This document shows, piece after piece, positions 1 to 64,000 of a DNA stretch of 64,000 nucleotides; the first letter of the stretch is position 1; every line of letters begins with the position of its first letter. Position numbers and translations under genes: made by a program. The notes beneath the pieces were generated by a model, which did not search any database, was not told the origin of the DNA, and saw only the letters and a program-made list of their open reading frames with translations. Where the stretch lies: the NCBI RefSeq assembly GCF_000331305.1, contig NZ_KB217478.1, forward strand, positions 5,305,595 through 5,369,594. Reading direction: 5' to 3'. The stretch comes from Calothrix sp. PCC 7103 (GTDB lineage: Bacteria; Cyanobacteriota; Cyanobacteriia; Cyanobacteriales; Nostocaceae).

Positions 1-859
1 CATTTGTTTGGATAATTTTTACACGGGCAACAAGCGTAATATCCTGCAATGGTTAGATAATCATAACTTTGAACTCATTCGCCACGACATCACAGAACCA
101 ATTCGGTTGGAGGTAGACCAAATTTACCACTTGGCTTGCCCTGCCTCTCCTGTACATTACCAGTACAATCCCGTGAAAACCGTGAAAACGAATGTCATGG
201 GTACTTTAAATATGTTGGGACTAGCGAAGCGCGTTAAAGCAAGATTTTTCTTAGCTTCGACTAGCGAAGTTTACGGAGACCCTGATGTACATCCACAAAG
301 CGAAGAGTACAGAGGTAATGTTAACCCTATCGGTTTACGCGCGTGCTATGACGAAGGTAAGCGTATTGCTGAAACATTAGCATTCGATTATTACCGTCAG
401 AATAAAGTTGATATACGAGTCGTTCGTATTTTTAACACATACGGCCCACGTATGTTAGAAAACGATGGTCGTGTTGTTAGTAACTTTATTGTTCAGGCAT
501 TACAGGGTAAACCTTTAACCGTATACGGTGATGGTTCTCAAACTCGTAGTTTTTGTTACGCTTCAGATTTGATTGAAGGGTTTATTCGCTTAATGAACAG
601 TGACTATGTTGGTCCTGTAAACATTGGTAATCCCGGAGAATATACGATTTTGCAGTTAGCAGAAGCGGTAAGAGACATGATTAATCCAAATGCAGAGATA
701 ATCCACGAACCTTTACCTTCTGATGACCCACGTCGGCGCCGTCCTGACATTACTAAAGCTAAAACATTGCTTGATTGGGAACCTACTGTGCCTCTTGCGG
801 AAGGATTGAAACTAACAGTGGAAGATTTCCGTAAACGCATGGGCAATGCGCCTATTTAA
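1..859 (+). CDS. UDP-glucuronate decarboxylase (UDP-xylose synthase), 5' truncated by window
   Basis: The reading frame is already open at the left edge, so the start codon and the GxxGxxG nucleotide-binding loop lie outside the window. About 285 residues remain. The short-chain dehydrogenase features are clear: a STSEVYGDP segment and the catalytic YxxxK pair in [11 protein letters not shown], followed by [10 protein letters not shown]. The enzyme family oxidises and decarboxylates UDP-glucuronate to UDP-xylose with bound NAD, in the cytoplasm. The next gene, 65 bp downstream on the same strand, makes UDP-glucuronate, so the two form a two-step route from UDP-glucose to UDP-xylose, probably for extracellular polysaccharide. 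A dTDP-glucose 4,6-dehydratase-like epimerase is the alternative, but this motif set and neighbour favour the decarboxylase. Confidence 0.9.
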
Positions 860-924
860 GGTAAAGACAGTTTTAAATATTACCTCACTTTCATTGTACA
901 AAATTAGATAGGAATTGAACGAAA

Positions 925-2310
925 ATGCGTGTTTGTGTAATTGGTACTGGTTATGTTGGCTTGGTTACAGGTGCTTGTTTAGCACATATTGGTCATGATG
1001 TTGTGTGCATCGACAATAACGAAGAAAAAGTCAAAATTATGAAAGCCGGTCAGTCTCCGATATTTGAACCGGGGCTTTCTGAAATCATGCAAGGTGCAAT
1101 TCAATCAGGAAGAATTGAGTTTAGCACCGACATTGCAGCAGGTGTTGCACACGGTGAAATTTTATTCATTGCAGTTGGTACACCTCCACTACCTAATGGT
1201 GAAAGTGATACCCGTTATGTAGAAGCCGTTGCCCGCAGCATTGGCGCCAATTTAAATGGTGGTTACAAAGTAATCGTTAATAAATCAACGGTACCCATTG
1301 GTTCAGGTGACTGGGTGCGAATGATTGTTCTGGATGGTCTTGCAGAACGTCAAAAACAATTAGTTACAGCAGGTAGCGGTCCTGCAGAAAGGTTGCCCGA
1401 AGTTGCAGACTTCGATGTTGTTAGCAACCCAGAATTCTTGCGCGAAGGTTCCGCTGTTTATGACACCTTCAACCCCGACCGAATTGTACTCGGTGGTAAC
1501 AGCCAAAAAGCAATCGGCTTAATGAAGCAACTTTATGCTCCTATTGTCGAGCGTCAGTTCGCTGAAAATAAAACTGCTGCCCCTGTTGCTGTACTCGCAA
1601 CAGACCTCAGTTCGGCAGAAATGATTAAATATGCCGCTAACGCCTTCTTAGCTACCAAAATTAGCTTTATTAACGAAGTTGCTAATATTTGCGACCGCGT
1701 AGGCGCCGATGTTACTCAAGTTGCGAAAGGTATTGGTTTAGATTCACGTATTGGTAGCAAGTTCCTCAATGCTGGTATTGGTTGGGGTGGTTCATGTTTC
1801 CCCAAAGATGTTAGTGCGCTTATTCACACTGCTGATGACTACGGTTACGAAGCTCAACTCCTCAAAGCTGCTGTCAGCGTTAACGAACGTCAGCGTTTAA
1901 TTGCATTAGAAAAGCTTCAACAAGCTCTGAAAATTCTTAAAGGTAAAACTGTAGGATTACTCGGCTTAACATTTAAGCCTGATACAGATGACTTACGTGA
2001 TGCACCTGCACTAAATTTAATTGAGCAACTCAATCGTCTCGGCGCCAAAGTTAAAGCATACGACCCAATCGTTTCTCAAACCGGAATGCGTCATGGTCTT
2101 TCGGGCGTATTAGTAGAAACTGACGCGGAACGTCTTGCAGATGGTTGCGATGCATTAGTACTAGTTACCGAATGGCAACAATTCAACACCTTAGACTATA
2201 ACAAAATGGCTAAGTTGATGAGCCACCCTGTAATTATTGACGGTCGTAACTTCCTCAACCCTCAAGATATGGAAAAAGCTGGTTTCCAATATATCGGTGT
2301 TGGACGGTAA
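925..2310 (+). CDS. ugd: UDP-glucose 6-dehydrogenase
   Basis: A 461-residue protein, full length for the family. It begins with the dinucleotide-binding loop GTGYVGLVTG (residues 7-16) and carries the catalytic cysteine in GWGGSCFPKD near residue 290, then the C-terminal UDP-binding domain with GLTFKPDTDDLRDAP. It oxidises UDP-glucose twice to UDP-glucuronate using two NAD+. The ATG is preceded by an AGGA ribosome-binding site. It follows the UDP-glucuronate decarboxylase gene and probably shares its transcript, feeding polysaccharide synthesis. A short hairpin follows the stop codon and separates it from the convergent DUF2993 gene. Confidence 0.95.
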   Translation: MRVCVIGTGYVGLVTGACLAHIGHDVVCIDNNEEKVKIMKAGQSPIFEPGLSEIMQGAIQSGRIEFSTDIAAGVAHGEILFIAVGTPPLPNGESDTRYVEAVARSIGANLNGGYKVIVNKSTVPIGSGDWVRMIVLDGLAERQKQLVTAGSGPAERLPEVADFDVVSNPEFLREGSAVYDTFNPDRIVLGGNSQKAIGLMKQLYAPIVERQFAENKTAAPVAVLATDLSSAEMIKYAANAFLATKISFINEVANICDRVGADVTQVAKGIGLDSRIGSKFLNAGIGWGGSCFPKDVSALIHTADDYGYEAQLLKAAVSVNERQRLIALEKLQQALKILKGKTVGLLGLTFKPDTDDLRDAPALNLIEQLNRLGAKVKAYDPIVSQTGMRHGLSGVLVETDAERLADGCDALVLVTEWQQFNTLDYNKMAKLMSHPVIIDGRNFLNPQDMEKAGFQYIGVGR

Positions 2311-2321
2311 AAATTTGGTAG

Positions 2322-2339
2322 GGTGGGCTTCAGCCCACC
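2322..2339. terminator. Hairpin between convergent genes
   Basis: GGTGGGC / GCCCACC (7 bp) around a TTCA loop lies between the stop codons of ugd (+) and the DUF2993 gene (-). No long T-run follows, so it may act as a bidirectional transcript end or be a dispersed palindromic repeat serving as one. Confidence 0.5.
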
Positions 2340-2344
2340 ATTAC

Positions 2345-3139
2345 TTAACCAGTTTGCGGAATTCTTTCAATTTCCGCATAACCACTAAAAATTAAAGTTT
2401 TGCCTTCGGTTTCCAAACGGTTTAACCGCATTTTGACACCATCCAAGTCAAAGCGGTCTAAATCAACCATATTATCTAAAATTTCCGCTAGTACTAATCC
2501 CAAAGTTTTTGAAGAATCCTTTTGTTCTTCTGATACAGTAATTAGCTCAATTTCTGGATTTTGAAACGAAACACGGCGCCGTTTTTGAATACCAATAGTA
2601 ACGGTCATAATAATAGGTATAAGTTCGCCGTTATTAAAATCAGCTTTAGCAATAATCTTCAAGCGGTTCTCGGGTAAAAGTTCCACCTGAACATCTTTAA
2701 ACGAAACAGGATTACCACCTGATAGCTCAGTTAATTGTGGTAATGATAGATTGTCTAAACGCTTTGTGACAAGTTCGGCGCCAAAAGCCTGATTAATACC
2801 AGCTTCAGATAAAACAACTTGTGCAACAGCTTGTGTTGGTTGCTTGAGTTTTAGCTTTCCACTCAGTACCGAACTAAAATCGATTGCGACTGCATCAGTT
2901 TCAAATGACATCTCCTCGACAGCAAAGTCGCGACGAATCATTAAACCTCGTCCGCTCATCTTAAAGCTGTCAATACTACCTTGCAATAACTTGCTGCTTG
3001 GAAAGCAACGCACAGAGACTTCGACAGACTCGCTTTTTGTAAACAAATGGCGAATAGTCTGACTCGCTACTGTGTTGAGCATACGCTCTCCCCAGTCAGT
3101 GCCTTTTGGATCTGTTAAACCAGTTAGTCCGCCGAACAT
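2345..3139 (-). CDS. DUF2993 (LmeA-like) family protein
   Basis: The protein from the ATG at 3139 has 264 residues and starts MFGGLTGL. The frame is open 30 codons further upstream to 3229, but that extension is basic and aromatic, unlike the family, and abuts the upstream gene. I therefore prefer the internal start. The body is typical of cyanobacterial DUF2993 proteins: a long all-beta lipid-binding-like domain with alternating hydrophobic residues and a pattern of LSEAGINQAF followed by a KxxAKA-like strand. Related LmeA proteins bind phospholipid in the envelope. No clear signal peptide is visible. It lies just downstream of the PHP gene on the same strand and may be cotranscribed. The exact role is unknown. 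Confidence 0.7.
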   Translation of the reverse strand: MFGGLTGLTDPKGTDWGERMLNTVASQTIRHLFTKSESVEVSVRCFPSSKLLQGSIDSFKMSGRGLMIRRDFAVEEMSFETDAVAIDFSSVLSGKLKLKQPTQAVAQVVLSEAGINQAFGAELVTKRLDNLSLPQLTELSGGNPVSFKDVQVELLPENRLKIIAKADFNNGELIPIIMTVTIGIQKRRRVSFQNPEIELITVSEEQKDSSKTLGLVLAEILDNMVDLDRFDLDGVKMRLNRLETEGKTLIFSGYAEIERIPQTG

Positions 3140-3229
3140 TTGCGTTTGGTATTTATACTTCCATGTATTTTTGTAACAAAATATGAACAATACAGCAAGT
3201 CGGTATATCCCTTTAAAACGACTGGGCAA

Positions 3230-3916
3230 TTACAAACGTTGCAATAAACTTAAACCATGTGTATCAGTACCGCAGGTAGCGTACAAACCATATTGGTCTG
3301 CAAGACGAAGCACTTGTTCAGTTTCAATCGTGCTAGGTTTCCAAGGTTTAGGGTTGTTATAAGCATAAAAAGCCTCTACCGCGTCGATTCCCAGCCTAGC
3401 TGCTTCTGGAATTAAGTCAAACAACGGTCTTCGGTAGCGCGCTGGGTGAGCAAGTACTGCTAGTCCTGATGCTTCATGAATAGCGGCAATTACATTTTTC
3501 GCTTCATAATCATCACCAGTCACACATCGTCGTTGAGTATATGGCTTCATGCTTGGGTGTTCAACATCAAACGCATAACCTAAAATATGAACTTCGGCGC
3601 CTAATAAATTGGCGTTAATTTCTACACCAGTCCACAAATGTGGTGTTTTACATCCTTGGTTCTTCCATGAACAATCAAGAAGCCACGACATTGCAGCTTC
3701 ATAACCACCAATTGCATGGTGGTCAGTAATTGCTAGTCCCTTCAAACCATAAGCAATTGCTTGTTCCATCAATGCATCTGGTTGCAACTTCCCATCTGAA
3801 TAAACTGTGTGCAGGTGAAAGTTATAAAATTGAGGGCAAGATGAAGCATTAATATTTTGGAATACTTCCTTTAAAAGCTCTTTTGATGCAACAGTGCGAG
3901 CAAAATTTACAGTCAT
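3230..3916 (-). CDS. PHP-domain phosphoesterase
   Basis: A 228-residue protein with the four metal-binding motifs of the PHP family in order: FHLHTVYSDG, ITDHHAI, LAHPARYRRP and GTDTHG. These histidines and aspartates bind a metal cluster that hydrolyses phosphate monoesters or nucleotides. The protein stands alone and is not part of a DNA polymerase, matching the small family near the PolIIIAc/YciV group. YciV-type enzymes act on 3',5'-nucleoside bisphosphates or short RNAs, but that substrate is only an inference here. It precedes the DUF2993 gene on the same strand. The 5' side (3917-4118) is AT-rich and probably carries its promoter. Confidence 0.85.
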   Translation of the reverse strand: MTVNFARTVASKELLKEVFQNINASSCPQFYNFHLHTVYSDGKLQPDALMEQAIAYGLKGLAITDHHAIGGYEAAMSWLLDCSWKNQGCKTPHLWTGVEINANLLGAEVHILGYAFDVEHPSMKPYTQRRCVTGDDYEAKNVIAAIHEASGLAVLAHPARYRRPLFDLIPEAARLGIDAVEAFYAYNNPKPWKPSTIETEQVLRLADQYGLYATCGTDTHGLSLLQRL

Positions 3917-4118
3917 AACCTCTTCTATTTAAGTTAAATAGTATTTATTTTTACTTTTTAGATACACCTTCTATGATTTTTGTCACATTCAGCACTATTT
4001 TGTAGTGTCAAACGTGATTTTGTAATAATGTGTGGCAAAATTTTGCGATATGTTAAGACTACGTTAGCAAATTTAAAAGCTTATAGTCATGAGTATTTTC
4101 GATTGGTCATATTAAATA

Positions 4119-4146
4119 AACCCGGTAACTTCTACGAAACCGGGTT
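4119..4146 (-). terminator. Terminator downstream of purM
   Basis: AACCCGGT / ACCGGGTT form a perfect 8-bp stem around a 12-nt loop. On the minus strand the stem is followed by TTTATTTAAT, which fits termination of purM. The stem sequence resembles the AAACCCGGTTT palindromes at 41954-42020 and 63467, so it may derive from a dispersed repeat. Confidence 0.6.
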
Positions 4147-4162
4147 GCTTTCAATACAAACA

Positions 4163-5188
4163 TTAAGTAGGTATACCTATTAATTCACCGGCGCCAGAAA
4201 TAACTTCTCCAATAGTGAAAGCTGTAATGTTATGTGAAGCAAAGTAACTAATTGTTTGCTCTGCTTGCTGTGGTGGAACTATTACAACAAATCCAACACC
4301 CATATTAAAAGTGTTATACATTGCAGCTTGACCAACATCACCTGTTTGTGCGAGCCATTCAAACACAGGTGGAATAGTCCAATTCAATTCGATTTTAATT
4401 GCTTGACCTACACCGAGACAACGCGGTAAATTTTCTGGCAACCCACCACCTGTAATATGTGCCATCCCGTGAATTTCTAGCCCTGAAGCGCGCGCTGCTA
4501 ATATTGGCTTAACGTAAATTTTTGTTGGAGTCAAAAAAGTTTCACCTAAACTTTTACCACCAAGTATATTTGGTTTATGTTCCCATGCCAAATTGTTATC
4601 GCTAATAATTTTTCTTACCAAGCTATAACCATTGCTATGAACACCAGTGCTTGGCAGTGCGATAGCAATATCTCCAATGTGTACCTGTGAAGTATCGAGC
4701 AAAAGACTTTTTTCAACAATTCCGACAGAGAAACCAGCTAAATCATACTCACCAGCTTGATAAAATCCTGGCATTTCAGCAGTTTCACCACCAAGTAAAG
4801 CACAACCTGCTTGCTTACATCCCGAAGCAATACCTGCTACGACTTGAGTTAGCTGTTCGGGTTCTAACTTTCCTGTTGCGACATAATCTAAAAAAAACAA
4901 AGGTTCGGCGCCGTTGGTCAATATATCATTAACGCACATCGCAACTAAATCAATACCGACTGTATCGTGACGGTTGAGCATATGCGCGATTTTGAGCTTC
5001 GTCCCCACACCATCGGTACCCGACACAAGCACAGGTTCCTTATAGCCAGAAGGTAATTGAAAGCAACCGCCAAAACCACCCAATCCACCCAAAACTTCAG
5101 GTCTAAACGTGCTATGAACCAAATTACGAATTTGATTTACAAAAGCTCGACCCGCCTCAACATCAACTCCAGCCTCGCGGTAATCCAT
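4163..5188 (-). CDS. purM: Phosphoribosylformylglycinamidine cyclo-ligase (AIR synthetase)
   Basis: A 341-residue protein of normal length. It has the family's [13 protein letters not shown] glycine-rich loop, [11 protein letters not shown], and [16 protein letters not shown]. It closes the imidazole ring in purine synthesis, converting FGAM plus ATP to AIR, ADP and phosphate in the cytoplasm. The start MDYREAGVD is the conventional one. It stands alone here, with a terminator-like hairpin just after it and a small conserved gene 88 bp upstream on the same strand. An unusual T-rich run (5250-5270) lies in the upstream gap. Confidence 0.95.
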
Positions 5189-5276
5189 GTCTTCAAAACA
5201 CCGTTATCAATCCAACGAGTTACTAGGCTATCATCACACGAATACAAATTTTTATTTTTTTTTAACAAAGCTAATT

Positions 5277-5483
5277 TCAAAAAACTTCACTTTCTCTGCC
5301 ACGCCACCACTCACCAAGTTTCATCATATCTTGGTGAATATCTTCTAATTCTTTTACATATTCTTCGTGACAAATTTCTGCGCGACGCTCTTGCAGCTTT
5401 TTGAGTCGCAGTTGAACCAGCAGCCAAGGTTTAGAGGCGCCGTTTGTGATATCGATGTAATGGGCTATATCTTTGCTATCCAT
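5277..5483 (-). CDS. Small conserved cyanobacterial protein, 68 aa
   Basis: The protein starts MDSKDIAHYIDITNG and is mostly helical and charged, with a likely coiled coil in LRLKKLQERRAEIC and a C-terminal KLGEWWRGRE. I recognise it as similar to small hypothetical proteins in filamentous cyanobacteria, but no function is known to me. Codon use and the compact fit between purM and sodB support it as a real gene. The shadow frame on the other strand has no such composition. Its stop is 88 bp before the purM start on the same strand, so the two could be cotranscribed. Confidence 0.6.
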   Translation of the reverse strand: MDSKDIAHYIDITNGASKPWLLVQLRLKKLQERRAEICHEEYVKELEDIHQDMMKLGEWWRGRESEVF

Positions 5484-5564
5484 TTGTTGGGATTATACAT
5501 GTTGGGGCGGGTTTACAAATATCTTAAAACTAAATTTAAAATACTCGTTAACCCACCTTACGAG

Positions 5565-6164
5565 CTATGCTGCCATGTTGTGAGCGACGAAATCCCAGTT
5601 AACTAGTTTATCGAGGAAGTTCTTGATAAACGCAGGGCGAGCATTTTTAAAATCGATATAGTATGCGTGTTCCCATACATCGAGAGTTAATAATGCTTTT
5701 TTGCCGTGTGCAAGTGGGTTTTCGGCGTTTGGTGTTTTCATAATAGAAAGCTTGCCACCATCATCAACCAACCAGGCCCAACCGCTACCAAACTGGGTTG
5801 CAGCAGCATTTGAGAATTCTTCAGCGAACTTATCATAGCTACCAAAGTCTTTCTCAATTCGAGCGCTGAGGTCACCATTAGGGGCGCCGCCACCTGAAGG
5901 TTTCAAACAGTTCCAAAAGAATGTGTGATTCCAAACTTGGGCTGCATTATTGAAAACGCCAGCTTTGGAAGAATCTTTGAAGGAGATTTGAATTACCTCT
6001 TCAAGTGACTTGTTGGCTAAATCAGTACCATCAACCAACTTGTTGAGATTATCTACATAAGCTTTGTGATGCTTACCATAATGGTATTCAAAGGTTTCGG
6101 CTTTCATGCCGTATGGTTCGAGCGCATCTTTTGCAAAGGGGAGTGGTGGTTGTTCAAATGCCAT
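5565..6164 (-). CDS. sodB: Superoxide dismutase [Fe]
   Basis: From the ATG at 6164 the protein is 199 residues, starting MAFEQPPLPFAKDALEPYG as FeSODs do. A GAGAGGA ribosome-binding site precedes this ATG; the upstream 40-codon extension does not resemble the family. Metal ligands are visible: the first His in FEYHYGKHHKAYV, the His in NHTFFWNC, and Asp/His in DVWEHAYYIDF. The segment AAATQFGSGWAWL with Gln is the iron-type signature rather than manganese. It converts superoxide to oxygen and hydrogen peroxide in the cytoplasm, which matters in an oxygen-evolving cell. It appears monocistronic with its promoter in 6165-6460. Confidence 0.95.
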   Translation of the reverse strand: MAFEQPPLPFAKDALEPYGMKAETFEYHYGKHHKAYVDNLNKLVDGTDLANKSLEEVIQISFKDSSKAGVFNNAAQVWNHTFFWNCLKPSGGGAPNGDLSARIEKDFGSYDKFAEEFSNAAATQFGSGWAWLVDDGGKLSIMKTPNAENPLAHGKKALLTLDVWEHAYYIDFKNARPAFIKNFLDKLVNWDFVAHNMAA

Positions 6165-6521
6165 TGTGTGAAATCCTCTCTTTACGGTTTTTAGTTTAGA
6201 GCTTTGAGCGCTTGTTATAAAACTTAATATTCTGATTTTACTAGTAAATGTACTTTTGGAGCGGCAATTTTGACGTTTACACAAATAACCTCACACATTC
6301 CGCAGATTTTTGGAATGTATCTTTGGCATGAAAATTTTTCTCTAGTGGCATTGTAAGAAAATTGTGGTGACATTGTAACACAGATATACTTATCTATGTA
6401 GTGATGTAATTTTTACCATACATATACAGGCAACACGGTGAAAGGAGATAGCTATTCAATATGCTACAAAAAATCAAATTTGTTGGTACTGCGTCTAATA
6501 AGGTAAAAGATATATTGACCG

Positions 6522-6548
6522 CACAGGCAAGGATGCCTGTGCTACAAC
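6522..6548. repeat. Dispersed palindromic repeat, copy 1
   Basis: CACAGGCA / TGCCTGTG (8 bp, loop AGGA) followed by CTACAAC. The same 27 bases recur at 55746-55772, also followed by an AATTAATGA-containing tail. Both copies sit just beyond the 3' end of a minus-strand gene, so they may act as mobile 3'-end hairpins. Confidence 0.7.
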
Positions 6549-6582
6549 CCATCAAAATTAATGATAATGGAGTGCTAGGATG

Positions 6583-7623
6583 TTAGATGTTGGAAAATTC
6601 CATTGTGTCGATGAAGGCTAGTATATTTGCTTTCATCGTTTCGGCTTCGGTATCGATAGAGTCGGGAGTTTCACCATTAAAGAAGCAGCGCTGACTAGTA
6701 ACTATGTATATAAAATCATGTTTTTGAAACGCGATGATGCCACGAAATGCATCTAGTCTTTGAGGATGACCGTTGTTTTCTTGTTTCGATATTGTACAGC
6801 CACCAGGCATGTTCACCAAGGCAAAATAGGCGCCTTGCATTTCGGAGTCTAAAAATTCAGTATATTCTACAGCAGCGGAAGATAAATTAGCGACTATCGC
6901 TTGAGGAATATATTTATCGAGTAGAACAGATTCAAAATATTGCTCACGAACAGAATCATCAATTTCGTCTCGCTGGGATGGGGGAATAAGGTAATAATCG
7001 ATTCTTAGTAAAGTTCCGTAGTCATCAGAAAAACTTACCATCCCTTCAGCAGACTGGATTTTTCCACCTGCATCAGGAGTAACTGGAATCGAGACAGTAA
7101 AATTACATAAAGGAGAAGAGTAAACGTCTTCTTCAAAATCAGTTGTTTCATCACCCAGAATATCTTCGTCAACTTCCTCAAACGCAGTTAAAACTTCTTC
7201 GATAACTTCGTTTGCTTCTTCGTCTTCGACTTCTAACACAGATTGTAACTGCTTGAGTAAAGGCATTTTTGCTTTAGGAATATCAATATCATCCTCCGAT
7301 ACTAAAACGCTAACTCCTGCCGCAAACCCATCCAGAACTAGTTCGTCAGTAAGGAACTCCAACGCAGCGTTAAATAAAGCACCTAACCCATCAGTCTCCG
7401 CAATTGAAATTAATTTACTAATAATTTCAGAAAGTGCATTGTCGTCATACTGCTCAAATACCTCAAAACCCCAGAGGATATCAACAAGCATTTCGATATC
7501 TACATTTTCAAGCGTTACATCTGCTGCTGTTGTGACAACGGCAATAGCAGCAACTGCTTCTTCTGGACTCAATGCCTCTTGAGATACGTCGTCCGACTGA
7601 AAAATTTTATCGTACTTACCCAT
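6583..7623 (-). CDS. Acidic protein with TerB-like helical N-terminal domain
   Basis: A 346-residue, strongly acidic protein. Residues about 15-150 form a helical region of EEAVAAIAVVTTAADV and DIPKAKMPLLKQL type that resembles the TerB/tellurite-resistance fold. A very acidic linker follows (about 150-165), then an alpha/beta C-terminal region starting near SPLCNFTVSIPV. That region looks like a cyanobacterial conserved domain, which I cannot name. No signal peptide or membrane segment is visible, so a cytoplasmic location is likely. It stands alone between sodB and a decayed mobile scar. The TerB assignment rests on helix pattern only and is moderate at best. Confidence 0.6.
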   Translation of the reverse strand: MGKYDKIFQSDDVSQEALSPEEAVAAIAVVTTAADVTLENVDIEMLVDILWGFEVFEQYDDNALSEIISKLISIAETDGLGALFNAALEFLTDELVLDGFAAGVSVLVSEDDIDIPKAKMPLLKQLQSVLEVEDEEANEVIEEVLTAFEEVDEDILGDETTDFEEDVYSSPLCNFTVSIPVTPDAGGKIQSAEGMVSFSDDYGTLLRIDYYLIPPSQRDEIDDSVREQYFESVLLDKYIPQAIVANLSSAAVEYTEFLDSEMQGAYFALVNMPGGCTISKQENNGHPQRLDAFRGIIAFQKHDFIYIVTSQRCFFNGETPDSIDTEAETMKANILAFIDTMEFSNI

Positions 7624-7689
7624 GTTTACCCCTTTATGTCAGCTATCCACTATATATTCTTCCTTATCTGTATCCCCCATTGGCTAAAT

Positions 7690-7955
7690 CGTTTTGGGTT
7701 GCAAAGAAAATACAAAAACGAGTTGAGCAGAAAGCTTTAAACAGGTATTCCATTTATACTGTTAGAGTCAACCCAGCATATACCTCCATTACCGATTCGC
7801 GCTTTGGTGGCAAATGTTTAAGGGGTTCACAAGTTGGTTCTCTAAACCTGTATTTATGGAAAGATTCAGGGTTAGGTAAATTAGTATTAACACTAGATGG
7901 TAAAATACTATGTTCTGGTGAGAACGCAGCTCGGGACATTGGTTTATACTGCTAA
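7690..7955 (+). pseudogene. C-terminal relic of a TnpB-like (IS200/IS605 or IS607 type) protein
   Basis: The frame ends with a segment that resembles the C-terminus of TnpB-like proteins: VRVNPAYTSITDSR, then DGKILCSGENAARDIG, matching the VNPAYTSQ...DG..L.AD.NAA.NI pattern. The N-terminal and central catalytic parts are absent, and the preceding codons look random. It is adjacent to an inverted repeat (7975-8041) typical of dispersed mobile DNA. I infer a truncated transposon-associated gene without function. The family call is by motif only; a different integrase-like family is possible. Confidence 0.4.
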
Positions 7956-7974
7956 TGGGTAGAATATAAACTTT

Positions 7975-8041
7975 GTCATGCTGAACGAAACGTAGTGCAG
8001 TGAAGCATCTTAGAGATTCTTCGCTACGCTCAGAATGACAT
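7975..8041. repeat. Dispersed imperfect inverted repeat (MITE-like)
   Basis: The ends TGTCATGCTGA and TCAGAATGACA are inverted with one mismatch. The interior has matching AACG / CGCT-rich arms around AGCATCTTAGAGATTCTTCG. This TGTCATTCTGAG...CAGCATGACA type of repeat is widespread in bacterial genomes. It lies between two gene relics. Confidence 0.65.
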
Positions 8042-8055
8042 TTCTTACCCGTGTT

Positions 8056-8194
8056 AAGTATAAAATACCTGGCTGCGAAGTTTGAAAAGCCTGTAGTATT
8101 TAAAGACGCAGGTTTGCCCACAGGTTGTATTGTTTGGCTAAATAAGCCTGTGGGTAAAGGGAATGTGGTTATTCCTGCTTGGTCTTGTGCGTAG
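8056..8194 (+). pseudogene. Unidentified short coding relic
   Basis: A frame of about 45 codons with protein-like composition (KPVVFKDAGLPTGCIVWLN and a C-terminal VVIPAWSCA) ends at 8194. It has no good start codon or ribosome-binding site and begins just after a stop. I do not recognise it. The setting, next to a TnpB-like relic and a dispersed repeat, suggests debris of an inserted or deleted gene. Confidence 0.25.
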
Positions 8195-8345
8195 TGTTAC
8201 ATGGGTAACGAGATACCATCGTATAAAGTAGCGGCTAGTTCCGTCGTCTTTTCGATTGGTGTATCAAACAGGATCACAAAGCGAGTGTCCGGTTTATCCC
8301 GAATTACTCATACCACCTCGGTATTGCTGCCAATTGGAGAAACGA

Positions 8346-9545
8346 ATGGGTCGCGCAAAGAAGGTTGTTTTAGCATATTCTGGTGGGGTAGATACTTCGG
8401 TATGTATTCCCTATCTCAAACAAGAATGGGGTGTAGAAGAGGTAATTACTCTCGCTGCTGACTTAGGACAGGGTGATGAATTAGAGCCTATTCGCGAAAA
8501 AGCATTAAAATCTGGTGCTAGTGAATCACTAGTTATGGATGTCAAAGATACTTTTATCAAAGATTATGCTTTTGGCGCCATTCAAGCGAATGCTTTATAT
8601 GAGAACCGTTATCCTCTAGGAACTGCGCTCGCACGTCCACTAATTGCAAAAATATTAGTAGAGGTTGCAGAAAAATATGGTGCAGACGCAATCGCACATG
8701 GTTGTACGGGTAAAGGTAATGACCAAGTACGTTTCGATGTTTCCACTGCTGCTTTAAAGCCAGACTTAAAAATTTTGGCACCAGCACGTGAGTGGGGAAT
8801 GAGTCGAGAAGAAACAATTGCTTACGGTGAGCGTTTTGGCATTCCAGCACCCGTCAAAAAATCTTCTCCTTATAGTATTGACAAAAACCTACTTGGTCGG
8901 AGCATAGAAGCGGGTGTGTTAGAAGACCCAGCAATGGAACCTCCCGAAGAAATCTATGAAATGACCAAAGCAATAGCAGACACGCCTAACGAGCCAGAAT
9001 ATATAGAAATTGGATTCGTAAGGGGTATTCCAACAACCATCAACGGTGAATCAAAAAATCCCGTTGAATTAATCGAAGTGCTGAATACAACAGCAGGCAA
9101 TCACGGGATTGGACGGATTGATATGATTGAAAACCGTCTTGTTGGAATTAAATCACGGGAAATCTACGAATCTCCAGCAATGATAGTTTTAATCAATGCC
9201 CATCGTGATTTAGAAAGTTTGACGTTAACAGCTGATGTCACCCAGTACAAAAGGGGAATTGAGCAAACTTATACCCAAATAGTTTATAACGGCTTATGGT
9301 ATAGCCCATTAAAAGCTGCACTCGATGCTTTCATTCAAAAAACGCAAGAGCGCGTATCTGGAACAGTACGTTTAAAGTTATTTAAAGGCAACGCCACAAT
9401 TGTTGGGCGCCGCTCTGAAAATACTTTATATACACCTGACCTGGCAACATACGGCGCCGAAGACCAGTTCGACCATAAAGCTGCCGAAGGCTTTATTTAT
9501 GTTTGGGGACTGCCAACCCGCGTTTGGTCACAAACAAAACAATAA
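8346..9545 (+). CDS. argG: Argininosuccinate synthase
   Basis: From the ATG at 8346 the protein has 399 residues and begins [20 protein letters not shown]. This carries the PP-loop SGGVDTS that binds ATP. Downstream are [13 protein letters not shown] and [15 protein letters not shown], both signatures of the family. The frame is open 30 codons upstream to 8256, but that part has no family similarity. The enzyme joins citrulline and aspartate with ATP in arginine synthesis. The gene is monocistronic, converging on dedA with only the 402-bp repeat element between their stop codons. Confidence 0.96.
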
Positions 9546-9550
9546 ATAGT

Positions 9551-9952
9551 TTGCAACGGATACAACGGATGTAACGGGTAAGTTATTCATTACAAACGAA
9601 TTTCTGCTTTATAAAATTACAAGCACAGTTACATCAGTTAATTATCCGTTGTTAATCTTCCAATGTGTCTGACTTATCCTCTAGGAATTTTGGCGCCATG
9701 CGGTTATTTTCCTAGAGGATATAAATGTATCTGACTTATCCTCTAGGAATTTTGGCGCCATGAGGTTATTTTCCTAGAGGATATAAATGTATCTGACTTA
9801 TCCTCTAGGAATTTTGGCGCCATGCGGTTATTTTCCTAGAGGATATAAATGTATCTGACTTATCCTCTAGGAATTTTGGCGCCATGAGGTTATTTTCCTA
9901 GAGGATATAAATGTGTCTGACTTATCCGTTACATCCGTTGTATCCGTTGCAA
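9551..9952. mobile_element. 402-bp element with perfect 27-bp terminal inverted repeats
   Basis: The left end 9551-9577 (TTGCAACGGATACAACGGAT then GTAACGG) is the exact reverse complement of 9926-9952. Each end is built of nonamers of the type CAACGGATR. The interior holds a unique stretch (9578-9667) and four tandem 62-bp units. No open reading frame or target-site duplication is visible, so it may be a non-autonomous element or a structured repeat. It fills almost exactly the space between the argG (+) and dedA (-) stop codons, 5 and 7 bp away. Confidence 0.75.
9668..9915. repeat. Four tandem 62-bp hairpin units
   Basis: The period is exactly 62 bp, with units starting at 9668, 9730, 9792 and 9854. 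Each unit carries an 11-bp inverted repeat, TCCTCTAGGAA / TTCCTAGAGGA, with TTTTGGCGCCAT in the loop. Units 1 and 3 read CATGCGG after the GGCGCC palindrome, while units 2 and 4 read CATGAGG. This A-B-A-B pattern points to duplication of a dimer. Confidence 0.9.
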
Positions 9953-9959
9953 GTTAATC

Positions 9960-10589
9960 CTACTCTCCAGTGCCAATTTTTTCTTGCCGAGATTCAAGCC
10001 ATAAAGGAATAAATATAACAGCCGCAAAAATTAACAGGGCTAAAAGTGCAAACTGACTAACCCAAGCAACCAGTTGTTCTAACGAGACAATTTTACCTGC
10101 AAAGTAAGCTAGCGTTACCATTACACTGCCCCAAATACTAGCTCCTGCAATATTGACTAGAAAGAATTTACCGAACGGCATACCAACAATACCTGCGAGC
10201 GGCGCCAAGAAAATTCGCAGTAAAGCAAAAAATCTACCAAAAAATACGGTTTTGACGCTATTTTCACTAAATTTATCTTTAATACTTAAGAGTCGTACTT
10301 CCGAAATACGCAGCAGTTGCCCAATCTTGACTAATAACGGCCAACCACCTGCACGTCCTATCCAGTAACCGCAAATTCCACCTATCGTGGCGCCTGCTAC
10401 TGCATCAAATAATACAAACCAATACCTTAGTTCATTACTACCAGCAAGGAAACCTCCAACTAACGTCACAGTTTCCCCTGGAATCGGGATGCCTAAGTTT
10501 TCCAATAATATACCCACAAAAATTGCCAAATACCCATAGTGGTGAGCAATCTCTTGGATATTCTCCAGCGAGATAAATTCTAATGACAT
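9960..10589 (-). CDS. DedA family membrane protein
   Basis: A 209-residue integral membrane protein. The family signature is present in FVGILLENLGIPIPGETVTL (residues 21-40) and GRFFALLRIFLAPLAGIVGM (near residues 118-137), with re-entrant and transmembrane segments through to a C-terminal helix at about 180-200. DedA/VTT-domain proteins are thought to act as lipid scramblases or to support membrane homeostasis, with conserved Glu and Arg residues visible in these two motifs. The gene has its own start MSLEFISLENIQEIAHHYG. Its stop lies 7 bp from the TIR element that separates it from argG. Confidence 0.9.
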   Translation of the reverse strand: MSLEFISLENIQEIAHHYGYLAIFVGILLENLGIPIPGETVTLVGGFLAGSNELRYWFVLFDAVAGATIGGICGYWIGRAGGWPLLVKIGQLLRISEVRLLSIKDKFSENSVKTVFFGRFFALLRIFLAPLAGIVGMPFGKFFLVNIAGASIWGSVMVTLAYFAGKIVSLEQLVAWVSQFALLALLIFAAVIFIPLWLESRQEKIGTGE

Positions 10590-11191
10590 CTGTTACCGCT
10601 ATATTTACATTTGTTTACCTTTACCTATATCTTGACGGTTTTTGACATTAAGTGTCAAACTTTGTAAACAGTACTAAAATACTTACAGTCTAAAAAATAT
10701 CTTATTGTTATTATTGGAAATACCTATATTTAATATTCCCAAAAGTAGAGGTAATTATTAATTCAAAGAGGGTAGTAATTTTACCGTTCTACTTTAAGTA
10801 CTAGCAAATGACATTATTAAAAGCAAATAAAATTTATTTGCTTTTTGAATGTAAATTATTTTACTTGTTCAAATATGTTTTACTTAGACGTAGACTATAC
10901 CAGCAGTTTTACATAAAGATTTCATGATATATTTATTAAAACTTCACAAATGTATAGATAAATTATAAAAACTCTGTAAAAGATACGAACGCTACTGAAT
11001 TTATGCTTATCTTATGCGTATATTGGGATAGTTAATACAATTTATACGGCATGAATACTGATGTTCTTCGACTAAACCAAATTGCAGCGCAACTCAGAAT
11101 TTCTGAGTAGTGTAGTAGTTTCTGGTTAAGAAGAATTGGTTATTTATGTCATTTTTCTGTTTTTTGCCTGTACAAATACCTGATTAAATTC
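10590..11191. other. Non-coding stretch upstream of the STAS gene
   Basis: An AT-rich 602-bp region between divergent dedA (-) and the STAS gene (+). I see no supported gene. A perfect 7-bp inverted repeat ACTCAGA-ATT-TCTGAGT lies at 11092-11108, about 85 bp before the STAS start, and could be an operator or a short hairpin in the leader. Promoters for both genes must lie here, but no box is clear enough to call. Confidence 0.4.
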
Positions 11192-11551
11192 ATGACTAAT
11201 TCATCCGAGTCCCAAGTAGTTTTGTTCCAACCTAGTGAACGCATTGATTCACAAACTGGAATTGATTTGAACCAAAAGATAAGTCAAATTACCCCAAGTG
11301 CTAACCAATTGTGGGTAATCGACTTAGCTAATGTAAATTTCATGGACAGTTCTGGTCTAGTTCCACTGGTAAATGGTTTAAAAGCTGCACGTCAACATGG
11401 TTGTCGTTTAGTTCTTTGCAATGTTCAAACTCCTGTTCGGTTGGTTTTAGAGCTTACCCAACTTGACTCTGTGTTTGAAATTTATAACTCTTATGAAGAT
11501 GCAGTTCTAACTGCTGACAATGACGAAGCTTTTTTAGCTGCAACACGCTAA
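11192..11551 (+). CDS. STAS-domain protein (anti-sigma factor antagonist type)
   Basis: A 119-residue single-domain protein. It has the STAS core with the conserved loop DLANVNFMDSSGLVPLVNGL, where the serine in DSSG is the site phosphorylated in SpoIIAA-type proteins. The rest, from a hydrophobic N-terminal strand to the final helix with EDAVLTADND, matches full length. Such proteins bind partner kinases or sulphate-transporter-like proteins in a phosphorylation switch. No kinase gene of that type is adjacent, so the partner is unknown. The gene is monocistronic with a long 5' region. Confidence 0.85.
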   Translation: MTNSSESQVVLFQPSERIDSQTGIDLNQKISQITPSANQLWVIDLANVNFMDSSGLVPLVNGLKAARQHGCRLVLCNVQTPVRLVLELTQLDSVFEIYNSYEDAVLTADNDEAFLAATR

Positions 11552-11883
11552 AAAATACATCTAAACCTTCAATGCTTTAAGCTGATTTTGCCTCCTATTT
11601 TATTTTCAAGCAACTATTGAGCAATACCTATACCTATATAGTGACTAGCTCAATCTTAACCTTTGAAAAAGGCGCCGTAGTATGGTCTTGCTTCTGTGTT
11701 AGTAACTGATTGCAAGAGCGCAAATGACCATTACTCACGGCTTGCTTGGATGAATAATCTAATGTATTTATGTGTGTAAGTAAGTAAATATAGATGCGTG
11801 CATCGCTAAATTATTAGTCGAATTTTAGTTTTAATTTTTTAGCGTAATTTTAAGCTTATCACTCAACTATTTATATATTTAGT
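11552..11883. other. Non-coding stretch between convergent genes
   Basis: A 332-bp AT-rich region between the STAS gene (+) and the coiled-coil gene (-). It contains one GGCGCC palindrome near 11672 but no supported gene, and no strong hairpin was noticed. Confidence 0.4.
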
Positions 11884-12444
11884 TCATACATTCGGAACAG
11901 TTGACATATTTCCATCTGGAGATGACAAACGCGGAAAATTTGGTAAATCTATACCACTGTGCGTTGCCGTGCGAGTTTTTAAAGCTAAACGGTAACTAAC
12001 GCTTTGCAGTTCTGCTTGTAATTGTCTGTTTTCGCGTTGCAGTGTCGCCACTTTCTCACGAACTGGGGCCATTCGCTCCTCAAATTTACGACGGTAAATT
12101 TGCGGAAGTTCTTGTACAACTTGCTCTAACATTCGACTACGGTCAGTCAGTTCTTGAACTGTTTGCCGAAGTTGATATATTTCTGTATCACGAGATGTAA
12201 TTTGGTCTTGATAAAATGTGACTTGTTGCTCAACTGCTTGTAGCTGCTCACGCAGTGCTATCAGTTGAGTTTGATGACGCTCTGAAACTTCCGGACCAGG
12301 CATAAAGTTTGTATTGCCTTTAACCAGTCGAAACAATTCTTGCGAAAGTTGTTGTACGAGCTGGTCACGCAGTTGCAATTCTTGACGCAACTTCGACGCT
12401 TCCGTAGAGAGAGCTTGAATTGTGGAGTTATCAGTTTGGCTCAC
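11884..12444 (-). CDS. Coiled-coil protein of unknown function
   Basis: The 186-residue protein is almost all coiled coil from residue about 10 to 155, rich in Gln, Glu, Leu and Arg (for example LRQELQLRDQLVQQLSQELF and LREQLQAVEQQVTFYQDQI). A proline- and serine-containing tail (GIDLPNFPRLSSPDG) ends it. There is no signal peptide or catalytic motif. Homologues are found in filamentous cyanobacteria as far as I recall. It could be structural or a scaffold. It lies downstream of rpsF on the same strand, with a strong hairpin between them that probably separates their transcripts. Confidence 0.65.
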   Translation of the reverse strand: MSQTDNSTIQALSTEASKLRQELQLRDQLVQQLSQELFRLVKGNTNFMPGPEVSERHQTQLIALREQLQAVEQQVTFYQDQITSRDTEIYQLRQTVQELTDRSRMLEQVVQELPQIYRRKFEERMAPVREKVATLQRENRQLQAELQSVSYRLALKTRTATHSGIDLPNFPRLSSPDGNMSTVPNV

Positions 12445-12546
12445 AGTATGTTTACGCTCCCATTACAAAGACTTTACCACCATTAGGTATAACAGCGTCA
12501 TCCCGGAGACGGCAAGTAACTGCTAATGTAGCATATGTATAAAGAT

Positions 12547-12600
12547 ACTGGGTACAAAGTGCGACACACTCTTATTAAGAGAGTGGACTTTGTACCCAGT
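12547..12600 (-). terminator. Long hairpin after rpsF
   Basis: A perfect 14-bp stem (ACTGGGTACAAAGT / ACTTTGTACCCAGT) encloses a second stem CACTCT / AGAGTG. It lies 33 bp downstream of the rpsF stop. The T-tract on the minus strand is weak (ATCTTTATAC), so termination there is likely but not certain. Confidence 0.6.
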
Positions 12601-12632
12601 TTTGTAATTAACTAAACTTATTTAAGTAAAGT

Positions 12633-12962
12633 TTATGCGACTTCTTCTGTAATTTCTTCAGCAGGCGCCAACTTGACTTCTTGTTTAATGGTCAGATAAC
12701 GGATTACTTCTTCGCTTAAACGCATCGCACGCTCAACTGGTGCAATTGCTTTTCCACCATTTTTGTAGTTCATTTGTACATAAACTCCATCGCGGTGCTT
12801 GCCAATTTCATATGCGAGCCGCCGCTTGCCACGATTTTGAATTTCGATGTCTTCTGCACCTTGTTCTTTGAGCAAGTTCTCGTACTTGCTAATGTTTTGC
12901 TCGACTTGCTCGTCTCCAAGGTCAGGACGAAGAATGTACATTGTTTCGTAAACGGTTTGCAT
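12633..12962 (-). CDS. rpsF: 30S ribosomal protein S6
   Basis: A 109-residue protein with the family's [17 protein letters not shown] start, the [20 protein letters not shown] central motif and the [13 protein letters not shown] helix. It binds the central domain of 16S rRNA with S18 in the small subunit. The acidic C-terminal tail is short, as in cyanobacteria. It stands alone here, without rpsR or ssb beside it. Its 5' region (12963-13232) contains the promoters of this gene and the divergent FAH gene. A strong hairpin follows the gene. Confidence 0.95.
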
Positions 12963-13232
12963 GATTAAATAGTAATCCTTTTGGACAAAATGGCTGTACT
13001 GCCGCGCTTAGATTCAAACTGACTCGTCAGTTGAATAGCTTTATAGACAGTTTTTCAGCAAGGAACTACCATCATATCAGCTTTTATCTCAAATGAATGA
13101 GTTTTATGGAACCCGTGGTAATCTTACATAGAGTAAGCTTTGTCGTGAGTTCCCTTGAAATAAACGAAAAGCCAACTGCTGTTTGCCTTTATAACGAGAT
13201 ACTACGACTGGTGAGAAGCAAGGATATTAGTT

Positions 13233-14009
13233 ATGGCACAGCGCTACGTGCGAGTTCAAAACCAAGAAGGGCAGATTTTTTATGGTTTGCTCCAGTTATC
13301 GCTTGATGTGGTTGTATTAGATGCACCTCCTTGGATGCAAGGTCAACCCACAGATTTAACGTTGGCGCCAGATAGTTATCACATTCTTGCTCCTTGTGCG
13401 CCATCTAAAATTGTAGCGGTTGGAAAAAACTATGCGGATCATGCTGAAGAAATGGGTACTCCTGTACCAACAGAACCGCTAATATTTATGAAGCCACCAA
13501 CAACGGTAATTGCCTATAAAGAAAACATCATGTATCCTCCTCAATCGCAGCGTGTAGATTATGAGGGAGAATTGGCGTTAGTAATAGGCGCTCCTACAGT
13601 TGGTTGCACACCTTCTGAAGCGACTGATAAAATATGGGGCTACACAATTGCCAATGATGTAACCGCACGAGATTTGCAGTCAAAAGATGGACAATGGACG
13701 CGAGCAAAGGGATTTGACACTTTCTGTCCGATTGGTCCTTGGATTGTACGCGAAATCAATCCTGGCGCCCGCTTGCAAACTTTTCTAAATGACGATACCA
13801 AACCAGTACAGTCAGCATGTATTGACCAAATGGTGTTTTCGCCAGATTATTTAGTGTCATATATAAGTCAAGTGATGACGCTATTACCTGGAGATGTCGT
13901 GTTGACAGGTACACCACTTGGAGTTGGACCACTTAGATTAGGAGACCGCATCCGCGTTGAAATTGAAGGAATTGGTCGCTTAGAAAATGTTGTAGTAGCG
14001 CGCTCTTAA
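13233..14009 (+). CDS. Fumarylacetoacetate hydrolase family protein
   Basis: A 258-residue protein with the FAH fold motifs: VGKNYADHAEEMG, FMKPPTTVI, then the metal-binding glutamates of DYEGELALVIG and GYTIANDVTARDLQ. The C-terminus has LLPGDVVLTGTPLGVG. Members cleave or tautomerise beta-diketo acids with bound Mg2+, including acylpyruvates and oxaloacetate; the substrate here cannot be told from sequence. The ATG at 13233 is preceded by AAGGA. The gene is divergent from rpsF and ends 25 bp before the convergent Tic20 stop. Confidence 0.9.
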   Translation: MAQRYVRVQNQEGQIFYGLLQLSLDVVVLDAPPWMQGQPTDLTLAPDSYHILAPCAPSKIVAVGKNYADHAEEMGTPVPTEPLIFMKPPTTVIAYKENIMYPPQSQRVDYEGELALVIGAPTVGCTPSEATDKIWGYTIANDVTARDLQSKDGQWTRAKGFDTFCPIGPWIVREINPGARLQTFLNDDTKPVQSACIDQMVFSPDYLVSYISQVMTLLPGDVVLTGTPLGVGPLRLGDRIRVEIEGIGRLENVVVARS

Positions 14010-14034
14010 CGATGAAAGCTATTTACGGCTATTA

Positions 14035-14526
14035 CTAACGAACCTGCATATAGACTGCATCTGAAATTGCTGGAATTTCTGCGTAACGTCCAAGTATTGA
14101 TTGCACAATCGAATACGCAGATGCAACAACAATGCCAAGAAAAATTGTTGTGGCTAAGGTAGAGAGCGCAAACCCATTACCCGTAATACCAATCAACTCT
14201 AGTACTATAGTGCATAAAATAATCACAATGTCTAAAAGAATTGCCTGCATCGTGTTAAAACGAATAAAGTGGGGCACTCTTTCATTTCGCACTACTAGCA
14301 TAAATAAGGCAAAAAATATAATCAACCCACCCAGCCCAAATGGGAAGCTGCGAGCGATTGTATTATAGACAGCTGATACTGCTAACAGAGGACTAAATAC
14401 TACCGCGAGAGGTGGGAACTCTGACAGTAAAGGTCTACCAAAATTGGATACCTCAATCAAAGGAAGTAAATAAGGTAAACAAGCAAAAATACGGTCTTTG
14501 ACGGTTGTCGAGCCGCGCCAACTCAT
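14035..14526 (-). CDS. Tic20 family membrane protein
   Basis: A 163-residue protein with four predicted membrane helices. The family features FACLPYLLPLIEVSNFGRPL near the N-terminus and RVPHFIRFNTMQAILLDI in the centre are visible. Plastid Tic20 is a core of the inner-envelope protein import channel; the cyanobacterial homologue is ancestral and its function is not well defined. It sits in the cytoplasmic or thylakoid membrane. The start MSWRGSTTVKDRIF is conventional. It converges on the FAH gene, and its promoter must lie in 14527-14740. Confidence 0.88.
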   Translation of the reverse strand: MSWRGSTTVKDRIFACLPYLLPLIEVSNFGRPLLSEFPPLAVVFSPLLAVSAVYNTIARSFPFGLGGLIIFFALFMLVVRNERVPHFIRFNTMQAILLDIVIILCTIVLELIGITGNGFALSTLATTIFLGIVVASAYSIVQSILGRYAEIPAISDAVYMQVR

Positions 14527-14746
14527 GCTACGTTCTCCTATGTCTAACAGTAACGTTGTGTATATCTAGGATAACGTAGTAATCGCTGCTTGGCATTGCT
14601 CCCGGCATTTTACAGGCACCAACACATGGAAATTGCGCCAACAGATGGAACAGTTCGTATGCCTGTGCCACGGATATAATAAATAAATAATATTAACTTT
14701 GTACGGAGATTTTAGTATAAACCTTTATTAATACTGCAAAATGTGG

Positions 14747-14752
14747 TATAAT
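14747..14752 (+). promoter_or_regulatory. Candidate -10 box
   Basis: A perfect TATAAT lies 17 bp downstream of an AT-rich stretch with no clear TTGACA. It is placed to drive the candidate small RNA that ends at the hairpin at 14815-14846. Confidence 0.35.
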
Positions 14753-14757
14753 TTGGA

Positions 14758-14846
14758 ATTTGGTGAACAGAGGCGAAACAGTAGGTAAAGCTGGGAAAAG
14801 AGTTTTAGAAAAGGCGTGAGTCCCTAACATGGACACGTGTTTTTTT
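14758..14846 (+). ncRNA. Candidate small RNA, about 88 nt
   Basis: The region lies between a TATAAT box and a strong terminator and has no open frame. It is purine-rich (GAACAGAGGCGAAACAG, then GGTAAAGCTGGGAAAAGAG), unlike the AT-rich surroundings. It lies in the gap between tic20 (-) and rsfS (+). An assignment to the Yfr2-type cyanobacterial RNAs is tempting because of the GAAACAG motif but is not secure. Transcription has not been shown. Confidence 0.3.
14815..14846 (+). terminator. Rho-independent terminator
   Basis: CGTG..TCC pairs with GGA.CACG, with a small internal bulge and a CTAACAT loop, followed by seven T residues. No protein gene precedes it on the plus strand within 800 bp, so it must end a short transcript. 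Confidence 0.55.
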
Positions 14847-14968
14847 GTTAGTATTCAAAAAAAACCATGATTGTCATGCCATTGCTTTTTACCAGGCAAT
14901 TGTAAGTAATTGTAAAGAATACGTGAAACGGGTAATTAAAACAATAGTAAATCTCAAACCAAACTTGA

Positions 14969-15406
14969 ATGTCGGATTATTCTCAAGAAAACTTCCCATT
15001 ACGGTCTGTAGCAGTGACAAATAGTCCGTTTAAAGCCACTCAATTAAATAGCGATGATGCCAGTGCCCGACTTGCTTTTTCAGCAGCAGAGGCAGCATCT
15101 GACCGCAAAGCAGGAGACATTGTGATACTTAGAGTCGCGGATGTTTCATACATTGCAGACTATTTTGTGGTGACAACAGGCTTTTCACGTGTTCAGGTTC
15201 GAGCAGTTGCAGATGCTATTGAAGATAAAATCAAAGAGGATTTGCAACGTGTTCCCCTACGGATAGAAGGGAAAGCAGAAGGAAATTGGGTGCTGTATGA
15301 CTACGGTGATGTCATAGTTCACGTTATGATGCCTAAAGAGCGCGAATTTTATAATTTGGAAGCTTTTTGGGGTCATGCGGAACGTATCGATTTTACAAAT
15401 GAGTGA
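14969..15406 (+). CDS. rsfS: Ribosome silencing factor RsfS (Iojap family)
   Basis: A 145-residue protein. After a variable N-terminal extension of about 40 residues it shows the DUF143 core: AAEAASDRKAGDIVILRV, YIADYFVVTTGFSRVQVRAVADAI, and GNWVLYDYGDVIVHVM. It binds uL14 on the 50S subunit and blocks subunit joining when nutrients are low. The C-terminal YNLEAFWGHAERID is typical. It starts an apparent operon with the DUF1230 gene (24 bp downstream) and the asparaginase gene. Confidence 0.93.
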   Translation: MSDYSQENFPLRSVAVTNSPFKATQLNSDDASARLAFSAAEAASDRKAGDIVILRVADVSYIADYFVVTTGFSRVQVRAVADAIEDKIKEDLQRVPLRIEGKAEGNWVLYDYGDVIVHVMMPKEREFYNLEAFWGHAERIDFTNE

Positions 15407-15429
15407 AGCTTGCCTGTGCGGAGTGAGCC

Positions 15430-15927
15430 ATGACTAAGTCTTCTGTTTCATGTCCAGTGCCAACCGAGCAACAACCCGTCAACGAATATGAACAGTTGAA
15501 ATCGGCTTGGTTGTTTCGCGATTGTACTGCCGAATTACGGGAGTACGCAATTAGAATCGCTTGGATTTACGCTTTGTCCTGGTTAATTGCTGGTCCATTG
15601 TCTGCTGCTAGTTTTCCTCCTCACAAGTTCATTGCTCAGTTTGCTCTTAGTGCTGCTGCTGGAGCAAGTATTGGCGTTGTACTTGTATTGGTGCGATTGT
15701 ACTTAGGGTGGTCATACGTGCGCGACCGTCTGTACAGCCCGGTAATATTTTATGAAGAGTCGGGATGGTATGACGGTCAAACTTGGGCAAAGCCAACAGA
15801 GATACTAACGCGCGACCGTTTGATAGTCACGTATCAAATTGAACCAATTTTGCGGCGCCTGCAACTAACGTTTGCCCTTATGTTTGTGTTGTATATTGCT
15901 GGTACTATAGTTTGGCAGATTATATAA
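15430..15927 (+). CDS. DUF1230 / CGLD27 family membrane protein
   Basis: A 165-residue protein with the family start CPVPTEQQPVNEYEQLK, two membrane helices (about residues 45-62 and 70-92), then LYLGWSYVRDRLYSPVIFYE and ESGWYDGQTWAKP. CGLD27 is a protein conserved in the green lineage and cyanobacteria, with a proposed role in chloroplast or thylakoid function that is not well defined; Arabidopsis CGLD27 affects iron-related growth. It follows rsfS by 24 bp and precedes the asparaginase gene, a close spacing that suggests cotranscription. Confidence 0.85.
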   Translation: MTKSSVSCPVPTEQQPVNEYEQLKSAWLFRDCTAELREYAIRIAWIYALSWLIAGPLSAASFPPHKFIAQFALSAAAGASIGVVLVLVRLYLGWSYVRDRLYSPVIFYEESGWYDGQTWAKPTEILTRDRLIVTYQIEPILRRLQLTFALMFVLYIAGTIVWQII

Positions 15928-15951
15928 AAAGTATTGAGCAGAAACGCAGCA

Positions 15952-16899
15952 ATGGCAAAAAGAACTCAAGCCGCAGCATTGGAAGTAAGGTTGCTGCGTG
16001 AAGGTATTATTGAATCTCGACACACAGTGCAAGCTGTCGTGTCAGATGAACGAGGCAGAGTTTTATCAGTTGCAGGCAATGCTGAAACTGCTACATTTGT
16101 ACGTTCGGCACTTAAGCCGTTCCAAGCACTTTGTGTTACCACAACAGGAACTCTCGAACGTTATGACTTGAGTGATAAAGATTTAGCTATTATCACTAGT
16201 TCGCACAAGGGCAGTATTGAGCAGGTGCGGCAAGTTTTTAATATTCTCTGGCGGGCAGATATTGACTCTTCTGCACTGCAATGCCCAGTTCCGGAAGGGA
16301 AACGAAGTCGTTTAGAGTACAATTGTTCCGGAAAACATGCTGGAATGCTCGCGGTTTGTCAACAGCGACATTTCCCTTTACACAGCTATTTAGACCGTAA
16401 ACATCCAGTTCAGCAAATAATCATTGGTAAGGTAGCGGAATTGCTACGGATGCCAGCGGATGAATTTATTAGCGTTCATGATGACTGTGGAGTTCCAACA
16501 TATTTATTGCAGCTAGCGCAAATGGCACATTTGTACGCCAAACTTGCCGAGCGTAGTAATTTAGATATGGAGAGAATTGTACGCGCGATGACTCATCATC
16601 CGGTGATGGTGGCTGGAGATGGAGAATTTGACACCGAATTAATGCGCCATTGCCCAGGAGAACTCGTTAGTAAAGCGGGAGCAGAAGGTGTGCAGTGTAT
16701 TAGTAGACTCGGCGAAGGCATGGGACTGGCGATTAAAGTTATAGATGGAGCAAAGCGAGCCAGAAATGCCGCCGCAATTCATTTACTCCAGCAAATGGGT
16801 TGGATTTCTCCTTCCACTGCCCAAGCAATGGCAGAAAAATTTATGAACCTCGGTCAGTATAAGCGTTTGGAAGTTATTGGAGAATTATCATTTTTATAG
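15952..16899 (+). CDS. Asparaginase (PF06089 family)
   Basis: From the ATG at 15952 the protein has 315 residues and starts MAKRTQAAALEVRLLREG; a TTG at 15934 would add six residues. The family motifs are FVRSALKPFQAL, SSHKGSIEQV and NCSGKHAGMLAVCQ, with HDDCGVPTYLL further on. Members are distinct from the AnsA/AnsB and plant-type enzymes and hydrolyse L-asparagine to aspartate and ammonia. It is the last gene in a closely spaced group after rsfS and the DUF1230 gene. The start codon has no strong ribosome-binding site. Confidence 0.85.
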   Translation: MAKRTQAAALEVRLLREGIIESRHTVQAVVSDERGRVLSVAGNAETATFVRSALKPFQALCVTTTGTLERYDLSDKDLAIITSSHKGSIEQVRQVFNILWRADIDSSALQCPVPEGKRSRLEYNCSGKHAGMLAVCQQRHFPLHSYLDRKHPVQQIIIGKVAELLRMPADEFISVHDDCGVPTYLLQLAQMAHLYAKLAERSNLDMERIVRAMTHHPVMVAGDGEFDTELMRHCPGELVSKAGAEGVQCISRLGEGMGLAIKVIDGAKRARNAAAIHLLQQMGWISPSTAQAMAEKFMNLGQYKRLEVIGELSFL

Positions 16900-16940
16900 T
16901 TGCCAAATTTAGAACTTGAGTATATACTATAAAAAGACGA

Positions 16941-17017
<77 letters not shown>

Positions 17018-17023
17018 ATTAAA

Positions 17024-17057
17024 AAAACTCTGTAAGCATTAACTACAGAGTTTTTTT
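17024..17057 (+). terminator. Terminator after tRNA-fMet
   Basis: AAAACTCTGTA / TACAGAGTTTT, an 11-bp perfect stem with a 9-nt loop, with a run of seven T residues at its end. Confidence 0.85.
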
Positions 17058-17147
17058 ATGTCTATACGTCTTTAAACTTTAAGAATAGGTAGACTAAAAG
17101 CTGCTTTTCGACTTATTATTATTGATTGTGAGTTTTTCGATAAAACA

Positions 17148-17510
17148 ATGAACGCTCAAGAAATTATCCGCTCAATAGAAGCGGAGCAGCTAAAATCAGA
17201 CTTGCCTGACATATACGTCGGCGATACAGTCAAAGTTGGTGTAAAAATCAAAGAAGGCGAAAAATTTCGCGTTCAGCCTTACGAAGGTGTAGTAATAGCC
17301 AAGCGTAATGGTGGCATTAACGAAACTATTACTGTCCGTCGTGTATTCCAAGGCATTGGTGTTGAACGAGTTTTCTTGCTTCATTCTCCCCGTATTGATA
17401 GCATTAAGATTATTCGTCGTGGTAAAGTTCGTCGTGCAAAACTTTACTATCTACGCGACCGTGTTGGTAAGGCAACCCGCATTAAACAGCGGTTTGACCG
17501 TTCTTTGTAA
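17148..17510 (+). CDS. rplS: 50S ribosomal protein L19
   Basis: A 120-residue protein with the L19 motifs [46 protein letters not shown]-like [16 protein letters not shown] and [20 protein letters not shown]. It sits at the subunit interface of the large subunit. The gene is transcribed alone between two tRNA genes, with its own hairpin terminator. No rpsP, rimM or trmD neighbours are present, as is usual in cyanobacteria, where it lies near secE. Confidence 0.96.
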
Positions 17511-17525
17511 GCTTGCCTGACATCG

Positions 17526-17571
17526 GGGAAAATGTTTGTGATAGCGGCTGAATGCCGCTTAGTGTTTTCCC
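17526..17571 (+). terminator. Terminator after rplS
   Basis: Outer stem GGGAAAA / TTTTCCC and an inner stem GCGG / CCGC lie 16 bp after the rplS stop. The descending arm ends CCC with no long T-run, but an AT-rich stretch follows. Confidence 0.6.
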
Positions 17572-17664
17572 AAGAGCCAAATTTTTATTTTTTGTAAAAA
17601 TATTGCCAAGTTGCGTTATAATGGTAAAAGTTCAGCGTTTGGGACTGAATTAAAGACATTACAA

Positions 17665-17737
17665 GCGCTCTTAGTTCAGTTGGTAGAACGCAGGTCTCCA
17701 AAACCTGATGTCGGGGGTTCAAGTCCTCCAGGGCGCG
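17665..17737 (+). tRNA. tRNA-Trp (CCA)
   Basis: A 73-nt cloverleaf, acceptor GCGCTCT / AGGGCGC, anticodon loop TCTCCAAAA with anticodon CCA and a T arm GGGGGTTCAAGTCCTCC. CCA is not encoded. Its place before secE is the usual one in cyanobacteria and many other bacteria. Confidence 0.95.
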
Positions 17738-17757
17738 CTCTCAATAGAAGGATTGCA

Positions 17758-17881
17758 ACCCGAAAGATTTCAAAAATCTTGTAGTATTAACCACAAGACA
17801 AGAATATTTCGGGTAGAATCTTATTAACTATTATTTACAGCTCTTGCTTCGAGTTGTTGAAATGAGGAGCTTGAGCTGTAA
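17758..17881 (+). promoter_or_regulatory. Two hairpins in the trnW-secE leader
   Basis: The first hairpin has ACCCGAAA / TTTCGGGT (17758-17765 and 17807-17814). The second has TTACAGCTC / GAGCTGTAA (17835-17843 and 17873-17881). Both lie upstream of secE. They may terminate or attenuate reading from trnW, or form the leader of the secE-nusG transcript. Confidence 0.4.
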
Positions 17882-17966
17882 GTTGTTGACTGGATGTATG
17901 AATCTCGTTAAGAATTGATTATTCTTAACGGCATGCACGGAAGATAGCGAAAAGGGAGGTGAAACC

Positions 17967-18191
17967 GTGAGCAAGAAAAACGAAGCTGAAATAGCAGAAA
18001 CTTCGGGTGGGTTCAGCGTCAACAAATTTGTTGAAGGGACTAAAGAAGAGTTCGAGAAAGTTGTTTGGCCCAGTCGCAAGCAAGTAATTAGTGAGTCAGC
18101 GGCTGTATTGTTAATGGTGACACTTTCAGCAGCGTTGATTTTTTTAGTTGATAAACTCTTTACGTGGGGCGCCCAACAGGTATTCGGATGA
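17967..18191 (+). CDS. secE: Preprotein translocase subunit SecE
   Basis: A 74-residue protein starting at GTG, with a strong GGGAGGTGAAACC ribosome-binding site just upstream. The conserved motif KEEFEKVVWPSRKQVISES precedes one transmembrane helix (about residues 46-64). SecE clamps the SecY channel in the membrane. It overlaps nusG by four bases (ATGA), so the two are translationally coupled. The usual single-helix form of cyanobacteria fits. Confidence 0.93.
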   Translation: MSKKNEAEIAETSGGFSVNKFVEGTKEEFEKVVWPSRKQVISESAAVLLMVTLSAALIFLVDKLFTWGAQQVFG

Positions 18192-18829
18192 CTTCTGTAA
18201 CAGACTCTGGTTACAATGAACAAGCTTTGCACTCCGACGAAACCGGGCAAGATAATGCCTCCTCAAAGGTTTCTCGCTGGTATGCAGTGCAAGTAGCATC
18301 GGGTTGTGAAAAGCGTGTTAAAACAAACTTGGAGCAGCGCATTCAAACATTTGATGTAGCTGATAAAATACTTCAGGTGGAGATTCCACACACACCCGCC
18401 GTCAAAATCCGTAAAGATGGTAGTCGCCATCAAACCGAAGAAAAAGTCTTCCCCGGTTATGTGCTGGTGAGGATGATCATGAATGATGATGTTTGGCAGG
18501 TAGTACGCAACACCACCCATGTAATTAACTTTGTGGGGGCAGAGCAAAAACGCGGAACAGGTAGAAGTCGCGGTCACGTTAAACCCGTACCGTTGAGTAA
18601 TTCTGAAGTCGAGCGAATCTTTAAGCAGACTACCGAACAGCAAGAAGTCGTCAAGATTGATATGGCGACGGGTGATAAGATAATTGTGCTTTCTGGTCCA
18701 TTTAAAGACTTTGAAGGTGAGGTGATTGAAGTTAGCCCAGAGCGGAGTAAACTTAAAGCCTTACTATCTATATTTGGACGAGATACACCGGTCGAACTAG
18801 AATTCAATCAGGTAGAGAAACAGAGCTAA
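18188..18829 (+). CDS. nusG: Transcription termination/antitermination protein NusG
   Basis: From the ATG that overlaps the secE stop, the protein is 213 residues. The NGN domain contains RWYAVQVASGCEKRVKTNLE and VFPGYVLVRMIMNDDVWQVV, and the KOW domain contains GDKIIVLSGPFKDFEGEVIE. It binds RNA polymerase and modulates pausing, termination and coupling to translation. An N-terminal extension of about 35 residues before the NGN domain is acidic and typical of cyanobacteria. It is 6 bp upstream of rplK. Confidence 0.95.
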   Translation: MTSVTDSGYNEQALHSDETGQDNASSKVSRWYAVQVASGCEKRVKTNLEQRIQTFDVADKILQVEIPHTPAVKIRKDGSRHQTEEKVFPGYVLVRMIMNDDVWQVVRNTTHVINFVGAEQKRGTGRSRGHVKPVPLSNSEVERIFKQTTEQQEVVKIDMATGDKIIVLSGPFKDFEGEVIEVSPERSKLKALLSIFGRDTPVELEFNQVEKQS

Positions 18830-18835
18830 AACAAA

Positions 18836-19261
18836 ATGGCGAAGAAAGTTGTAGCGGTTATTAAGTTGGCACTTAACGCAGGTAAAGCCAACCCAGCACC
18901 GCCTGTAGGTCCCGCGCTTGGTCAGCACGGTGTTAATATCATGATGTTCTGCAAAGAATATAATGCCAAAACAGCCGACCAAGCTGGGATGATTATTCCT
19001 GTAGAAATATCGGTATTTGAAGACCGGAGTTTTACATTCATCCTCAAAACTCCTCCAGCTTCGGTACTAATTAAAAAAGCGGCAAAAATCGAAACAGGGT
19101 CGAATGAACCGAATAAAAAGAAAGTCGGTTCAATTACGAAAACCCAGTTACGTGAAATAGCCCAAACAAAAATGCCCGACTTGAATGCCAACGATATTGA
19201 TGCAGCAATGAACATCATCGCCGGTACAGCAAGAAACATGGGTGTTACTGTTACAGATTAG
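18836..19261 (+). CDS. rplK: 50S ribosomal protein L11
   Basis: A 141-residue protein with the two-domain layout of L11. The N-terminal segment [18 protein letters not shown] and the C-terminal [19 protein letters not shown] are visible, together with [16 protein letters not shown]. It binds the GTPase-associated centre of 23S rRNA and takes part in factor binding and stringent response sensing. The spacer before rplA (19262-19330) is G-rich (ATCGGGGGAGAGGC, then TGACCCCAGGAG) and could fold. It may serve as the L1 binding site that controls the operon. Confidence 0.96.
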
Positions 19262-19330
19262 TTGGTTAGGAACGAAAATTTTATCGGGGGAGAGGCTAAT
19301 CGCTTCGTGTTGACCCCAGGAGACTAAAAA

Positions 19331-20044
19331 ATGGGAAAAAAAGTATCACGTCGAATGCAGGCTTTGCTTGCGAAAATAGAAGATAGAGATTATGCACCGC
19401 TAGATGCACTAGCTTTACTTAAGGAAACCGCAACAGCAAAATTTCCAGAAGCCGCAGAAGCTCATATCCGTTTAGGAATTGACCCAAAATATAGCGACCA
19501 GCAACTGCGAACAACTGTTGCATTACCTAAAGGAACAGGTAATGAAGTTCGTGTAGCAGTAATCGCGCGAGGCGAAAAAGTCACAGAAGCTACTAACGCA
19601 GGCGCCGATATTGTTGGTTCAGAAGAACTAATCGACGAAATCCAAAAAGGAATGATGGATTTCGACAAATTGATTGCAACACCTGATGTAATGCCACAAG
19701 TTGCAAAGCTTGGTAAATTACTTGGTCCAAGAGGGTTGATGCCTTCACCAAAAGGTGGTACTGTTACTTTTGATTTAGTCAGCGCAATTTCTGAATTCAA
19801 AGCTGGTAAATTAGAATTCCGAGCAGACAGAACTGGTATTGTTCATGTTATGTTTGGTAAAGTCACATTTGCGCCTGACGATTTATTGATTAACTTAAAG
19901 GCGTTGCAAGAAACTATCGACCGTAACCGTCCTAGTGGCGCCAAAGGTCGTTACTGGCGAAGTATGTACGTTGCTTCAACAATGGGACCCAGTATCCGTA
20001 TTGACATCAACGCACTTCGTGACTTAAAAATGAGCGAAAGCTAA
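19331..20044 (+). CDS. rplA: 50S ribosomal protein L1
   Basis: A 237-residue protein. It shows the L1 signatures [35 protein letters not shown] and a C-terminal [21 protein letters not shown]1 forms the mobile stalk of the large subunit and usually represses its own mRNA by binding a leader near rplK-rplA. A GGAGACT ribosome-binding site precedes the ATG. The gene follows rplK by 69 bp. Between it and rplJ lie a repeat and the L10 leader, so rplJL can be controlled separately. Confidence 0.96.
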
Positions 20045-20049
20045 AGAAA

Positions 20050-20107
20050 GTTAGGAGTTAGGAGTTATGAGTTATAACTTCAAACTCATAATTCAGAACT
20101 CATAACT
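20050..20107. repeat. Short tandem repeats and inverted repeat after rplA
   Basis: GTTAGGA repeats run into an inverted repeat AGTTATGAGTT / AACTCATAACT (20063-20073 and 20097-20107, perfect 11 bp). Such heptamer-rich repeats are common between genes in filamentous cyanobacteria. Confidence 0.65.
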
Positions 20108-20118
20108 AAATATAGTAG

Positions 20119-20290
20119 CCAGAGACAGCAGGTGCAAAATGCTTAATATCCTGCCGAGGTTTACATCTTAAGTATTTATGGTTTAGTTTCACAGCTAGAA
20201 AAGTGTGAAATTGATTTTACTGGATGTAATACGATTTTAGAAATCGACCTTGATGTAAAACCCTGGCTCTTAGGAAGCTGGGGTTTATTG
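20119..20290 (+). ncRNA. Ribosomal protein L10 leader
   Basis: The segment has AGAGACAGCAGG then CTTAATATCCTGCCGAGG, the conserved AGCAGG...CCTGCCGAGG pattern of bacterial L10 leader RNAs. It ends in a hairpin AAACCCTGGCT / AGCTGGGGTTT followed by a T-rich tract (20258-20295). In other bacteria L10 (with L12) binds this leader to lower its own synthesis. It lies 120-290 bp upstream of rplJ. The match is from memory of the motif, not an alignment. Confidence 0.7.
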
Positions 20291-20320
20291 TTTTTAGCGC
20301 ACTAATCTAAAACCCTGTAA

Positions 20321-20372
20321 GGGCGGGTTAATCATTATCTTCCTTATTTTTAGGATATTTCTAAACCCGCCC
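20321..20372 (+). repeat. Inverted repeat between L10 leader and rplJ
   Basis: GGGCGGGTT / AACCCGCCC (9 bp perfect) lies about 40 bp before the rplJ start. It may be a dispersed repeat or a second control hairpin. Confidence 0.5.
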
Positions 20373-20411
20373 CCAACATAAATCTAAAATCCTCCAAGGG
20401 GGTGAAGCGAA

Positions 20412-20978
20412 ATGGGAAGAACAGTTGAGGGTAAAAAAGAGATTGTCAGTGAACTCAAACAAACTTTGGGTGAATCAAGTTTGGCACTAGTAATTGATTA
20501 TCAAGGACTAACAGTTGCTGAAATAACTGACTTACGGCGCAAATTACGCCCAAGTGGGACGATTTGCAAAGTAACAAAAAATACTCTAATGGGCATTGCC
20601 ATTCAAGATGACGAAAAATGGCAACCACTATCAGAATTGCTCAAGGGTTCTAATGCCTTTTTGCTGGTAAAAGAAGATTTTTCTTCGGCAATTAAGGCAT
20701 ACCAAGAGTTTCAAAAAGCCACCAAGGATAAAACCACACTTCGTGGTGGTGTAATGGAAGGCAAGCTGCTGAAAGAGGCAGATGTCAAAGCATTGGGAGA
20801 TTTACCTTCCAAGGAACAACTTATCGCGCAAATTGCAGGCGCCATCAACGCAGTGGCTACCAAAATTGCCGTTGGTATCAACGAAGTACCAAGTTCGTTG
20901 GGACGTGCTTTGCAAGCTTACGCTGACAAGGACAAAGAAGGTGCCACTGAAGGCGCCGCAGAAACAGCTGCCGAGTAG
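20412..20978 (+). CDS. rplJ: 50S ribosomal protein L10
   Basis: A 188-residue protein, starting [19 protein letters not shown]. It shows the L10 features [30 protein letters not shown] and [11 protein letters not shown], followed by a helical region that binds L7/L12 dimers ([20 protein letters not shown]). The Glu- and Ala-rich C-terminal tail is longer than in E. coli, as is common in cyanobacteria. L10 anchors the stalk. Its expression is probably controlled through the L10 leader upstream. rplL follows 38 bp downstream. Confidence 0.95.
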
Positions 20979-21016
20979 GCATTTATCAACAATTACAATG
21001 TTTAGGAGACTAAAAA

Positions 21017-21409
21017 ATGTCCGCTACAACTGATGATATTTTAGAGAAATTGAAAGGTCTTACACTTCTCGAAGCATCTGAACTTGTTAAGCAAATCGAA
21101 GAAGCTTTTGGAGTTAGCGCTGCTGCACCTGTTGGTGGCATGATGATGATGGCGCCTGGTGCTGGAGCTGCTGCTGCTGAACCAGTTGAAGAACAGACCG
21201 AATTTGACGCAATTCTTGATTCAGTACCTGCTGATAAGAAGATTGCTGTTCTTAAGATTGTTCGTGAATTAACTGGTTTAGGCTTGAAAGAAGCTAAAGA
21301 CTTAGTAGAAGCGGCGCCTAAAGCATTATTTGAAGGAGTTGCAAAAGATAAAGCTGAAGATGCTAAGAAGCGCGTCGAAGAAGCTGGTGGTAAAGTTACC
21401 GTCAAGTAA
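21017..21409 (+). CDS. rplL: 50S ribosomal protein L7/L12
   Basis: A 130-residue protein. It has an N-terminal dimerisation region, an Ala/Gly-rich hinge ([20 protein letters not shown]) and a C-terminal domain with [25 protein letters not shown] and GGKVTVK. It recruits translation GTPases to the ribosome. A GGAGACT ribosome-binding site lies before the ATG. A strong terminator follows; rpoBC does not follow within the window. Confidence 0.96.
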
Positions 21410-21479
21410 TTTTACTTTTGCCTCAATGTTTTAGAAATCTGTGGATTTGTTGCTTCACCTTCAAAAGTGAAGCTAAACT

Positions 21480-21507
21480 AAGCCTGTTATCAACAGGCTT
21501 TTTTTAT
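21480..21507 (+). terminator. Terminator of the rplJ-rplL transcript
   Basis: AAGCCTGTT / AACAGGCTT (9 bp, loop ATC) with a run of T residues directly after. Confidence 0.9.
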
Positions 21508-21552
21508 TATCTTGTTATTGCCTTCTAGAATTATCTTATAGAATAATCTTGT

Positions 21553-21575
21553 GGAATGGGCATCCTGCCCGTTCC
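21553..21575. repeat. Dispersed hairpin repeat, GGAATGGGC type
   Basis: GGAATGGGC / GCCCGTTCC with loop ATCCT and one G-T pair. A relative with the lead TCTTGTGGA and the core GGCATCC occurs at 59990-60012. Confidence 0.55.
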
Positions 21576-21619
21576 AAAAACTGTATTTTAGCTTCACTAT
21601 ATGCGCTTATTAAATCTAT

Positions 21620-21751
21620 TCAAGACTCTTGAATAAGTATTCTTTTAATTATTTCTAAATACTCAAAACAAAATTGAACACCATTCTTCGCATAATGCTC
21701 TCTAGCTGTACAGTTTTGTTTTTCCAAACCTTCTAAATATCTTGCCGTCAT
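21620..21751 (-). CDS. Possible small or remnant gene, 43 aa
   Basis: The minus-strand frame from the ATG at 21751 encodes about 43 residues with protein-like composition (MTARYLEGLEKQNCTAREHY). It stays open upstream of the ATG for more than 20 further codons, with similar composition (NDLEESYELVYRVS), into the end of the serine hydrolase gene. No start codon is seen upstream. It may be the 3' part of a decayed gene or a genuine short gene. I do not recognise it. Confidence 0.3.
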   Translation of the reverse strand: MTARYLEGLEKQNCTAREHYAKNGVQFCFEYLEIIKRILIQES

Positions 21752-21797
21752 ACTAACTCTATAAACAAGCTCATAAGATTCTTCTAAATCATTCCAC

Positions 21798-23000
21798 TTA
21801 TTTTGCTGTTGCTTTGGTCATCTTCTCATATACCATTTTTGACATTTTGGGAAAAATTTTCCAATCGTAAGCGTAAGCTTTATCTTCACCAAAAACGACG
21901 AGGATATAACCTACTTTCCCATCTGGTGTAGCAATATACGCAGCTTCGTTACGTGTAAATGATGTCCAACCTGCTTTGGCGCCAAAGTAGATATTACTTG
22001 GCAAAGATTCGCTTAAAAATCCTCTTACTGGGTTAAAATGTTCTGTGTCTTGGTCATCTTTCTTTGTTAATCTTGTTTGTGGGTCTATTGTTAATAAATT
22101 AGCCATTCTTTGGCTTTGTTCAACCGACACCGCTTGATTAGAATATATTTCATACAGTAATCTGGCTGTTTGCTTTGCGCTAAGTTTATTCCGAATTGGT
22201 TTTTCGGGATTTCCGCGCATTTTTAAATCGGCGCCTTTTGGCTCAAAAAGCTTTATATTCGTAATCGGAAAAGTTTTCTGATTAACGTTAATATTTTCGT
22301 AGCCCGCGCGCTGAAAATATTTATTTACCTGTTTACGTTGGTTCAGCCAATTTTCGTATTCTTCACCTGTTAAATCAGAACCTGATTGGGTTTCAGTAAT
22401 AGCATCGACAATAACACTAGCAGAGTTATTATCTGATTCTTTTATCATTTTATTAATATAAGTAACAAAACTAGCTTCGTTTAATAAACCCTTTTGAACT
22501 TTTTCATAAAAGTAAACTAACCAGAATGTTTTGACTACACTAGCTGGAAATCTTAGCTTCTCTTGTTGATAAGCCCCATATTCGCTTGTTTTAGTATTTA
22601 TCAATGTAATTGATAACGGTTTCGTTGGTAACTTTTTATCAGCAGCAGTTTGAACAAGTTCGTTAACGATAGCTTGTAATTTTTTACTTTCATTGAAATT
22701 TTGAGATGATGGAACGTTATAAGCTAGCTGTAAATTATCTTGCTCAACCTGCACTGCTGAAGAAGACCCAGTAGTTGGAGAAATTTGCACAGCTTCCGAT
22801 GACAAAGCTAGTGGAGGTGGCAACGTTTCTACTTTTACATTACCTCTTTCTTGCTTATTAGCTAAAGTCGTCTCTTCAGAAGGTGAATTATTTCGTCGAG
22901 CGATAGCCACACCTGTAAGGGTTATAACTAATACTACTCCTGTGACTATGCCTAAAAATTGTACGGGTGGTAACTTATTGGATTGTTTCTTACTTAACAT
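21798..23000 (-). CDS. Beta-lactamase-like serine hydrolase
   Basis: A 400-residue protein with an N-terminal membrane anchor (about residues 13-34) and a low-complexity stretch to about 110. The beta-lactamase/transpeptidase motifs follow: SVVK in FPASVVKTFWLVYF (SxxK), SDN in KESDNNSASVIVDA and KAG in FGAKAGWTSF (in place of KTG). The domain faces the periplasm. Members of this class A-like group hydrolyse beta-lactams or peptidoglycan peptides; the exact substrate is unknown. It overlaps the upstream membrane protein gene by 11 bp, so the two are translated together. Confidence 0.8.
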   Translation of the reverse strand: MLSKKQSNKLPPVQFLGIVTGVVLVITLTGVAIARRNNSPSEETTLANKQERGNVKVETLPPPLALSSEAVQISPTTGSSSAVQVEQDNLQLAYNVPSSQNFNESKKLQAIVNELVQTAADKKLPTKPLSITLINTKTSEYGAYQQEKLRFPASVVKTFWLVYFYEKVQKGLLNEASFVTYINKMIKESDNNSASVIVDAITETQSGSDLTGEEYENWLNQRKQVNKYFQRAGYENINVNQKTFPITNIKLFEPKGADLKMRGNPEKPIRNKLSAKQTARLLYEIYSNQAVSVEQSQRMANLLTIDPQTRLTKKDDQDTEHFNPVRGFLSESLPSNIYFGAKAGWTSFTRNEAAYIATPDGKVGYILVVFGEDKAYAYDWKIFPKMSKMVYEKMTKATAK

Positions 23001-23520
23001 GGTTTTTAATCATTTTGCTCTTGAGGATTTGATGAGGAAGATTTGCTGATTGTTGTTCGTCCTTCTCCATCAAAAGACTGTAAATATTTACTAACATTGC
23101 GGAAACGTAAATTAGGAATGCTAGCCAATATCCCAAACCATAGTTAACTAAAATAAATCCTTGTCCTTGCTTGAGAACTACATCATCAATTTTAGATTTG
23201 AGCATCAGCAGTAAAATGAAACCTACGGCGCCTGCTCCTGCTGGTATTGCAGCACTTTTTTTAGCTTTAATAAAACTAGTTCCTACACCGACTAATCCAG
23301 AAAGCATTGCAAACAAAGCTAAAGGTTCTCCAGGAATTTTTTCAGTTTTAGGTTGACCAAATAAACTGGGTTGTTGAATTTCTTTGCCGCTTGCTAACTC
23401 AACTCCATTTAGAGTAATAAGTTGCTCTTGTCGGCAGGAAACAGTGATGAAGGGTAAGAAAAAACAAAATAAACCCAAGCTAAATAGTGCGGGTGAAATT
23501 TTTCTACTCGCATTGTTCAT
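22990..23520 (-). CDS. Membrane protein of unknown function
   Basis: A 176-residue protein with a first hydrophobic segment (about residues 9-27) containing a Cys in ITVSCRQEQ, then two or three more helices (about 65-80, 95-110 and 125-150). It has no family I can name. Its 3' end overlaps the serine hydrolase gene by 11 bp, and it follows the first Ser/Thr kinase gene by 68 bp. The arrangement suggests an operon of two kinases, this protein and the hydrolase, possibly concerning the cell envelope. Confidence 0.6.
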   Translation of the reverse strand: MNNASRKISPALFSLGLFCFFLPFITVSCRQEQLITLNGVELASGKEIQQPSLFGQPKTEKIPGEPLALFAMLSGLVGVGTSFIKAKKSAAIPAGAGAVGFILLLMLKSKIDDVVLKQGQGFILVNYGLGYWLAFLIYVSAMLVNIYSLLMEKDEQQSANLPHQILKSKMIKNHVK

Positions 23521-23588
23521 TGGAAGTCTCCTTTATTTGTTTGTAAAAATTATGGTTTATATTCTCAAGCGCGCTAAATCAAAACAAA

Positions 23589-25241
23589 TTAATTGGCAAG
23601 GTCTTTAACTGTTTTATAATCAGAGATTTTGAGTTGCCCGTCTGACATTTGCAACGAATAGCGAACTAAACGTTTATCAAAAGCTGTATTTTCGTCGTTA
23701 ACAACCTTTCCATTTTTATAAAATGTACGGTCTTCTGTCATTGCTACTTCAATGGTTGCTTGGTCGCCATTAGCAGCAAAAGCGCCAACTGAGTCAATAC
23801 TTTGTACTCCGTACCTGTAGTAAGCATTGTTACTTACTAACCAATCACGTGAACTTCCGTCGTATGAAATATTTTTTCTATAGGCTTCACCTGTAGTTAA
23901 TTGGGCGCCTAACTCGTGATTATATGGAGGTGCGAAAATGTATTTTTTGCTTTCTTGCCATTTGTTAACTACAGCAAGTGCAGCATCCCTTGTAATAGGT
24001 GATGTAGAAATATTTGAATCTACCGAAGAATTTACAGGGGATGCTGATATAACTTGATTACTACTTGCTGGTATTTGTGCAGGTGCAGTTGCTGAAGAGG
24101 TTGTATTTGTAGCAGGTGCAGGAGAAGTACTTTGTTGAACTACTGCTGTTTGTGGTTGAGTCTGTTTTCTATCGATAATTAGCAAACCACCAAGAACACA
24201 CACACCAATAACTCCACCCATAACTAATGCTTTTTGCAAATCACTCATGCCTGGGGCAGTTTGTGGTTGCTGGTAGGGTGTTCCTGGACTTGGTGAAGGA
24301 GCTATAACTGTTGATGCTTGTTGCGGTTGAACATATCCGTGCAGGGGGGCGCCTGTAGGTGCAGCAGAAATTAGAGTCGGATTAACTGCTGGTAAAGTAG
24401 GAGCAATTGGAGTGGCGCCAGTTTGGATTGCTTGCAGCATTTCTAAGGCACTACTATAGCGATGCGGTGCAAACGGTTGGATGGCTTTGTCCAAAATTGT
24501 TGCAAAGCTGGGTGTGACACTTAAAGCGTATTGGCGCCATAATATTTCCCCCGTACTAGGATTAGTAGCAAGTTCTTGAGGAAATTTACCCGTGAGTAAA
24601 TAAATCGCTGTTAACCCTAAGCTGTATAAGTCGCTGGAAAATACAGGTCTTCCAGCAGTTTGCTCACTTGGCATAAAACCAGGAGTACCAATCACTATTG
24701 ATTGACTTGAGTTTCCAGATACTGTTATTACCGTTGCTATGGTTTCTTTAACCGCGCCGAAGTCTATTAATACTGGTTGCTGATTTGAACTGCGAATCAG
24801 GATATTATCTGGCTTGATATCTCGATGGACGATTCCTTTACTATGGACGTAATTGAGAACTGGCAATATCGATACTAAGATTTCTTTTACAGAACTTTCG
24901 CTTAATGTTCCATATTGTCGCATTTTTTCCGCGAGAGTTTGTCCTTCAATATATTCTTGTGCTAAATAAAATTGTCCATCTTCACAAAAGTAAGCGTACA
25001 AGCTAGGTATTTGACTATTACCTTCACCAAGCTCTTCGAGAATTGCAGCTTCTCGTTGAAACCGTTCTTGGACTAGTTGGTAAACCTGTATGTTGTCGGC
25101 AACAGGTTTTAGTTGTTTAATTACGCACCTGCGCTTAGTTGGCATTTGCGTATCTTCTGCTAAAAACGTTTCACCAAAACCACCAGACCCCAGTACTCGA
25201 ATCACCTGGTAGCGATAGTTCAATAGGATTGGTGTCATCAT
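23589..25241 (-). CDS. Ser/Thr protein kinase with IMS-like extracellular domain
   Basis: A 550-residue protein. The kinase domain occupies about residues 1-270, with the glycine loop GSGGFGETF, Lys in RRCVIKQL, HRDIKPDNIL and DFGAVKE. A Pro/Ala-rich linker and one membrane helix (GGVIGVCVLGGLLII, near 348-362) follow. The C-terminal region (about 430-550) resembles the ARC6/IMS-type DUF4101 domain, with AALAVVNKWQESKKYIF and SDGQLKISDYKTV. The kinase is cytoplasmic and the tail probably lies outside the membrane as a sensor. It is a near-duplicate of the gene immediately upstream; a GGTTTTTCACC-type insertion is absent. Confidence 0.85.
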   Translation of the reverse strand: MMTPILLNYRYQVIRVLGSGGFGETFLAEDTQMPTKRRCVIKQLKPVADNIQVYQLVQERFQREAAILEELGEGNSQIPSLYAYFCEDGQFYLAQEYIEGQTLAEKMRQYGTLSESSVKEILVSILPVLNYVHSKGIVHRDIKPDNILIRSSNQQPVLIDFGAVKETIATVITVSGNSSQSIVIGTPGFMPSEQTAGRPVFSSDLYSLGLTAIYLLTGKFPQELATNPSTGEILWRQYALSVTPSFATILDKAIQPFAPHRYSSALEMLQAIQTGATPIAPTLPAVNPTLISAAPTGAPLHGYVQPQQASTVIAPSPSPGTPYQQPQTAPGMSDLQKALVMGGVIGVCVLGGLLIIDRKQTQPQTAVVQQSTSPAPATNTTSSATAPAQIPASSNQVISASPVNSSVDSNISTSPITRDAALAVVNKWQESKKYIFAPPYNHELGAQLTTGEAYRKNISYDGSSRDWLVSNNAYYRYGVQSIDSVGAFAANGDQATIEVAMTEDRTFYKNGKVVNDENTAFDKRLVRYSLQMSDGQLKISDYKTVKDLAN

Positions 25242-25336
25242 AAATTTTTATTTTATACTTAGAACTTTTTACTAAATTAGCTATAAATTTGACTAATAAC
25301 CTCTGAATTATTACTTAAAGAGAGAAAAATAATAGA

Positions 25337-26845
25337 TTAAATCTTTTGAACTTTATCAATTAACCATCTTTCAGATGTTGTATCCCACACCAAAAAGTAA
25401 CGTAAAGATTGTGAGATTCGCCGACCTGATTTCATAAAGTATTTGACGCGCGCTTCTGCTAATGCTGTGCTGCTACTTGTTTCTCGACTAGTTATTTCCT
25501 GCATATCCACTTGTGAAACCTGTTCCCACCATTCCACAAATGAACTAAAACCAGCTGGATGCAAATCTGAATTATTACGGTGTTGGGGAGAAAGCTGACT
25601 CCAACCAGCCTGGTATTCAGACCTATTAATAGTTTCGTAATAATTTCTTAATGCCTGTCCTGCCGATATTTTGGAAACAGTAGGTTGAGATAATCGCGAC
25701 TCTTGGGTCGATAAAGTAGTTGTAGGCGCCAAAGTTGTAGATGTTACAGTTGTAGGCGCCACAGAATTGCTTGGTTGTAAAACGATTGTTTGTGGTTGGG
25801 TATCTCTTCTACCAATAACTAACAAACCACCAAGAACACATACACCAATAACTCCACCCATAACCAATGCTTTTTGCAAATCACTCATAGTTTGAGCAAC
25901 TGGTTGCAGGTAAGGTGTTGCTTGGCTTGGTGCGACTACAACTGTCTTTTGTGGTGGAAAATAGGCGCCTGTGGGTGGAGCAGAAATTAGTGTAGGGTTA
26001 GGTTGAATTTTAGGAGCGACAAGACTTTGTAGAGAACGTAGCATGAGAGAAGCACTGTTATAGCGCTGTGGTGCAAACGGTTGGATGGCTTTATCCAGAA
26101 TTGCTGCAAAGCAGGGTGTGACATTCAAAGCATATTGGCGCCATAATATTTCCCCCGTACTAGGATTAGTAGAAAGTTCTTGAGGAAATTTACCCGTGAG
26201 TAAATAAATCGCTGTTAACCCTAAACTGTATAAATCGCTTGAAAACACAGGTCTTCCAGCAGTTTGCTCACTTGGCATAAAACCAGGAGTACCAATTACT
26301 ATTGATTGACTTGAGTTTGCTGATGCCGTTACTACTGTTGCTACCGTTTCTTTGACGGCGCCGAAGTCTATTAATACTGGTTGCTGATTTGAATTACGAA
26401 TCAGGATGTTATCTGGCTTAATGTCTCGATGTACGATTCCTTTACTGTGAACATAATTGAGAACTGGCAATATAGACACCAAGATTTCTGTTACAGAAGC
26501 CTCGCTTAATGTTCCATGCTGTCGTAACTTCTCTGCCAGCGTTTGTCCTTCGATATACTCTTGCGCCAAGTAAAATTGTCCATCTTCGCAAAAGTAAGCA
26601 TACAAACTTGGTATTTGACTATTACCTTCACCAAGTTCTTCAAGAATTGCCGCTTCTCGTTGGAAGCGTTCTTGAACTAGTTGGTAAACCTGTGGGTTGT
26701 CGGCGACGGGCTTAAGTTGTTTTATTACGCACCTGCGCTTAGTCGGCATTTGCGTATCTTCTGCTAAAAACGTCTCACCAAAGCCACCAGAACCCAGTAC
26801 TCGAATCACCTGGTAACGATAGTTCAACAGCATTGGTGTCATCAT
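25337..26845 (-). CDS. Ser/Thr protein kinase with NTF2-like extracellular domain
   Basis: A 502-residue protein whose first ~270 residues are almost identical to those of the downstream kinase, including GSGGFGETF, HRDIKPDNIL and DFGAVKE. Its membrane helix GGVIGVCVLGGLLVI is at about 335-349. The C-terminal ~110 residues are unrelated to the partner and resemble an NTF2-like fold (LRNYYETINRSEYQAGWSQL ... WLIDKVQKI), as found on other bacterial kinases. The pair looks like a tandem duplication in which the outer domain was replaced. It is divergent from the FHA-ABC transporter gene, with 169 bp between their starts. Confidence 0.85.
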   Translation of the reverse strand: MMTPMLLNYRYQVIRVLGSGGFGETFLAEDTQMPTKRRCVIKQLKPVADNPQVYQLVQERFQREAAILEELGEGNSQIPSLYAYFCEDGQFYLAQEYIEGQTLAEKLRQHGTLSEASVTEILVSILPVLNYVHSKGIVHRDIKPDNILIRNSNQQPVLIDFGAVKETVATVVTASANSSQSIVIGTPGFMPSEQTAGRPVFSSDLYSLGLTAIYLLTGKFPQELSTNPSTGEILWRQYALNVTPCFAAILDKAIQPFAPQRYNSASLMLRSLQSLVAPKIQPNPTLISAPPTGAYFPPQKTVVVAPSQATPYLQPVAQTMSDLQKALVMGGVIGVCVLGGLLVIGRRDTQPQTIVLQPSNSVAPTTVTSTTLAPTTTLSTQESRLSQPTVSKISAGQALRNYYETINRSEYQAGWSQLSPQHRNNSDLHPAGFSSFVEWWEQVSQVDMQEITSRETSSSTALAEARVKYFMKSGRRISQSLRYFLVWDTTSERWLIDKVQKI

Positions 26846-27014
26846 AAACTCTCACACCTAGAACTTTTTCCCAACTTAGCTGTAAATTTGACTGGTATCC
26901 TCTGGATTTTTACTTAAAAAAAGAAAATCCGGTTTTTTTTTACACAAACTATAATTTTTGCTAAAACTGACTAGAACGACATTTACAAATCTAGTTTTTT
27001 ATATCAGTATTCAT

Positions 27015-29390
27015 ATGTTAGATAAAGAAATTTATACTTCTAAGATTAGTGAAAAGACTTATATAGAGTTGCGTTCGCAAGGCAAAGTTTTACAATTTGA
27101 ACTTAAAAACGATGAACATATAATCGGACGCGACCGCTCTTTAGCTGACATCGTGGCACCTGAAGACTGGCAAGTAATGGGTCGCACTCAAGCTGTACTT
27201 CGCAAGGAAGGACAAAACTACCGTATTTATGACGGAGATGGTAAAAAACCTAGTACTAACGGTTTGTATATTAATCACACCCGTGTTACTCCTGATGCAG
27301 GATATTTACTGAGAACTGAAGTTGATATTAAAATCGGTCAAAACCCTCAAAATCTTATTGAGCTAAAGTTTTTCAATCCTTTAGATAAAGTATCGATTAA
27401 TACTAATAGCAAAATTACCTCTCTAAAAAATAGTCCTATTGTATTAGGGCGAGATAGCAGCGCAACAGTCATTCTGGATGCACCTGCGATTTCTCGGCGC
27501 CATGCCACAATTGAGAAAGATAACCGAGGACGTTACATTCTACGCGACCATAGTACAAACGGTGTGTTTGTAAACGGGCAAAGAGTTAACGGTTCTACTG
27601 TACTAGAAGCAAATGCGGATATTCGGATTGGTCTATATACATTTGTTGTTCGTGGTGATGAACTACTTTTGTTAGACCGGGGTAATCATATCCGGCTTGA
27701 TGCTTGTAATTTAGTTTTAGAAACAAAAGGAAAGCGGCGCCTTGATGATGTTTCCTTGCCTATAGAACCTGGACAGTTTGTAGCATTGGTTGGAGGAAGT
27801 GGCGCCGGAAAGTCAACGATGATGCGAACACTGTTGGGACTTGAGCAGCCAACTAAGGGTGTAGTGTACTTAAATGGCGAAGATTTACGAAAAAATTTCA
27901 ATCTCTACCGCACTCAAATTGGTTACGTTCCTCAAGATGACATTATTCACCGGGAATTAACAGTTGGTGAGGTACTTACTTATGCTGCTAAATTACGACT
28001 ACCACCAGATACAGATGTCAAAAAGGTGGTAGATAAGACTTTACAAGATGTGGAAATGGCGCATCGACGTAATGCGTTGATAAGCGAACTAAGTGGTGGG
28101 CAAAGGAAACGGGTTAGTATTGGCGTTGAATTATTAGCTGACCCAAAGTTGTTCTTTTTAGATGAACCAACTTCTGGCTTAGACCCAGGTTTGGATAAAA
28201 AAATGATGCAGCTACTGCGGAAATTAGCAAACCAAGGGCGAACGGTGATTTTGGTAACACATGCCACAGCTAATATTAAGTTATGTGACAGAGTTGTGTT
28301 TCTGGGGCTTGGTGGACGGTTATGTTACTTTGGTCCCCCTTCGGAGTGTTTGCGGTTTTTTGGCGTTAAAGAAGATTTTGCTGATATCTATAATTTATTA
28401 GATAAACCAGACACTATTGTTGACCGAGCGCAAAAATTTTACCAATCTGAAGACTATCGACGTTATGTGACAAATCACCTTAGTGCAGGAAATCAAACCA
28501 CAAAGGGGAATACAGGTAATGAGCAAAACAAGAGTAGTTCTTTTGTCGAACAGCTAAGTATTTTAACTCAACGGTATTTTCAAATTCAAAGACGTGATTA
28601 TATTAACTTGGCTTTAGCACTGTTAACGGCGCCGATAGGTATAAGCTTAATTAACATTGCTCTAAGAGATAAAATTCCTTTTGTTATTCCCGAAAAACTT
28701 GATGCTAGTCAGGCGCCTCTGGCATTGCGCGTCCTGTTTGTATTTACTTGTGCAGCATTATGGGTAGGACTATCGAGTTCGCTACAAGAAATTGTCAAAG
28801 AAGCTGCTATTTACCTACGTGAGAGGCTAGTTAATCTAGGTTTATTTGCATACCTCGGTTCTAAATTAACAATTCTTTCGGCTTTAGCTTTCCTCCAAAC
28901 CTTGTTAATAACCGTAGTTATTTTAATATTCTTTAAATCACCCGATTTAAAATTAATTTCTTGGCAACTTGGTTTAGGAATAACAACTTTTTTAACGCTG
29001 CTAACAACTATAAGCTTAGGTTTAATGGTGTCTGCTGCTGTTAAAAATAGTAATCAAGCTTCGAGCGTATTGCCACTATTATTAATTCCTCAAATAATAT
29101 TTTCTGGGGTTTTGTTTAAAATGGAAGGAATCGCCAGTAAAATATCTTGGTTAATGCTTAGTCGTTGGTCAATTGGGGCTTATGGCGCCTTAGTCAATGT
29201 TAACGCAATGGTTCCAGAAGCATTAAAATTACCTGATGGTAGTATAGTCGCAAGACCGTTTGAACCAACACCAATTTACGACGCTACTTTGCAAAATCTA
29301 GGATTAAACTGGGGAGTGTTGTGCTTACACACAGTTGTATATCTAAGTGTTGCATTTTGGTTGCAAAAGCGTAAAGATATTTTTTCTTAG
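27015..29390 (+). CDS. ABC transporter (ABCG-like) with two FHA domains
   Basis: From the ATG at 27015 (MLDKEIYTSKISEKTY) the protein has 791 residues; an earlier TTG at 26958 is less likely. Two FHA domains come first (near residues 45-115 and 145-215), the second with GRDSSATVILDAPAISRRHA and STNGVFVNG. The ATPase domain has Walker A GGSGAGKST, signature LSGGQRKRVSIG and Walker B LFFLDEPTSGLD. Six membrane helices form the ABC-2 permease (about 530-790). FHA domains bind phosphothreonine, and two Ser/Thr kinases are encoded divergently next to it, so phosphorylation control is a reasonable inference. The transported molecule is unknown. Confidence 0.9.
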   Translation: MLDKEIYTSKISEKTYIELRSQGKVLQFELKNDEHIIGRDRSLADIVAPEDWQVMGRTQAVLRKEGQNYRIYDGDGKKPSTNGLYINHTRVTPDAGYLLRTEVDIKIGQNPQNLIELKFFNPLDKVSINTNSKITSLKNSPIVLGRDSSATVILDAPAISRRHATIEKDNRGRYILRDHSTNGVFVNGQRVNGSTVLEANADIRIGLYTFVVRGDELLLLDRGNHIRLDACNLVLETKGKRRLDDVSLPIEPGQFVALVGGSGAGKSTMMRTLLGLEQPTKGVVYLNGEDLRKNFNLYRTQIGYVPQDDIIHRELTVGEVLTYAAKLRLPPDTDVKKVVDKTLQDVEMAHRRNALISELSGGQRKRVSIGVELLADPKLFFLDEPTSGLDPGLDKKMMQLLRKLANQGRTVILVTHATANIKLCDRVVFLGLGGRLCYFGPPSECLRFFGVKEDFADIYNLLDKPDTIVDRAQKFYQSEDYRRYVTNHLSAGNQTTKGNTGNEQNKSSSFVEQLSILTQRYFQIQRRDYINLALALLTAPIGISLINIALRDKIPFVIPEKLDASQAPLALRVLFVFTCAALWVGLSSSLQEIVKEAAIYLRERLVNLGLFAYLGSKLTILSALAFLQTLLITVVILIFFKSPDLKLISWQLGLGITTFLTLLTTISLGLMVSAAVKNSNQASSVLPLLLIPQIIFSGVLFKMEGIASKISWLMLSRWSIGAYGALVNVNAMVPEALKLPDGSIVARPFEPTPIYDATLQNLGLNWGVLCLHTVVYLSVAFWLQKRKDIFS

Positions 29391-29568
29391 GTTGTTTATT
29401 AGGGCATAATGCTAACAAGCTTTATCTGGAAAAATGAAAGTTCTACCTAAAGGTGCCTTGAGCAACCGCTATAGTGATACTATTAACTGGCCATCATCCT
29501 AGGAAGCGCAAAAACAATGTCAAGTTTGCCAACCTTTCGATGGATACCAACACTGATCAAAAGTTTTA

Positions 29569-29910
29569 TTATTTGCGGCAGCTAAACTTTTCATCTTGAA
29601 AACTGATGCCGTCTTGCTCATATTTTTGACGGCAAATATCTTTAAAAATTTCTATCAGACTTGAAATATCATTAGCTCCAAAGCCAAGCAAATCTAAATC
29701 TTTCGTTGCTCGGTGGGGTTCTCCATTCCACACCCTGAAAAGAGTTGCTCCTTTCAGGATGAATTGTTGTTGATATGGAGATTGGCTAAGTCTATACAAA
29801 AGCCTATCTGAAGCAAAACGCATTAGCAAATAATTGTAATCTTCTCCTCGCTGTTTTGATAGCTGGAGTAATTTACTTCGGATTACACATTCCTCTGTTT
29901 TGCTATTAAT
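29569..29910 (-). pseudogene. AbiEii-like nucleotidyltransferase relic
   Basis: The open frame encodes a stretch typical of the N-terminal half of AbiEii/AbiGii (DUF1814) toxins: LLQLSKQRGEDYNYLLMRFA, then QFILKGATLFRVW and the nucleotidyltransferase-type RATKDLDLLGFG. The frame has no start codon for its first ~27 residues (starts at 29910 after a stop; first ATG at 29829) and stops after about 112 codons, where the family continues for well over 100 more. The antitoxin gene is absent. I infer a decayed abortive-infection gene. Confidence 0.6.
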
Positions 29911-29982
29911 CTATATGATTGATAACGGTTTTATTGGTTAATCTGTATCAATGGCAGTTTAGTTATTAGGTATTAATTATTA

Positions 29983-31299
29983 TTACTTACACTTAGTATT
30001 AAACTTAACCTTAAAACCGTCTTTAGGTCGTGTGGTAGGAACACGCACAACTTCTAAGCTTTGATTTGGTAATATTTCCCAGTCGTAGTTACGCAGTAAG
30101 TGCGCGGCAATTATTTTCATTTCCATTTTGGCGAATGCTATCCCGATACAAACGCGGGAACCACCACCAAAACCAATTAAGCTGAAGGGTCGTTTATTTT
30201 CTTTGCGCTGTGGGTTAAATCTTTCTGGGTCGAAGCGTTCGGGTTCTGGATAAATTTCTTGGATACGATGAGTTTGTAATATTGAGTAAAGAACTTGCCA
30301 ACCTGCGGGTATATGGTAGCCTTTAAATTCAAAGTCTTTTACTACACCCCGAAAACCTCCTCCAACAGGTGGGTACAAGCGTTCGACTTCGGATAAAACC
30401 TGTTCTAGATACGGCATTTGTCCGAGTTGTTCGAGATTTAATTTTCCCTGTTTTGCTAGTTGTAGTTGTTCGGAAATAGCACGCTGCTTGACTTCGGGGT
30501 GGCGAGCTAGTTCGATGCATAACCAAGTTAACATTGAGGTTGTTGTTTCGTGTCCTGCAAAGAGTAATAGGACGGCTTGGGCGACGAGTTCTTGTTCGGT
30601 TAGACTATTACCGTCTTCGTCTCTGGCCTGAATTAGTAAAGATAGTGCGTCTTTGGTAGGATTTTCTCGACGTTGGCGAACAACTGTAGTTAAATGTTCG
30701 AGTATTTGATTCCTTGCTGCTATGGCTTTTCCGTATTGGGTAAATGGTAATTTTAATGGGTTTATTGTTATTAATCCGTCTGTTAGTGTTGTAAATAGCT
30801 GACTTAGACGTATGGAGTCTGTACCAGTTTTTGTACCTAATAATAGTTCGCTGGCAATATCAAAGGTCAGTTGTTTGAATTCTTCAAACCAAGTAAATTC
30901 ATGTTTGGTTACCCATTTGTTTAGATAATTTTGGGTTATCTGTTCCATTGTGGCGAAATAATCTGCTAGTGCTGGCCCGTGCAGTGCTGGCATTATCAGG
31001 CGCCTTTTTTGCCGATGTTCTTCACCGTCCATTAAAAATAGTGATTCTCCTAGTAGTTCTTTGAAGTTATTGGGCCATCCTTGGCGCCACGAGAAATGCT
31101 CCATATGAGTAGAAAGTACAAATTCGACTGCTTCTGGCCCAACCATGACTACTGTTGGTTTACCTATTAAGTTGGTTCTGAATATGGCGCCGTATTGTTG
31201 GTAGCGTTTGGCGATGTAATTGGCGTCGAAGACGAATGATAGGGTTTCTCCAAGTATTGGTAAACCGTTGCTGCCTGGTGGGAGTTGATTAGCGGTCAT
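29983..31299 (-). CDS. Cytochrome P450
   Basis: From the ATG at 31299 the protein is 438 residues, starting MTANQLPPGSNGLPILGETL. The P450 motifs are complete: the I-helix AGHETTTSM, the ExxR pair in SEVERLYPP, and the heme loop FGGGSRVCIG with the cysteine ligand (residue about 380). The sequence resembles the cyanobacterial CYP120-like group, with a LxLLGETL-like start and no membrane anchor. CYP120A1 hydroxylates retinoic acid; the substrate here is not known. It starts 22 bp after the stop of the TPR/CHAT gene and is probably cotranscribed with it. Confidence 0.92.
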   Translation of the reverse strand: MTANQLPPGSNGLPILGETLSFVFDANYIAKRYQQYGAIFRTNLIGKPTVVMVGPEAVEFVLSTHMEHFSWRQGWPNNFKELLGESLFLMDGEEHRQKRRLIMPALHGPALADYFATMEQITQNYLNKWVTKHEFTWFEEFKQLTFDIASELLLGTKTGTDSIRLSQLFTTLTDGLITINPLKLPFTQYGKAIAARNQILEHLTTVVRQRRENPTKDALSLLIQARDEDGNSLTEQELVAQAVLLLFAGHETTTSMLTWLCIELARHPEVKQRAISEQLQLAKQGKLNLEQLGQMPYLEQVLSEVERLYPPVGGGFRGVVKDFEFKGYHIPAGWQVLYSILQTHRIQEIYPEPERFDPERFNPQRKENKRPFSLIGFGGGSRVCIGIAFAKMEMKIIAAHLLRNYDWEILPNQSLEVVRVPTTRPKDGFKVKFNTKCK

Positions 31300-31320
31300 G
31301 ATATAAAGCAATATTAATAA

Positions 31321-34300
31321 TTAGTCTAGGTTGCCGTGAATTTTGAAGGCTGCCCAGTAGTAGGGATGGTTATATAGTTTTTGGTTGGTTGGGATGGTGC
31401 TGAGTTTTTGGAGTTGTTCTGCGACTGGCGCCTGTATTTTAGTTCCTCCAAGGGGCGATTTTTTTAGTAAGTCTTCGTACCATTTCTTTAATTCACCTGC
31501 GGTTAGTTCTTTTAACCATGCTGTTGCTTCGTTTAGGGCAGTAGGAGCAGGTTTTCCTTGTTTGAGTCTTCGATAAAATTCGGTCATTACTAGCGCATTG
31601 GCAATATTATCAACCATCCATTGTGTTGTTAATACATGGTTAACACCTGCTTTCATTAGTTCGCTGACTATACCTACATATTCTGTGGTTATTTTTTGGT
31701 CTGTGGTGATTGTTGTTTGACCTGAAAGGGTTATTAGTGAATAGTTACACAGAATTCGCGCATTAATTTCTTCTAACGAAAGCTTTTGTTCTTCTGCTAG
31801 TAATAGTTGTGATTGTTTGGAGTTGTTTGCGTTGTCGTTTGCGTATCCGGTAAAATGCAGGATGCTATGGTTACTCAGTGCGTTGAGTACTTCTTGCTTT
31901 GTTGCTTTTGCTGCCTGAATTCGTTTGACTTGATTAAATAGATTTGTAATACCTTCTGTTTGTATTTTTACTGATTCTAGTAATGGATAACCTTTAGTGG
32001 TTGGCGCCTCTATACTTAGTAATGATTGTGTTTCGACAGGTTGCGAAGTTTGATTTTTAAGTGCTAATGCTAGTTCGGCAGTCGGAAAATATGTGATTGT
32101 TTTTATGCTGGGTAGTAAGAATAGGGCATGAAGTGGATATTTAAATAAATCGCGATGAGGTATTAATATTAACTTTGTAATGCCTTCGAGTTCTTGTTCG
32201 ATGGCGCCAATACTTAAAATTTCACGAAGTTTGAGCAGTCGCGCTTCCATGAAAGGTACCCAAGATTCTTCTACATTCTGGTTCCATTCAGTTGCCCAGT
32301 CTTCAAATGCTGTTAAATTTACAATTACTTCGGGTACTGGTATTTCGTTCATTTCACCAATGTTCAACATTGGTGTAAATACAAGTGTTGGTTCTGGATG
32401 CTTTGTTTTGACGATAAAGCTTCGTAAGCCAGAAGGACTGATGTGCCAATATATAATAGCTGTTGTGGAATTGACTAAATTTTGTATTGATTTGTAGCTC
32501 GGAGAATAGAAGTTGTCAACAAAACCAAATTGTTGCCAATTTAAACAAGCATTTTTACCAAATTCGGCTAGTTCTAAAGCTTGGAGTAGCTCACCTGATT
32601 GTACGGCAATATCTACTGCTAGTTGTCCGATACCAGCAAATTTTAATGCTAAATCTTTTTTGCTATTATTGTCGCGCTGTGAGTCGTTTAAGGTATTTGA
32701 TAATAAAGTCGCTGCATAAGTTTGAAATTGTTGTGCCTGTAAAGTATCACCGAATCCGAGTAAAACTATAATGATGTTTTGTAAAACTTCTAAATGTAAT
32801 GATATAAAATCTGTACTATTAACAGCCGATAATGCTTGATTATAAGCGTAAATAGCTTGTGACCAATCATCTGAAATATAAGTGTATCGCTTGCCTCTAT
32901 CGTAATAAGCATTACCAAGTGCTATATGTAATTTACACCAAACTTCAGGTTGAGTATCTTTATTTATATAGTCAACAGCTACTGCATAAGTAGCTAATTT
33001 TCCTTCCGAACCGCGCGCGTTTAATGCCGGATTTTCATTTGCAATTGAACTATGCGAACTTAAGTAATAATCGAAATCCGCAGATTTTTCTACGGTATTC
33101 GCACGCGCTATCCATGCTTCGGTACTGTCGCTTTGTAGTTGAATTGCGTAGTCGAATGATAAAATGGCATCTTCATATTTTTCTGAAGCTGCTAGTAGTA
33201 AACCTCGGTTGTACCAAGCTGCAAATATATTTGGCTCTCTATCAACCGTTTGGTCATAGCATATAAGCGCTTGATATGAGTCTCCAAGTTGCTCCCAAGC
33301 GATGGCTTTGTTGAACCAAGCTAAATATACATTGGGGTTAATATCAAGTGCTTTATCCCATGATGCTATTGCTTGATGCCATTCTCCCAGACTTGCTTGA
33401 AGTACACCTCGGTCTATCCAAATTTCATAAAATTCTGGGTTGAGTGCAAGAGCATTATCATAAGACTCAACGGCATCTTCGTGTCGATTACATTTGTCGA
33501 GTGCTACTCCACGCAGGTACCAAAGTTCATAAGAGCCTGGTTGCGATTTTAGGGCTTTTTGATATGAAATAACGGCTTCTTCCCATTGTTCTAATTGTGC
33601 CATCGCTAACCCACGTTGATACCAGGCGCCTGAGTGTTGCGGTTGTATTTCCACGGCTTCGTCAAATGAGGTAATAGCTTCAGAATATTGTTTATTTTGT
33701 GACAGTGCAATTCCGCGATAATACCAATTTTCTGGATCCATTGGTTCAAGTTGTGTCGCACGGTCATAGCAACTAATTGCTTCAGATATTTGCCAAAGTT
33801 TTAATAATGCTAATCCTTTACCTGCCCACGCATCACCATAGTCTGATTTAATTTCAATCGCTTTATCAAATGACGCTATTGCTTCTGAGTATCTTTCAAG
33901 CTCACCTAAACTGGCGCCTCGATTAAACCAAGCTTTGTAATAATCGGGTTTAATGGCAATTGCATTTTCATAACTGGCAATGGCTTGAGGCAAGTTTTTC
34001 AAGTGGAACAGGGCTAAACCTCTATTAAACCAGTATTCATAAGCATCAGGTGCCAAAGCAATTGCTTGGTCATACGAAAATACAGCAGCTGATAAATTTT
34101 CGGCTTTAGTTTGCGCTAAAGCTTGATAGAACCATGCTTGTGCTTCTAGTTGCTTAGATGCTTGGTTGGGGATATCAACAAATATTTGCGAGGTACTACC
34201 AGAAGAAAGTAACCCAGATGCTAACTGTTCAACTAAATTTGCACTTTGTTGTAACCGCACCCAAAGCTCGTCAAGCGTTACCGCGACGGTTGGGGACATC

Positions 34301-35673
34301 TCAGTAAGTGCATCGTCTAAGTTGTCCTGTATCGGTAAAACGGTTGGACGCTGTACTGGAATTATTGGAGAATCTAAATCAATTTCTTCTTCAACTGTTT
34401 CAGTAGGCGCCTCTGGTGCAATAAACTCAATATAATTTTCGTCTATTATCCGCGCCCACTGTTCGCCTGTGGTAATTTCTTCAACAACTGTTTCAGTAGG
34501 CACCGCAATTTGAACTTCTGGCTCTGTATCTGTACCCCATAAATCCTCTCCTAGCTCAGTAATTAAATATTGCCCTGGGGTATTTAATAATGCGGGAGTA
34601 ATTTCTTCTTCTAATGTGGTAGGAGAAGGCGCCAAATTTTCATTGACTAATTCATTAGTTAAATTAGATTCGTATATCACAGGTTCAAGAAGCGACGCAG
34701 GCTCTGAATCCCATAATTCCTCTCCGTACTGGCGTAACAGTTCTTCTTGCTGCTGTGTATCTGTAATTTCTTCTTCTATTTCGACATTTTCAACATTTTC
34801 TATTTCGATATTTTCGACTATTTCTACATTATTAATATTACTTTCTGTTGTAGAAATTACATCATTATTTGGTTCGTTTATATAATTTGTTACTTGTTGT
34901 TCTTGTATTCCCCACAAATCTTCACCGAACTGACGCAGTAAGTTTTGTCCGGGTGTATCACAAAAAACACTATCAACATCTTCAGTTACTGATGTTATCG
35001 CTGTGTTGCTTATTAAATCTGAATAGTAAATTGAATCGGGTTGAGAAGTGGACTGCTCAAACTCTTGTAAATCTTCACTATATATATCGAGCAAATCTTG
35101 CCCAGATATTTCTGGTGGTAATTCAAAATCAGCAGTTGAGGAATTATCGAAATCTAAATCTTGAGAGTCTGTACTAGATAATGAAATAGCAGATTCGTAG
35201 TTTGGATTAGGCACGATTATCTCGATACTTCCTTCGCTAACTTCGTCGTTACGAATATCTTGCCATGAAACACCTGTATTACGAGCAAGCAGCCGCATCC
35301 CTATATCGTGAGCAAAGTCTCCGACAGTGCCAATTTCTAACTCTCCTAATTGCACCAGTCGAAACGCTAGCTCTTCATTTGGTGCAGGAGAAGTCAGCAA
35401 TCGCTCGCCAAAAATTTGCAACCACTCTAACCAGCGTTGTGTACTTATACGATTGGACATTCGTTCTAAGTATTTGATTGCCCAAGTTTGCCCACGTGCT
35501 TGACTCACACCTTCTAGCAACTGGGTAAACAAATACTCTAAATCGGCATTAGTTAACATCGGTGGTGATTGCACCACAGTTTGTTGCGTTACCAATACCC
35601 TCGAACGCTCTTTCTTTTTACCAAACAGTTGCTGGAAAAACTTTCTAAGCAATTTTATTAACCGCCTGAGCAT
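31321..35673 (-). CDS. TPR protein with degenerate CHAT-like domain
   Basis: A 1450-residue protein in four parts. Residues 1-140 are an N-terminal domain shared with the next upstream gene and start with an amphipathic helix (LRRLIKLLRKFFQQLFG). Residues 140-515 are an acidic, probably disordered region with four short repeats of the form LLxxxGEDLW. About ten consecutive 34-residue TPRs run from near 515 to 860 (for example AWFNRGASLGELERYSEAIA). The C-terminus (1220-1450) has the CHAT architecture and ends YYWAAFKIHG. Catalytic residues are lost: HFTGYA replaces HFxGHG and LSGQTT replaces LSACET. It may be a scaffold or a pseudoenzyme. P450 follows in the same operon. Confidence 0.85.
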   Translation of the reverse strand: MLRRLIKLLRKFFQQLFGKKKERSRVLVTQQTVVQSPPMLTNADLEYLFTQLLEGVSQARGQTWAIKYLERMSNRISTQRWLEWLQIFGERLLTSPAPNEELAFRLVQLGELEIGTVGDFAHDIGMRLLARNTGVSWQDIRNDEVSEGSIEIIVPNPNYESAISLSSTDSQDLDFDNSSTADFELPPEISGQDLLDIYSEDLQEFEQSTSQPDSIYYSDLISNTAITSVTEDVDSVFCDTPGQNLLRQFGEDLWGIQEQQVTNYINEPNNDVISTTESNINNVEIVENIEIENVENVEIEEEITDTQQQEELLRQYGEELWDSEPASLLEPVIYESNLTNELVNENLAPSPTTLEEEITPALLNTPGQYLITELGEDLWGTDTEPEVQIAVPTETVVEEITTGEQWARIIDENYIEFIAPEAPTETVEEEIDLDSPIIPVQRPTVLPIQDNLDDALTEMSPTVAVTLDELWVRLQQSANLVEQLASGLLSSGSTSQIFVDIPNQASKQLEAQAWFYQALAQTKAENLSAAVFSYDQAIALAPDAYEYWFNRGLALFHLKNLPQAIASYENAIAIKPDYYKAWFNRGASLGELERYSEAIASFDKAIEIKSDYGDAWAGKGLALLKLWQISEAISCYDRATQLEPMDPENWYYRGIALSQNKQYSEAITSFDEAVEIQPQHSGAWYQRGLAMAQLEQWEEAVISYQKALKSQPGSYELWYLRGVALDKCNRHEDAVESYDNALALNPEFYEIWIDRGVLQASLGEWHQAIASWDKALDINPNVYLAWFNKAIAWEQLGDSYQALICYDQTVDREPNIFAAWYNRGLLLAASEKYEDAILSFDYAIQLQSDSTEAWIARANTVEKSADFDYYLSSHSSIANENPALNARGSEGKLATYAVAVDYINKDTQPEVWCKLHIALGNAYYDRGKRYTYISDDWSQAIYAYNQALSAVNSTDFISLHLEVLQNIIIVLLGFGDTLQAQQFQTYAATLLSNTLNDSQRDNNSKKDLALKFAGIGQLAVDIAVQSGELLQALELAEFGKNACLNWQQFGFVDNFYSPSYKSIQNLVNSTTAIIYWHISPSGLRSFIVKTKHPEPTLVFTPMLNIGEMNEIPVPEVIVNLTAFEDWATEWNQNVEESWVPFMEARLLKLREILSIGAIEQELEGITKLILIPHRDLFKYPLHALFLLPSIKTITYFPTAELALALKNQTSQPVETQSLLSIEAPTTKGYPLLESVKIQTEGITNLFNQVKRIQAAKATKQEVLNALSNHSILHFTGYANDNANNSKQSQLLLAEEQKLSLEEINARILCNYSLITLSGQTTITTDQKITTEYVGIVSELMKAGVNHVLTTQWMVDNIANALVMTEFYRRLKQGKPAPTALNEATAWLKELTAGELKKWYEDLLKKSPLGGTKIQAPVAEQLQKLSTIPTNQKLYNHPYYWAAFKIHGNLD

Positions 35674-35945
35674 TTACCGTTATACTCTGGATGTGCCTCA
35701 TTGATTGTAGCGATACTCATGAATTTAGGGAATCGCTATATGTTCGCTTAGTTACAAATATTTTAATGAATATTTAATCAAAATACATGTTTTAACAGGC
35801 GAATACATTTTCTTGAGAAACAAAAGATACAATACCACTCATTAGATTTATACGCTATATTTTTGCTGCCAATAATTAATTAACTTTACCTAATTTTTAT
35901 TTTCCTACCCCCTTGCCAAATTTAATTTAATTTAGTACAATTGCA

Positions 35946-36635
35946 CTAAATGGATGAGTCTTGGCGATCAGCTTGAGATTCAGCTTGGAATTGGTCAACT
36001 AACGCTTGGATAATCACGTCTGGGTCATCACTTTCTATACCAACTTGTTGAGCAATAGAAGCGCGCAGGTTAGTATCCTGATGCATCAGTTCGTAGAGTT
36101 GGTCAAGAGTAATAGTTTGAAATTCACCTTCAGAGTCGGGTGAGTTTTCTGGCTGTTGAAGCGCCGAATGCTGTTCTGCGGTATCGGGTACTAACTGCGT
36201 AACGTCGGGTCCACTGTATTCCCAAATTGGTTCGGTTTGATTGCGAGTTAGCAGTTGCATTCCTATATCATAAGCAGTGTCTCCAACCTCGCCAACTTCT
36301 AACTCGCCAAGTTGAACGAGTCTTGTGGCTAATTCATTATTTGGCGCCGTTGATGCCAGCAGTTTATCACCAAACTTATTTAACCATTCTAACCAACGTT
36401 CAGTAGAAACACGGTGTTCGATGTTATGCAGCCATTTCAGTGCCCACGCTTGACCGCGCGCTTGGTTAACTCCTTCCAAAAGCTCGGTAAACAAGAATTC
36501 CAAATCTGTGTCGCTGAGGGGAGGAGCGGGTTTTTTCTCAACCGAACTAACAATTTTGGATTTGGGCTTTGTCGTGTTACCACCGAACAAAGCTTGGAAA
36601 AATTTTTTCAGCCACTGAATAAGCCTTTTGAACAT
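35946..36635 (-). CDS. Paralogue of the TPR/CHAT protein N-terminus
   Basis: A 229-residue protein. Its first ~140 residues match the N-terminus of the adjacent 1450-residue protein, including the amphipathic start KRLIQWLKKFFQALFGG and the core TDLEFLFTELLEGVNQARGQ and TRLVQLGELEVGEVGDTAYD. The C-terminus has a segment TITLDQLYELMHQDTNLRAS that recurs, shorter, before the TPRs of the larger protein (VTLDELWVRLQQSANLVEQ). No known domain is recognised. The amphipathic helix suggests peripheral membrane binding. It lies 272 bp upstream of the larger gene, on the same strand, and is probably a partner or antagonist. Confidence 0.75.
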   Translation of the reverse strand: MFKRLIQWLKKFFQALFGGNTTKPKSKIVSSVEKKPAPPLSDTDLEFLFTELLEGVNQARGQAWALKWLHNIEHRVSTERWLEWLNKFGDKLLASTAPNNELATRLVQLGELEVGEVGDTAYDIGMQLLTRNQTEPIWEYSGPDVTQLVPDTAEQHSALQQPENSPDSEGEFQTITLDQLYELMHQDTNLRASIAQQVGIESDDPDVIIQALVDQFQAESQADRQDSSI

Positions 36636-36904
36636 CTACATGCACCTTTATTTGCTTGGTGTGTACCCGTTTATTGTAGCTATGGCGCTGCACTTTAGTG
36701 GTGTATCAATTAAATAAAATCTACAGAAAAAATTTGTATTAGTTTAAGTAATCTATATAATATTTAAATTTTATGAATGTAGAAAAATGTTCACGGGGTG
36801 AGATTTTGCATTCCCTAGTGCTTAAAATATATATTCTCAGCTAGTCCCACCTAGGGCACTTGTGTAATTTCAACGCCTCATTCGGCATTAAAATCACTAA
36901 TACC

Positions 36905-39799
36905 ATGTCTTACGAACCCTTACATCACAAGTACCGTCCAAAAAGCTTTAAAGAGCTGGTGGGACAATCTGCTATAGCAACAACTCTTACTAATGCTATC
37001 AATACGTCTCGTATTGCGCCTGCGTATTTATTTACTGGCCCGCGTGGTACTGGTAAAACATCGAGTGCGCGTATTCTCGCCAAATCGTTAAATTGCCTTA
37101 GCGGCCCACACCCAACAGCTACACCGTGTGAAAAGTGCGACGTTTGCCTAGGAATTACCAAAGGTTATACCGTCGATGTTATTGAAATAGACGCAGCAAG
37201 TAACACAGGTGTCGAAAATGTCCGCGACATCATCGAAAAAGCTCAGTTTGCTCCCGTCCAGTGTCGATATAAGGTATATGTCATCGACGAATGTCTAACT
37301 GGAGATTCTCTCGTACTGACAAGCGAGGGATTAGTCAGAATAGATAATCCTGAAATAAAAGGGAAGAAAGTCCTAAGTTATAACGATTCCACAGGAAACT
37401 GGGAATACAAACAAGTTGTTCGTTGGTTCGACCAAGGCGAACGTCAAACCTTGGTTATCAAAACAACTAATCGTGAAATTCGATGCACAGGCAATCATTT
37501 AATTAGGACTGACCAAGGGTGGATACCAGCAAGAGACGTAAAAAAAGGAACGAAGATACTATCTCCGGCGAATGTGGTTGTGGCGCCTTCATTTACAAAT
37601 ATGGTGAAGACGAACGCATCCAGAGATTTGTATCTGGACACCACTTCAAAGGCAATACCTACGGACAAAAAATGGATGATGGGTCACTCAGTCTTAGCCC
37701 TCAAGGTAGTCCGCAAGTTCAGTTGCATACAGAAGGATTCTCCAGCCAAGAAAATCAAATTATTGCTAACTGGCTTACAGAAATTGGATATCCAGCAACA
37801 ACCAAGTACTACACGAGAAGTAGCACAAGCAAACAATACCACTACATCCACATGGGGGCAAATACCAGTAGAAAGTGGTTGGCAGACCTCAGAAAATACT
37901 CAATCCCCTCAATGGACTACAAGTTTGGAGACGGTAGAATCTGTTCACCCAGGTAGAATTCAGCGCGTCTATGATATTGAGGTTGAAGACAATCATAATT
38001 TTGTTGCGAATGGACTGAGTGTCCATAACTGCCACATGCTTAGTACACAGGCGTTTAATGCGCTACTAAAGACACTAGAGGAACCACCTAAGCATATTGT
38101 CTTCATACTCGCTACGACTGACCCACAAAGAGTACTGCCTACAATTATTTCACGCTGCCAAAGATTTGATTTCCGTAGAATACCATTGGATGCGATGGTA
38201 TCTCATTTAACTGATATAGCGATAAAGGAAAATATCAATATTACAACCGAAGCGATTACTTTGGTAGCACAGTTGTCACAGGGTGGGTTGCGTGATGCGG
38301 AAAGTTTACTCGACCAGTTGAGTTTATTGCCTGAGCAAGTTAATCCAAATAATGTTTGGGATTTGGTAGGTACTGTTAGCGAACATGATTTGTATTGGTT
38401 ATTTAAAGCTATCGCTGCTGATAATGCTGAGGAGTTAATTGATACTACCCGTCAAATTCTGGATAGAGGACGTGAACCGCTAACTATTTTACAAAACCTT
38501 GCTGGTTTTTACCGAGATTTGCTAATTGCCAAAACAGCTTCTAACCGTGGTGACTTGGTTGCTTGTACTCAAGAAACTTGGCAAGCTCTCGTTGAATTGG
38601 TAAAAAACATTGATATTCATGGAATTTTGGCAGGACAGCAGCATTTACGCAACGCTGAAGTTCAACTTAAAAATACTACTCAACCGCGTTTGTGGTTGGA
38701 AGTTACGCTTCTTGGTTTACTTCCATCTGCGCTTTCTCAAGTGGCGCCAAGTCCTAATAGTCCTAATATGAGTGTTCAAGCGGCGCCTATATCTACCCAG
38801 CAGCCACATAACAATAACTCATCGACCAATGGTAAGGCGCCCATACAACCAATAAATCAACCAATAAATCAACCAATAAATCAACCAATAAATCCACCGA
38901 CAAATAATCACCAAGCGCAAACCCAGTCTCAACCAGTTAATAACCAACCAGTAGTACACCCGGAGGCGCCACCTACTAATAACCAACCAGTAAGTAACAA
39001 TCCAAATGATGACCTAGCACAAACTTGGCAGAAAGTACTATCTCATCTTGAACCTATATCAAGACGTGAAATGCTGCGTCAGATGTGTAATGTAATTGAA
39101 ATTGGCTCCTCATTTGCTCGACTTGGTGTTAAACAAGCTTGGCATAAACGGGTTCAAGAAGACTTGCCGATTATTCGACGAGCTTTTAAAGCTACTTTTA
39201 ATCGCGAAATTACTGTAAATCTAGAAGTTCTTAACTCAGGTTCAAATCGTACTAAACAAAACGGTGTAGCTTATACGACTGAGGAACCTCCCCCGACAAC
39301 ACATGTAGAACCTGACCCTGTTATATCGAGTCATGGTAACAAAACTACTCAAAATGGAAATAATCTACAAAATACTACATCGTACTTAAATAAAGAAACT
39401 TTACAAAATAAAGTACAAAATAAAGTACAAGAGAATTCTGTACAAAATGGTAATGGCGCCCAAAACCATTTAAATACGGCACCGAAATATACTCCCCAAG
39501 ATGCTCAGGTACAGAAACCTATAGAGGAAACACCTGTACATAAATCTGATTTATCTAATTTATCTTCTAATGCACTTACAGAAGAGGCACCGATTAACGA
39601 AGAAGTGTCACCGACATTATCCATACAACAACCAAGCACAATATCAAGTGTGGATGTTGAGAAGGTTTGGTATGCTGCCGAACGTTTAGCACAGTTTTTT
39701 GATGGACAAGTTATTGGCTATAACGAAGATGCAGCAGAATTTGGGGACTCTGCTGCATCGTCTGATTTGATTGATGTGGTTGAAACTGATGATGAATAA
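36905..39799 (+). CDS. dnaX: DNA polymerase III subunit gamma/tau with intein
   Basis: From the ATG at 36905 (MSYEPLHHKYRPKSFKELV) the precursor is 964 residues; the spliced protein is about 718. The AAA+ part has Walker A GPRGTGKTS and a Cys-rich zinc site (CEKCDVC). The intein interrupts Walker B exactly at VYVIDE/CHMLSTQAFN. The C-terminal half is low complexity and rich in Gln, Asn and Pro. It includes a 12-bp tandem repeat (38846-38893) encoding QPIN, then a tau-type domain (LEPISRREMLRQMCNVIEI) and an acidic end. DnaX is the clamp-loader ATPase. The TTG-initiated extension from 36860 is not needed. It converges on the glycosyltransferase gene with a shared hairpin. Confidence 0.95.
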   Translation: MSYEPLHHKYRPKSFKELVGQSAIATTLTNAINTSRIAPAYLFTGPRGTGKTSSARILAKSLNCLSGPHPTATPCEKCDVCLGITKGYTVDVIEIDAASNTGVENVRDIIEKAQFAPVQCRYKVYVIDECLTGDSLVLTSEGLVRIDNPEIKGKKVLSYNDSTGNWEYKQVVRWFDQGERQTLVIKTTNREIRCTGNHLIRTDQGWIPARDVKKGTKILSPANVVVAPSFTNMVKTNASRDLYLDTTSKAIPTDKKWMMGHSVLALKVVRKFSCIQKDSPAKKIKLLLTGLQKLDIQQQPSTTREVAQANNTTTSTWGQIPVESGWQTSENTQSPQWTTSLETVESVHPGRIQRVYDIEVEDNHNFVANGLSVHNCHMLSTQAFNALLKTLEEPPKHIVFILATTDPQRVLPTIISRCQRFDFRRIPLDAMVSHLTDIAIKENINITTEAITLVAQLSQGGLRDAESLLDQLSLLPEQVNPNNVWDLVGTVSEHDLYWLFKAIAADNAEELIDTTRQILDRGREPLTILQNLAGFYRDLLIAKTASNRGDLVACTQETWQALVELVKNIDIHGILAGQQHLRNAEVQLKNTTQPRLWLEVTLLGLLPSALSQVAPSPNSPNMSVQAAPISTQQPHNNNSSTNGKAPIQPINQPINQPINQPINPPTNNHQAQTQSQPVNNQPVVHPEAPPTNNQPVSNNPNDDLAQTWQKVLSHLEPISRREMLRQMCNVIEIGSSFARLGVKQAWHKRVQEDLPIIRRAFKATFNREITVNLEVLNSGSNRTKQNGVAYTTEEPPPTTHVEPDPVISSHGNKTTQNGNNLQNTTSYLNKETLQNKVQNKVQENSVQNGNGAQNHLNTAPKYTPQDAQVQKPIEETPVHKSDLSNLSSNALTEEAPINEEVSPTLSIQQPSTISSVDVEKVWYAAERLAQFFDGQVIGYNEDAAEFGDSAASSDLIDVVETDDE
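37540..37546 (+). promoter_or_regulatory. Candidate -1 slippery heptamer, A AAA AAA
   Basis: The seven A residues are phased GTA AAA AAA in the dnaX frame, which is the X XXY YYZ form of a -1 slippery site. A slip here enters the endonuclease frame directly (AGG AAC GAA). No strong downstream pseudoknot or upstream Shine-Dalgarno is obvious. RNA polymerase slippage on the same run is also possible. Confidence 0.4.
37546..37956 (+). pseudogene. LAGLIDADG endonuclease segment in the -1 frame of the intein
   Basis: The frame, open from GTG 37519 to a TAG at 37954, reads about 137 codons past the A7 run. Features are a zinc-finger-like GECGCGAFIYKY and FVSGHHFKGN, then MDDGSLSLS, QLHTEGFSSQENQIIANWL, and YSIPSMDYKF. 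The latter three match the second half of LAGLIDADG_2-type homing endonucleases (WFMDDGS, HTEGFS..EN...WL, IPPSM.YK). The first LAGLIDADG half and the hydrophobic helix just before MDDGS are missing, so cleavage activity is unlikely unless the rest is supplied elsewhere. It has no convincing ribosome-binding site. Confidence 0.7.
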
Positions 39800-39809
39800 C
39801 ACAATAGTA

Positions 39810-39837
39810 AAAAGCTAATGATTAAATATTAGCTTTT
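39810..39837. terminator. Bidirectional hairpin between dnaX and the glycosyltransferase
   Basis: AAAAGCTAAT / ATTAGCTTTT, a perfect 10-bp stem with A and T runs at its outer edges, fits termination in both directions. It overlaps the glycosyltransferase stop codon at 39829. Confidence 0.75.
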
Positions 39838-41232
39838 GCCTTGGTGTACTGTTTTTACCCACTTCAACCTTTTGGGTCGTACAGACATACGCGCCGTAGC
39901 ACTGCTAATTACGATTAACCAGTGGAGCATATATATAGTGCCGCGAAGGGTTTGAAGCAAGATTAACAAATACGCGGAGACTCTAAATTTTTTATCTTTA
40001 CGTATTCGCGATAATCCAACGAACATTCCTGTCATCGACATGCTAACCGCAATGCCCGTAACTGGAGCTAGCATCGGTGGACGATGGCGAATTAATGCCA
40101 TTAATAAGTCTGGTACTGCTGCTGTTGGCACAATATACTGTGTCAACATGAATACCAACATATCCAGCGTTTTGCGGGCGCCAAGGCGATTCCGAAAAAG
40201 CAAATCCCAATAATCTAGATACCTTTGGTATCCACCTTCTGCCCATCGGTTACGTTGATGCCAAAGTGCTAGTGCATTTGTGACACCCTCTTCTTTTACC
40301 GACGGGTCAAATACACACTCAATATCCCATTTGTCAAGATGTAATCGTAAAGTTAAATCTAAATCGTCTGTGATAGTCTCTTCATTCCAACCACCACAAC
40401 GGTTTAAAGCTTGACGACGAACAAATTGACCGTTCCCTCGCAGTTCCCCTATTCCACCAATCGCATTTCGATGCGACTGTAAGAAAGTATCAAGCGCCAT
40501 TTCAGCTGCTTGCCCCTGAGTCCAGAAGTTCTCTCTGGCATTTGCTATTGCTTTTCTTACTTGTACTGCACCAACTTGTTCCTGTTTAAACATGGGTACT
40601 ATGTTGACAAGTAAATCGGGGGCTACTTGAGCATCGGCATCGAAAACGGCGATAATTTCACCTTTAGTTAATGGTAAAACTTCGTTAAGGGCGCCGGATT
40701 TTCCACCAGTTGCATCAGGGGAACGTCGCAAAACTTTTAAGTTAGTGTATTCTTTTGCGATTTGAGATAGAACGAGTGAAGTATTATCGCTGCTATTATC
40801 GTCAACAATCCAAACTTCGTAATTATCTTGAGGATATTTCAAGCTACAAAGATTTTTGGCGAGGTTGCCAATAACAGCTTCTTCATTTTTTGCTGCTACT
40901 AATAACGACACAAAAGGTAGCTCACCCTCAATAACTTCTGTGTACCGTCTTGGTCGGGCAAAAACCACTACAAGAGCATGAAGCCCTACGATGGTAGATA
41001 ATCCCAAAACTAACAATGCACCCCAAGAAATTAAATGTAGGGCAATAGTGCTACTCCAAACTATAGATAGGACTATAGCGGCTTTGCGTCTTCGATTTTG
41101 AAATCGGGATGGAAGCGACAGGGTATTAGTTGCCTCTTCCACGGAATCCTCGTCTACTGATAACTCAGATAACAAGGTCAGCGGGTCAAACTCGCTTTTA
41201 TAATCTTTCTCGGGCCAGGAATTCGCTGGCAT
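39829..41232 (-). CDS. Family 2 glycosyltransferase (processive type)
   Basis: A 467-residue membrane protein. Two helices lie near residues 50-85 and several more after 350. The cytoplasmic GT-A domain has VDDNSSDNTS (near 143), the metal site AVFDADAQ, TITDDLDLTLR and HQRNRWAEGG, the last being the Q/RxxRW motif of processive synthases such as cellulose or poly-GlcNAc synthases. It polymerises or transfers sugars at the inner face of the membrane; donor and product are not known. It stands alone. Its upstream gap (41233-41573) has an inverted repeat AATCCACC / GGTGGATT at 41352-41376. Confidence 0.88.
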   Translation of the reverse strand: MPANSWPEKDYKSEFDPLTLLSELSVDEDSVEEATNTLSLPSRFQNRRRKAAIVLSIVWSSTIALHLISWGALLVLGLSTIVGLHALVVVFARPRRYTEVIEGELPFVSLLVAAKNEEAVIGNLAKNLCSLKYPQDNYEVWIVDDNSSDNTSLVLSQIAKEYTNLKVLRRSPDATGGKSGALNEVLPLTKGEIIAVFDADAQVAPDLLVNIVPMFKQEQVGAVQVRKAIANARENFWTQGQAAEMALDTFLQSHRNAIGGIGELRGNGQFVRRQALNRCGGWNEETITDDLDLTLRLHLDKWDIECVFDPSVKEEGVTNALALWHQRNRWAEGGYQRYLDYWDLLFRNRLGARKTLDMLVFMLTQYIVPTAAVPDLLMALIRHRPPMLAPVTGIAVSMSMTGMFVGLSRIRKDKKFRVSAYLLILLQTLRGTIYMLHWLIVISSATARMSVRPKRLKWVKTVHQGKS

Positions 41233-41351
41233 AGGTCACTTGATTCAACCACCAGTACTTTTTTACACTTGCTTCATAAGTTTTTGAATCAGCCGCACCA
41301 GTCATTAAACTATTCATAAATATCTCTGAACAGAGAAATTACCAAAAGCTT

Positions 41352-41376
41352 AATCCACCGTGCAAATAGGTGGATT
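41352..41376. repeat. Inverted repeat upstream of ebsA
   Basis: AATCCACC / GGTGGATT (8 bp, 9-nt loop) between the divergent glycosyltransferase and ebsA starts. Apart from this and one GGCGCC palindrome, the 341-bp gap holds nothing I can name. Confidence 0.45.
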
Positions 41377-41573
41377 TATGGCGCCACCGTTCTTTCTCTC
41401 CCATAAAAGCAAGTGCAGCCCTATTGTACCCGACATTTTCATATTCTTTCTTGAGTTGCTTTAATTACCAATCTCTGTATTAAGCTTCTGTGTGAATAAT
41501 TAAGTGTTTTTGGGAACACTAAATTTAACACTATCCACAACTAGTTAACTCAGTATCAAAGGAAAATTCAGTT

Positions 41574-41954
41574 ATGGCAATTGATAAGCTTCAAGCTGCT
41601 ACACAACAGCAAGCTAGCGTCTACATGCCTTATGTTCAGGGAAGCAAGCGTAATTTTTTGCCTTATGCGATTAGCTTATACCAAAAAGGAAGTCTGGAGG
41701 GAGAGCGCAAAATTGAGTCCGGTTCAGGTGTTCCTTTTGTGGCAACCTGGAATGCTGCAAGCTTACCTTCAGATTTAACGCGCTGCCGAATTCAGTTTGA
41801 TGGCAATGCGGAACTTAGCTACGAAGTGATGACCGCTAGTTTCGAGTTCGTTAATTTTTTGATTGAATTGCTAGAAAGTTACAAGCGTAACCGCACAACA
41901 GATTTTTCACAGGCTTTTTACCGTAAATTACTACGTCTCGATGAAAATAATTGA
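41574..41954 (+). CDS. ebsA: Type IV pilus-associated protein EbsA
   Basis: A 126-residue protein that I recognise as EbsA from segments such as YMPYVQGSKRNFLPYAISLY and GERKIESGSGVPFVATWN. EbsA is a cyanobacterial protein that forms a complex with pilus assembly proteins such as PilB and is required for type IV pili and control of biofilm formation in Synechococcus elongatus. No signal peptide is present, in line with a cytoplasmic role. The DRTGG-type gene follows after 440 bp, and the taxis operon is close by. This clustering suggests a surface motility region. Confidence 0.8.
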   Translation: MAIDKLQAATQQQASVYMPYVQGSKRNFLPYAISLYQKGSLEGERKIESGSGVPFVATWNAASLPSDLTRCRIQFDGNAELSYEVMTASFEFVNFLIELLESYKRNRTTDFSQAFYRKLLRLDENN

Positions 41955-42020
41955 GAAACCGGGTTTATTTTTGTTTAAATTGAAGATTATCGTGCTTAGT
42001 GCTTGAGAAACCCGGTTTCT
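41954..42020. repeat. Inverted repeat after ebsA
   Basis: AGAAACCGGGTTT / AAACCCGGTTTCT (13 bp perfect, 41954-41966 and 42008-42020) just after the ebsA stop codon. Each arm is almost a palindrome. Related AAACCCGGTTT sequences occur at 4119-4146 and 63467-63480. Confidence 0.7.
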
Positions 42021-42080
42021 GCACCCTACTTGTGATTGGATAACAAGTCGCTTACGTTTGGTTGGACTTAAAATTAATAA

Positions 42081-42163
42081 GCACCTACCTAAATGATGGC
42101 ATTTTATATGCTTGAAATGTCTTTTTTGTCAAGTGCTTTTATGCATTTGATTAGGTTAGGTGC
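42081..42163. other. Long imperfect hairpin of unknown role
   Basis: GCACCTACCTAAAT...GGCAT and ATGCATTTG.ATTAGGTTAGGTGC pair over about 20 bp with small mismatches, with a loop containing TTGAAATGTC and GTCAAG that could form an inner stem. It lies in the 440-bp gap between ebsA and the DRTGG gene. It could be a structured leader or a small mobile repeat. Confidence 0.45.
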
Positions 42164-42394
42164 CCAAAGCTCCGTAAAAAAGGAAGATTTGGTAAATTTT
42201 ACAACTTATCACTGAGTAAAATGGCTTTGATTTAAGTTCTGGAGTTATTTGCTCAGTTTTATCTTGCGGCAAAAAAAGATCATACTGTAAAAAAAAGACG
42301 CACCTAATTCCAATAGCGCCATTTTATGCTGTAATTGCCCTCTTTTATTAACCGCGCTCAAACGTTAGTTCCGGAATCACATTAGGAGTGCCGA

Positions 42395-43486
42395 ATGCCA
42401 AAATCCCCGAAATATCTGCTTGTAGGTTCGACTGAAGCTTACAGTGGTAAATCAACGACAGTTTTAGGATTGTCTCATCAGCTTATTGAAAAAGGGCTTG
42501 ACATTGCTTACGGTAAACCTTTGGGCACCTGTTTGAGTGAATCCGAAGGCAGTTTGGTAGAGGAAGACGTTGAGTTTATTGGCTCTAGTCTCAATTTATC
42601 GGCAAGCTCTAAGGCGCCAACCTTACTTGCTTTGGATGAGTTAGCTATACAAAAACGCTTGCTTGGTGAAGATAAATTAAATTACAAACAGTCCTTTATT
42701 GAGCAATATTCTCAGTTGCCAGCAAAAGACTTGGTATTGCTCGAAGGAGCAGGTAGTTTGGATGAAGGCTGTTTGTTTGATATGTCTTTGCTTTCTATCG
42801 CTGAAGCTGTTGATGCAAAAGTACTATTAGTATGTCGCTATAGTTCGTTGCTGATAGTGGAGTCGCTCAAGAGTGCGAAGGAGCGCATTGGAAATCGCTT
42901 GATTGGGGTCGTAATTAATGATATCCCCTTATCTCAACTTGAAGTTGTGGACAAAACAGTTCGTCCATACTTAGAGTCGATTTCAATTCCTGTGTTAGGT
43001 ATTTTACCGAAAAATAATTTATTACGCAGTGTTAGCGTTAGAGAACTGGTTAATCAATTAAACGCACAAGTTCTATGTGGAAATGGACGCTTAGATTTGA
43101 TGATGGTTGAAAGTTTAGCGATTGGAGCAATGAACGTTAATTCTGCCGTGAAGTATTTTCGTAAGCGTCATAATATGGCTGTTGTTACAGGAGGAGACCG
43201 TGTAGAAATTCAACAAGCAGCGTTGGAAACTTCGACGCAATGCTTGATTCTGACAGGACAGCTACCACCCCCAGCTTTTATTTTGAATCGTGCTGAAGAA
43301 CTTGAAATACCGATTTTGTCAGTAGATTTAGATACATTAACAACTGTGGAAATTGTTGATAAAACTTTTGGGCAAGTGCGTGTTCACGAACCTATCAAGG
43401 TTAATTGTATTCGTGAACTAATGGCTCAAAATTTTGATGCTGACCGCTTGTTATCGTCGCTTGGTTTAACTCCAGCAGCTGTGTAG
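42395..43486 (+). CDS. DRTGG-domain phosphotransacetylase-like protein
   Basis: A 363-residue protein. The N-terminal P-loop NTPase domain resembles BioD/dethiobiotin synthetase, with GSTEAYSGKSTTVLGL, where the loop reads STEAYSGKST. A DRTGG domain follows (about 215-340), with VVTGGDRVEIQQAAL. It belongs to the family annotated as phosphotransacetylase-like in cyanobacteria; catalytic activity is not proven. It follows ebsA, as I recall it commonly does in this group, hinting at a link to the pilus or biofilm system. A good hairpin terminator follows. Confidence 0.8.
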   Translation: MPKSPKYLLVGSTEAYSGKSTTVLGLSHQLIEKGLDIAYGKPLGTCLSESEGSLVEEDVEFIGSSLNLSASSKAPTLLALDELAIQKRLLGEDKLNYKQSFIEQYSQLPAKDLVLLEGAGSLDEGCLFDMSLLSIAEAVDAKVLLVCRYSSLLIVESLKSAKERIGNRLIGVVINDIPLSQLEVVDKTVRPYLESISIPVLGILPKNNLLRSVSVRELVNQLNAQVLCGNGRLDLMMVESLAIGAMNVNSAVKYFRKRHNMAVVTGGDRVEIQQAALETSTQCLILTGQLPPPAFILNRAEELEIPILSVDLDTLTTVEIVDKTFGQVRVHEPIKVNCIRELMAQNFDADRLLSSLGLTPAAV

Positions 43487-43490
43487 GAGT

Positions 43491-43521
43491 AAAGGGTAAG
43501 GGATTTCCTTTACCCTTTTTT
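43491..43521 (+). terminator. Terminator after the DRTGG gene
   Basis: AAAGGGTAAGG / CCTTTACCCTTT with one bulge and a run of six T residues. Confidence 0.85.
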
Positions 43522-43522
43522 G

Positions 43523-43693
43523 TTACTGCGTTTCGAGACCGAAATTCTGAGAATAATAAGTTGATTTAATGCTATATTCCTCTGTGATTGGACAAAAACG
43601 GTCACTTGCCATTACTTGTAGCGATTTCGGAATCATTACACATAATGAGAAAGTAAGTACTAAAACTATGCTGATTCTGTAATCAAGATTCAT
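43523..43693 (-). CDS. Possible small secreted protein, 56 aa
   Basis: From the ATG at 43693 the frame encodes 56 residues starting MNLDYRISIVLVLTFSLCVM, which looks like a signal peptide with a cleavage site around LQVMASDRF. The mature part is about 30 residues with no recognised motif. It sits alone in the gap between convergent DRTGG and CheA genes. The hydrophobic start could arise by chance in AT-rich DNA. Confidence 0.35.
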   Translation of the reverse strand: MNLDYRISIVLVLTFSLCVMIPKSLQVMASDRFCPITEEYSIKSTYYSQNFGLETQ

Positions 43694-43927
43694 CACACCA
43701 CACACCAATGTAGTTAGAATAGGGCAAGGCAAGAGAAAGCTCACCCACTATATTGTTATAAATAATATCTAATTTTGTAGAATTTTTCTACGGGTTGTAG
43801 ATATAAATATATGTGACTTTAGTCATGATTTTGATTTAATGATTGATGTGATTTGAAGTCATTAATTATACTCCTTGTCAACAGGTTTGGAACGTTGTAG
43901 CTGAGGCATAGCACCACTTACTATTAG

Positions 43928-46435
43928 CTACTCGTTTAACACTTTGAGTAATTCGTACTCATTGTAAGGTTTACATAGGTATGCTTTGGCGCCAAGTTGA
44001 AATGCAAGATTACGATATCTATTTCCTGTATGTGATGTTAAGAGAATAATTGGTATGTGTTTAAAGTTGGGTTGTGATTTTGCTTTGGCTAAAAATCCAA
44101 ATCCATCTAAGTTAGGCATATCAATATCACAAATTACGGCTTTTATTGATAAAGCTGTTTGAAGCTTTTCAAGACCTTGTAAACCGTCGCTTGCCTCCTC
44201 AACTTGATAACCTGCTTTTTGCAGTGTCAGCGCGAGTAGCTGACGAATGTTTGTAGAGTCATCTATAATTAAAATTGTTTTATTGTCGTTTTTTATGGTC
44301 TGATTTTCAGTCGGTGCTGAGAATATTAATTTTTCCCAATTAATGATTGGAACTACTTGACCGTTGTTAGTAATTGTACAGTTGGTAAATCCTGTCGGTA
44401 AAGCTATATTGGATTCAAATGAGCGAATTATTGCTTCTTGTTCACCCCAACAATGGTCTAGTTTTATTGCTATATTTTGCTGTTGATATTCAATTATTAA
44501 TACACAAGGCGCCGACTTTGTAGTCGTTTTTGCTGTAATATGGTCGTGGTGCCTACTGGGACGACTACAATTAAAATGCAGATAATCGGCTAAGTTAATT
44601 AATGGAATATGACTATTCTGGTAATGTAAATATTCTTGACCTGCTACTAATAATGTATCTAATGGGGTAAAAGATAATATTTCGCCAATAGTTGAAGTTA
44701 GACATGCTAATAACATCGAGTTGGATTCGATAAATAGCACTTGAGATATTAATACATTAAAGGGAATGATGAGGGTAAATTGTGTACCTTTTCCTGATTC
44801 TGTAGAAACTTTTACGTCTCCATCAATTTGTTTAATGTTACTACGCACAACATCCATGCCAACACCTCGACCAGAAAGTGCAGTAACTTCATCACTTGTA
44901 CTAAAACCTGCTTCAAATATTAGTAGTAATAATTCATCGTCGGTTGCTTGTGCGAGTAGTGTTCTATCAAACCCTATTTCTTCTGCACGCTTTCTGACTT
45001 TTTCAGTAGAGATACCATTTCCATCGTCACGAACTACGATTACAATCTTATTTTGAGTAGTTGTGACACTTATTTCAATTAAGCCTTGTTCAGGTTTACC
45101 TCGGTTAATTCGAGTCTGTCGGTCTTCGATACCGTGGTCAAAAGCATTGCGTAATATATGTAATAGTGGTTCTTGTATTGTATCTAATATACTGCGCTCA
45201 ATTAGGGTTTCGGCGCCTGTAATTTTAAGTTGAACTGGTTTATTATATTCAAGGCTTAAGTCATGCAGTGCGCGCTTAAAGCGTTCAAGAATATCTGTGA
45301 GTGGACGCATTAGTATTTGCGTCAGCGAATTTTGCAAATTTTGAGCAGTCCGATTTAATATAGAATTATTCTGATTGAAGTCGATAAGTTTAAAATTAAT
45401 ATCATTAATTATTTCTTGTAGTTTAAAAATTTGTGATTGCAGTGGTTTTAAGTGTATTTTATTTATGGTGTTTGAAGAAATTTCACGATATTGTAAATCA
45501 ATATTATTACTACAATGCTTTAAATTGCCGAATTGTTCATTCAGGTTTTCTAACTTGATTTTTAATGTTTGACACTGAATTGTTAATTCACTCGATAAAT
45601 CGTTGGTAACTTCGAGTTGTTTTGCTCCAATACGAATGGGTGAGGTAGTGGGAGGTGTGGTGGGGGTGGGAGGAGTAGGGGGAGTGTGAGCAGTGGGTAT
45701 TGAATTTAGTTGATTTTTGAGGATTAATGTTTGAGATTGACGCCAAGTTTGTAGTGCTGATTTACTAATTTCGAGAACTTCTTGGTCTGTTTGTGCGTTG
45801 GATATGGAGTTAATAACTGACTCGCATAACTGGGTAAATGATTCTATTTGTAGCATGTACCCCAAACCACCTAATTCACCTGCCATTGTCACGAGTTCTT
45901 CTCGTAAAGTCTCTGGTTCTTGATGTATGAGTGATTCGAGTTGCTGTAAATAATCTTCGACTTGAGTTTGAAAAATTAAAGGAATAATTTCTTGCGAGTT
46001 TTCTTCAGTTGCTAAAATAGTTGATGCATCTTCTGGCTTTGCTTCTCCGAGTATTTCGTGTAGTTTATCAAAACAATCGCTAATCTTTTCAATGGATGCG
46101 TGATTATTATTACTAAAATTGGAAGTATAATTAGATAATATTTGGCGTAAACCGTCTACACTCGCGAGTAACAGAGGTTGTATTTCATCTATATCTAAGT
46201 TTTGTTTTTTAGTTTTTAAAACTTTAAACGCATCTTCAATCTGATGCGCGTACTGACTCAATACTCCAAAGTTCAACATTCCTGCTCCTCCTTTGATTGA
46301 GTGAGCAGCACGCATCGCATTATTTATATTATGGATACTTATTTGTGGTTCTGATAGTACAAATTCGATTGTATTGAGGTGATTATTCGCTTCTTCAATA
46401 AATTGAAGTTGAATTTCTCGCTCTTTATCATCCAT
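43928..46435 (-). CDS. CheA-type hybrid histidine kinase
   Basis: From the ATG at 46435 (MDDKEREIQLQF) the protein has 835 residues. Domains in order: Hpt with the phospho-His in AMRAAHSIKGGAGML (near residue 45), a P2-like region, a Pro/Thr linker, the HATPase_c with HILRNAFDHGIEDR and GRGVGMDVVRSNI, a CheW-like P5 domain (IPLINLADYLHF) and a C-terminal receiver with the phospho-acceptor Asp in CDIDMPNLDGFG. It receives signals from the chemoreceptor and phosphorylates response regulators. It overlaps the receptor gene by 8 bp. No separate CheW or CheY gene is seen nearby. Confidence 0.9.
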   Translation of the reverse strand: MDDKEREIQLQFIEEANNHLNTIEFVLSEPQISIHNINNAMRAAHSIKGGAGMLNFGVLSQYAHQIEDAFKVLKTKKQNLDIDEIQPLLLASVDGLRQILSNYTSNFSNNNHASIEKISDCFDKLHEILGEAKPEDASTILATEENSQEIIPLIFQTQVEDYLQQLESLIHQEPETLREELVTMAGELGGLGYMLQIESFTQLCESVINSISNAQTDQEVLEISKSALQTWRQSQTLILKNQLNSIPTAHTPPTPPTPTTPPTTSPIRIGAKQLEVTNDLSSELTIQCQTLKIKLENLNEQFGNLKHCSNNIDLQYREISSNTINKIHLKPLQSQIFKLQEIINDINFKLIDFNQNNSILNRTAQNLQNSLTQILMRPLTDILERFKRALHDLSLEYNKPVQLKITGAETLIERSILDTIQEPLLHILRNAFDHGIEDRQTRINRGKPEQGLIEISVTTTQNKIVIVVRDDGNGISTEKVRKRAEEIGFDRTLLAQATDDELLLLIFEAGFSTSDEVTALSGRGVGMDVVRSNIKQIDGDVKVSTESGKGTQFTLIIPFNVLISQVLFIESNSMLLACLTSTIGEILSFTPLDTLLVAGQEYLHYQNSHIPLINLADYLHFNCSRPSRHHDHITAKTTTKSAPCVLIIEYQQQNIAIKLDHCWGEQEAIIRSFESNIALPTGFTNCTITNNGQVVPIINWEKLIFSAPTENQTIKNDNKTILIIDDSTNIRQLLALTLQKAGYQVEEASDGLQGLEKLQTALSIKAVICDIDMPNLDGFGFLAKAKSQPNFKHIPIILLTSHTGNRYRNLAFQLGAKAYLCKPYNEYELLKVLNE

Positions 46436-49400
46436 TGTTTTCTCCAACTTGATACATTTCAAGGCTTTGCTTCATCCGCTTAATTAGTGCTACCGCTTGT
46501 GAATGATAATTTAAAAGCTGTGAATATTCGTTTGTATCTAGTTTGGATAAGTTTTTTAATGCAGTTGCCACTTGTTTTGATGCTTGAATTTGTGACGCTG
46601 TGGCGCCATAAATCGAATTTACTAAGTTATCTATTTGACCACACTTGTCTGTTATTTCACTTAAATTCGCTTTGGCTGCGATTAATGAGTTAGTATTTTC
46701 AGTTACTTGCTGACTTTGTGATTCTACCGTAGTTATAACTTCGGTAGTTTCAGATTGAAGACGATGAGCTATCTTCATGATTTGATTTGATACAGCAGTA
46801 CATTTATTCGCCAATGCAGCTACTTCTTCTGCAACCATGCCAAACCCTTGTCTATTATCTGATGTTCGCGCGGCTTCAATGCCAGCGTTTATTGCTAGTA
46901 AGTTTGTTTGCGTAGCGATTTGATTGATTAGTATAGTAAGGGAAGCTATTTCTTGCGAATCATCTCCTAAATTCCTGATTGTACTAACTGTTTCGTCGAT
47001 TGTATTTTGTAAATTACTAATATTCTCAATATTTATATCGATTATTGAGTTCATATTTACAGAAGATGAAGTTGCAATACTTGCAGCTTGTGCAGCGAGA
47101 CGTGCGCTTTTGGCGACAGTTTTAATTTCGTTTCGTGTATTCGTTGTCGTGGCAATTTTGTTGATATGGTGTGTTTGGTTATCTTGTATTTCGGTTAAGT
47201 GCTGTATTACTTCTAATGGGGTGACTACGGCGCCTTCAATTTGTTCTAACAAGGACATTAACTGAGCAAAAACATGCTGTTTTTGCTGACGCTGCTGCTC
47301 TAACAGATGCTCTGCACTAGTTCGTGCTTGTTGTGTGGTTGAGAATAAGTCAGCACGTTCTAATGCTGAAGCAATCAAACGCGCGGACTGCTCGCATAAA
47401 TCAATTTCTGACTGCTGCCAGTTGCGTGGGTGCGAACACTGATGTGTGATAAGTAGACCGAGTAGCTTGTTATTTACTATGATTGGCACCACTAAATTTG
47501 CTTTGACATTAAAACTTTTTAATAGTCGCAAATAACAATCATTTAATCCGGCTTGATATATATTATTGATGACTTGAATTTTTCCTTGAGTAAGTTTATC
47601 TACGCACTTTCCTAAACAAGGTTCTACAAGCTGCATACCCATTGTACAAGTAAAACCTGCGATGACTGACTCAGCGAGAAAAACCCCTTGCCCGTCGTTT
47701 TCGCAAAATTTATAAATAACAGTACGGTCTGCTTTTAATGCTTGCCGTACATCTTGTACTGCTACATTATATATATCGTGTGCTTTCCACGAACTAGCTA
47801 AATGCACAGCTAAGTTTTTGAGAGACTGCGAATCTTCTAATAATCGTATTCTTTCTAAGTTCAACCCAAACTGCTGCGCTAACTGAGTAAGAAAACTTAC
47901 TTCTTGCGGTTGCCAAATATGCTGTTTATTACAATGATGGACAATTAAATAACCAAAGAACACACTGTCTTGGAATATAGAGACAGTTAGTTTAGATTTT
48001 ACCTGTAGCTGCTCTAATAAATACAAATGTTCGGAATTGAAATTAGCTTCGTAAATATTGCTAATCGCTAGCACTTGATTATTTTTTAAATCATCTATCG
48101 GTTCGAGGCTAACGTACTGGGAAGTAATGATATCGTCAGATATATTTAGTAAACCAGGCGCCAGTGATTCTGCCAATACTTGACTTCCCGCAAGCAAACT
48201 ATAGGAGTATATAGCAACACGGTCTGCATTAAATACTTGTCTAATTTTTGTGACTGTTGTATTTAATAGGGAATCTGTACTAGATGGTTGACGAATTGAG
48301 ATTAATGTATTGGTGAATAAACGCAGTTGCTGAATTTCTTGCTTTTGTTGTTGCTGCAATTCTTCGAGTTTTTGGGCCATATCATTGATGTTGACACCCA
48401 AACTCGTTAATTCATCAGTTCCCTGTAGCGACATCCGAGTTTGTAAATTACCGCGTCCCAATTTTTTTAAAGTATAGTTAGCATTAATGATTCTTAAAAG
48501 CATTCGATGACCTAAAATGGCAGCAATTCCTCCAGCTAGTAAAGTAGTAGCAATTGTAGCAATTACCAATTTCCACAGTAATTGATTGACTGGAGCAAAA
48601 GCTATTGCTTTATCGGTAGTTAGTAAAGTTTTCCATTTTAAGTTACCAAGTTCTGGGTCGCTTGGCCACGAAGCGTTTGTAATAAGTAATTTTTCTGTAG
48701 GTAGTTCTTGAGCATTATTGCCTAGTGAATTTTTATTATTAGACAAAAAGATTCTTCCAGAAGCGTCGGTAATATAGTATTGATCTTGAGTAGCAGTCAG
48801 TAAATTTTGGAAATAGCTGACAGGAACAGTAGAGCGAACGATGTAGAGGATTTGATTCGTATTCCTGTCTTTAACTGGTACAGCTAAATCTAGGTAATAC
48901 TGGTTATTGCTATTTGAAGAAGGTTGGCTAATAAATGCCTTATTGGTTTTTAATACAGTTTGTAAATAATTTTCTTGCTTTTGGTTTTGTGTTAATTTAT
49001 TTTGGGCATCAGCAATAACATTGCCGTTAAAATCTACAATAAAAAGTTGATTATTAATACTATTGATTTTGTTTGCTTCTTGCCAGTTGTTAAGTATTTC
49101 CTGCTGGTCTTGGAAACGACGACTATTAATTAAATCTGGGTTGGGTAAATATTCCAGTTCACGTAACTGTTCTTTGAGAGAATTTTTAATGTTTGTCGTG
49201 ATTTGATTTGCTTGATTACTATGTGCTGTTTTTATTTCTTGCCGACGTGATTGGTCTACAAATGAATATAAAATGGCGCCAATCGTTAGTACTGGAATTG
49301 TACTAATTGCAGTTGCAAATAAAACTGATTTTGCACGCAAGCCAATTTTATCTAAAAATGATTTTGTTGGTTGCTGGTTAAATAAAGCAATTGATTCGAC

Positions 49401-49454
49401 GTGATGATTTGCGTTATCGTTTGGTTTGCTATTGGCGCCAACTTTCTCTAACAT
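46428..49454 (-). CDS. Methyl-accepting taxis receptor with two GAF domains, one cyanobacteriochrome-like
   Basis: A 1008-residue membrane receptor. It has a helix near 41-62, a periplasmic dCache-like region, a second helix near 286-308, HAMP, GAF1 (about 395-540), GAF2 (about 552-705), and a signalling domain containing NLLAINAGIEAARTSDNRQG and MVAEEVAALA. GAF2 has a Cys at 640 (GLNDCYLRLL), the canonical chromophore position, and a Cys at 613 in EPCLGK, near the place of the DXCF cysteine; the 27-residue distance fits the family (TePixJ has 28). GAF1 has Ser-Glu-His instead. The protein is similar to PixJ/PtxD phototaxis receptors, but bilin binding has not been shown. Confidence 0.88.
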   Translation of the reverse strand: MLEKVGANSKPNDNANHHVESIALFNQQPTKSFLDKIGLRAKSVLFATAISTIPVLTIGAILYSFVDQSRRQEIKTAHSNQANQITTNIKNSLKEQLRELEYLPNPDLINSRRFQDQQEILNNWQEANKINSINNQLFIVDFNGNVIADAQNKLTQNQKQENYLQTVLKTNKAFISQPSSNSNNQYYLDLAVPVKDRNTNQILYIVRSTVPVSYFQNLLTATQDQYYITDASGRIFLSNNKNSLGNNAQELPTEKLLITNASWPSDPELGNLKWKTLLTTDKAIAFAPVNQLLWKLVIATIATTLLAGGIAAILGHRMLLRIINANYTLKKLGRGNLQTRMSLQGTDELTSLGVNINDMAQKLEELQQQQKQEIQQLRLFTNTLISIRQPSSTDSLLNTTVTKIRQVFNADRVAIYSYSLLAGSQVLAESLAPGLLNISDDIITSQYVSLEPIDDLKNNQVLAISNIYEANFNSEHLYLLEQLQVKSKLTVSIFQDSVFFGYLIVHHCNKQHIWQPQEVSFLTQLAQQFGLNLERIRLLEDSQSLKNLAVHLASSWKAHDIYNVAVQDVRQALKADRTVIYKFCENDGQGVFLAESVIAGFTCTMGMQLVEPCLGKCVDKLTQGKIQVINNIYQAGLNDCYLRLLKSFNVKANLVVPIIVNNKLLGLLITHQCSHPRNWQQSEIDLCEQSARLIASALERADLFSTTQQARTSAEHLLEQQRQQKQHVFAQLMSLLEQIEGAVVTPLEVIQHLTEIQDNQTHHINKIATTTNTRNEIKTVAKSARLAAQAASIATSSSVNMNSIIDINIENISNLQNTIDETVSTIRNLGDDSQEIASLTILINQIATQTNLLAINAGIEAARTSDNRQGFGMVAEEVAALANKCTAVSNQIMKIAHRLQSETTEVITTVESQSQQVTENTNSLIAAKANLSEITDKCGQIDNLVNSIYGATASQIQASKQVATALKNLSKLDTNEYSQLLNYHSQAVALIKRMKQSLEMYQVGENNG

Positions 49455-49485
49455 TTATTTATCTCAATAAAATAAATTATGAAGG

Positions 49486-50685
49486 TTAAAACGAAGTTAA
49501 ACAACTGACTTGTTGAAATACTGTTTTAATTAATTCTGCTTGAGTGAAAGGTTTAGTTAAATATCCTGATGCTTTGACTAATTTGGCACGTGCTTTGTCG
49601 AGGAATCCGGTTCTACCAGTTACCATGACTATGGGTGTATGGCGAAATTCTGGATGCTTACGTAGTAACGAACAAAGTTCATAACCGTCTAAATTTGGCA
49701 TTGAGATATCGAGTAAGATAATGTCAGGTTTGGCACGAAGGATTTGCATTAATGCCTTGAGTGAGTCTGTGACACCTACAACTTGAAATAATTCTTTGTC
49801 TAAAAAGCCTTGCATTGCTTTTATGATTGTTGGACTGTCATCAATGCACATGACTTTATAAAGCTTATGTATTTCATTCGACTTAATTTCATTCAGAGGT
49901 ACATCCATTTGTGTAGCTGTATTGACAGTATTTTGGGAAGGCGCCTTGACTTGTGGGTCGATGTAGTTATTAACTGGTAAGGATGATGCCTTTGTAATTT
50001 CGGTGTACTGATTAATTTCTTTACGAGAAGATTGTTGAGGTAATTGAGGTTTATCGAAACTATTGAGTTCTTGCTCACTTAAATCTGAAAACAAATAATT
50101 ACTGGTGCGATATACAGGGTGAATGAAATTACCAATTTTTCGCGCACGTTGCTGGCAAAGTCGGGCAATAGTAGAAATATCAATATGAGTAAACTTGGGT
50201 AAATCATCTAAAAAACTATTGGGCAAAAATTCATATATACCATCCCGGAGTTTAAGAAATGAATCCATAACTTCGAGTGCTAACTCTTCAATTAATTGGT
50301 TCACTTGGGACGCATTTATATATTGCTGGTCAAGTAACCAACATATTGCTAAATAGCTCGAACAACCACCATCATCATGATGACTATCAAATATCGTTTT
50401 TAGTTGATTACATACCTGATTGTTTAAATTCATATCAGGATTTACCTGCTGTAATTTTTTGTAGAAAAGATTCCACATTTCATTCAACTGACAAGCATAA
50501 ATTAATTTGCCTTCCTCAAAATATATTGACCACTGTTGTGAAATGCTGAATACCTGTAACTTCCCACTGACATAATCTTGCGAAATTTTTTGTAAGAACG
50601 ATAAATGTTCAAGAGGTTGAAAAAATTTCTGCCTACCAAGATTAACTGTATTCATTGATTCTTGATCTAAAGTAGATTTACTCAT
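49486..50685 (-). CDS. Response regulator with PATAN N-terminal domain
   Basis: From the ATG at 50685 (MSKSTLDQESMNTVNL) the protein is 399 residues. The N-terminal region (about 1-180) is of the PATAN type, with LSFLQKISQDYVSGKLQVFS and WSIYFEEGKLIYACQ. A disordered linker follows, and a receiver domain with CIDDSPTI and the phospho-acceptor Asp in LLDISMPNLDGYELC ends the protein. It resembles PixG/PtxA/PatA-type regulators, which act on type IV pilus motility. It is the first gene of the taxis operon; 31 bp separates it from the receptor gene. Confidence 0.88.
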   Translation of the reverse strand: MSKSTLDQESMNTVNLGRQKFFQPLEHLSFLQKISQDYVSGKLQVFSISQQWSIYFEEGKLIYACQLNEMWNLFYKKLQQVNPDMNLNNQVCNQLKTIFDSHHDDGGCSSYLAICWLLDQQYINASQVNQLIEELALEVMDSFLKLRDGIYEFLPNSFLDDLPKFTHIDISTIARLCQQRARKIGNFIHPVYRTSNYLFSDLSEQELNSFDKPQLPQQSSRKEINQYTEITKASSLPVNNYIDPQVKAPSQNTVNTATQMDVPLNEIKSNEIHKLYKVMCIDDSPTIIKAMQGFLDKELFQVVGVTDSLKALMQILRAKPDIILLDISMPNLDGYELCSLLRKHPEFRHTPIVMVTGRTGFLDKARAKLVKASGYLTKPFTQAELIKTVFQQVSCLTSF

Positions 50686-51297
50686 GGCAATGAATCTGAA
50701 GAATTTAGAGGGTGGACAAATAAATACCGACAAAATAACGCATTCTCCAAGTTATGAAGACTGCATGATTTACTGAAATTATTTTTTTACTATCTATTTA
50801 GTTGTAAATACGAATAGGGAACGGTGAAAACTTGGTAATATATATTACTTTCGCCAAATAAATTATTTTATAATTGTAAATTGAATCCAAACCGATTTGT
50901 TTCTTTAATGTACCATAATCGAGTTTACTATGAAACAACTTTAAATTATTAAAAAATACGCACTGATTTTTATGCCAATTTGGCTTAAAAATCTGCTACA
51001 AGTGTTAATACGATACTTGTTTTAGTTATTATTTTAACCATTATAAAATTATCTTATGTGTTTGTACTGAATAATTCGGTTAATAATTTTGTTAAAAATG
51101 TATGATTAAATACAGGTATTTTTTTTGACTTTCATGTCTTTGTGACTCGGTAAAATCAAAGAAATGTCTAATTAATGTGTATTTTAAAATACTATGTATT
51201 TATATTATATGCGTGTTTAAAAATTATTATTAATACAAACTTGACTTATATTTTGCTTTTAATATCTCATATTTGGGGAATGTATATTTGATACTTA
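50686..51297. other. AT-rich non-coding stretch
   Basis: An approximately 610-bp very AT-rich region upstream of the divergent taxis operon and the LptA-like gene. No gene is supported. Promoters for both sides must be here. Confidence 0.4.
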
Positions 51298-51370
51298 ATC
51301 CCCCGAAAATCCCCTTAATAAGGGGGGCTTTGGATTTTGTTTACCCCAAGTTATTAGGGGTTGGGGGGAT
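51298..51370. repeat. Dispersed inverted repeat with nested G/C-run hairpins
   Basis: The ends ATCCCCC and GGGGGAT pair, and CCCCTTAATAAGGGG (51312-51326) forms an inner hairpin. A third pairing is possible between ACCCCAAG and AGGGGTT. Such ATCCCCC...GGGGGAT elements are common between genes of filamentous cyanobacteria. Confidence 0.65.
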
Positions 51371-51447
51371 CGAGTGGTCATTTAACTGGATGCCGTGCCA
51401 AGATGTTGCAGTTTATATTTTAAGTTTGTAACTAGAAGCTAGCTAAA

Positions 51448-51942
51448 ATGTTTGAAAAATACAGCTTATTATCCAACTTTGCCCAGGCAAGGGGTTTGCA
51501 TTTATCGTTTTTGCTGCCGGGAGTTTTGACTTACGTGGTTTTACTTAATGCGACTATTAACAGTGTTTATGCTCAGGCGCCAGATTATATGGCGCCGACT
51601 AATGGTACAATTCCGACTCCAGTAACTCAGATGCCGACTAATGGTACAATTACAACGCCAGTAACTGGGGCGCCGACAACAAATTTATTGGTACAGCCAG
51701 CAGTACCAAGGGTCAATGATGTGATTACTTGGTCTGGGGATGTAGAGTTTAGATACGAGCCTCAAAAAATTACTGCGACAGCTGAAAAAGCAGAATACTA
51801 TAAATTGGAGCAAAAAGTCGTTTTGACGGGTAAAGTCAAAATTGTGCGAGCAGGACAACCGTATGAGGCAGAAACTGCTACTTTTTTCGTCACCAACGAG
51901 TTTAAGATGACGGCTGATAAAGTAGCCATGCCCGAACAGTAA
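51448..51942 (+). CDS. LptA/OstA-like periplasmic protein
   Basis: A 164-residue protein with an N-terminal hydrophobic segment ending near SVYAQA, a signal peptide. A Thr/Pro/Asn-rich spacer with two PTNGTI repeats follows (residues 50-80). The C-terminal domain has the OstA/LptA pattern ATAEKAEYYKLEQKVVLTGKVK and YEAETATFFVTNEFKMTADK. LptA proteins bridge the periplasm and carry lipopolysaccharide to the outer membrane; this short version may have that role or act with an LptC-like partner. It ends 2 bp from the convergent YajQ stop. Confidence 0.8.
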   Translation: MFEKYSLLSNFAQARGLHLSFLLPGVLTYVVLLNATINSVYAQAPDYMAPTNGTIPTPVTQMPTNGTITTPVTGAPTTNLLVQPAVPRVNDVITWSGDVEFRYEPQKITATAEKAEYYKLEQKVVLTGKVKIVRAGQPYEAETATFFVTNEFKMTADKVAMPEQ

Positions 51943-51944
51943 AT

Positions 51945-52436
51945 TTACCTGTAATTAGTAAATTGTAAAGCAACTGGGTAGTCTTCCTGCTTCAGTCGAG
52001 TTATGACAGCTTGTAAATCATCTTTATTTTTAGCGCTGACGCGAACAGCATCACCTTGAATTGATGCTTGTACTTTTTTAAACTCGTCACGAATTAACTT
52101 AGATATTTGCTTTGCTATTTCTTGACTTATACCTTTTTTTAGGGTTACTTCGTGACGAACGCGGTTGCCTGAAGCTGATTCAATTTTGCCAAACTCAAAG
52201 ATTTTCTGTGATAGATTACGCTTTGCAGCTTTTTCGCGCAGGATACCTTGTACTGTATCGAGAGTAAATTCGCTGTCGGTATTGATAGTGATATTTTCGT
52301 CACCTAATTCAACAGTGGTGTTAGTGTCTTTGAGGTCGTAGCGACTTTTAACATCTCGCACAACTTGGTCTACAGCATTGACTAACTCTTGTCGGTCAAA
52401 ATCGCTGACAATATCAAATGAATACGTTGAAGCCAT
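51945..52436 (-). CDS. YajQ family nucleotide-binding protein
   Basis: A 163-residue protein with two ferredoxin-like halves. It starts [22 protein letters not shown] and carries [32 protein letters not shown] and [23 protein letters not shown] features of YajQ/DUF520. Members bind c-di-GMP or RNA and influence gene expression or phage growth; the role in cyanobacteria is unknown. It lies 90 bp downstream of the MAPEG gene on the same strand. Confidence 0.92.
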
Positions 52437-52525
52437 AACAGTTTTGGTGTGAGAAATAGGTATGCTTGGGTTGAAGTTGTAAAGGTATTTGAGCTAGGGA
52501 CGCGAATGCCCCTAACTCTAATTTA

Positions 52526-52924
52526 CTAACCTTTAACTTGAATAAGACTCTGAACAAACAAAGTTAACGAACAGAGTCCACCCACAGCAAACATTAGGGA
52601 GCGCAAAATGGGTATATTCAGAATATAGAAAATAGAGTACAGCAATCGCGCGATGACAAAGGCAATTGCTGCGACTGCTGAAGTCTGTGAATTAACACCA
52701 GTTACATAAGCCATTAAAGCTGCTACGGAAAACACCATAAACGTTTCAAACGAATTTTGGTGTGCCCAAGTTGCTCGTTGTGCGTAAGGCGGTAATTTAT
52801 CAAACATTGCGCGAGGAGCAGCCATATCGTAGCCTACGCGAAAACGACCATAGCTGACTACTAGAAATGGAGCGTAAATCAGCACAACGCTAGCAAAAAT
52901 AGAGTATAAAAAAATGGCAGACAC
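52526..52924 (-). CDS. MAPEG family membrane protein
   Basis: A 132-residue protein starting at GTG (MSAIFLYSIFASVVLIYAPF). It has four predicted helices and the conserved RATWAHQNSFETFMVFS and ARLLYSIFYILNIPILRS segments seen in the MAPEG fold, which includes microsomal glutathione transferases and leukotriene synthases. Function in cyanobacteria is not known. It precedes the YajQ gene on the same strand. Confidence 0.88.
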   Translation of the reverse strand: MSAIFLYSIFASVVLIYAPFLVVSYGRFRVGYDMAAPRAMFDKLPPYAQRATWAHQNSFETFMVFSVAALMAYVTGVNSQTSAVAAIAFVIARLLYSIFYILNIPILRSLMFAVGGLCSLTLFVQSLIQVKG

Positions 52925-53061
52925 GGCTAACTGTAAATGTTAATTGTAATTTCTGATGCATGGACGAGTGGATGTAAAGTCCTCAGTCTAAAGTCTATAA
53001 TCTAGAATTAATACTACTAACTCTTGATTGTTGACTTAATGACTGCCGACTTTCAGTAAAG

Positions 53062-53568
53062 TTAATCAAAGTAAAATAAAGTTACCACCTTCCTCTGTTC
53101 TTCAGCTTCTCTACATGTTTGTAACAGGGTGCGGCTATCGTGAAACGCAAAACAGATAAGCTGCTGACAACGGGAGACTATCTCCTTATTGCACAGATAG
53201 CTAGCTTCTGCCAGGGCCAAACTATCATTAGTTGGATTTTCCACAAGATGCATTACCTGTTCAAGTTGTTGGCGCGATTCTAACGGCTGACGGTTTAGAC
53301 TTTGTGGTAAAATTACCGTCAAAAAATTGGGGTCAGCACGCATTGCTCCCTTAATTGCGGCAGAATTGGTGCCGGTTGCACCCGAAGTGATAATGCGGTT
53401 GCCTGATAAAACCAAGGCATAAGTCATCATCTCTATCAGACTCTGATGCGTAATGGGGACGTGACGCGAACCCAGCAGTGCAATTCGTTTAGAACCTGTC
53501 TGCTGGATAGTCGCCAACTCTTGCGCTAGCGTATCGATATTATTAATAAGGTCTGTTGACTGGCTCAA
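53062..53568 (-). CDS. DprA-like Rossmann-fold protein
   Basis: The family core reads GSKRIALLGSRHVPIT and SGATGTNSAAIKGAMRADP, the nucleotide-binding and conserved segments of DprA/SMF-type proteins. DprA loads RecA on single-stranded DNA during natural transformation. This short cyanobacterial group is often annotated as a DNA recombination-mediator protein. The start is uncertain: a TTG at 53568 fits the family start, and the frame is open to another TTG at 53646, with no ATG. The protein is about 168 residues from 53568, ending VVTLFYFD. Confidence 0.75.
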   Translation of the reverse strand: MSQSTDLINNIDTLAQELATIQQTGSKRIALLGSRHVPITHQSLIEMMTYALVLSGNRIITSGATGTNSAAIKGAMRADPNFLTVILPQSLNRQPLESRQQLEQVMHLVENPTNDSLALAEASYLCNKEIVSRCQQLICFAFHDSRTLLQTCREAEEQRKVVTLFYFD

Positions 53569-53783
53569 AGACGGATGCTTCGCACTTCTTAAACAACCAA
53601 GATATTTTAGCAGAGATAGCGCCTTTACTCGCGCGCGCTTACTCAATACTTAAGATTCCTCAACATTCCCAGCTTTACCCTACTACTATCCTACGTAACT
53701 TTAGGCGCCCTATATTGCTTTATAATCACCTACAGTACCTAAGTATCAAATTCGTAGGTTGGGGAGGCACCGCGTTGCCGGGG

Positions 53784-53799
53784 TTCCCCCGGTTGTAGT
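53784..53799. repeat. G/C-rich palindrome in an intergenic repeat
   Basis: The sequence CCGGGGTTCCCCCGG forms a short perfect-type hairpin within a GGAGGCACCGCGTTG context typical of dispersed cyanobacterial repeats. The surrounding 53647-53850 gap holds no gene. Confidence 0.45.
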
Positions 53800-53850
53800 G
53801 CGTGCCGTTGGAGGCAATAGTTCACTAGGTGTAGTTATGGTATTAAGATT

Positions 53851-55623
53851 TTAATTTATTTTGTTTTTTAATACTTCGGATGTGCCTTGTAATAATAGGC
53901 GTGCGCGTAGGTTATTTAAGTTATTAGATGGGTCTTGTTGTGTTTTGAAGCTTGCTATACCTGGTTTTGGCGCCTGTATTGTTTGAGTGAGTTGGTTGTA
54001 AAGTTGTGGGTCTGCGGCGAAGTGAAATGCTAGTTCTTTGCCTACTTCTTTTAATCGTTTGGGTAGTTCGCTTGGTGTTGTTTGTAATAATTGAGCTAAA
54101 GATAATTTTAGCATTGTGTTATCATCGGGTGTTTCAAGAGAATCTTCTTCTTCTGGCTGGTTATTTACTAACTGTTGCTCGAATAAAAGGTTAAATGTAT
54201 TTATGCCGTTATCTATTGGTGAGTGTTGTTGTAGTGCGAAGGCTGGCGCCATGAGTGATTGATTTTGATTGTCTGGTAATGGGGAGTCTAGTACTTTTTC
54301 GGCATTTACAAGTCCTTCACCAAATTTATTGGGTTTCCAGGTTGGAAATTTTTCACAGCTATCGCGCAATATTTGATTAAATATGAAGGGTATTTTTTCG
54401 GCGCCGTATCGCTGAATAAGTTGGTCACGTCCATGATATGAGAGCCATAATGCTGCTACACCCGCAATAAATGGTGCTGAAAATGATGTTCCATCACCTT
54501 GGTTAATATCATATTCCAATCCGGCATCGGTCTTGTTGGTTTTTGCATACCAAACACCTGCACCCGGCGCCGTTACATCTACTTGTTTTCCACGTGATGC
54601 ACCCGACCATACTTCGCGCCGTACATTACAACCTGTAACAGCGATGACTTCTTCGTAAGCAGCAGGCCAAACTACAAAGGGAACTGCTGTTCCAGATGCG
54701 GCAACAATAATTACACCTCGCTTTTGAGCATAAACTATTGCACTTCGCAAGCGCTGACTAGGAAAAGCTGTTCCTAAACTAATTGTAATTACGTGAATAC
54801 CGTTATCTGCTGCGTATTCAATTGCTTTGGAAATATTGACAATACTGATTAGTACAACTGATAAAGAGACTCGTAAAGGAACTAATTTAGCACCAGGCGC
54901 CACACCCGTAATGCTCTTAGCAGTTGGATAATTTGCTTGTTTGCCTTTGGTGCTAACAATAACACTAGCGGTTGATGTGCCGTGACCAGGATTGTTGATT
55001 ATTTCATTTGGAGATGTTTCAAGCTCGTCTACTGGGTCTTTGTCTTGTTTGAGAAAGTCGAAGGCTTTATTCAGAAGTAGATTTGAGATAATTTCTGGAT
55101 GTGGTGTATAACCAGTGTCGGGATGCCCAATAAGAATTCCGTCTCCTGGCAATTTATTGGGGTCGGGAAAAAAGCGTTGCCATGTTTCAAAGACGCGAAG
55201 TTGTTTTAAAGGCCAATCAGCATCGCTGCTTTCATCGTTTATATTTTGTTGCTTTGGGTCGTCAAACCCTGTAAGGTTCCGTGAAGGTTGATTGGTATCT
55301 TGATTAAAATTTTGGGTTGGCTGTACTGGCATAGCTACAGGAACAGCAAACAGTGGTTCTACGTACACTACACCTGGTTGAGAGCGTAAATAATAAGCTT
55401 TGTCCCAAGCTTCTTTGGTGGATAAAGTGTTCGCATCACTCTTTGTAATTTCAAACTCAGTACCATTATCACCAATTAGCTTAACTTCCCAATCTGAACC
55501 AAGTACTTGGGTAATAATTTCCTGGCATTTGCCTTCTTGGCTTGGCATTACCATTTGCAGGAAAAAGCCTTCAAACATAGGAGTATTATTAGAGTTACTT
55601 GGTTGTCCGTACATAAGCTTCAA
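53851..55623 (-). CDS. Subtilisin-like serine protease (S8)
   Basis: A 590-residue protein without a signal peptide, starting MKLMYGQPSNSNN. The N-terminal ~110 residues look like an I9-type or fused extension. The catalytic Asp is in GHPDTGYTPHP (near 171), His in NPGHGTSTAS (near 212) and Ser in GDGTSFSAPFIAG (near 379). The segment IIVAASGTAVP has Thr where the oxyanion-hole Asn (AAGN) normally lies, which could lower or alter activity. The C-terminal ~130 residues are a Gln/Leu-rich extension. It is probably intracellular or exported by a non-classical path. Substrate unknown. Confidence 0.88.
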   Translation of the reverse strand: MKLMYGQPSNSNNTPMFEGFFLQMVMPSQEGKCQEIITQVLGSDWEVKLIGDNGTEFEITKSDANTLSTKEAWDKAYYLRSQPGVVYVEPLFAVPVAMPVQPTQNFNQDTNQPSRNLTGFDDPKQQNINDESSDADWPLKQLRVFETWQRFFPDPNKLPGDGILIGHPDTGYTPHPEIISNLLLNKAFDFLKQDKDPVDELETSPNEIINNPGHGTSTASVIVSTKGKQANYPTAKSITGVAPGAKLVPLRVSLSVVLISIVNISKAIEYAADNGIHVITISLGTAFPSQRLRSAIVYAQKRGVIIVAASGTAVPFVVWPAAYEEVIAVTGCNVRREVWSGASRGKQVDVTAPGAGVWYAKTNKTDAGLEYDINQGDGTSFSAPFIAGVAALWLSYHGRDQLIQRYGAEKIPFIFNQILRDSCEKFPTWKPNKFGEGLVNAEKVLDSPLPDNQNQSLMAPAFALQQHSPIDNGINTFNLLFEQQLVNNQPEEEDSLETPDDNTMLKLSLAQLLQTTPSELPKRLKEVGKELAFHFAADPQLYNQLTQTIQAPKPGIASFKTQQDPSNNLNNLRARLLLQGTSEVLKNKIN

Positions 55624-55745
55624 AATTGAGGAGTTAGTACTTTATATATACACGCACAGGGCGAACTTTTTACGGAAAATCTATCAAAAGAAGCATTTTT
55701 ATGGGAATCAGGCGCCGTGGTTTCGTGGCGCCAAAATATACACTA

Positions 55746-55772
55746 CACAGGCAAGGATGCCTGTGCTACAAC
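55746..55772. repeat. Dispersed palindromic repeat, copy 2
   Basis: CACAGGCA / TGCCTGTG with loop AGGA, followed by CTACAAC; identical to the 27 bases at 6522-6548. It lies 25 bp from the stop codon of the Ca2+/H+ antiporter gene. A copy-specific tail GTATCGGAATTAATGA follows. Confidence 0.7.
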
Positions 55773-55797
55773 GTATCGGAATTAATGACGTGGAGTA

Positions 55798-56892
55798 CTA
55801 GATAATTGCTGGTACTGGGTGGAAGAAAAAGGCGAATCCTAGGACTGTGTATGCTGCTAATAGTAAAGTACCTTCTAACCAGTTTGATCTACCGTCGGAG
55901 CTGATTGTGTTGGCAATGAGTACTGATACGGTTACGGCTACTAGTTCAAATGGGTTAAAATCTAAGTCCATTGGTTGACCGAGGAACTTACCTGCAATAA
56001 CGAGTAAAGGCGCCACGAAAAGAGCAATTTGCATACTCGAACCAACTGCTACCGATAGCGATAAGTCCATTTTATCTTTCATGGCTACCGTAACGGCTGT
56101 TGCGTGTTCCGCAGCGTTACCAACAATAGGTACTAATATTACCCCAGTAAATAATGCAGTTAAACCAAGTTGTGATGTGGCAACTTCTAAAGAATCAACT
56201 AAAAGTTCTGACTCAACTGCTACGAACAAAGTACAAACTAGTAGTACACCCGTCCAAAGCCACATATTCGGCTTTCCGTGCGTAGCTTCTAATGCATCGG
56301 TTTCGGCTTCGGCAACACCTAGTTCATATAAATACGAGTGAGTTTTCATTGAAAATAATAGAGTTAATGCATAGACAGTTATTAATACTATTGCTACGGC
56401 AAATGAGAAATTTTGTAGTGTTTCCTCGCTAATTCCTTGCGATGTATAGTTCATAGCTGTTGGCAATAATATTGCGATTACAGCTAAGTTCATTGAGGCT
56501 GCATTTACACGCGCAACAATTGGCTGAAATTTTTGCTCTTTATAGCGTAACCCACCTAGTAACATCGCTAAACCCATAACCAGCAACAAGTTACCAATGA
56601 TTGACCCTGTAATGCTGGCTTTAACTATATCGACTAAACCAGCATTGAGTGCCACTAGGGCGATAATTAGTTCTGTAGCATTACCAAAGGTGGCATTTAA
56701 TAATCCACCAAGCACAGGACCAACAACAACGGCAATTTCTTCTGTAGCTGCACCCATCCAAGCAGCCAAAGGCAATATGGCCAAGCCGGCTGTAACAAAA
56801 ACCGCCAACTCTCCCCACTCTAGATAATGTGCAGCTAGAGAAACAGGGATAAATAGTAACAATACTAAGAATATTTTATTTTTGACTGACAT
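55798..56892 (-). CDS. Ca2+/H+ antiporter (CaxA type)
   Basis: A 364-residue protein with 10-11 membrane helices. The two alpha-repeat motifs are GGLLNATFGNATELIIALVA (residues about 63-82) and VGNAAEHATAVTVAMKDKMD (about 256-275), each carrying a Glu central to ion exchange. It uses the proton gradient to move Ca2+ out of the cytoplasm; related Na+/H+ activity occurs in some cyanobacteria. The start is MSVKNKIFLVLLLF. It stands alone, with a long AT-rich upstream gap (56893-57374). Confidence 0.92.
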   Translation of the reverse strand: MSVKNKIFLVLLLFIPVSLAAHYLEWGELAVFVTAGLAILPLAAWMGAATEEIAVVVGPVLGGLLNATFGNATELIIALVALNAGLVDIVKASITGSIIGNLLLVMGLAMLLGGLRYKEQKFQPIVARVNAASMNLAVIAILLPTAMNYTSQGISEETLQNFSFAVAIVLITVYALTLLFSMKTHSYLYELGVAEAETDALEATHGKPNMWLWTGVLLVCTLFVAVESELLVDSLEVATSQLGLTALFTGVILVPIVGNAAEHATAVTVAMKDKMDLSLSVAVGSSMQIALFVAPLLVIAGKFLGQPMDLDFNPFELVAVTVSVLIANTISSDGRSNWLEGTLLLAAYTVLGFAFFFHPVPAII

Positions 56893-57142
56893 TTTTTACC
56901 TTAATTGATGGTTAATGGGGTAGAGACTACACTAAGCCTCTAGCATAATCTTTTGCATGTGGGTACATGCTCCGAATTTTTACGGTTTTTTCTTTTTGTT
57001 TTCTTTTGTAAAGTTTAATTATGTTTTAATTCGGATTCATAATCATTTTTAGCAAAAATTTAAATAAAAAGCAAAAATTATATCTCAGTTATGCTGTTTA
57101 ATAAATTAAGAGACTATTAAAATTATTGCTGTATACGGACAA

Positions 57143-57180
57143 ATATCCTGACTTGAAGGCTTTTCAAATTCTCAGGATAT
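57143..57180. repeat. Inverted repeat between antiporter and GH57 genes
   Basis: ATATCCTGA / TCAGGATAT (9 bp perfect), with an inner TTGAA / TTCAA. Located 195 bp before the GH57 start and 250 bp before the antiporter start. The rest of the 482-bp gap is AT-rich with no gene. Confidence 0.45.
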
Positions 57181-57374
57181 ATTGGCGCCTTCAAAAATCC
57201 CTCTCCAAGGTGATGTAGATTACCCACAAAAGTAGAATTACTATAGAACAATAAGGATTTAAGGTTGAATAGTTGTTACATGTACTGATTCTATGAGAAC
57301 GCAACTGTAGAGAATTTTATATCGACTGTCTAGTACAAAAGCGCAAGTTTATCAAAACACTGGAATAATATTGC

Positions 57375-59975
57375 ATGACTTCTGCTGCTGAACTGCCAGC
57401 TAGCCCTGGCTCAATTTCGATGCCGCATTCGACTGATGTAAACCCCTCCACTACTGCTATGGGTGTTTATGTTGCGGTACACGGGCATTTCTACCAACCA
57501 CCACGCGAAAACCCTTATTTGGATGCGATTGAGCGTCAAAGCGGTGCCGCACCTTTTCATGACTGGAATGAGCGGATTCATCATGAGTGTTATCGTCCGA
57601 ATGCCTTTGCTAGGGTGCTTAACGACCAGGGCGAAGTCGTGGGGATCATTAATAATTATGAGTATTTGAGTTTTAATATCGGTGCCACTTTGATGTCGTG
57701 GTTAGAAAAGCACGATGTTGAAGTCTATCAGCGCATTTTAGAAGCTGACAAGAAATCGAGTGTGCGGCTCAATGGTCATGGCAACGCTATCGCACAGGTG
57801 TATAATCACATCATCATGCCATTGGCGAACGAGCGTGATAAGTATACGCAGATTCGATGGGGTAAAGCAGACTTCAAATCCAGATTTGGACGTGATCCCG
57901 AAGGTATGTGGCTGGCTGAAGCTGCTGTAGATTATCCAACAATAGAAGCTTTGATTGCAGAGGGGATCAAGTTTATAGTCCTGGCGCCATCACAAGCAGA
58001 ACGCTGTCGTTTAATTCCAACTCACGATAACCCAAACACAGAATGGCAAGAAGTAGGTGGAAGTCAGATTGATCCCACACGTCCATATCGGTGTTATTTA
58101 AAGGGGGAAAGGAAACAGGACTTTATAGATATCTTTTTCTATGATGGTCCGATTTCTCGCGATATGGGATTTAGTGATGTTGTTTATAATTCAAGTCATT
58201 TTGCTGGACGCATTGGTGCAGCAGTACGCGGGGATCATCGTTCTTCACAATTAATTTCGGTGGCAACTGATGGTGAAACCTTTGGACATCATAAAGGTGG
58301 AACAGAGAAGACACTCGCGTTTGCTTTTATTGGGGAATTTCCTCACCGTGGTTGGACGGTGACAAACTTTGCTCATTACCTAAGTTTAAGTCAGCCAACT
58401 TGGGAAGTTGAGTTAAAACCTATTACTGCTTGGAGTTGCGCTCACGGTGTTGATAGGTGGCAAGAAGATTGTGGTTGTGGTGGCGCCCCTGGATGGCATT
58501 TAAAATGGCGGCGCCCATTACGCGATGCTTTAAATTGGTTACGCGATGAGTTAATAAAAGTTTACGAAGATTATGGTCGGAAATTATTTACCGACCCTTG
58601 GTTAGCACGTGATGAGTACGTTGCAGTTATTGGCGACCGTAGTCAAGAAAATATTAATCGTTTTTTGGCCCGTCACCAAAACCACAAGTTGACAGAAGAG
58701 GAACAAGTTGATGCACTGCGTTTATTAGAAATGCAGCGTCATTCTTTATTGATGTTTACAAGTTGTGGTTGGTTCTTTGAAGAACTTTCGCGCCCTGAAG
58801 GTACACAAATTCTTCGCTATGCTGCTCGTGCGTTAGAACTTGCTGGTGATGTCGCTGGATTACAGCTTGAACATAAATTTGTCAAGCGTTTAAATGGGGC
58901 GCCTAGCAATATAGAATTATTTGGACATGGTGCCGAAGTTTATCGACAGCTTGTAATTACAGCACAAGTTAACTTTAGACAAGTTGCTGCCCAATATGCT
59001 ATTAGCTCACTGTTTAACAAGCAGTCACAGTATCAAAAATCCAATTACCAAAAACACATATATTGCTATACAGTCTCCGAACAAGACTTAGAGTTGCAAC
59101 GTATGGGCGCCATGACTTTGGCGGTTGGACATTTGAATCTAGTATCAGAAATTACATGGGAAAGCGAACATTTGGAGTTTGCCGTTCTACATCTGGGTGG
59201 ATGGGATTTTCACTGTTGCATTCAACCATTTGAGGGAAGACGCGCTCATAGTAACTTGAAAGAAAAGTTGTTTAACGGTCTACAATCAGCCTCAGCCGCA
59301 AATACAATTTTGGTAATGACGCAGTTATTTGGCGATGGTGCATATAATTTACAAAATCTCTTTGCTGAAGAACGGCACCGAATTATGCGGTTATTGAGCC
59401 AAGAAACATTGAGCCGACTAGACCAACTTTACACACAAACGTATCGGGATAATTACGGTATTTTAATGGCATTCCATCGCGATGGTTTGCCGGCGCCGCA
59501 AGAATTGCAAGTAGCGGCAGATATTGCTTTAGGGCATCGCTGCATGACAATATTACGCGCATTAGAGCAGGACATTTTAGAACGTGCCAATATTACAAAC
59601 CATCTCGTAGAGCTAGAAGCAGCAGTCACCGAAGCAAAACACCTACGGTGTAGACTAAATATCCCTGAAGGGAAAGTTTTGCTAGAACAAGTTATTCTCA
59701 GAAACCTTTGGCAGCTATTACATGATGCCTACGGCAACTTAGAAACAGATATTCAACAGTTCGAGCGTTTAGTTTGCGCTGCACATCAACTTAATATCGG
59801 TATATCTCTAGACAAAGCGCAGGAACTTTATTTCCACTACCTACAAACTCATGTACTACCCAAAGTCAAAGCAAGCATAGCAAACCATCAAGATTCAGCC
59901 CAATATCGACAAATATTTAAATTAGGTGAGAAGTTGAACGTCTGTGTAAGTCCTTGGCTGAATAAGTTACCTTAA
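57375..59975 (+). CDS. GH57-type glycoside hydrolase family protein (DUF3536)
   Basis: An 866-residue protein. It begins the GH57 fold near residue 33 with VAVHGHFYQPPRENPYLDAI. The catalytic-type motifs are GMWLAEAAVDYPTIEAL and SVATDGETFGHH, the positions of the nucleophile Glu and acid Asp in the family. The second half is the DUF3536 helical region with LNWLRDELIKVYEDYGRKLF. No signal peptide is seen, so it is cytoplasmic. GH57 enzymes act on alpha-glucans such as glycogen; this subgroup is not well characterised. A hairpin terminator follows after about 55 bp. Confidence 0.88.
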   Translation: MTSAAELPASPGSISMPHSTDVNPSTTAMGVYVAVHGHFYQPPRENPYLDAIERQSGAAPFHDWNERIHHECYRPNAFARVLNDQGEVVGIINNYEYLSFNIGATLMSWLEKHDVEVYQRILEADKKSSVRLNGHGNAIAQVYNHIIMPLANERDKYTQIRWGKADFKSRFGRDPEGMWLAEAAVDYPTIEALIAEGIKFIVLAPSQAERCRLIPTHDNPNTEWQEVGGSQIDPTRPYRCYLKGERKQDFIDIFFYDGPISRDMGFSDVVYNSSHFAGRIGAAVRGDHRSSQLISVATDGETFGHHKGGTEKTLAFAFIGEFPHRGWTVTNFAHYLSLSQPTWEVELKPITAWSCAHGVDRWQEDCGCGGAPGWHLKWRRPLRDALNWLRDELIKVYEDYGRKLFTDPWLARDEYVAVIGDRSQENINRFLARHQNHKLTEEEQVDALRLLEMQRHSLLMFTSCGWFFEELSRPEGTQILRYAARALELAGDVAGLQLEHKFVKRLNGAPSNIELFGHGAEVYRQLVITAQVNFRQVAAQYAISSLFNKQSQYQKSNYQKHIYCYTVSEQDLELQRMGAMTLAVGHLNLVSEITWESEHLEFAVLHLGGWDFHCCIQPFEGRRAHSNLKEKLFNGLQSASAANTILVMTQLFGDGAYNLQNLFAEERHRIMRLLSQETLSRLDQLYTQTYRDNYGILMAFHRDGLPAPQELQVAADIALGHRCMTILRALEQDILERANITNHLVELEAAVTEAKHLRCRLNIPEGKVLLEQVILRNLWQLLHDAYGNLETDIQQFERLVCAAHQLNIGISLDKAQELYFHYLQTHVLPKVKASIANHQDSAQYRQIFKLGEKLNVCVSPWLNKLP

Positions 59976-59989
59976 AATTCCACTCTTGT

Positions 59990-60012
59990 GGAGCAGGCAT
60001 CCCGAACTGCCC
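59990..60012. repeat. Dispersed repeat related to 21553-21575
   Basis: TCTTGTGGAGCAGGCATCC is shared in type with the copy near 21548 (TCTTGTGGAATGGGCATCC), with differing stem bases. The hairpin is less perfect here. Confidence 0.45.
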
Positions 60013-60031
60013 CTCCCTAATATTCCAGGAT

Positions 60032-60074
60032 AAAATAGCGGTTTGTACTACTACGTGCAGACCGTTATTTTTGT
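60032..60074 (+). terminator. Terminator after the GH57 gene
   Basis: AAATAGCGGT / ACCGTTATTT with small mismatches and a T-rich tail. Confidence 0.65.
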
Positions 60075-60227
60075 TTAATTTTCCTTTTATCAATTAATAT
60101 AATCTCGAATTTGTCAAGAAAATTATTATTATTTTGTGTTAGTTTTGCATGATTCTTGGGAATTATATGTACATGTCCATGTAATGAAAGACACATGCCA
60201 CTTTCAATGGTATGAGGAGTTCCTTAA

Positions 60228-61487
60228 ATGAATCGGAATAAAAAAATAAATACAATAGTACTTTCACTTAAATACAGAAGTTCGAGACGTACTATCAGTA
60301 AATTAATTGCACCTGGATTATTTTCTGCTGCTGTTTTACTGAGTTCAACCGCTAGCTACGGTTTTGTGATGGAGGAAAAACCGAAAGCAGTTGCCAGTCA
60401 AGATATGCACAAGATGTATACGCTTCCCTTAGTTGGTGAAGCTGAGATGACTACAGAATCAAAAATTGCTATCAAGAACACTGAAGCAACTTCATCAAAA
60501 AATCAACTTCTTGAGAAACTACGCGCTCATACACGCAGTAGATATGCTGATACCCAAAGAGAACTCATTGTAAAGCAACCCATAATTTTATCTGAATTTA
60601 ATCGAGATTTCAATCAAGATTTAAATAGGGATTTCAACAAAGAAGATTCAAAACGCCATTCAAACTTATTGAATGCAATACAGCCATTTTCTCAGCAACG
60701 GTTACTTGCTCAAGATTCTTCGGGAACTGTTGGTGACACTTTTGGAGAAATCAACAAATTACGTCAAGACTTGTTGATAGAACCTATTATCATTGAAACT
60801 AGAACGGGTCGTGCGGCTTCTCCAGCTTCAAGTGCTGGTACTCCAAGTGCTTACGGCGCCAGTTCCAGACAAGCTTATATTGGTGGTGGGTTAAGATTTC
60901 CCTTTGATGGTCGCGATAGAACTGATGGTTCAATATCGTTTGGTTTTGGTGAAGGTGACGCAGTTAAATCACTAGGTATTGAATTTAACTTTAATATCAC
61001 TAGTGTTGGTGGCGGTAATTTTAATGATTTTGACTTTGGTGATAGTGGCACTATAGGTTTCAAGCTGCATAAGTCTTTTGGTCAAGGTACAGCTGCTGCA
61101 TTCGGGTGGTCAAACCCTATTCGCTGGGGAGATACTAGCGCATCGAATGCAACAGTTTACGGTGTAGTTACCCAAGCATTTCCACTTCTATCAAATCAAC
61201 TGCCTTTGACTATTTCTGTTGGTGTCGGAAGCGGCGCCTTCCGTTCTAAAGGTGCCCTACAGGCTGGTGAGAACACTCCTAACTTGTTTGCGAGTTTGGG
61301 TTTACAAGTTACACCCGAAATTTCTTTAGTCAGTAGCTGGACTGGAAACCGCTTGAATGTTGGCGCATCAGTCGTACCAATCAGAAATATTCCTCTTGTA
61401 ATTAATGCCATTTTCACTGATGTAACCGATAATTTAAATCAAGGTTCTGGCTTGACTGTTGTTGCTGGTTCCGGGTTCCAATTTTAA
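60228..61487 (+). CDS. Secreted protein with beta-barrel-like C-terminus, unknown function
   Basis: A 419-residue protein. A signal peptide is visible in ISKLIAPGLFSAAVLLSSTA before SYGF. Residues 125-145 contain an imperfect repeat (FNRDFNQDLNRDFNKED). The C-terminal ~220 residues are glycine-rich with alternating hydrophobic residues (GIEFNFNITSVGGGNFND, ISFGFGEG, LVINAIFTD) and end with VAGSGFQF, an aromatic C-terminus. That pattern suggests an outer-membrane beta-barrel. It is followed 46 bp later by another secreted gene. I cannot name a family. Confidence 0.65.
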   Translation: MNRNKKINTIVLSLKYRSSRRTISKLIAPGLFSAAVLLSSTASYGFVMEEKPKAVASQDMHKMYTLPLVGEAEMTTESKIAIKNTEATSSKNQLLEKLRAHTRSRYADTQRELIVKQPIILSEFNRDFNQDLNRDFNKEDSKRHSNLLNAIQPFSQQRLLAQDSSGTVGDTFGEINKLRQDLLIEPIIIETRTGRAASPASSAGTPSAYGASSRQAYIGGGLRFPFDGRDRTDGSISFGFGEGDAVKSLGIEFNFNITSVGGGNFNDFDFGDSGTIGFKLHKSFGQGTAAAFGWSNPIRWGDTSASNATVYGVVTQAFPLLSNQLPLTISVGVGSGAFRSKGALQAGENTPNLFASLGLQVTPEISLVSSWTGNRLNVGASVVPIRNIPLVINAIFTDVTDNLNQGSGLTVVAGSGFQF

Positions 61488-61533
61488 ATGAATAAAGTTT
61501 GAATTGTACACTTTCACAAAGAAGCGAACATTT

Positions 61534-62148
61534 ATGAAGCGTATTTCCACTTACTTGAGTACAGTATTAATTGTCTCTACAGCTTTGCTCGCAATGCCTA
61601 AAAATGCATATGCTGGTTCAGCTACGACTGTAGGAACTAGCGAAGAATCATCGGGCTATTCCGGTGCATTTAACTCCTGGAACCAAGAAATCAAGACCTC
61701 AGTGGCGCCTAATACTAACATTACTATTCAGGGTGGGTCACTTATAGCACCAAGCGATACATTGAAGGAATTAGATAAAGTTGCTAGTGACATCCGTGAC
61801 CAGTTTCAAAACACAAATAACAACAATGATGTTGTTACTGAGCTGATGCTGGGTTCTGCGAACGCAGGTGTTGCAGGATTTAGATTTCAGACAGCGCTAG
61901 TGGAATTAGGCGCCAATCCAGATACAGTAGAACAACTCAAAAATGCACTGTCAAATTTACTACCAGCTTGCCAGTCAGGGTCTTGCAGTTCTGTAAATAT
62001 CAACCAGTTGAATCAGGTAATTAATGCTTACAATCAACTTGTGCGAACTAGTTCTCCAGAAGTGCTTGTCAAAATTTCCCAGCATCCATACTTCAAAAAC
62101 ACGCTTGCACAATTAAGGCAGATGCGACAAGCTTTAGCTCGCAAATAA
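61534..62148 (+). CDS. Secreted protein of unknown function
   Basis: From the ATG at 61534 the protein has 204 residues, starting MKRISTYLSTVLIVSTALLA. A signal peptide is cleaved near AMPKNAYAG. The mature part is rich in Asn, Gln and Ser (GSATTVGTSEESSGYSGAFN) and ends in a helical region (LAQLRQMRQALARK). There is a Cys pair in CQSGSC. It follows the barrel-like gene by 46 bp, so the two may act together at the cell surface. No family is recognised. Confidence 0.6.
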   Translation: MKRISTYLSTVLIVSTALLAMPKNAYAGSATTVGTSEESSGYSGAFNSWNQEIKTSVAPNTNITIQGGSLIAPSDTLKELDKVASDIRDQFQNTNNNNDVVTELMLGSANAGVAGFRFQTALVELGANPDTVEQLKNALSNLLPACQSGSCSSVNINQLNQVINAYNQLVRTSSPEVLVKISQHPYFKNTLAQLRQMRQALARK

Positions 62149-62256
62149 AAGTCTGTTAATAACCATGCATCTACCATTTTTTGTTTAATGGTACTAATAC
62201 ACTATTGTTGAAGTTGAATTATTATATATAATTACTTGCAGCTTTGGGGTATAGAT

Positions 62257-62535
62257 ATGGCAGTTTGGTTTGCTTTTTTCTTTCTACTGTTCGCTTTAGC
62301 GGAATTATTTGACTGGGCAAAAGATTTTACTTTGCCTTTACCTATATACATACTTGGTGGCGCCTTTCTTGCGGTTGCTTCCAATTACAATAAACTAATG
62401 GGTTCTTATTTTAACGAGACTCCAAACGTAATTCGCGATATTATACCCACTCAAGCAGTTAAACAAAGTAGTCAAGCGGTTGTTTTTGAGGCGCCTCAAC
62501 CTGTAGAACATACCTTGCCTGCTTCGGATGAATAA
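62257..62535 (+). CDS. Small membrane protein of unknown function
   Basis: From the ATG at 62257 the protein is 92 residues, starting MAVWFAFFFLLFALAELFDW; an earlier TTG at 62236 is less likely. A GGGG ribosome-binding site lies about 12 bp before the ATG. Two membrane helices are likely (about residues 3-20 and 30-45). The C-terminal ~40 residues are soluble and acidic-polar. It is in tandem with the preceding secreted gene but 108 bp away. No family assigned. Confidence 0.55.
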   Translation: MAVWFAFFFLLFALAELFDWAKDFTLPLPIYILGGAFLAVASNYNKLMGSYFNETPNVIRDIIPTQAVKQSSQAVVFEAPQPVEHTLPASDE

Positions 62536-62540
62536 GAACG

Positions 62541-62570
62541 CAACGGATGTAACGGATAATGCATCCGTTG
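62541..62570. repeat. Inverted nonamer repeat related to the 402-bp element ends
   Basis: CAACGGATG (62541-62549) and CATCCGTTG (62562-62570) are inverted around TAACGGATAATG. The CAACGGATG TAACGGAT nonamers match the terminal repeats of the element at 9551-9952. It may be a minimal or degenerate relative. Confidence 0.55.
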
Positions 62571-62743
62571 TAAATTTACATGTCTTGGTACTTATTTTAC
62601 TGTTAATTATATTATAAGTAATGCTATAAAAGCTAAGTAATAAGACTTACAAAGCTTTTGAGCAAAAAATGAAAAAGAGATTGACTACTCATAAGACGTG
62701 ATATATCCCTAGGGGAAAACCTCCGGTTTACACGTCTCTACAT

Positions 62744-63328
62744 TTATTTACCCATTTGTCGTTTCATTCTTTGCAACTCGTCATCTGTTTCTAAACGAAC
62801 AAATTGTTCTTCTAGGTCATCGAAGCTACTTGAGCTATTAGTTGACTTCCACCAACCGTCACTTTCTATACGCTGTTGGGTTTTTGTTTGCTTTTGAGCT
62901 TGCGCGCGTGTTGCTTGCGCTGCTGTTGCTTTGGTTTGTACTTCCTGGCGCCGAACTTGAATTTTTTGATAAAGTTCTTTAGATTGTTTGATGCGGTCTT
63001 TTATACCTTGCATTTTTGCCCACTGCTGGTTTCCTTGACGCAGTAGTGCTGCTTCTCGTTCTTGTGCTGCGGATGCTAGGTCTTCACGGTTGGCAACTTT
63101 GGCTTTTTGTACTCGCTCATGCCATTTTTGAATTTCGGTTGCTGTGGCAAGAATTTCATCTTGGGAGCGTTTTTCTTGCAACTGCAAGTCCGCTATTAGT
63201 TTTAATGTATCTCCCTCTTGTTGACGCAACTGGTCTAACAGTGCTTCTAACTCCAAATGGGGGTTGTTTTTTAAGAACTCTTCTAAACGGCTTTCTAGAA
63301 ACCGACTCAAATCATCGAATAAGCCCAC
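62744..63328 (-). CDS. TIGR04376 family coiled-coil protein
   Basis: A 194-residue protein. It begins MGLFDDLSRFLESRLEEFLK, typical of the cyanobacterial TIGR04376 family, and continues as one long helical coil (about 25-145), rich in Gln, Glu, Lys and Ala. A Ser/Asn-rich region with WWKST and a C-terminal helix (DDELQRMKRQMGK) end it. Role unknown. It is transcribed alone, divergent in orientation from the preceding membrane protein. Confidence 0.8.
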   Translation of the reverse strand: MGLFDDLSRFLESRLEEFLKNNPHLELEALLDQLRQQEGDTLKLIADLQLQEKRSQDEILATATEIQKWHERVQKAKVANREDLASAAQEREAALLRQGNQQWAKMQGIKDRIKQSKELYQKIQVRRQEVQTKATAAQATRAQAQKQTKTQQRIESDGWWKSTNSSSSFDDLEEQFVRLETDDELQRMKRQMGK

Positions 63329-63466
63329 TGTTAGAACTCCAGGGTTGAGATGTCACATTCATTGTAATAATTATCGCCCCCATACGAAAAGTGGGTCATC
63401 GCACTTGAGTCATATATTGACCTGCGTTTCTTTAGCAATATCTTTAATGAAAACGAAAGTTTTGGG

Positions 63467-63480
63467 TAGAAACCCGGTTT
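63467..63480. repeat. AAACCCGGTTT palindrome, dispersed copy
   Basis: The palindrome AAACCCGGTTT with flanking GTAG and CTTA recurs in the type seen at 41954-42020 and 4119-4146. It lies 8 bp from the stop codon of the carboxypeptidase gene. Confidence 0.55.
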
Positions 63481-63487
63481 CTTAAAG

Positions 63488-64000
63488 TTATAGTGGTGTT
63501 AGCCAGTAGGTAATTCCTCTGACGATTTTTTTGTTGAAGCCAAAATCTGGTAATTTTTCTTCTGGTACACCTAAATAAGTCCAGTGAGGTAAATCTGTTT
63601 CTACAGTTTGGAACCAGCCATTTTGGTTTAAAGCTTTTCTTTGTGTTGCTGTCGCAACTCTTAAATCTATTGCTAAACCCCATAAGTGCTGTGATGTTCC
63701 TGGTGGCGCCACTACATTTAATATAGCTGTCTCTCGACCTTGCTTAACTCGTTCTAAAGTATTATTGTTGGCGTATTTTTTCCAAAATCTCAGATTTGTT
63801 TCGTATGTCCGTGTACAGTCACCTGCACCATATCCAGATTTTAAGGGAATATTGATTTGTTTGTCAGCGATATTGAATGCATCAGCAGCAGCTTTTTGCA
63901 GAAAGCAGTTATTTCCACTGTTGACTTTGCCCATTACTAAGCTTGCTTGGTAAGTTCTTGTTTCTTCAGGGTTGGGGAAAAATACTTTTGGTGGCAGTTT
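63488..64000 (-). CDS. D-alanyl-D-alanine carboxypeptidase-like protein (M15B/VanY), 5' truncated by window
   Basis: The frame is open to the right edge of the window (upstream LPPKVFFPNPEETRTYQAS), so the start lies outside. About 171 codons are visible. It has the M15 zinc motif in GTSQHLWGLAIDLRV (His...Asp) and the distal HWTYLG histidine. VanY-like peptidases trim the terminal D-Ala of peptidoglycan peptides in the periplasm. A signal or anchor, if any, is beyond the window. A dispersed palindrome follows its stop codon. Confidence 0.82.
   Translation of the reverse strand, partial: KLPPKVFFPNPEETRTYQASLVMGKVNSGNNCFLQKAAADAFNIADKQINIPLKSGYGAGDCTRTYETNLRFWKKYANNNTLERVKQGRETAILNVVAPPGTSQHLWGLAIDLRVATATQRKALNQNGWFQTVETDLPHWTYLGVPEEKLPDFGFNKKIVRGITYWLTPL

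Follow-up and report, generated by a model that had tools for sequence, protein, structure and literature searches.

An intein in the dnaX gene of Calothrix sp. PCC 7103 is open in two reading frames over the same bases: the frame of dnaX itself and the frame one base back, in which the translation resembles a LAGLIDADG homing endonuclease. How did two readings come to share this DNA, and does either still serve a purpose? For a 64,000-nucleotide stretch of this genome (the window) and for related loci we analysed by computation how the intein is built and how well it is conserved, whether the endonuclease frame is under purifying selection, whether stops are avoided in the dnaX frame, and how each reading is predicted to fold. 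What the window holds is very probably a degraded dnaX intein of a cyanobacterial type in which one stretch of DNA encodes two genes, in the manner of the mechanism proposed below.

The dnaX intein and its second reading frame

The host gene occupies positions 36905–39799 of the window, on the + strand like all features described here, with the N-extein at 36905–37291 and the C-extein at 38030–39796. NCBIfam DnaX models match it with E-values down to 6.6e-241; we chose ATG 36905 as the start, the mechanical ORF beginning at TTG 36860. The intein (37292–38029, 246 residues) is matched by Pfam Intein_splicing (E = 5.6e-15) and by the NCBIfam models of intein N and C termini (5.5e-10 and 1.9e-9), and the first-pass annotation was right about its limits and about its intact Cys1, TGNH, VYDIEV and HN/C. 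Class 1 inteins are defined by Cys1, a block B TxxH, penultimate His and Asn, and Cys+1, all of which are present. Because dnaX is an essential gene and the splicing blocks are intact, the intein probably still splices. Its N-terminal splicing part (37292–37579, residues 1–96) aligns with residues 1–96 of a 430-residue relative and has a pLDDT of about 90 in the model of relative L061; by alignment and the same model, the C-terminal part (37907–38029) corresponds to approximately residues 390–430 of full-length relatives. The same genome also contains, as judged by eye, endonuclease-like insertions in its second DnaB intein and its GyrB intein, both in frame.

The splicing frame is open throughout and, as the first pass had noted, the −1 frame is open with it, being free of stops over 147 codons (37513–37953). 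Elsewhere in the dnaX ORF the −1 frame is never open for more than 29 codons, and the other shifted frame, which has 9 stops over 37519–37953, reaches at most 55. Synonymous shuffling of the dnaX codons keeps the −1 frame open in 0.02% of 5,000 shuffles. Placed by this stop-free run and by a profile of the relatives, the endonuclease ORF remnant (37519–37956) comprises 145 codons and a TAG. It starts with a GTG (37519–37521) that replaces the usual ATG, the dnaX codons reading GGG TGG here as against mostly GGA TGG in copies with a long ORF.

The profile matches the remnant in two blocks. Its positions 1–51 cover residues 1–51 (37519–37671, E = 1.4e-16), containing the first CGCG...GHHFKGN zinc-like module, and its positions 236–330 cover the C-terminal part (37672–37953, E = 3.2e-49), which runs from the second LAGLIDADG motif, MDDGSLSLS, to the end and is 80–82% identical to the three best single relatives. 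The −1-frame segment is the remnant of a LAGLIDADG endonuclease, as first supposed, and the zinc-finger-like piece listed beside it is the conserved N terminus of the same protein. Pfam LAGLIDADG_2 alone matches the window's −1 frame weakly (E = 0.048, short of the cut-off), and with profile positions 52–235 absent the window copy does not show both motifs. No trans-acting LAGLIDADG_2 enzyme is detected in this genome at E ≤ 0.001, a threshold that the remnant in the window also fails to reach.

Complete copies and their expression

A scan of named genomes, limited to loci that match two short peptides, yielded 53 cyanobacterial loci, and in all 53 the endonuclease is encoded one frame back (−1) from the dnaX extein beside it; 51 loci matched both exteins and 2 matched the N-extein only. 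An intein regular expression that forbids dnaX-frame stops is passed by 49 of these loci, and the other four (L084, L087, L097 and L108) are covered by frame and stop counts made without it. Complete copies are mostly 430-residue inteins overlapped by an endonuclease ORF of 323–335 codons, which starts at an ATG made from dnaX Gly-Trp codons. The product, of about 330 residues, spans nearly all of the linker and short pieces of both splicing halves, and begins with CGCG zinc-like modules, two in the 430-residue type and more in a 522-residue type. Relatives combine the LAGLIDADG_2 family profile (PF03161; 11 of 11 matched, best E = 4.2e-23) with two aligned motifs bearing acidic residues, GLIYGTLLGD and GLAWWYMDDG, and their own profile matches I-SceI (5.2e-8). 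Ten Bacillaceae relatives with no dnaX nearby have 9–26 stops in the corresponding frame. A 97% filter reduced 45 distinct 430-residue copies to 38, 31 of them with a −1-frame ORF of at least 320 codons; seven of 60 loci (L004, L006, L030, L046, L049, L053 and L055) were dropped at one selection step.

AlphaFold predicts an I-SceI-like fold for the −1 frame of L061 (pLDDT 86), and the best Foldseek match to this model is I-SceI (2.9e-12). The dnaX frame of the same relative is modelled with a pLDDT of about 90 at both splicing ends and below 50 at residues 97–389, and the linker over the endonuclease bases is predicted to be disordered. Modelled in the dnaX frame, a full-length relative comes closest, among solved folds, to the Spirulina DnaX mini-intein 7cfv.

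The ATG is found in 46 of 48 copies with a long ORF. Two 522-residue copies, L106 and L107, have CTG at the start site, and within the initial 240 nucleotides of their ORF a −1-frame ATG is seen only once, 36 nucleotides upstream; GTG occupies the site in the window and two relatives, all three with deleted endonucleases. These start-codon counts leave out 13 of 60 loci for which the regular expression gave no intein. Because most deleted copies also keep the ATG (32 of 46), its conservation in the long-ORF copies is only moderate evidence for a start at this site. Initiation driven by a Shine–Dalgarno sequence was rejected: ahead of the ATG, anti-SD pairing does not improve on control windows (−2.10 versus −2.77), and candidate sites are not conserved, AGGA at spacing 10 occurring in only 15 of the 31 complete copies.

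The endonuclease might instead be made by programmed −1 ribosomal frameshifting, or by transcriptional slippage, from dnaX into a DnaX–intein–endonuclease fusion. E. coli dnaX is the classic case of programmed −1 frameshifting, −1 is the usual phase for such sites, and the window contains a slippery-like A AAA AAA heptamer in the correct dnaX phase at 37540–37546. This heptamer is not conserved in relatives, however. Canonical X XXY YYZ heptamers between nucleotides 200 and 300 are present in phase in 3 of the 31 complete copies, at another place, and the longest A-run in this interval is 3–4 in 24 of the 31. The last −1-frame stop also falls between nucleotides 200 and 221 in 24 of the 31, so there is little room for a frameshift. 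We regard this route as unlikely. The first pass had raised dual coding or frameshift expression as an alternative to its main proposal; the complete relatives are in a dual-coding state, whereas frameshift expression is unsupported because the heptamer is not conserved.

The Calothrix deletion and selection on both frames

Aligned with its best-scoring full-length relative, the window intein shows a single gap of 552 bp, a multiple of three, and is otherwise gap-free; in the alignment to L009, positions 380–932 are missing and the junction falls at 37671–37672. The deletion takes out 184 codons in both frames; the second CGCG module is lost with them, as is LAGLIDADG motif 1. As motif 1 is lost, the window endonuclease is presumably dead, and the loss suggests an intein kept for splicing only, with the −1 frame a relic. 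This agrees with the first-pass view that the intein would at most splice. We think it very unlikely that the 145-codon remnant still yields a useful protein, for example one that binds dnaX DNA: the remnant remains free of stops and retains the N-terminal module and the C-terminal part, but 184 residues including motif 1 are missing and a GTG now stands where the ATG was. Both frames are open in the window because they were open in its complete ancestor, which says little about present use.

Over the endonuclease match, the dnaX frame contains no stop at any of the 53 loci and the endonuclease frame none at 46 (the other seven have stops), and the third frame contains 8–27. We shuffled codons synonymously in 26 sequences, the named records among the 31 complete copies. 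Shuffled endonuclease codons put a mean of 6.0 stops into the dnaX frame, or 12.5 under extein codon usage, and shuffled dnaX codons put 14.1 into the −1 frame, or 20.0 under extein usage; 0 are observed in each case. Differences per site at dnaX codon positions 1, 2 and 3 are.117/.069/.314 in the N-terminal splicing part,.045/.037/.340 in the C-terminal splicing part and.075/.226/.104 in the overlap, where the fastest-evolving position is the endonuclease wobble base (dnaX position 2). Substitution counts from 79 of 465 pairs and 24 of the 31 copies, which are pairwise, uncorrected for multiple hits or shared ancestry and in two close-pair classes rest on few sites, give an omega of 0.19–0.29 for the endonuclease frame versus 0.63–0.89 for the dnaX frame, with endonuclease-silent changes 10–15 times rarer if they create a dnaX stop than if they only alter a dnaX residue. 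Selection acts on both readings; on the dnaX frame of the overlap it mainly keeps stops out.

Conservation of the −1 ORF as a by-product of dnaX-frame constraint, with the ORF a fossil throughout, is highly improbable on these results. It would accommodate the endonuclease-frame stops at seven loci and the deletions within the endonuclease of many dnaX inteins, but the weakly constrained frame in the overlap is that of dnaX, whose second codon position is the most variable, such an ORF does not survive synonymous shuffling, and the −1 translation is the one with relatives in Pfam and the PDB and with a confidently predicted fold, the dnaX frame being predicted disordered. Scarcely credible is the first-pass proposal of an in-frame endonuclease hit by two compensating frameshifts in this lineage, which predicts the out-of-frame arrangement found but is refuted here by the alignment, since no 1- or 2-base indel separates the window from its best-scoring full-length relative, the −1 frame is identical at all 53 named-genome loci, and no dnaX intein among the loci examined has this endonuclease in the splicing frame.

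Proposed mechanism and comparison with known systems

We propose that the cyanobacterial dnaX intein is probably a conserved pair of functional genes that overlap on the same strand, within an essential gene, for about 1 kb, or 1.3 kb in the 522-residue form. In the dnaX frame a long linker, disordered by prediction, would interrupt the splicing domain; one base back, the DNA would encode a LAGLIDADG homing endonuclease about 330 residues long, its N terminus bearing two CGCG zinc-like modules. The endonuclease would be a separate protein from the same mRNA, unlinked from splicing and most likely produced by internal initiation at the ATG contained in GGA TGG. It would cut intein-free dnaX alleles, and repair would then copy the intein in. 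Since splicing would remove the dnaX reading post-translationally, little would be asked of the overprinted linker beyond staying free of stops, and it may be kept for that alone. In the Calothrix genome, the in-frame 552-bp deletion around motif 1 would have left a splicing-only intein and a relic −1 frame.

The identities of extein and endonuclease correlate across 40 loci (r = 0.85), and their trees, covering 40 of the 53 loci, are broadly alike in look. One outlier pair, L065 and L064, is 76% identical in the extein and 94% in the endonuclease. A recent transfer of L065 was rejected as a candidate, its grouping with a Nostoc set, named after the identities had been seen, not being rejected by the extein tree (AU p = 0.37), and we therefore make no claim of recent homing. 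Separately, patchy presence among relatives may point indirectly to homing. Viral carriers of the dnaX endonuclease were also rejected: 9 of 16 pattern stretches on viral contigs encode relatives, but all at 24–31% identity and with no dnaX extein in the available flanks.

The dnaX intein resembles PI-SceI-type class 1 inteins with an in-frame LAGLIDADG endonuclease in its interrupted splicing domain and its replication-gene host. It differs in two ways: its endonuclease, encoded in the −1 frame, cannot belong to the spliced polypeptide, and the linker that the dnaX frame encodes there is overprinted, with disorder predicted for it. With I-SceI, I-WcaI and Pfam LAGLIDADG_2 it shares the two-motif LAGLIDADG sequence and fold; I-SceI is intron-encoded, whereas the dnaX endonuclease has extra N-terminal CGCG modules and is nested out of frame in an intein.

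The Ssp DnaX intein of Synechocystis PCC 6803 lies in the same gene and is a biotechnology tool whose mini-inteins splice (PMC3443213, PMC3620165). An out-of-frame endonuclease is not mentioned for it in the accessible parts of these papers, nor for any DnaX intein in those of PMC8899391, PMC5009743 and PMC3229294. Among the matches listed, drawn from the open literature with subscription papers mostly outside, none reports such an endonuclease in a DnaX intein. On overlapping reading frames PMC11855218 cites Gorbalenya 1998 (Non-canonical inteins, NAR 26:1741), a paper that may describe related cases and may have priority.

The arrangement would uncouple endonuclease production from splicing, and could be relevant to the Ssp DnaX intein as a tool of protein engineering. 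Selected in both readings along about 330 codons, in dozens of cyanobacterial genomes, the dnaX intein offers a natural system for the origin and persistence of overlapping genes. Long same-strand overlaps tend to be excluded by standard annotation, and an intein recorded as endonuclease-free may for that reason hide an endonuclease in another frame.

Close parallels are the ShiLan domain and the Pacc40 insertion, described in the accessible parts of PMC11855218 as out-of-frame HNH endonucleases in mycobacteriophage methylase genes. There, as in the dnaX copies, the endonuclease lies outside the host frame, in an insertion that leaves the host frame open. Those inserts are thought to stay in the host protein, because no splicing domain was detected in them (PMC11855218). 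The phage cases are HNH enzymes, whereas the dnaX case joins a LAGLIDADG endonuclease to an intein splicing domain on a cellular chromosome.

The shortened intein of the window

The dnaX gene lies in a mechanically called ORF at 36860–39799, with a likely ATG start at 36905, and contains an intein of 246 residues (37292–38029, Cys1 to HN/C) recognized from the sequence and from Pfam/NCBIfam models. A DNA search of the 11.58 Mb genome finds this intein once, exactly where the first-pass annotation had placed it. Frame scanning of the dnaX ORF identifies an open −1 frame of 147 codons at 37513–37953; all remaining −1 runs are of at most 29 codons.

We aligned the window copy with its best-scoring full-length relative, L009. 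The two are 79% identical and gap-free except for a single 552-bp gap (positions 380–932), which removes residues 52–235 of the −1 endonuclease, including LAGLIDADG motif 1 and the second CGCG module, and costs the dnaX frame 184 linker residues. There is no frameshift in this alignment, contrary to the first-pass proposal of an endonuclease that had suffered two compensating frameshifts. The window −1 ORF starts with GTG; the only further GTG copies, L002 and L005, are deleted as well.

Two further features of the window were noted by eye: a short tandem repeat encoding NQPI at about 38848–38892, in the DnaX C-terminal linker, and a large 1450-aa ORF (31321–35673, minus strand) with TPR-like repeats and, at its C-terminal end, a region similar to a CHAT-type domain.

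An out-of-frame LAGLIDADG endonuclease across cyanobacteria

Among 388 genomes from the same order, the intein protein has matches in 110 (E ≤ 1e-5; some weak ones may be to other inteins) and the −1 translation in 45 (E ≤ 0.001). Full-length inteins are 429–430 aa, and 20 of 22 carry a −1 ORF of 323–335 codons from an ATG at intein nucleotide 227 (0-based); the other two (L008 and L041) have an internal stop. Searching the phylum with a profile gave matches in 22 of 386 genomes (E ≤ 1e-5), some of them through remnants or free-standing relatives alone.

A scan of named genomes yielded 53 cyanobacterial and 10 Bacillaceae loci (63 in all). The Bacillaceae proteins are 23–45% identical, with no dnaX extein in the flanks examined. 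The cyanobacterial loci include Nostoc, Anabaena, Calothrix, Fischerella, Brasilonema, Microcoleus, Planktothrix, Lyngbya, Leptolyngbya, Nodosilinea, Phormidesmis, Pseudanabaena, Microcystis, Laspinema, MAGs and others. In all 53 the endonuclease is −1 relative to the flanking dnaX extein, a call based on both exteins in 51 and on the N-extein alone in two. Most are 430-aa inteins. The Laspinema inteins are larger (522 aa), with −1 ORFs of 440–448 codons (stop to stop) and further CGCG modules. In L106 and L107, both from Laspinema, these extra CGCG...HP modules occupy about 50 residues each in the N-terminal region of the −1 ORF; the module is possibly a zinc-binding DNA-recognition repeat whose number differs between copies.

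Some of the 53 inteins are shortened. Many relatives have deletions of their own, whose lengths, in well-aligned cases, divide cleanly by three (273, 282, 348, 420, 510, 603, 804, 876 and 882 bp among them), and G380, from the same genus as the window, has a 137-aa mini-intein. We read this pattern as inteins being worn down again and again towards the mini form, through deletions each of which has to leave dnaX in frame.

Eleven −1 proteins align over nearly their whole length, one being truncated by its stop, with 78% mean column identity. Pfam LAGLIDADG_2 matches all 11 (best 4.2e-23). A PDB search with their profile hits I-SceI (5.2e-8), and Foldseek on the AlphaFold model of the L061 −1 protein (pLDDT 86) ranks I-SceI first (2.9e-12) and I-WcaI third. 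The dnaX reading of L061 has pLDDT of about 90 over most of residues 1–96 and 390–430 and below 50 over residues 97–389; in the PDB it matches the Spirulina DnaX mini-intein best, at 61% identity over the aligned part. Comparison of the two models places endonuclease helix 314–323 and dnaX residues 389–399 on common bases. Because the latter begin the C-terminal splicing strand (392–415), both readings are predicted to be structured there.

Constraint on the two frames and possible expression of the −1 ORF

In 26 complete, named, non-redundant copies, synonymous shuffling of endonuclease codons gave a mean of 6.0 dnaX-frame stops (12.5 with extein usage) against none observed, and shuffling of dnaX codons gave 14.1 endonuclease-frame stops (20.0 with extein usage), again against none. 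The intein-finding pattern itself demanded an open dnaX frame, so a filter-free check matters: over the matched span all 53 loci are stop-free in the dnaX frame and 46 of 53 in the endonuclease frame, with 8–27 stops in the third frame. As natural controls, the corresponding frame contains 9–26 stops in the 10 Bacillaceae relatives and 10–36 in four cyanobacterial relatives away from dnaX; a fifth, L212, had no ORF by the criteria used.

Substitution rates over 79 pairs (at least 80% identical) place the fastest site of the splicing parts at dnaX codon position 3 (0.314 and 0.340). The fastest site of the overlap is dnaX position 2, the endonuclease wobble base (0.226 versus 0.075 and 0.104). 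By simple two-frame counts omega is 0.19–0.29 for the endonuclease and 0.63–0.89 for the dnaX frame, and endonuclease-silent changes are 10–15 times rarer if they create a dnaX stop than if they merely change a dnaX residue. The endonuclease is thus the constrained reading, and the overlapping dnaX reading is held mainly to staying free of stops.

Expression by frameshifting, an alternative raised at first pass, is not supported, since the window's heptamer is not conserved among relatives. This run of seven A (37540–37546) lies in a slippery-like phase of the dnaX frame; the longest A-run of the corresponding region is at most six in 31 complete relatives. Internal initiation is a candidate route. 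In its favour, the long ORF begins with ATG in 46 of the 48 copies that have one. Among 31 complete non-redundant copies, 30 have GGA ahead of the Trp codon and one has GCA, either of which yields ATG; GGA accounts for 35% of Gly codons in C-exteins. The case is weakened on three counts: the ATG is also retained by 32 of 46 deleted copies, the start position is CTG in the two Laspinema copies, and Shine–Dalgarno sequences are not enriched before the −1 ORF start.

Mobility and comparison with other inteins

Endonuclease and extein identities correlate (r 0.85, 40 loci), and a single identity outlier considered as a transfer did not survive a tree test. Family membership and patchy presence are thus the grounds on which homing is inferred.

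The window genome has other intein matches (G000:C7 1236954, 2886057, 7536863 and 7538171), among which we recognized by eye, from the translations, the N-terminal half of DnaE, a GyrB with an apparent in-frame HNH insertion and a DnaB carrying two inteins, of which the second has LAGLIDADG-like motifs in frame. None has a long alternative-frame endonuclease ORF in the frames inspected. In a related cyanobacterium (L224, 706–2565), a LAGLIDADG segment is, by eye, in frame with an intein-bearing uracil-DNA glycosylase-like gene, which looks like the ordinary in-frame arrangement.

No report of DnaX inteins with an out-of-frame endonuclease appears among the open-literature matches listed, though Gorbalenya 1998 may already bear on such an arrangement. 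The nearest published arrangement found is an out-of-frame HNH element in phage methylases, an element without a detected splicing domain (PMC11855218). The variant described here is a homing-endonuclease intein in which the endonuclease forms a separate gene, out of frame with its host.
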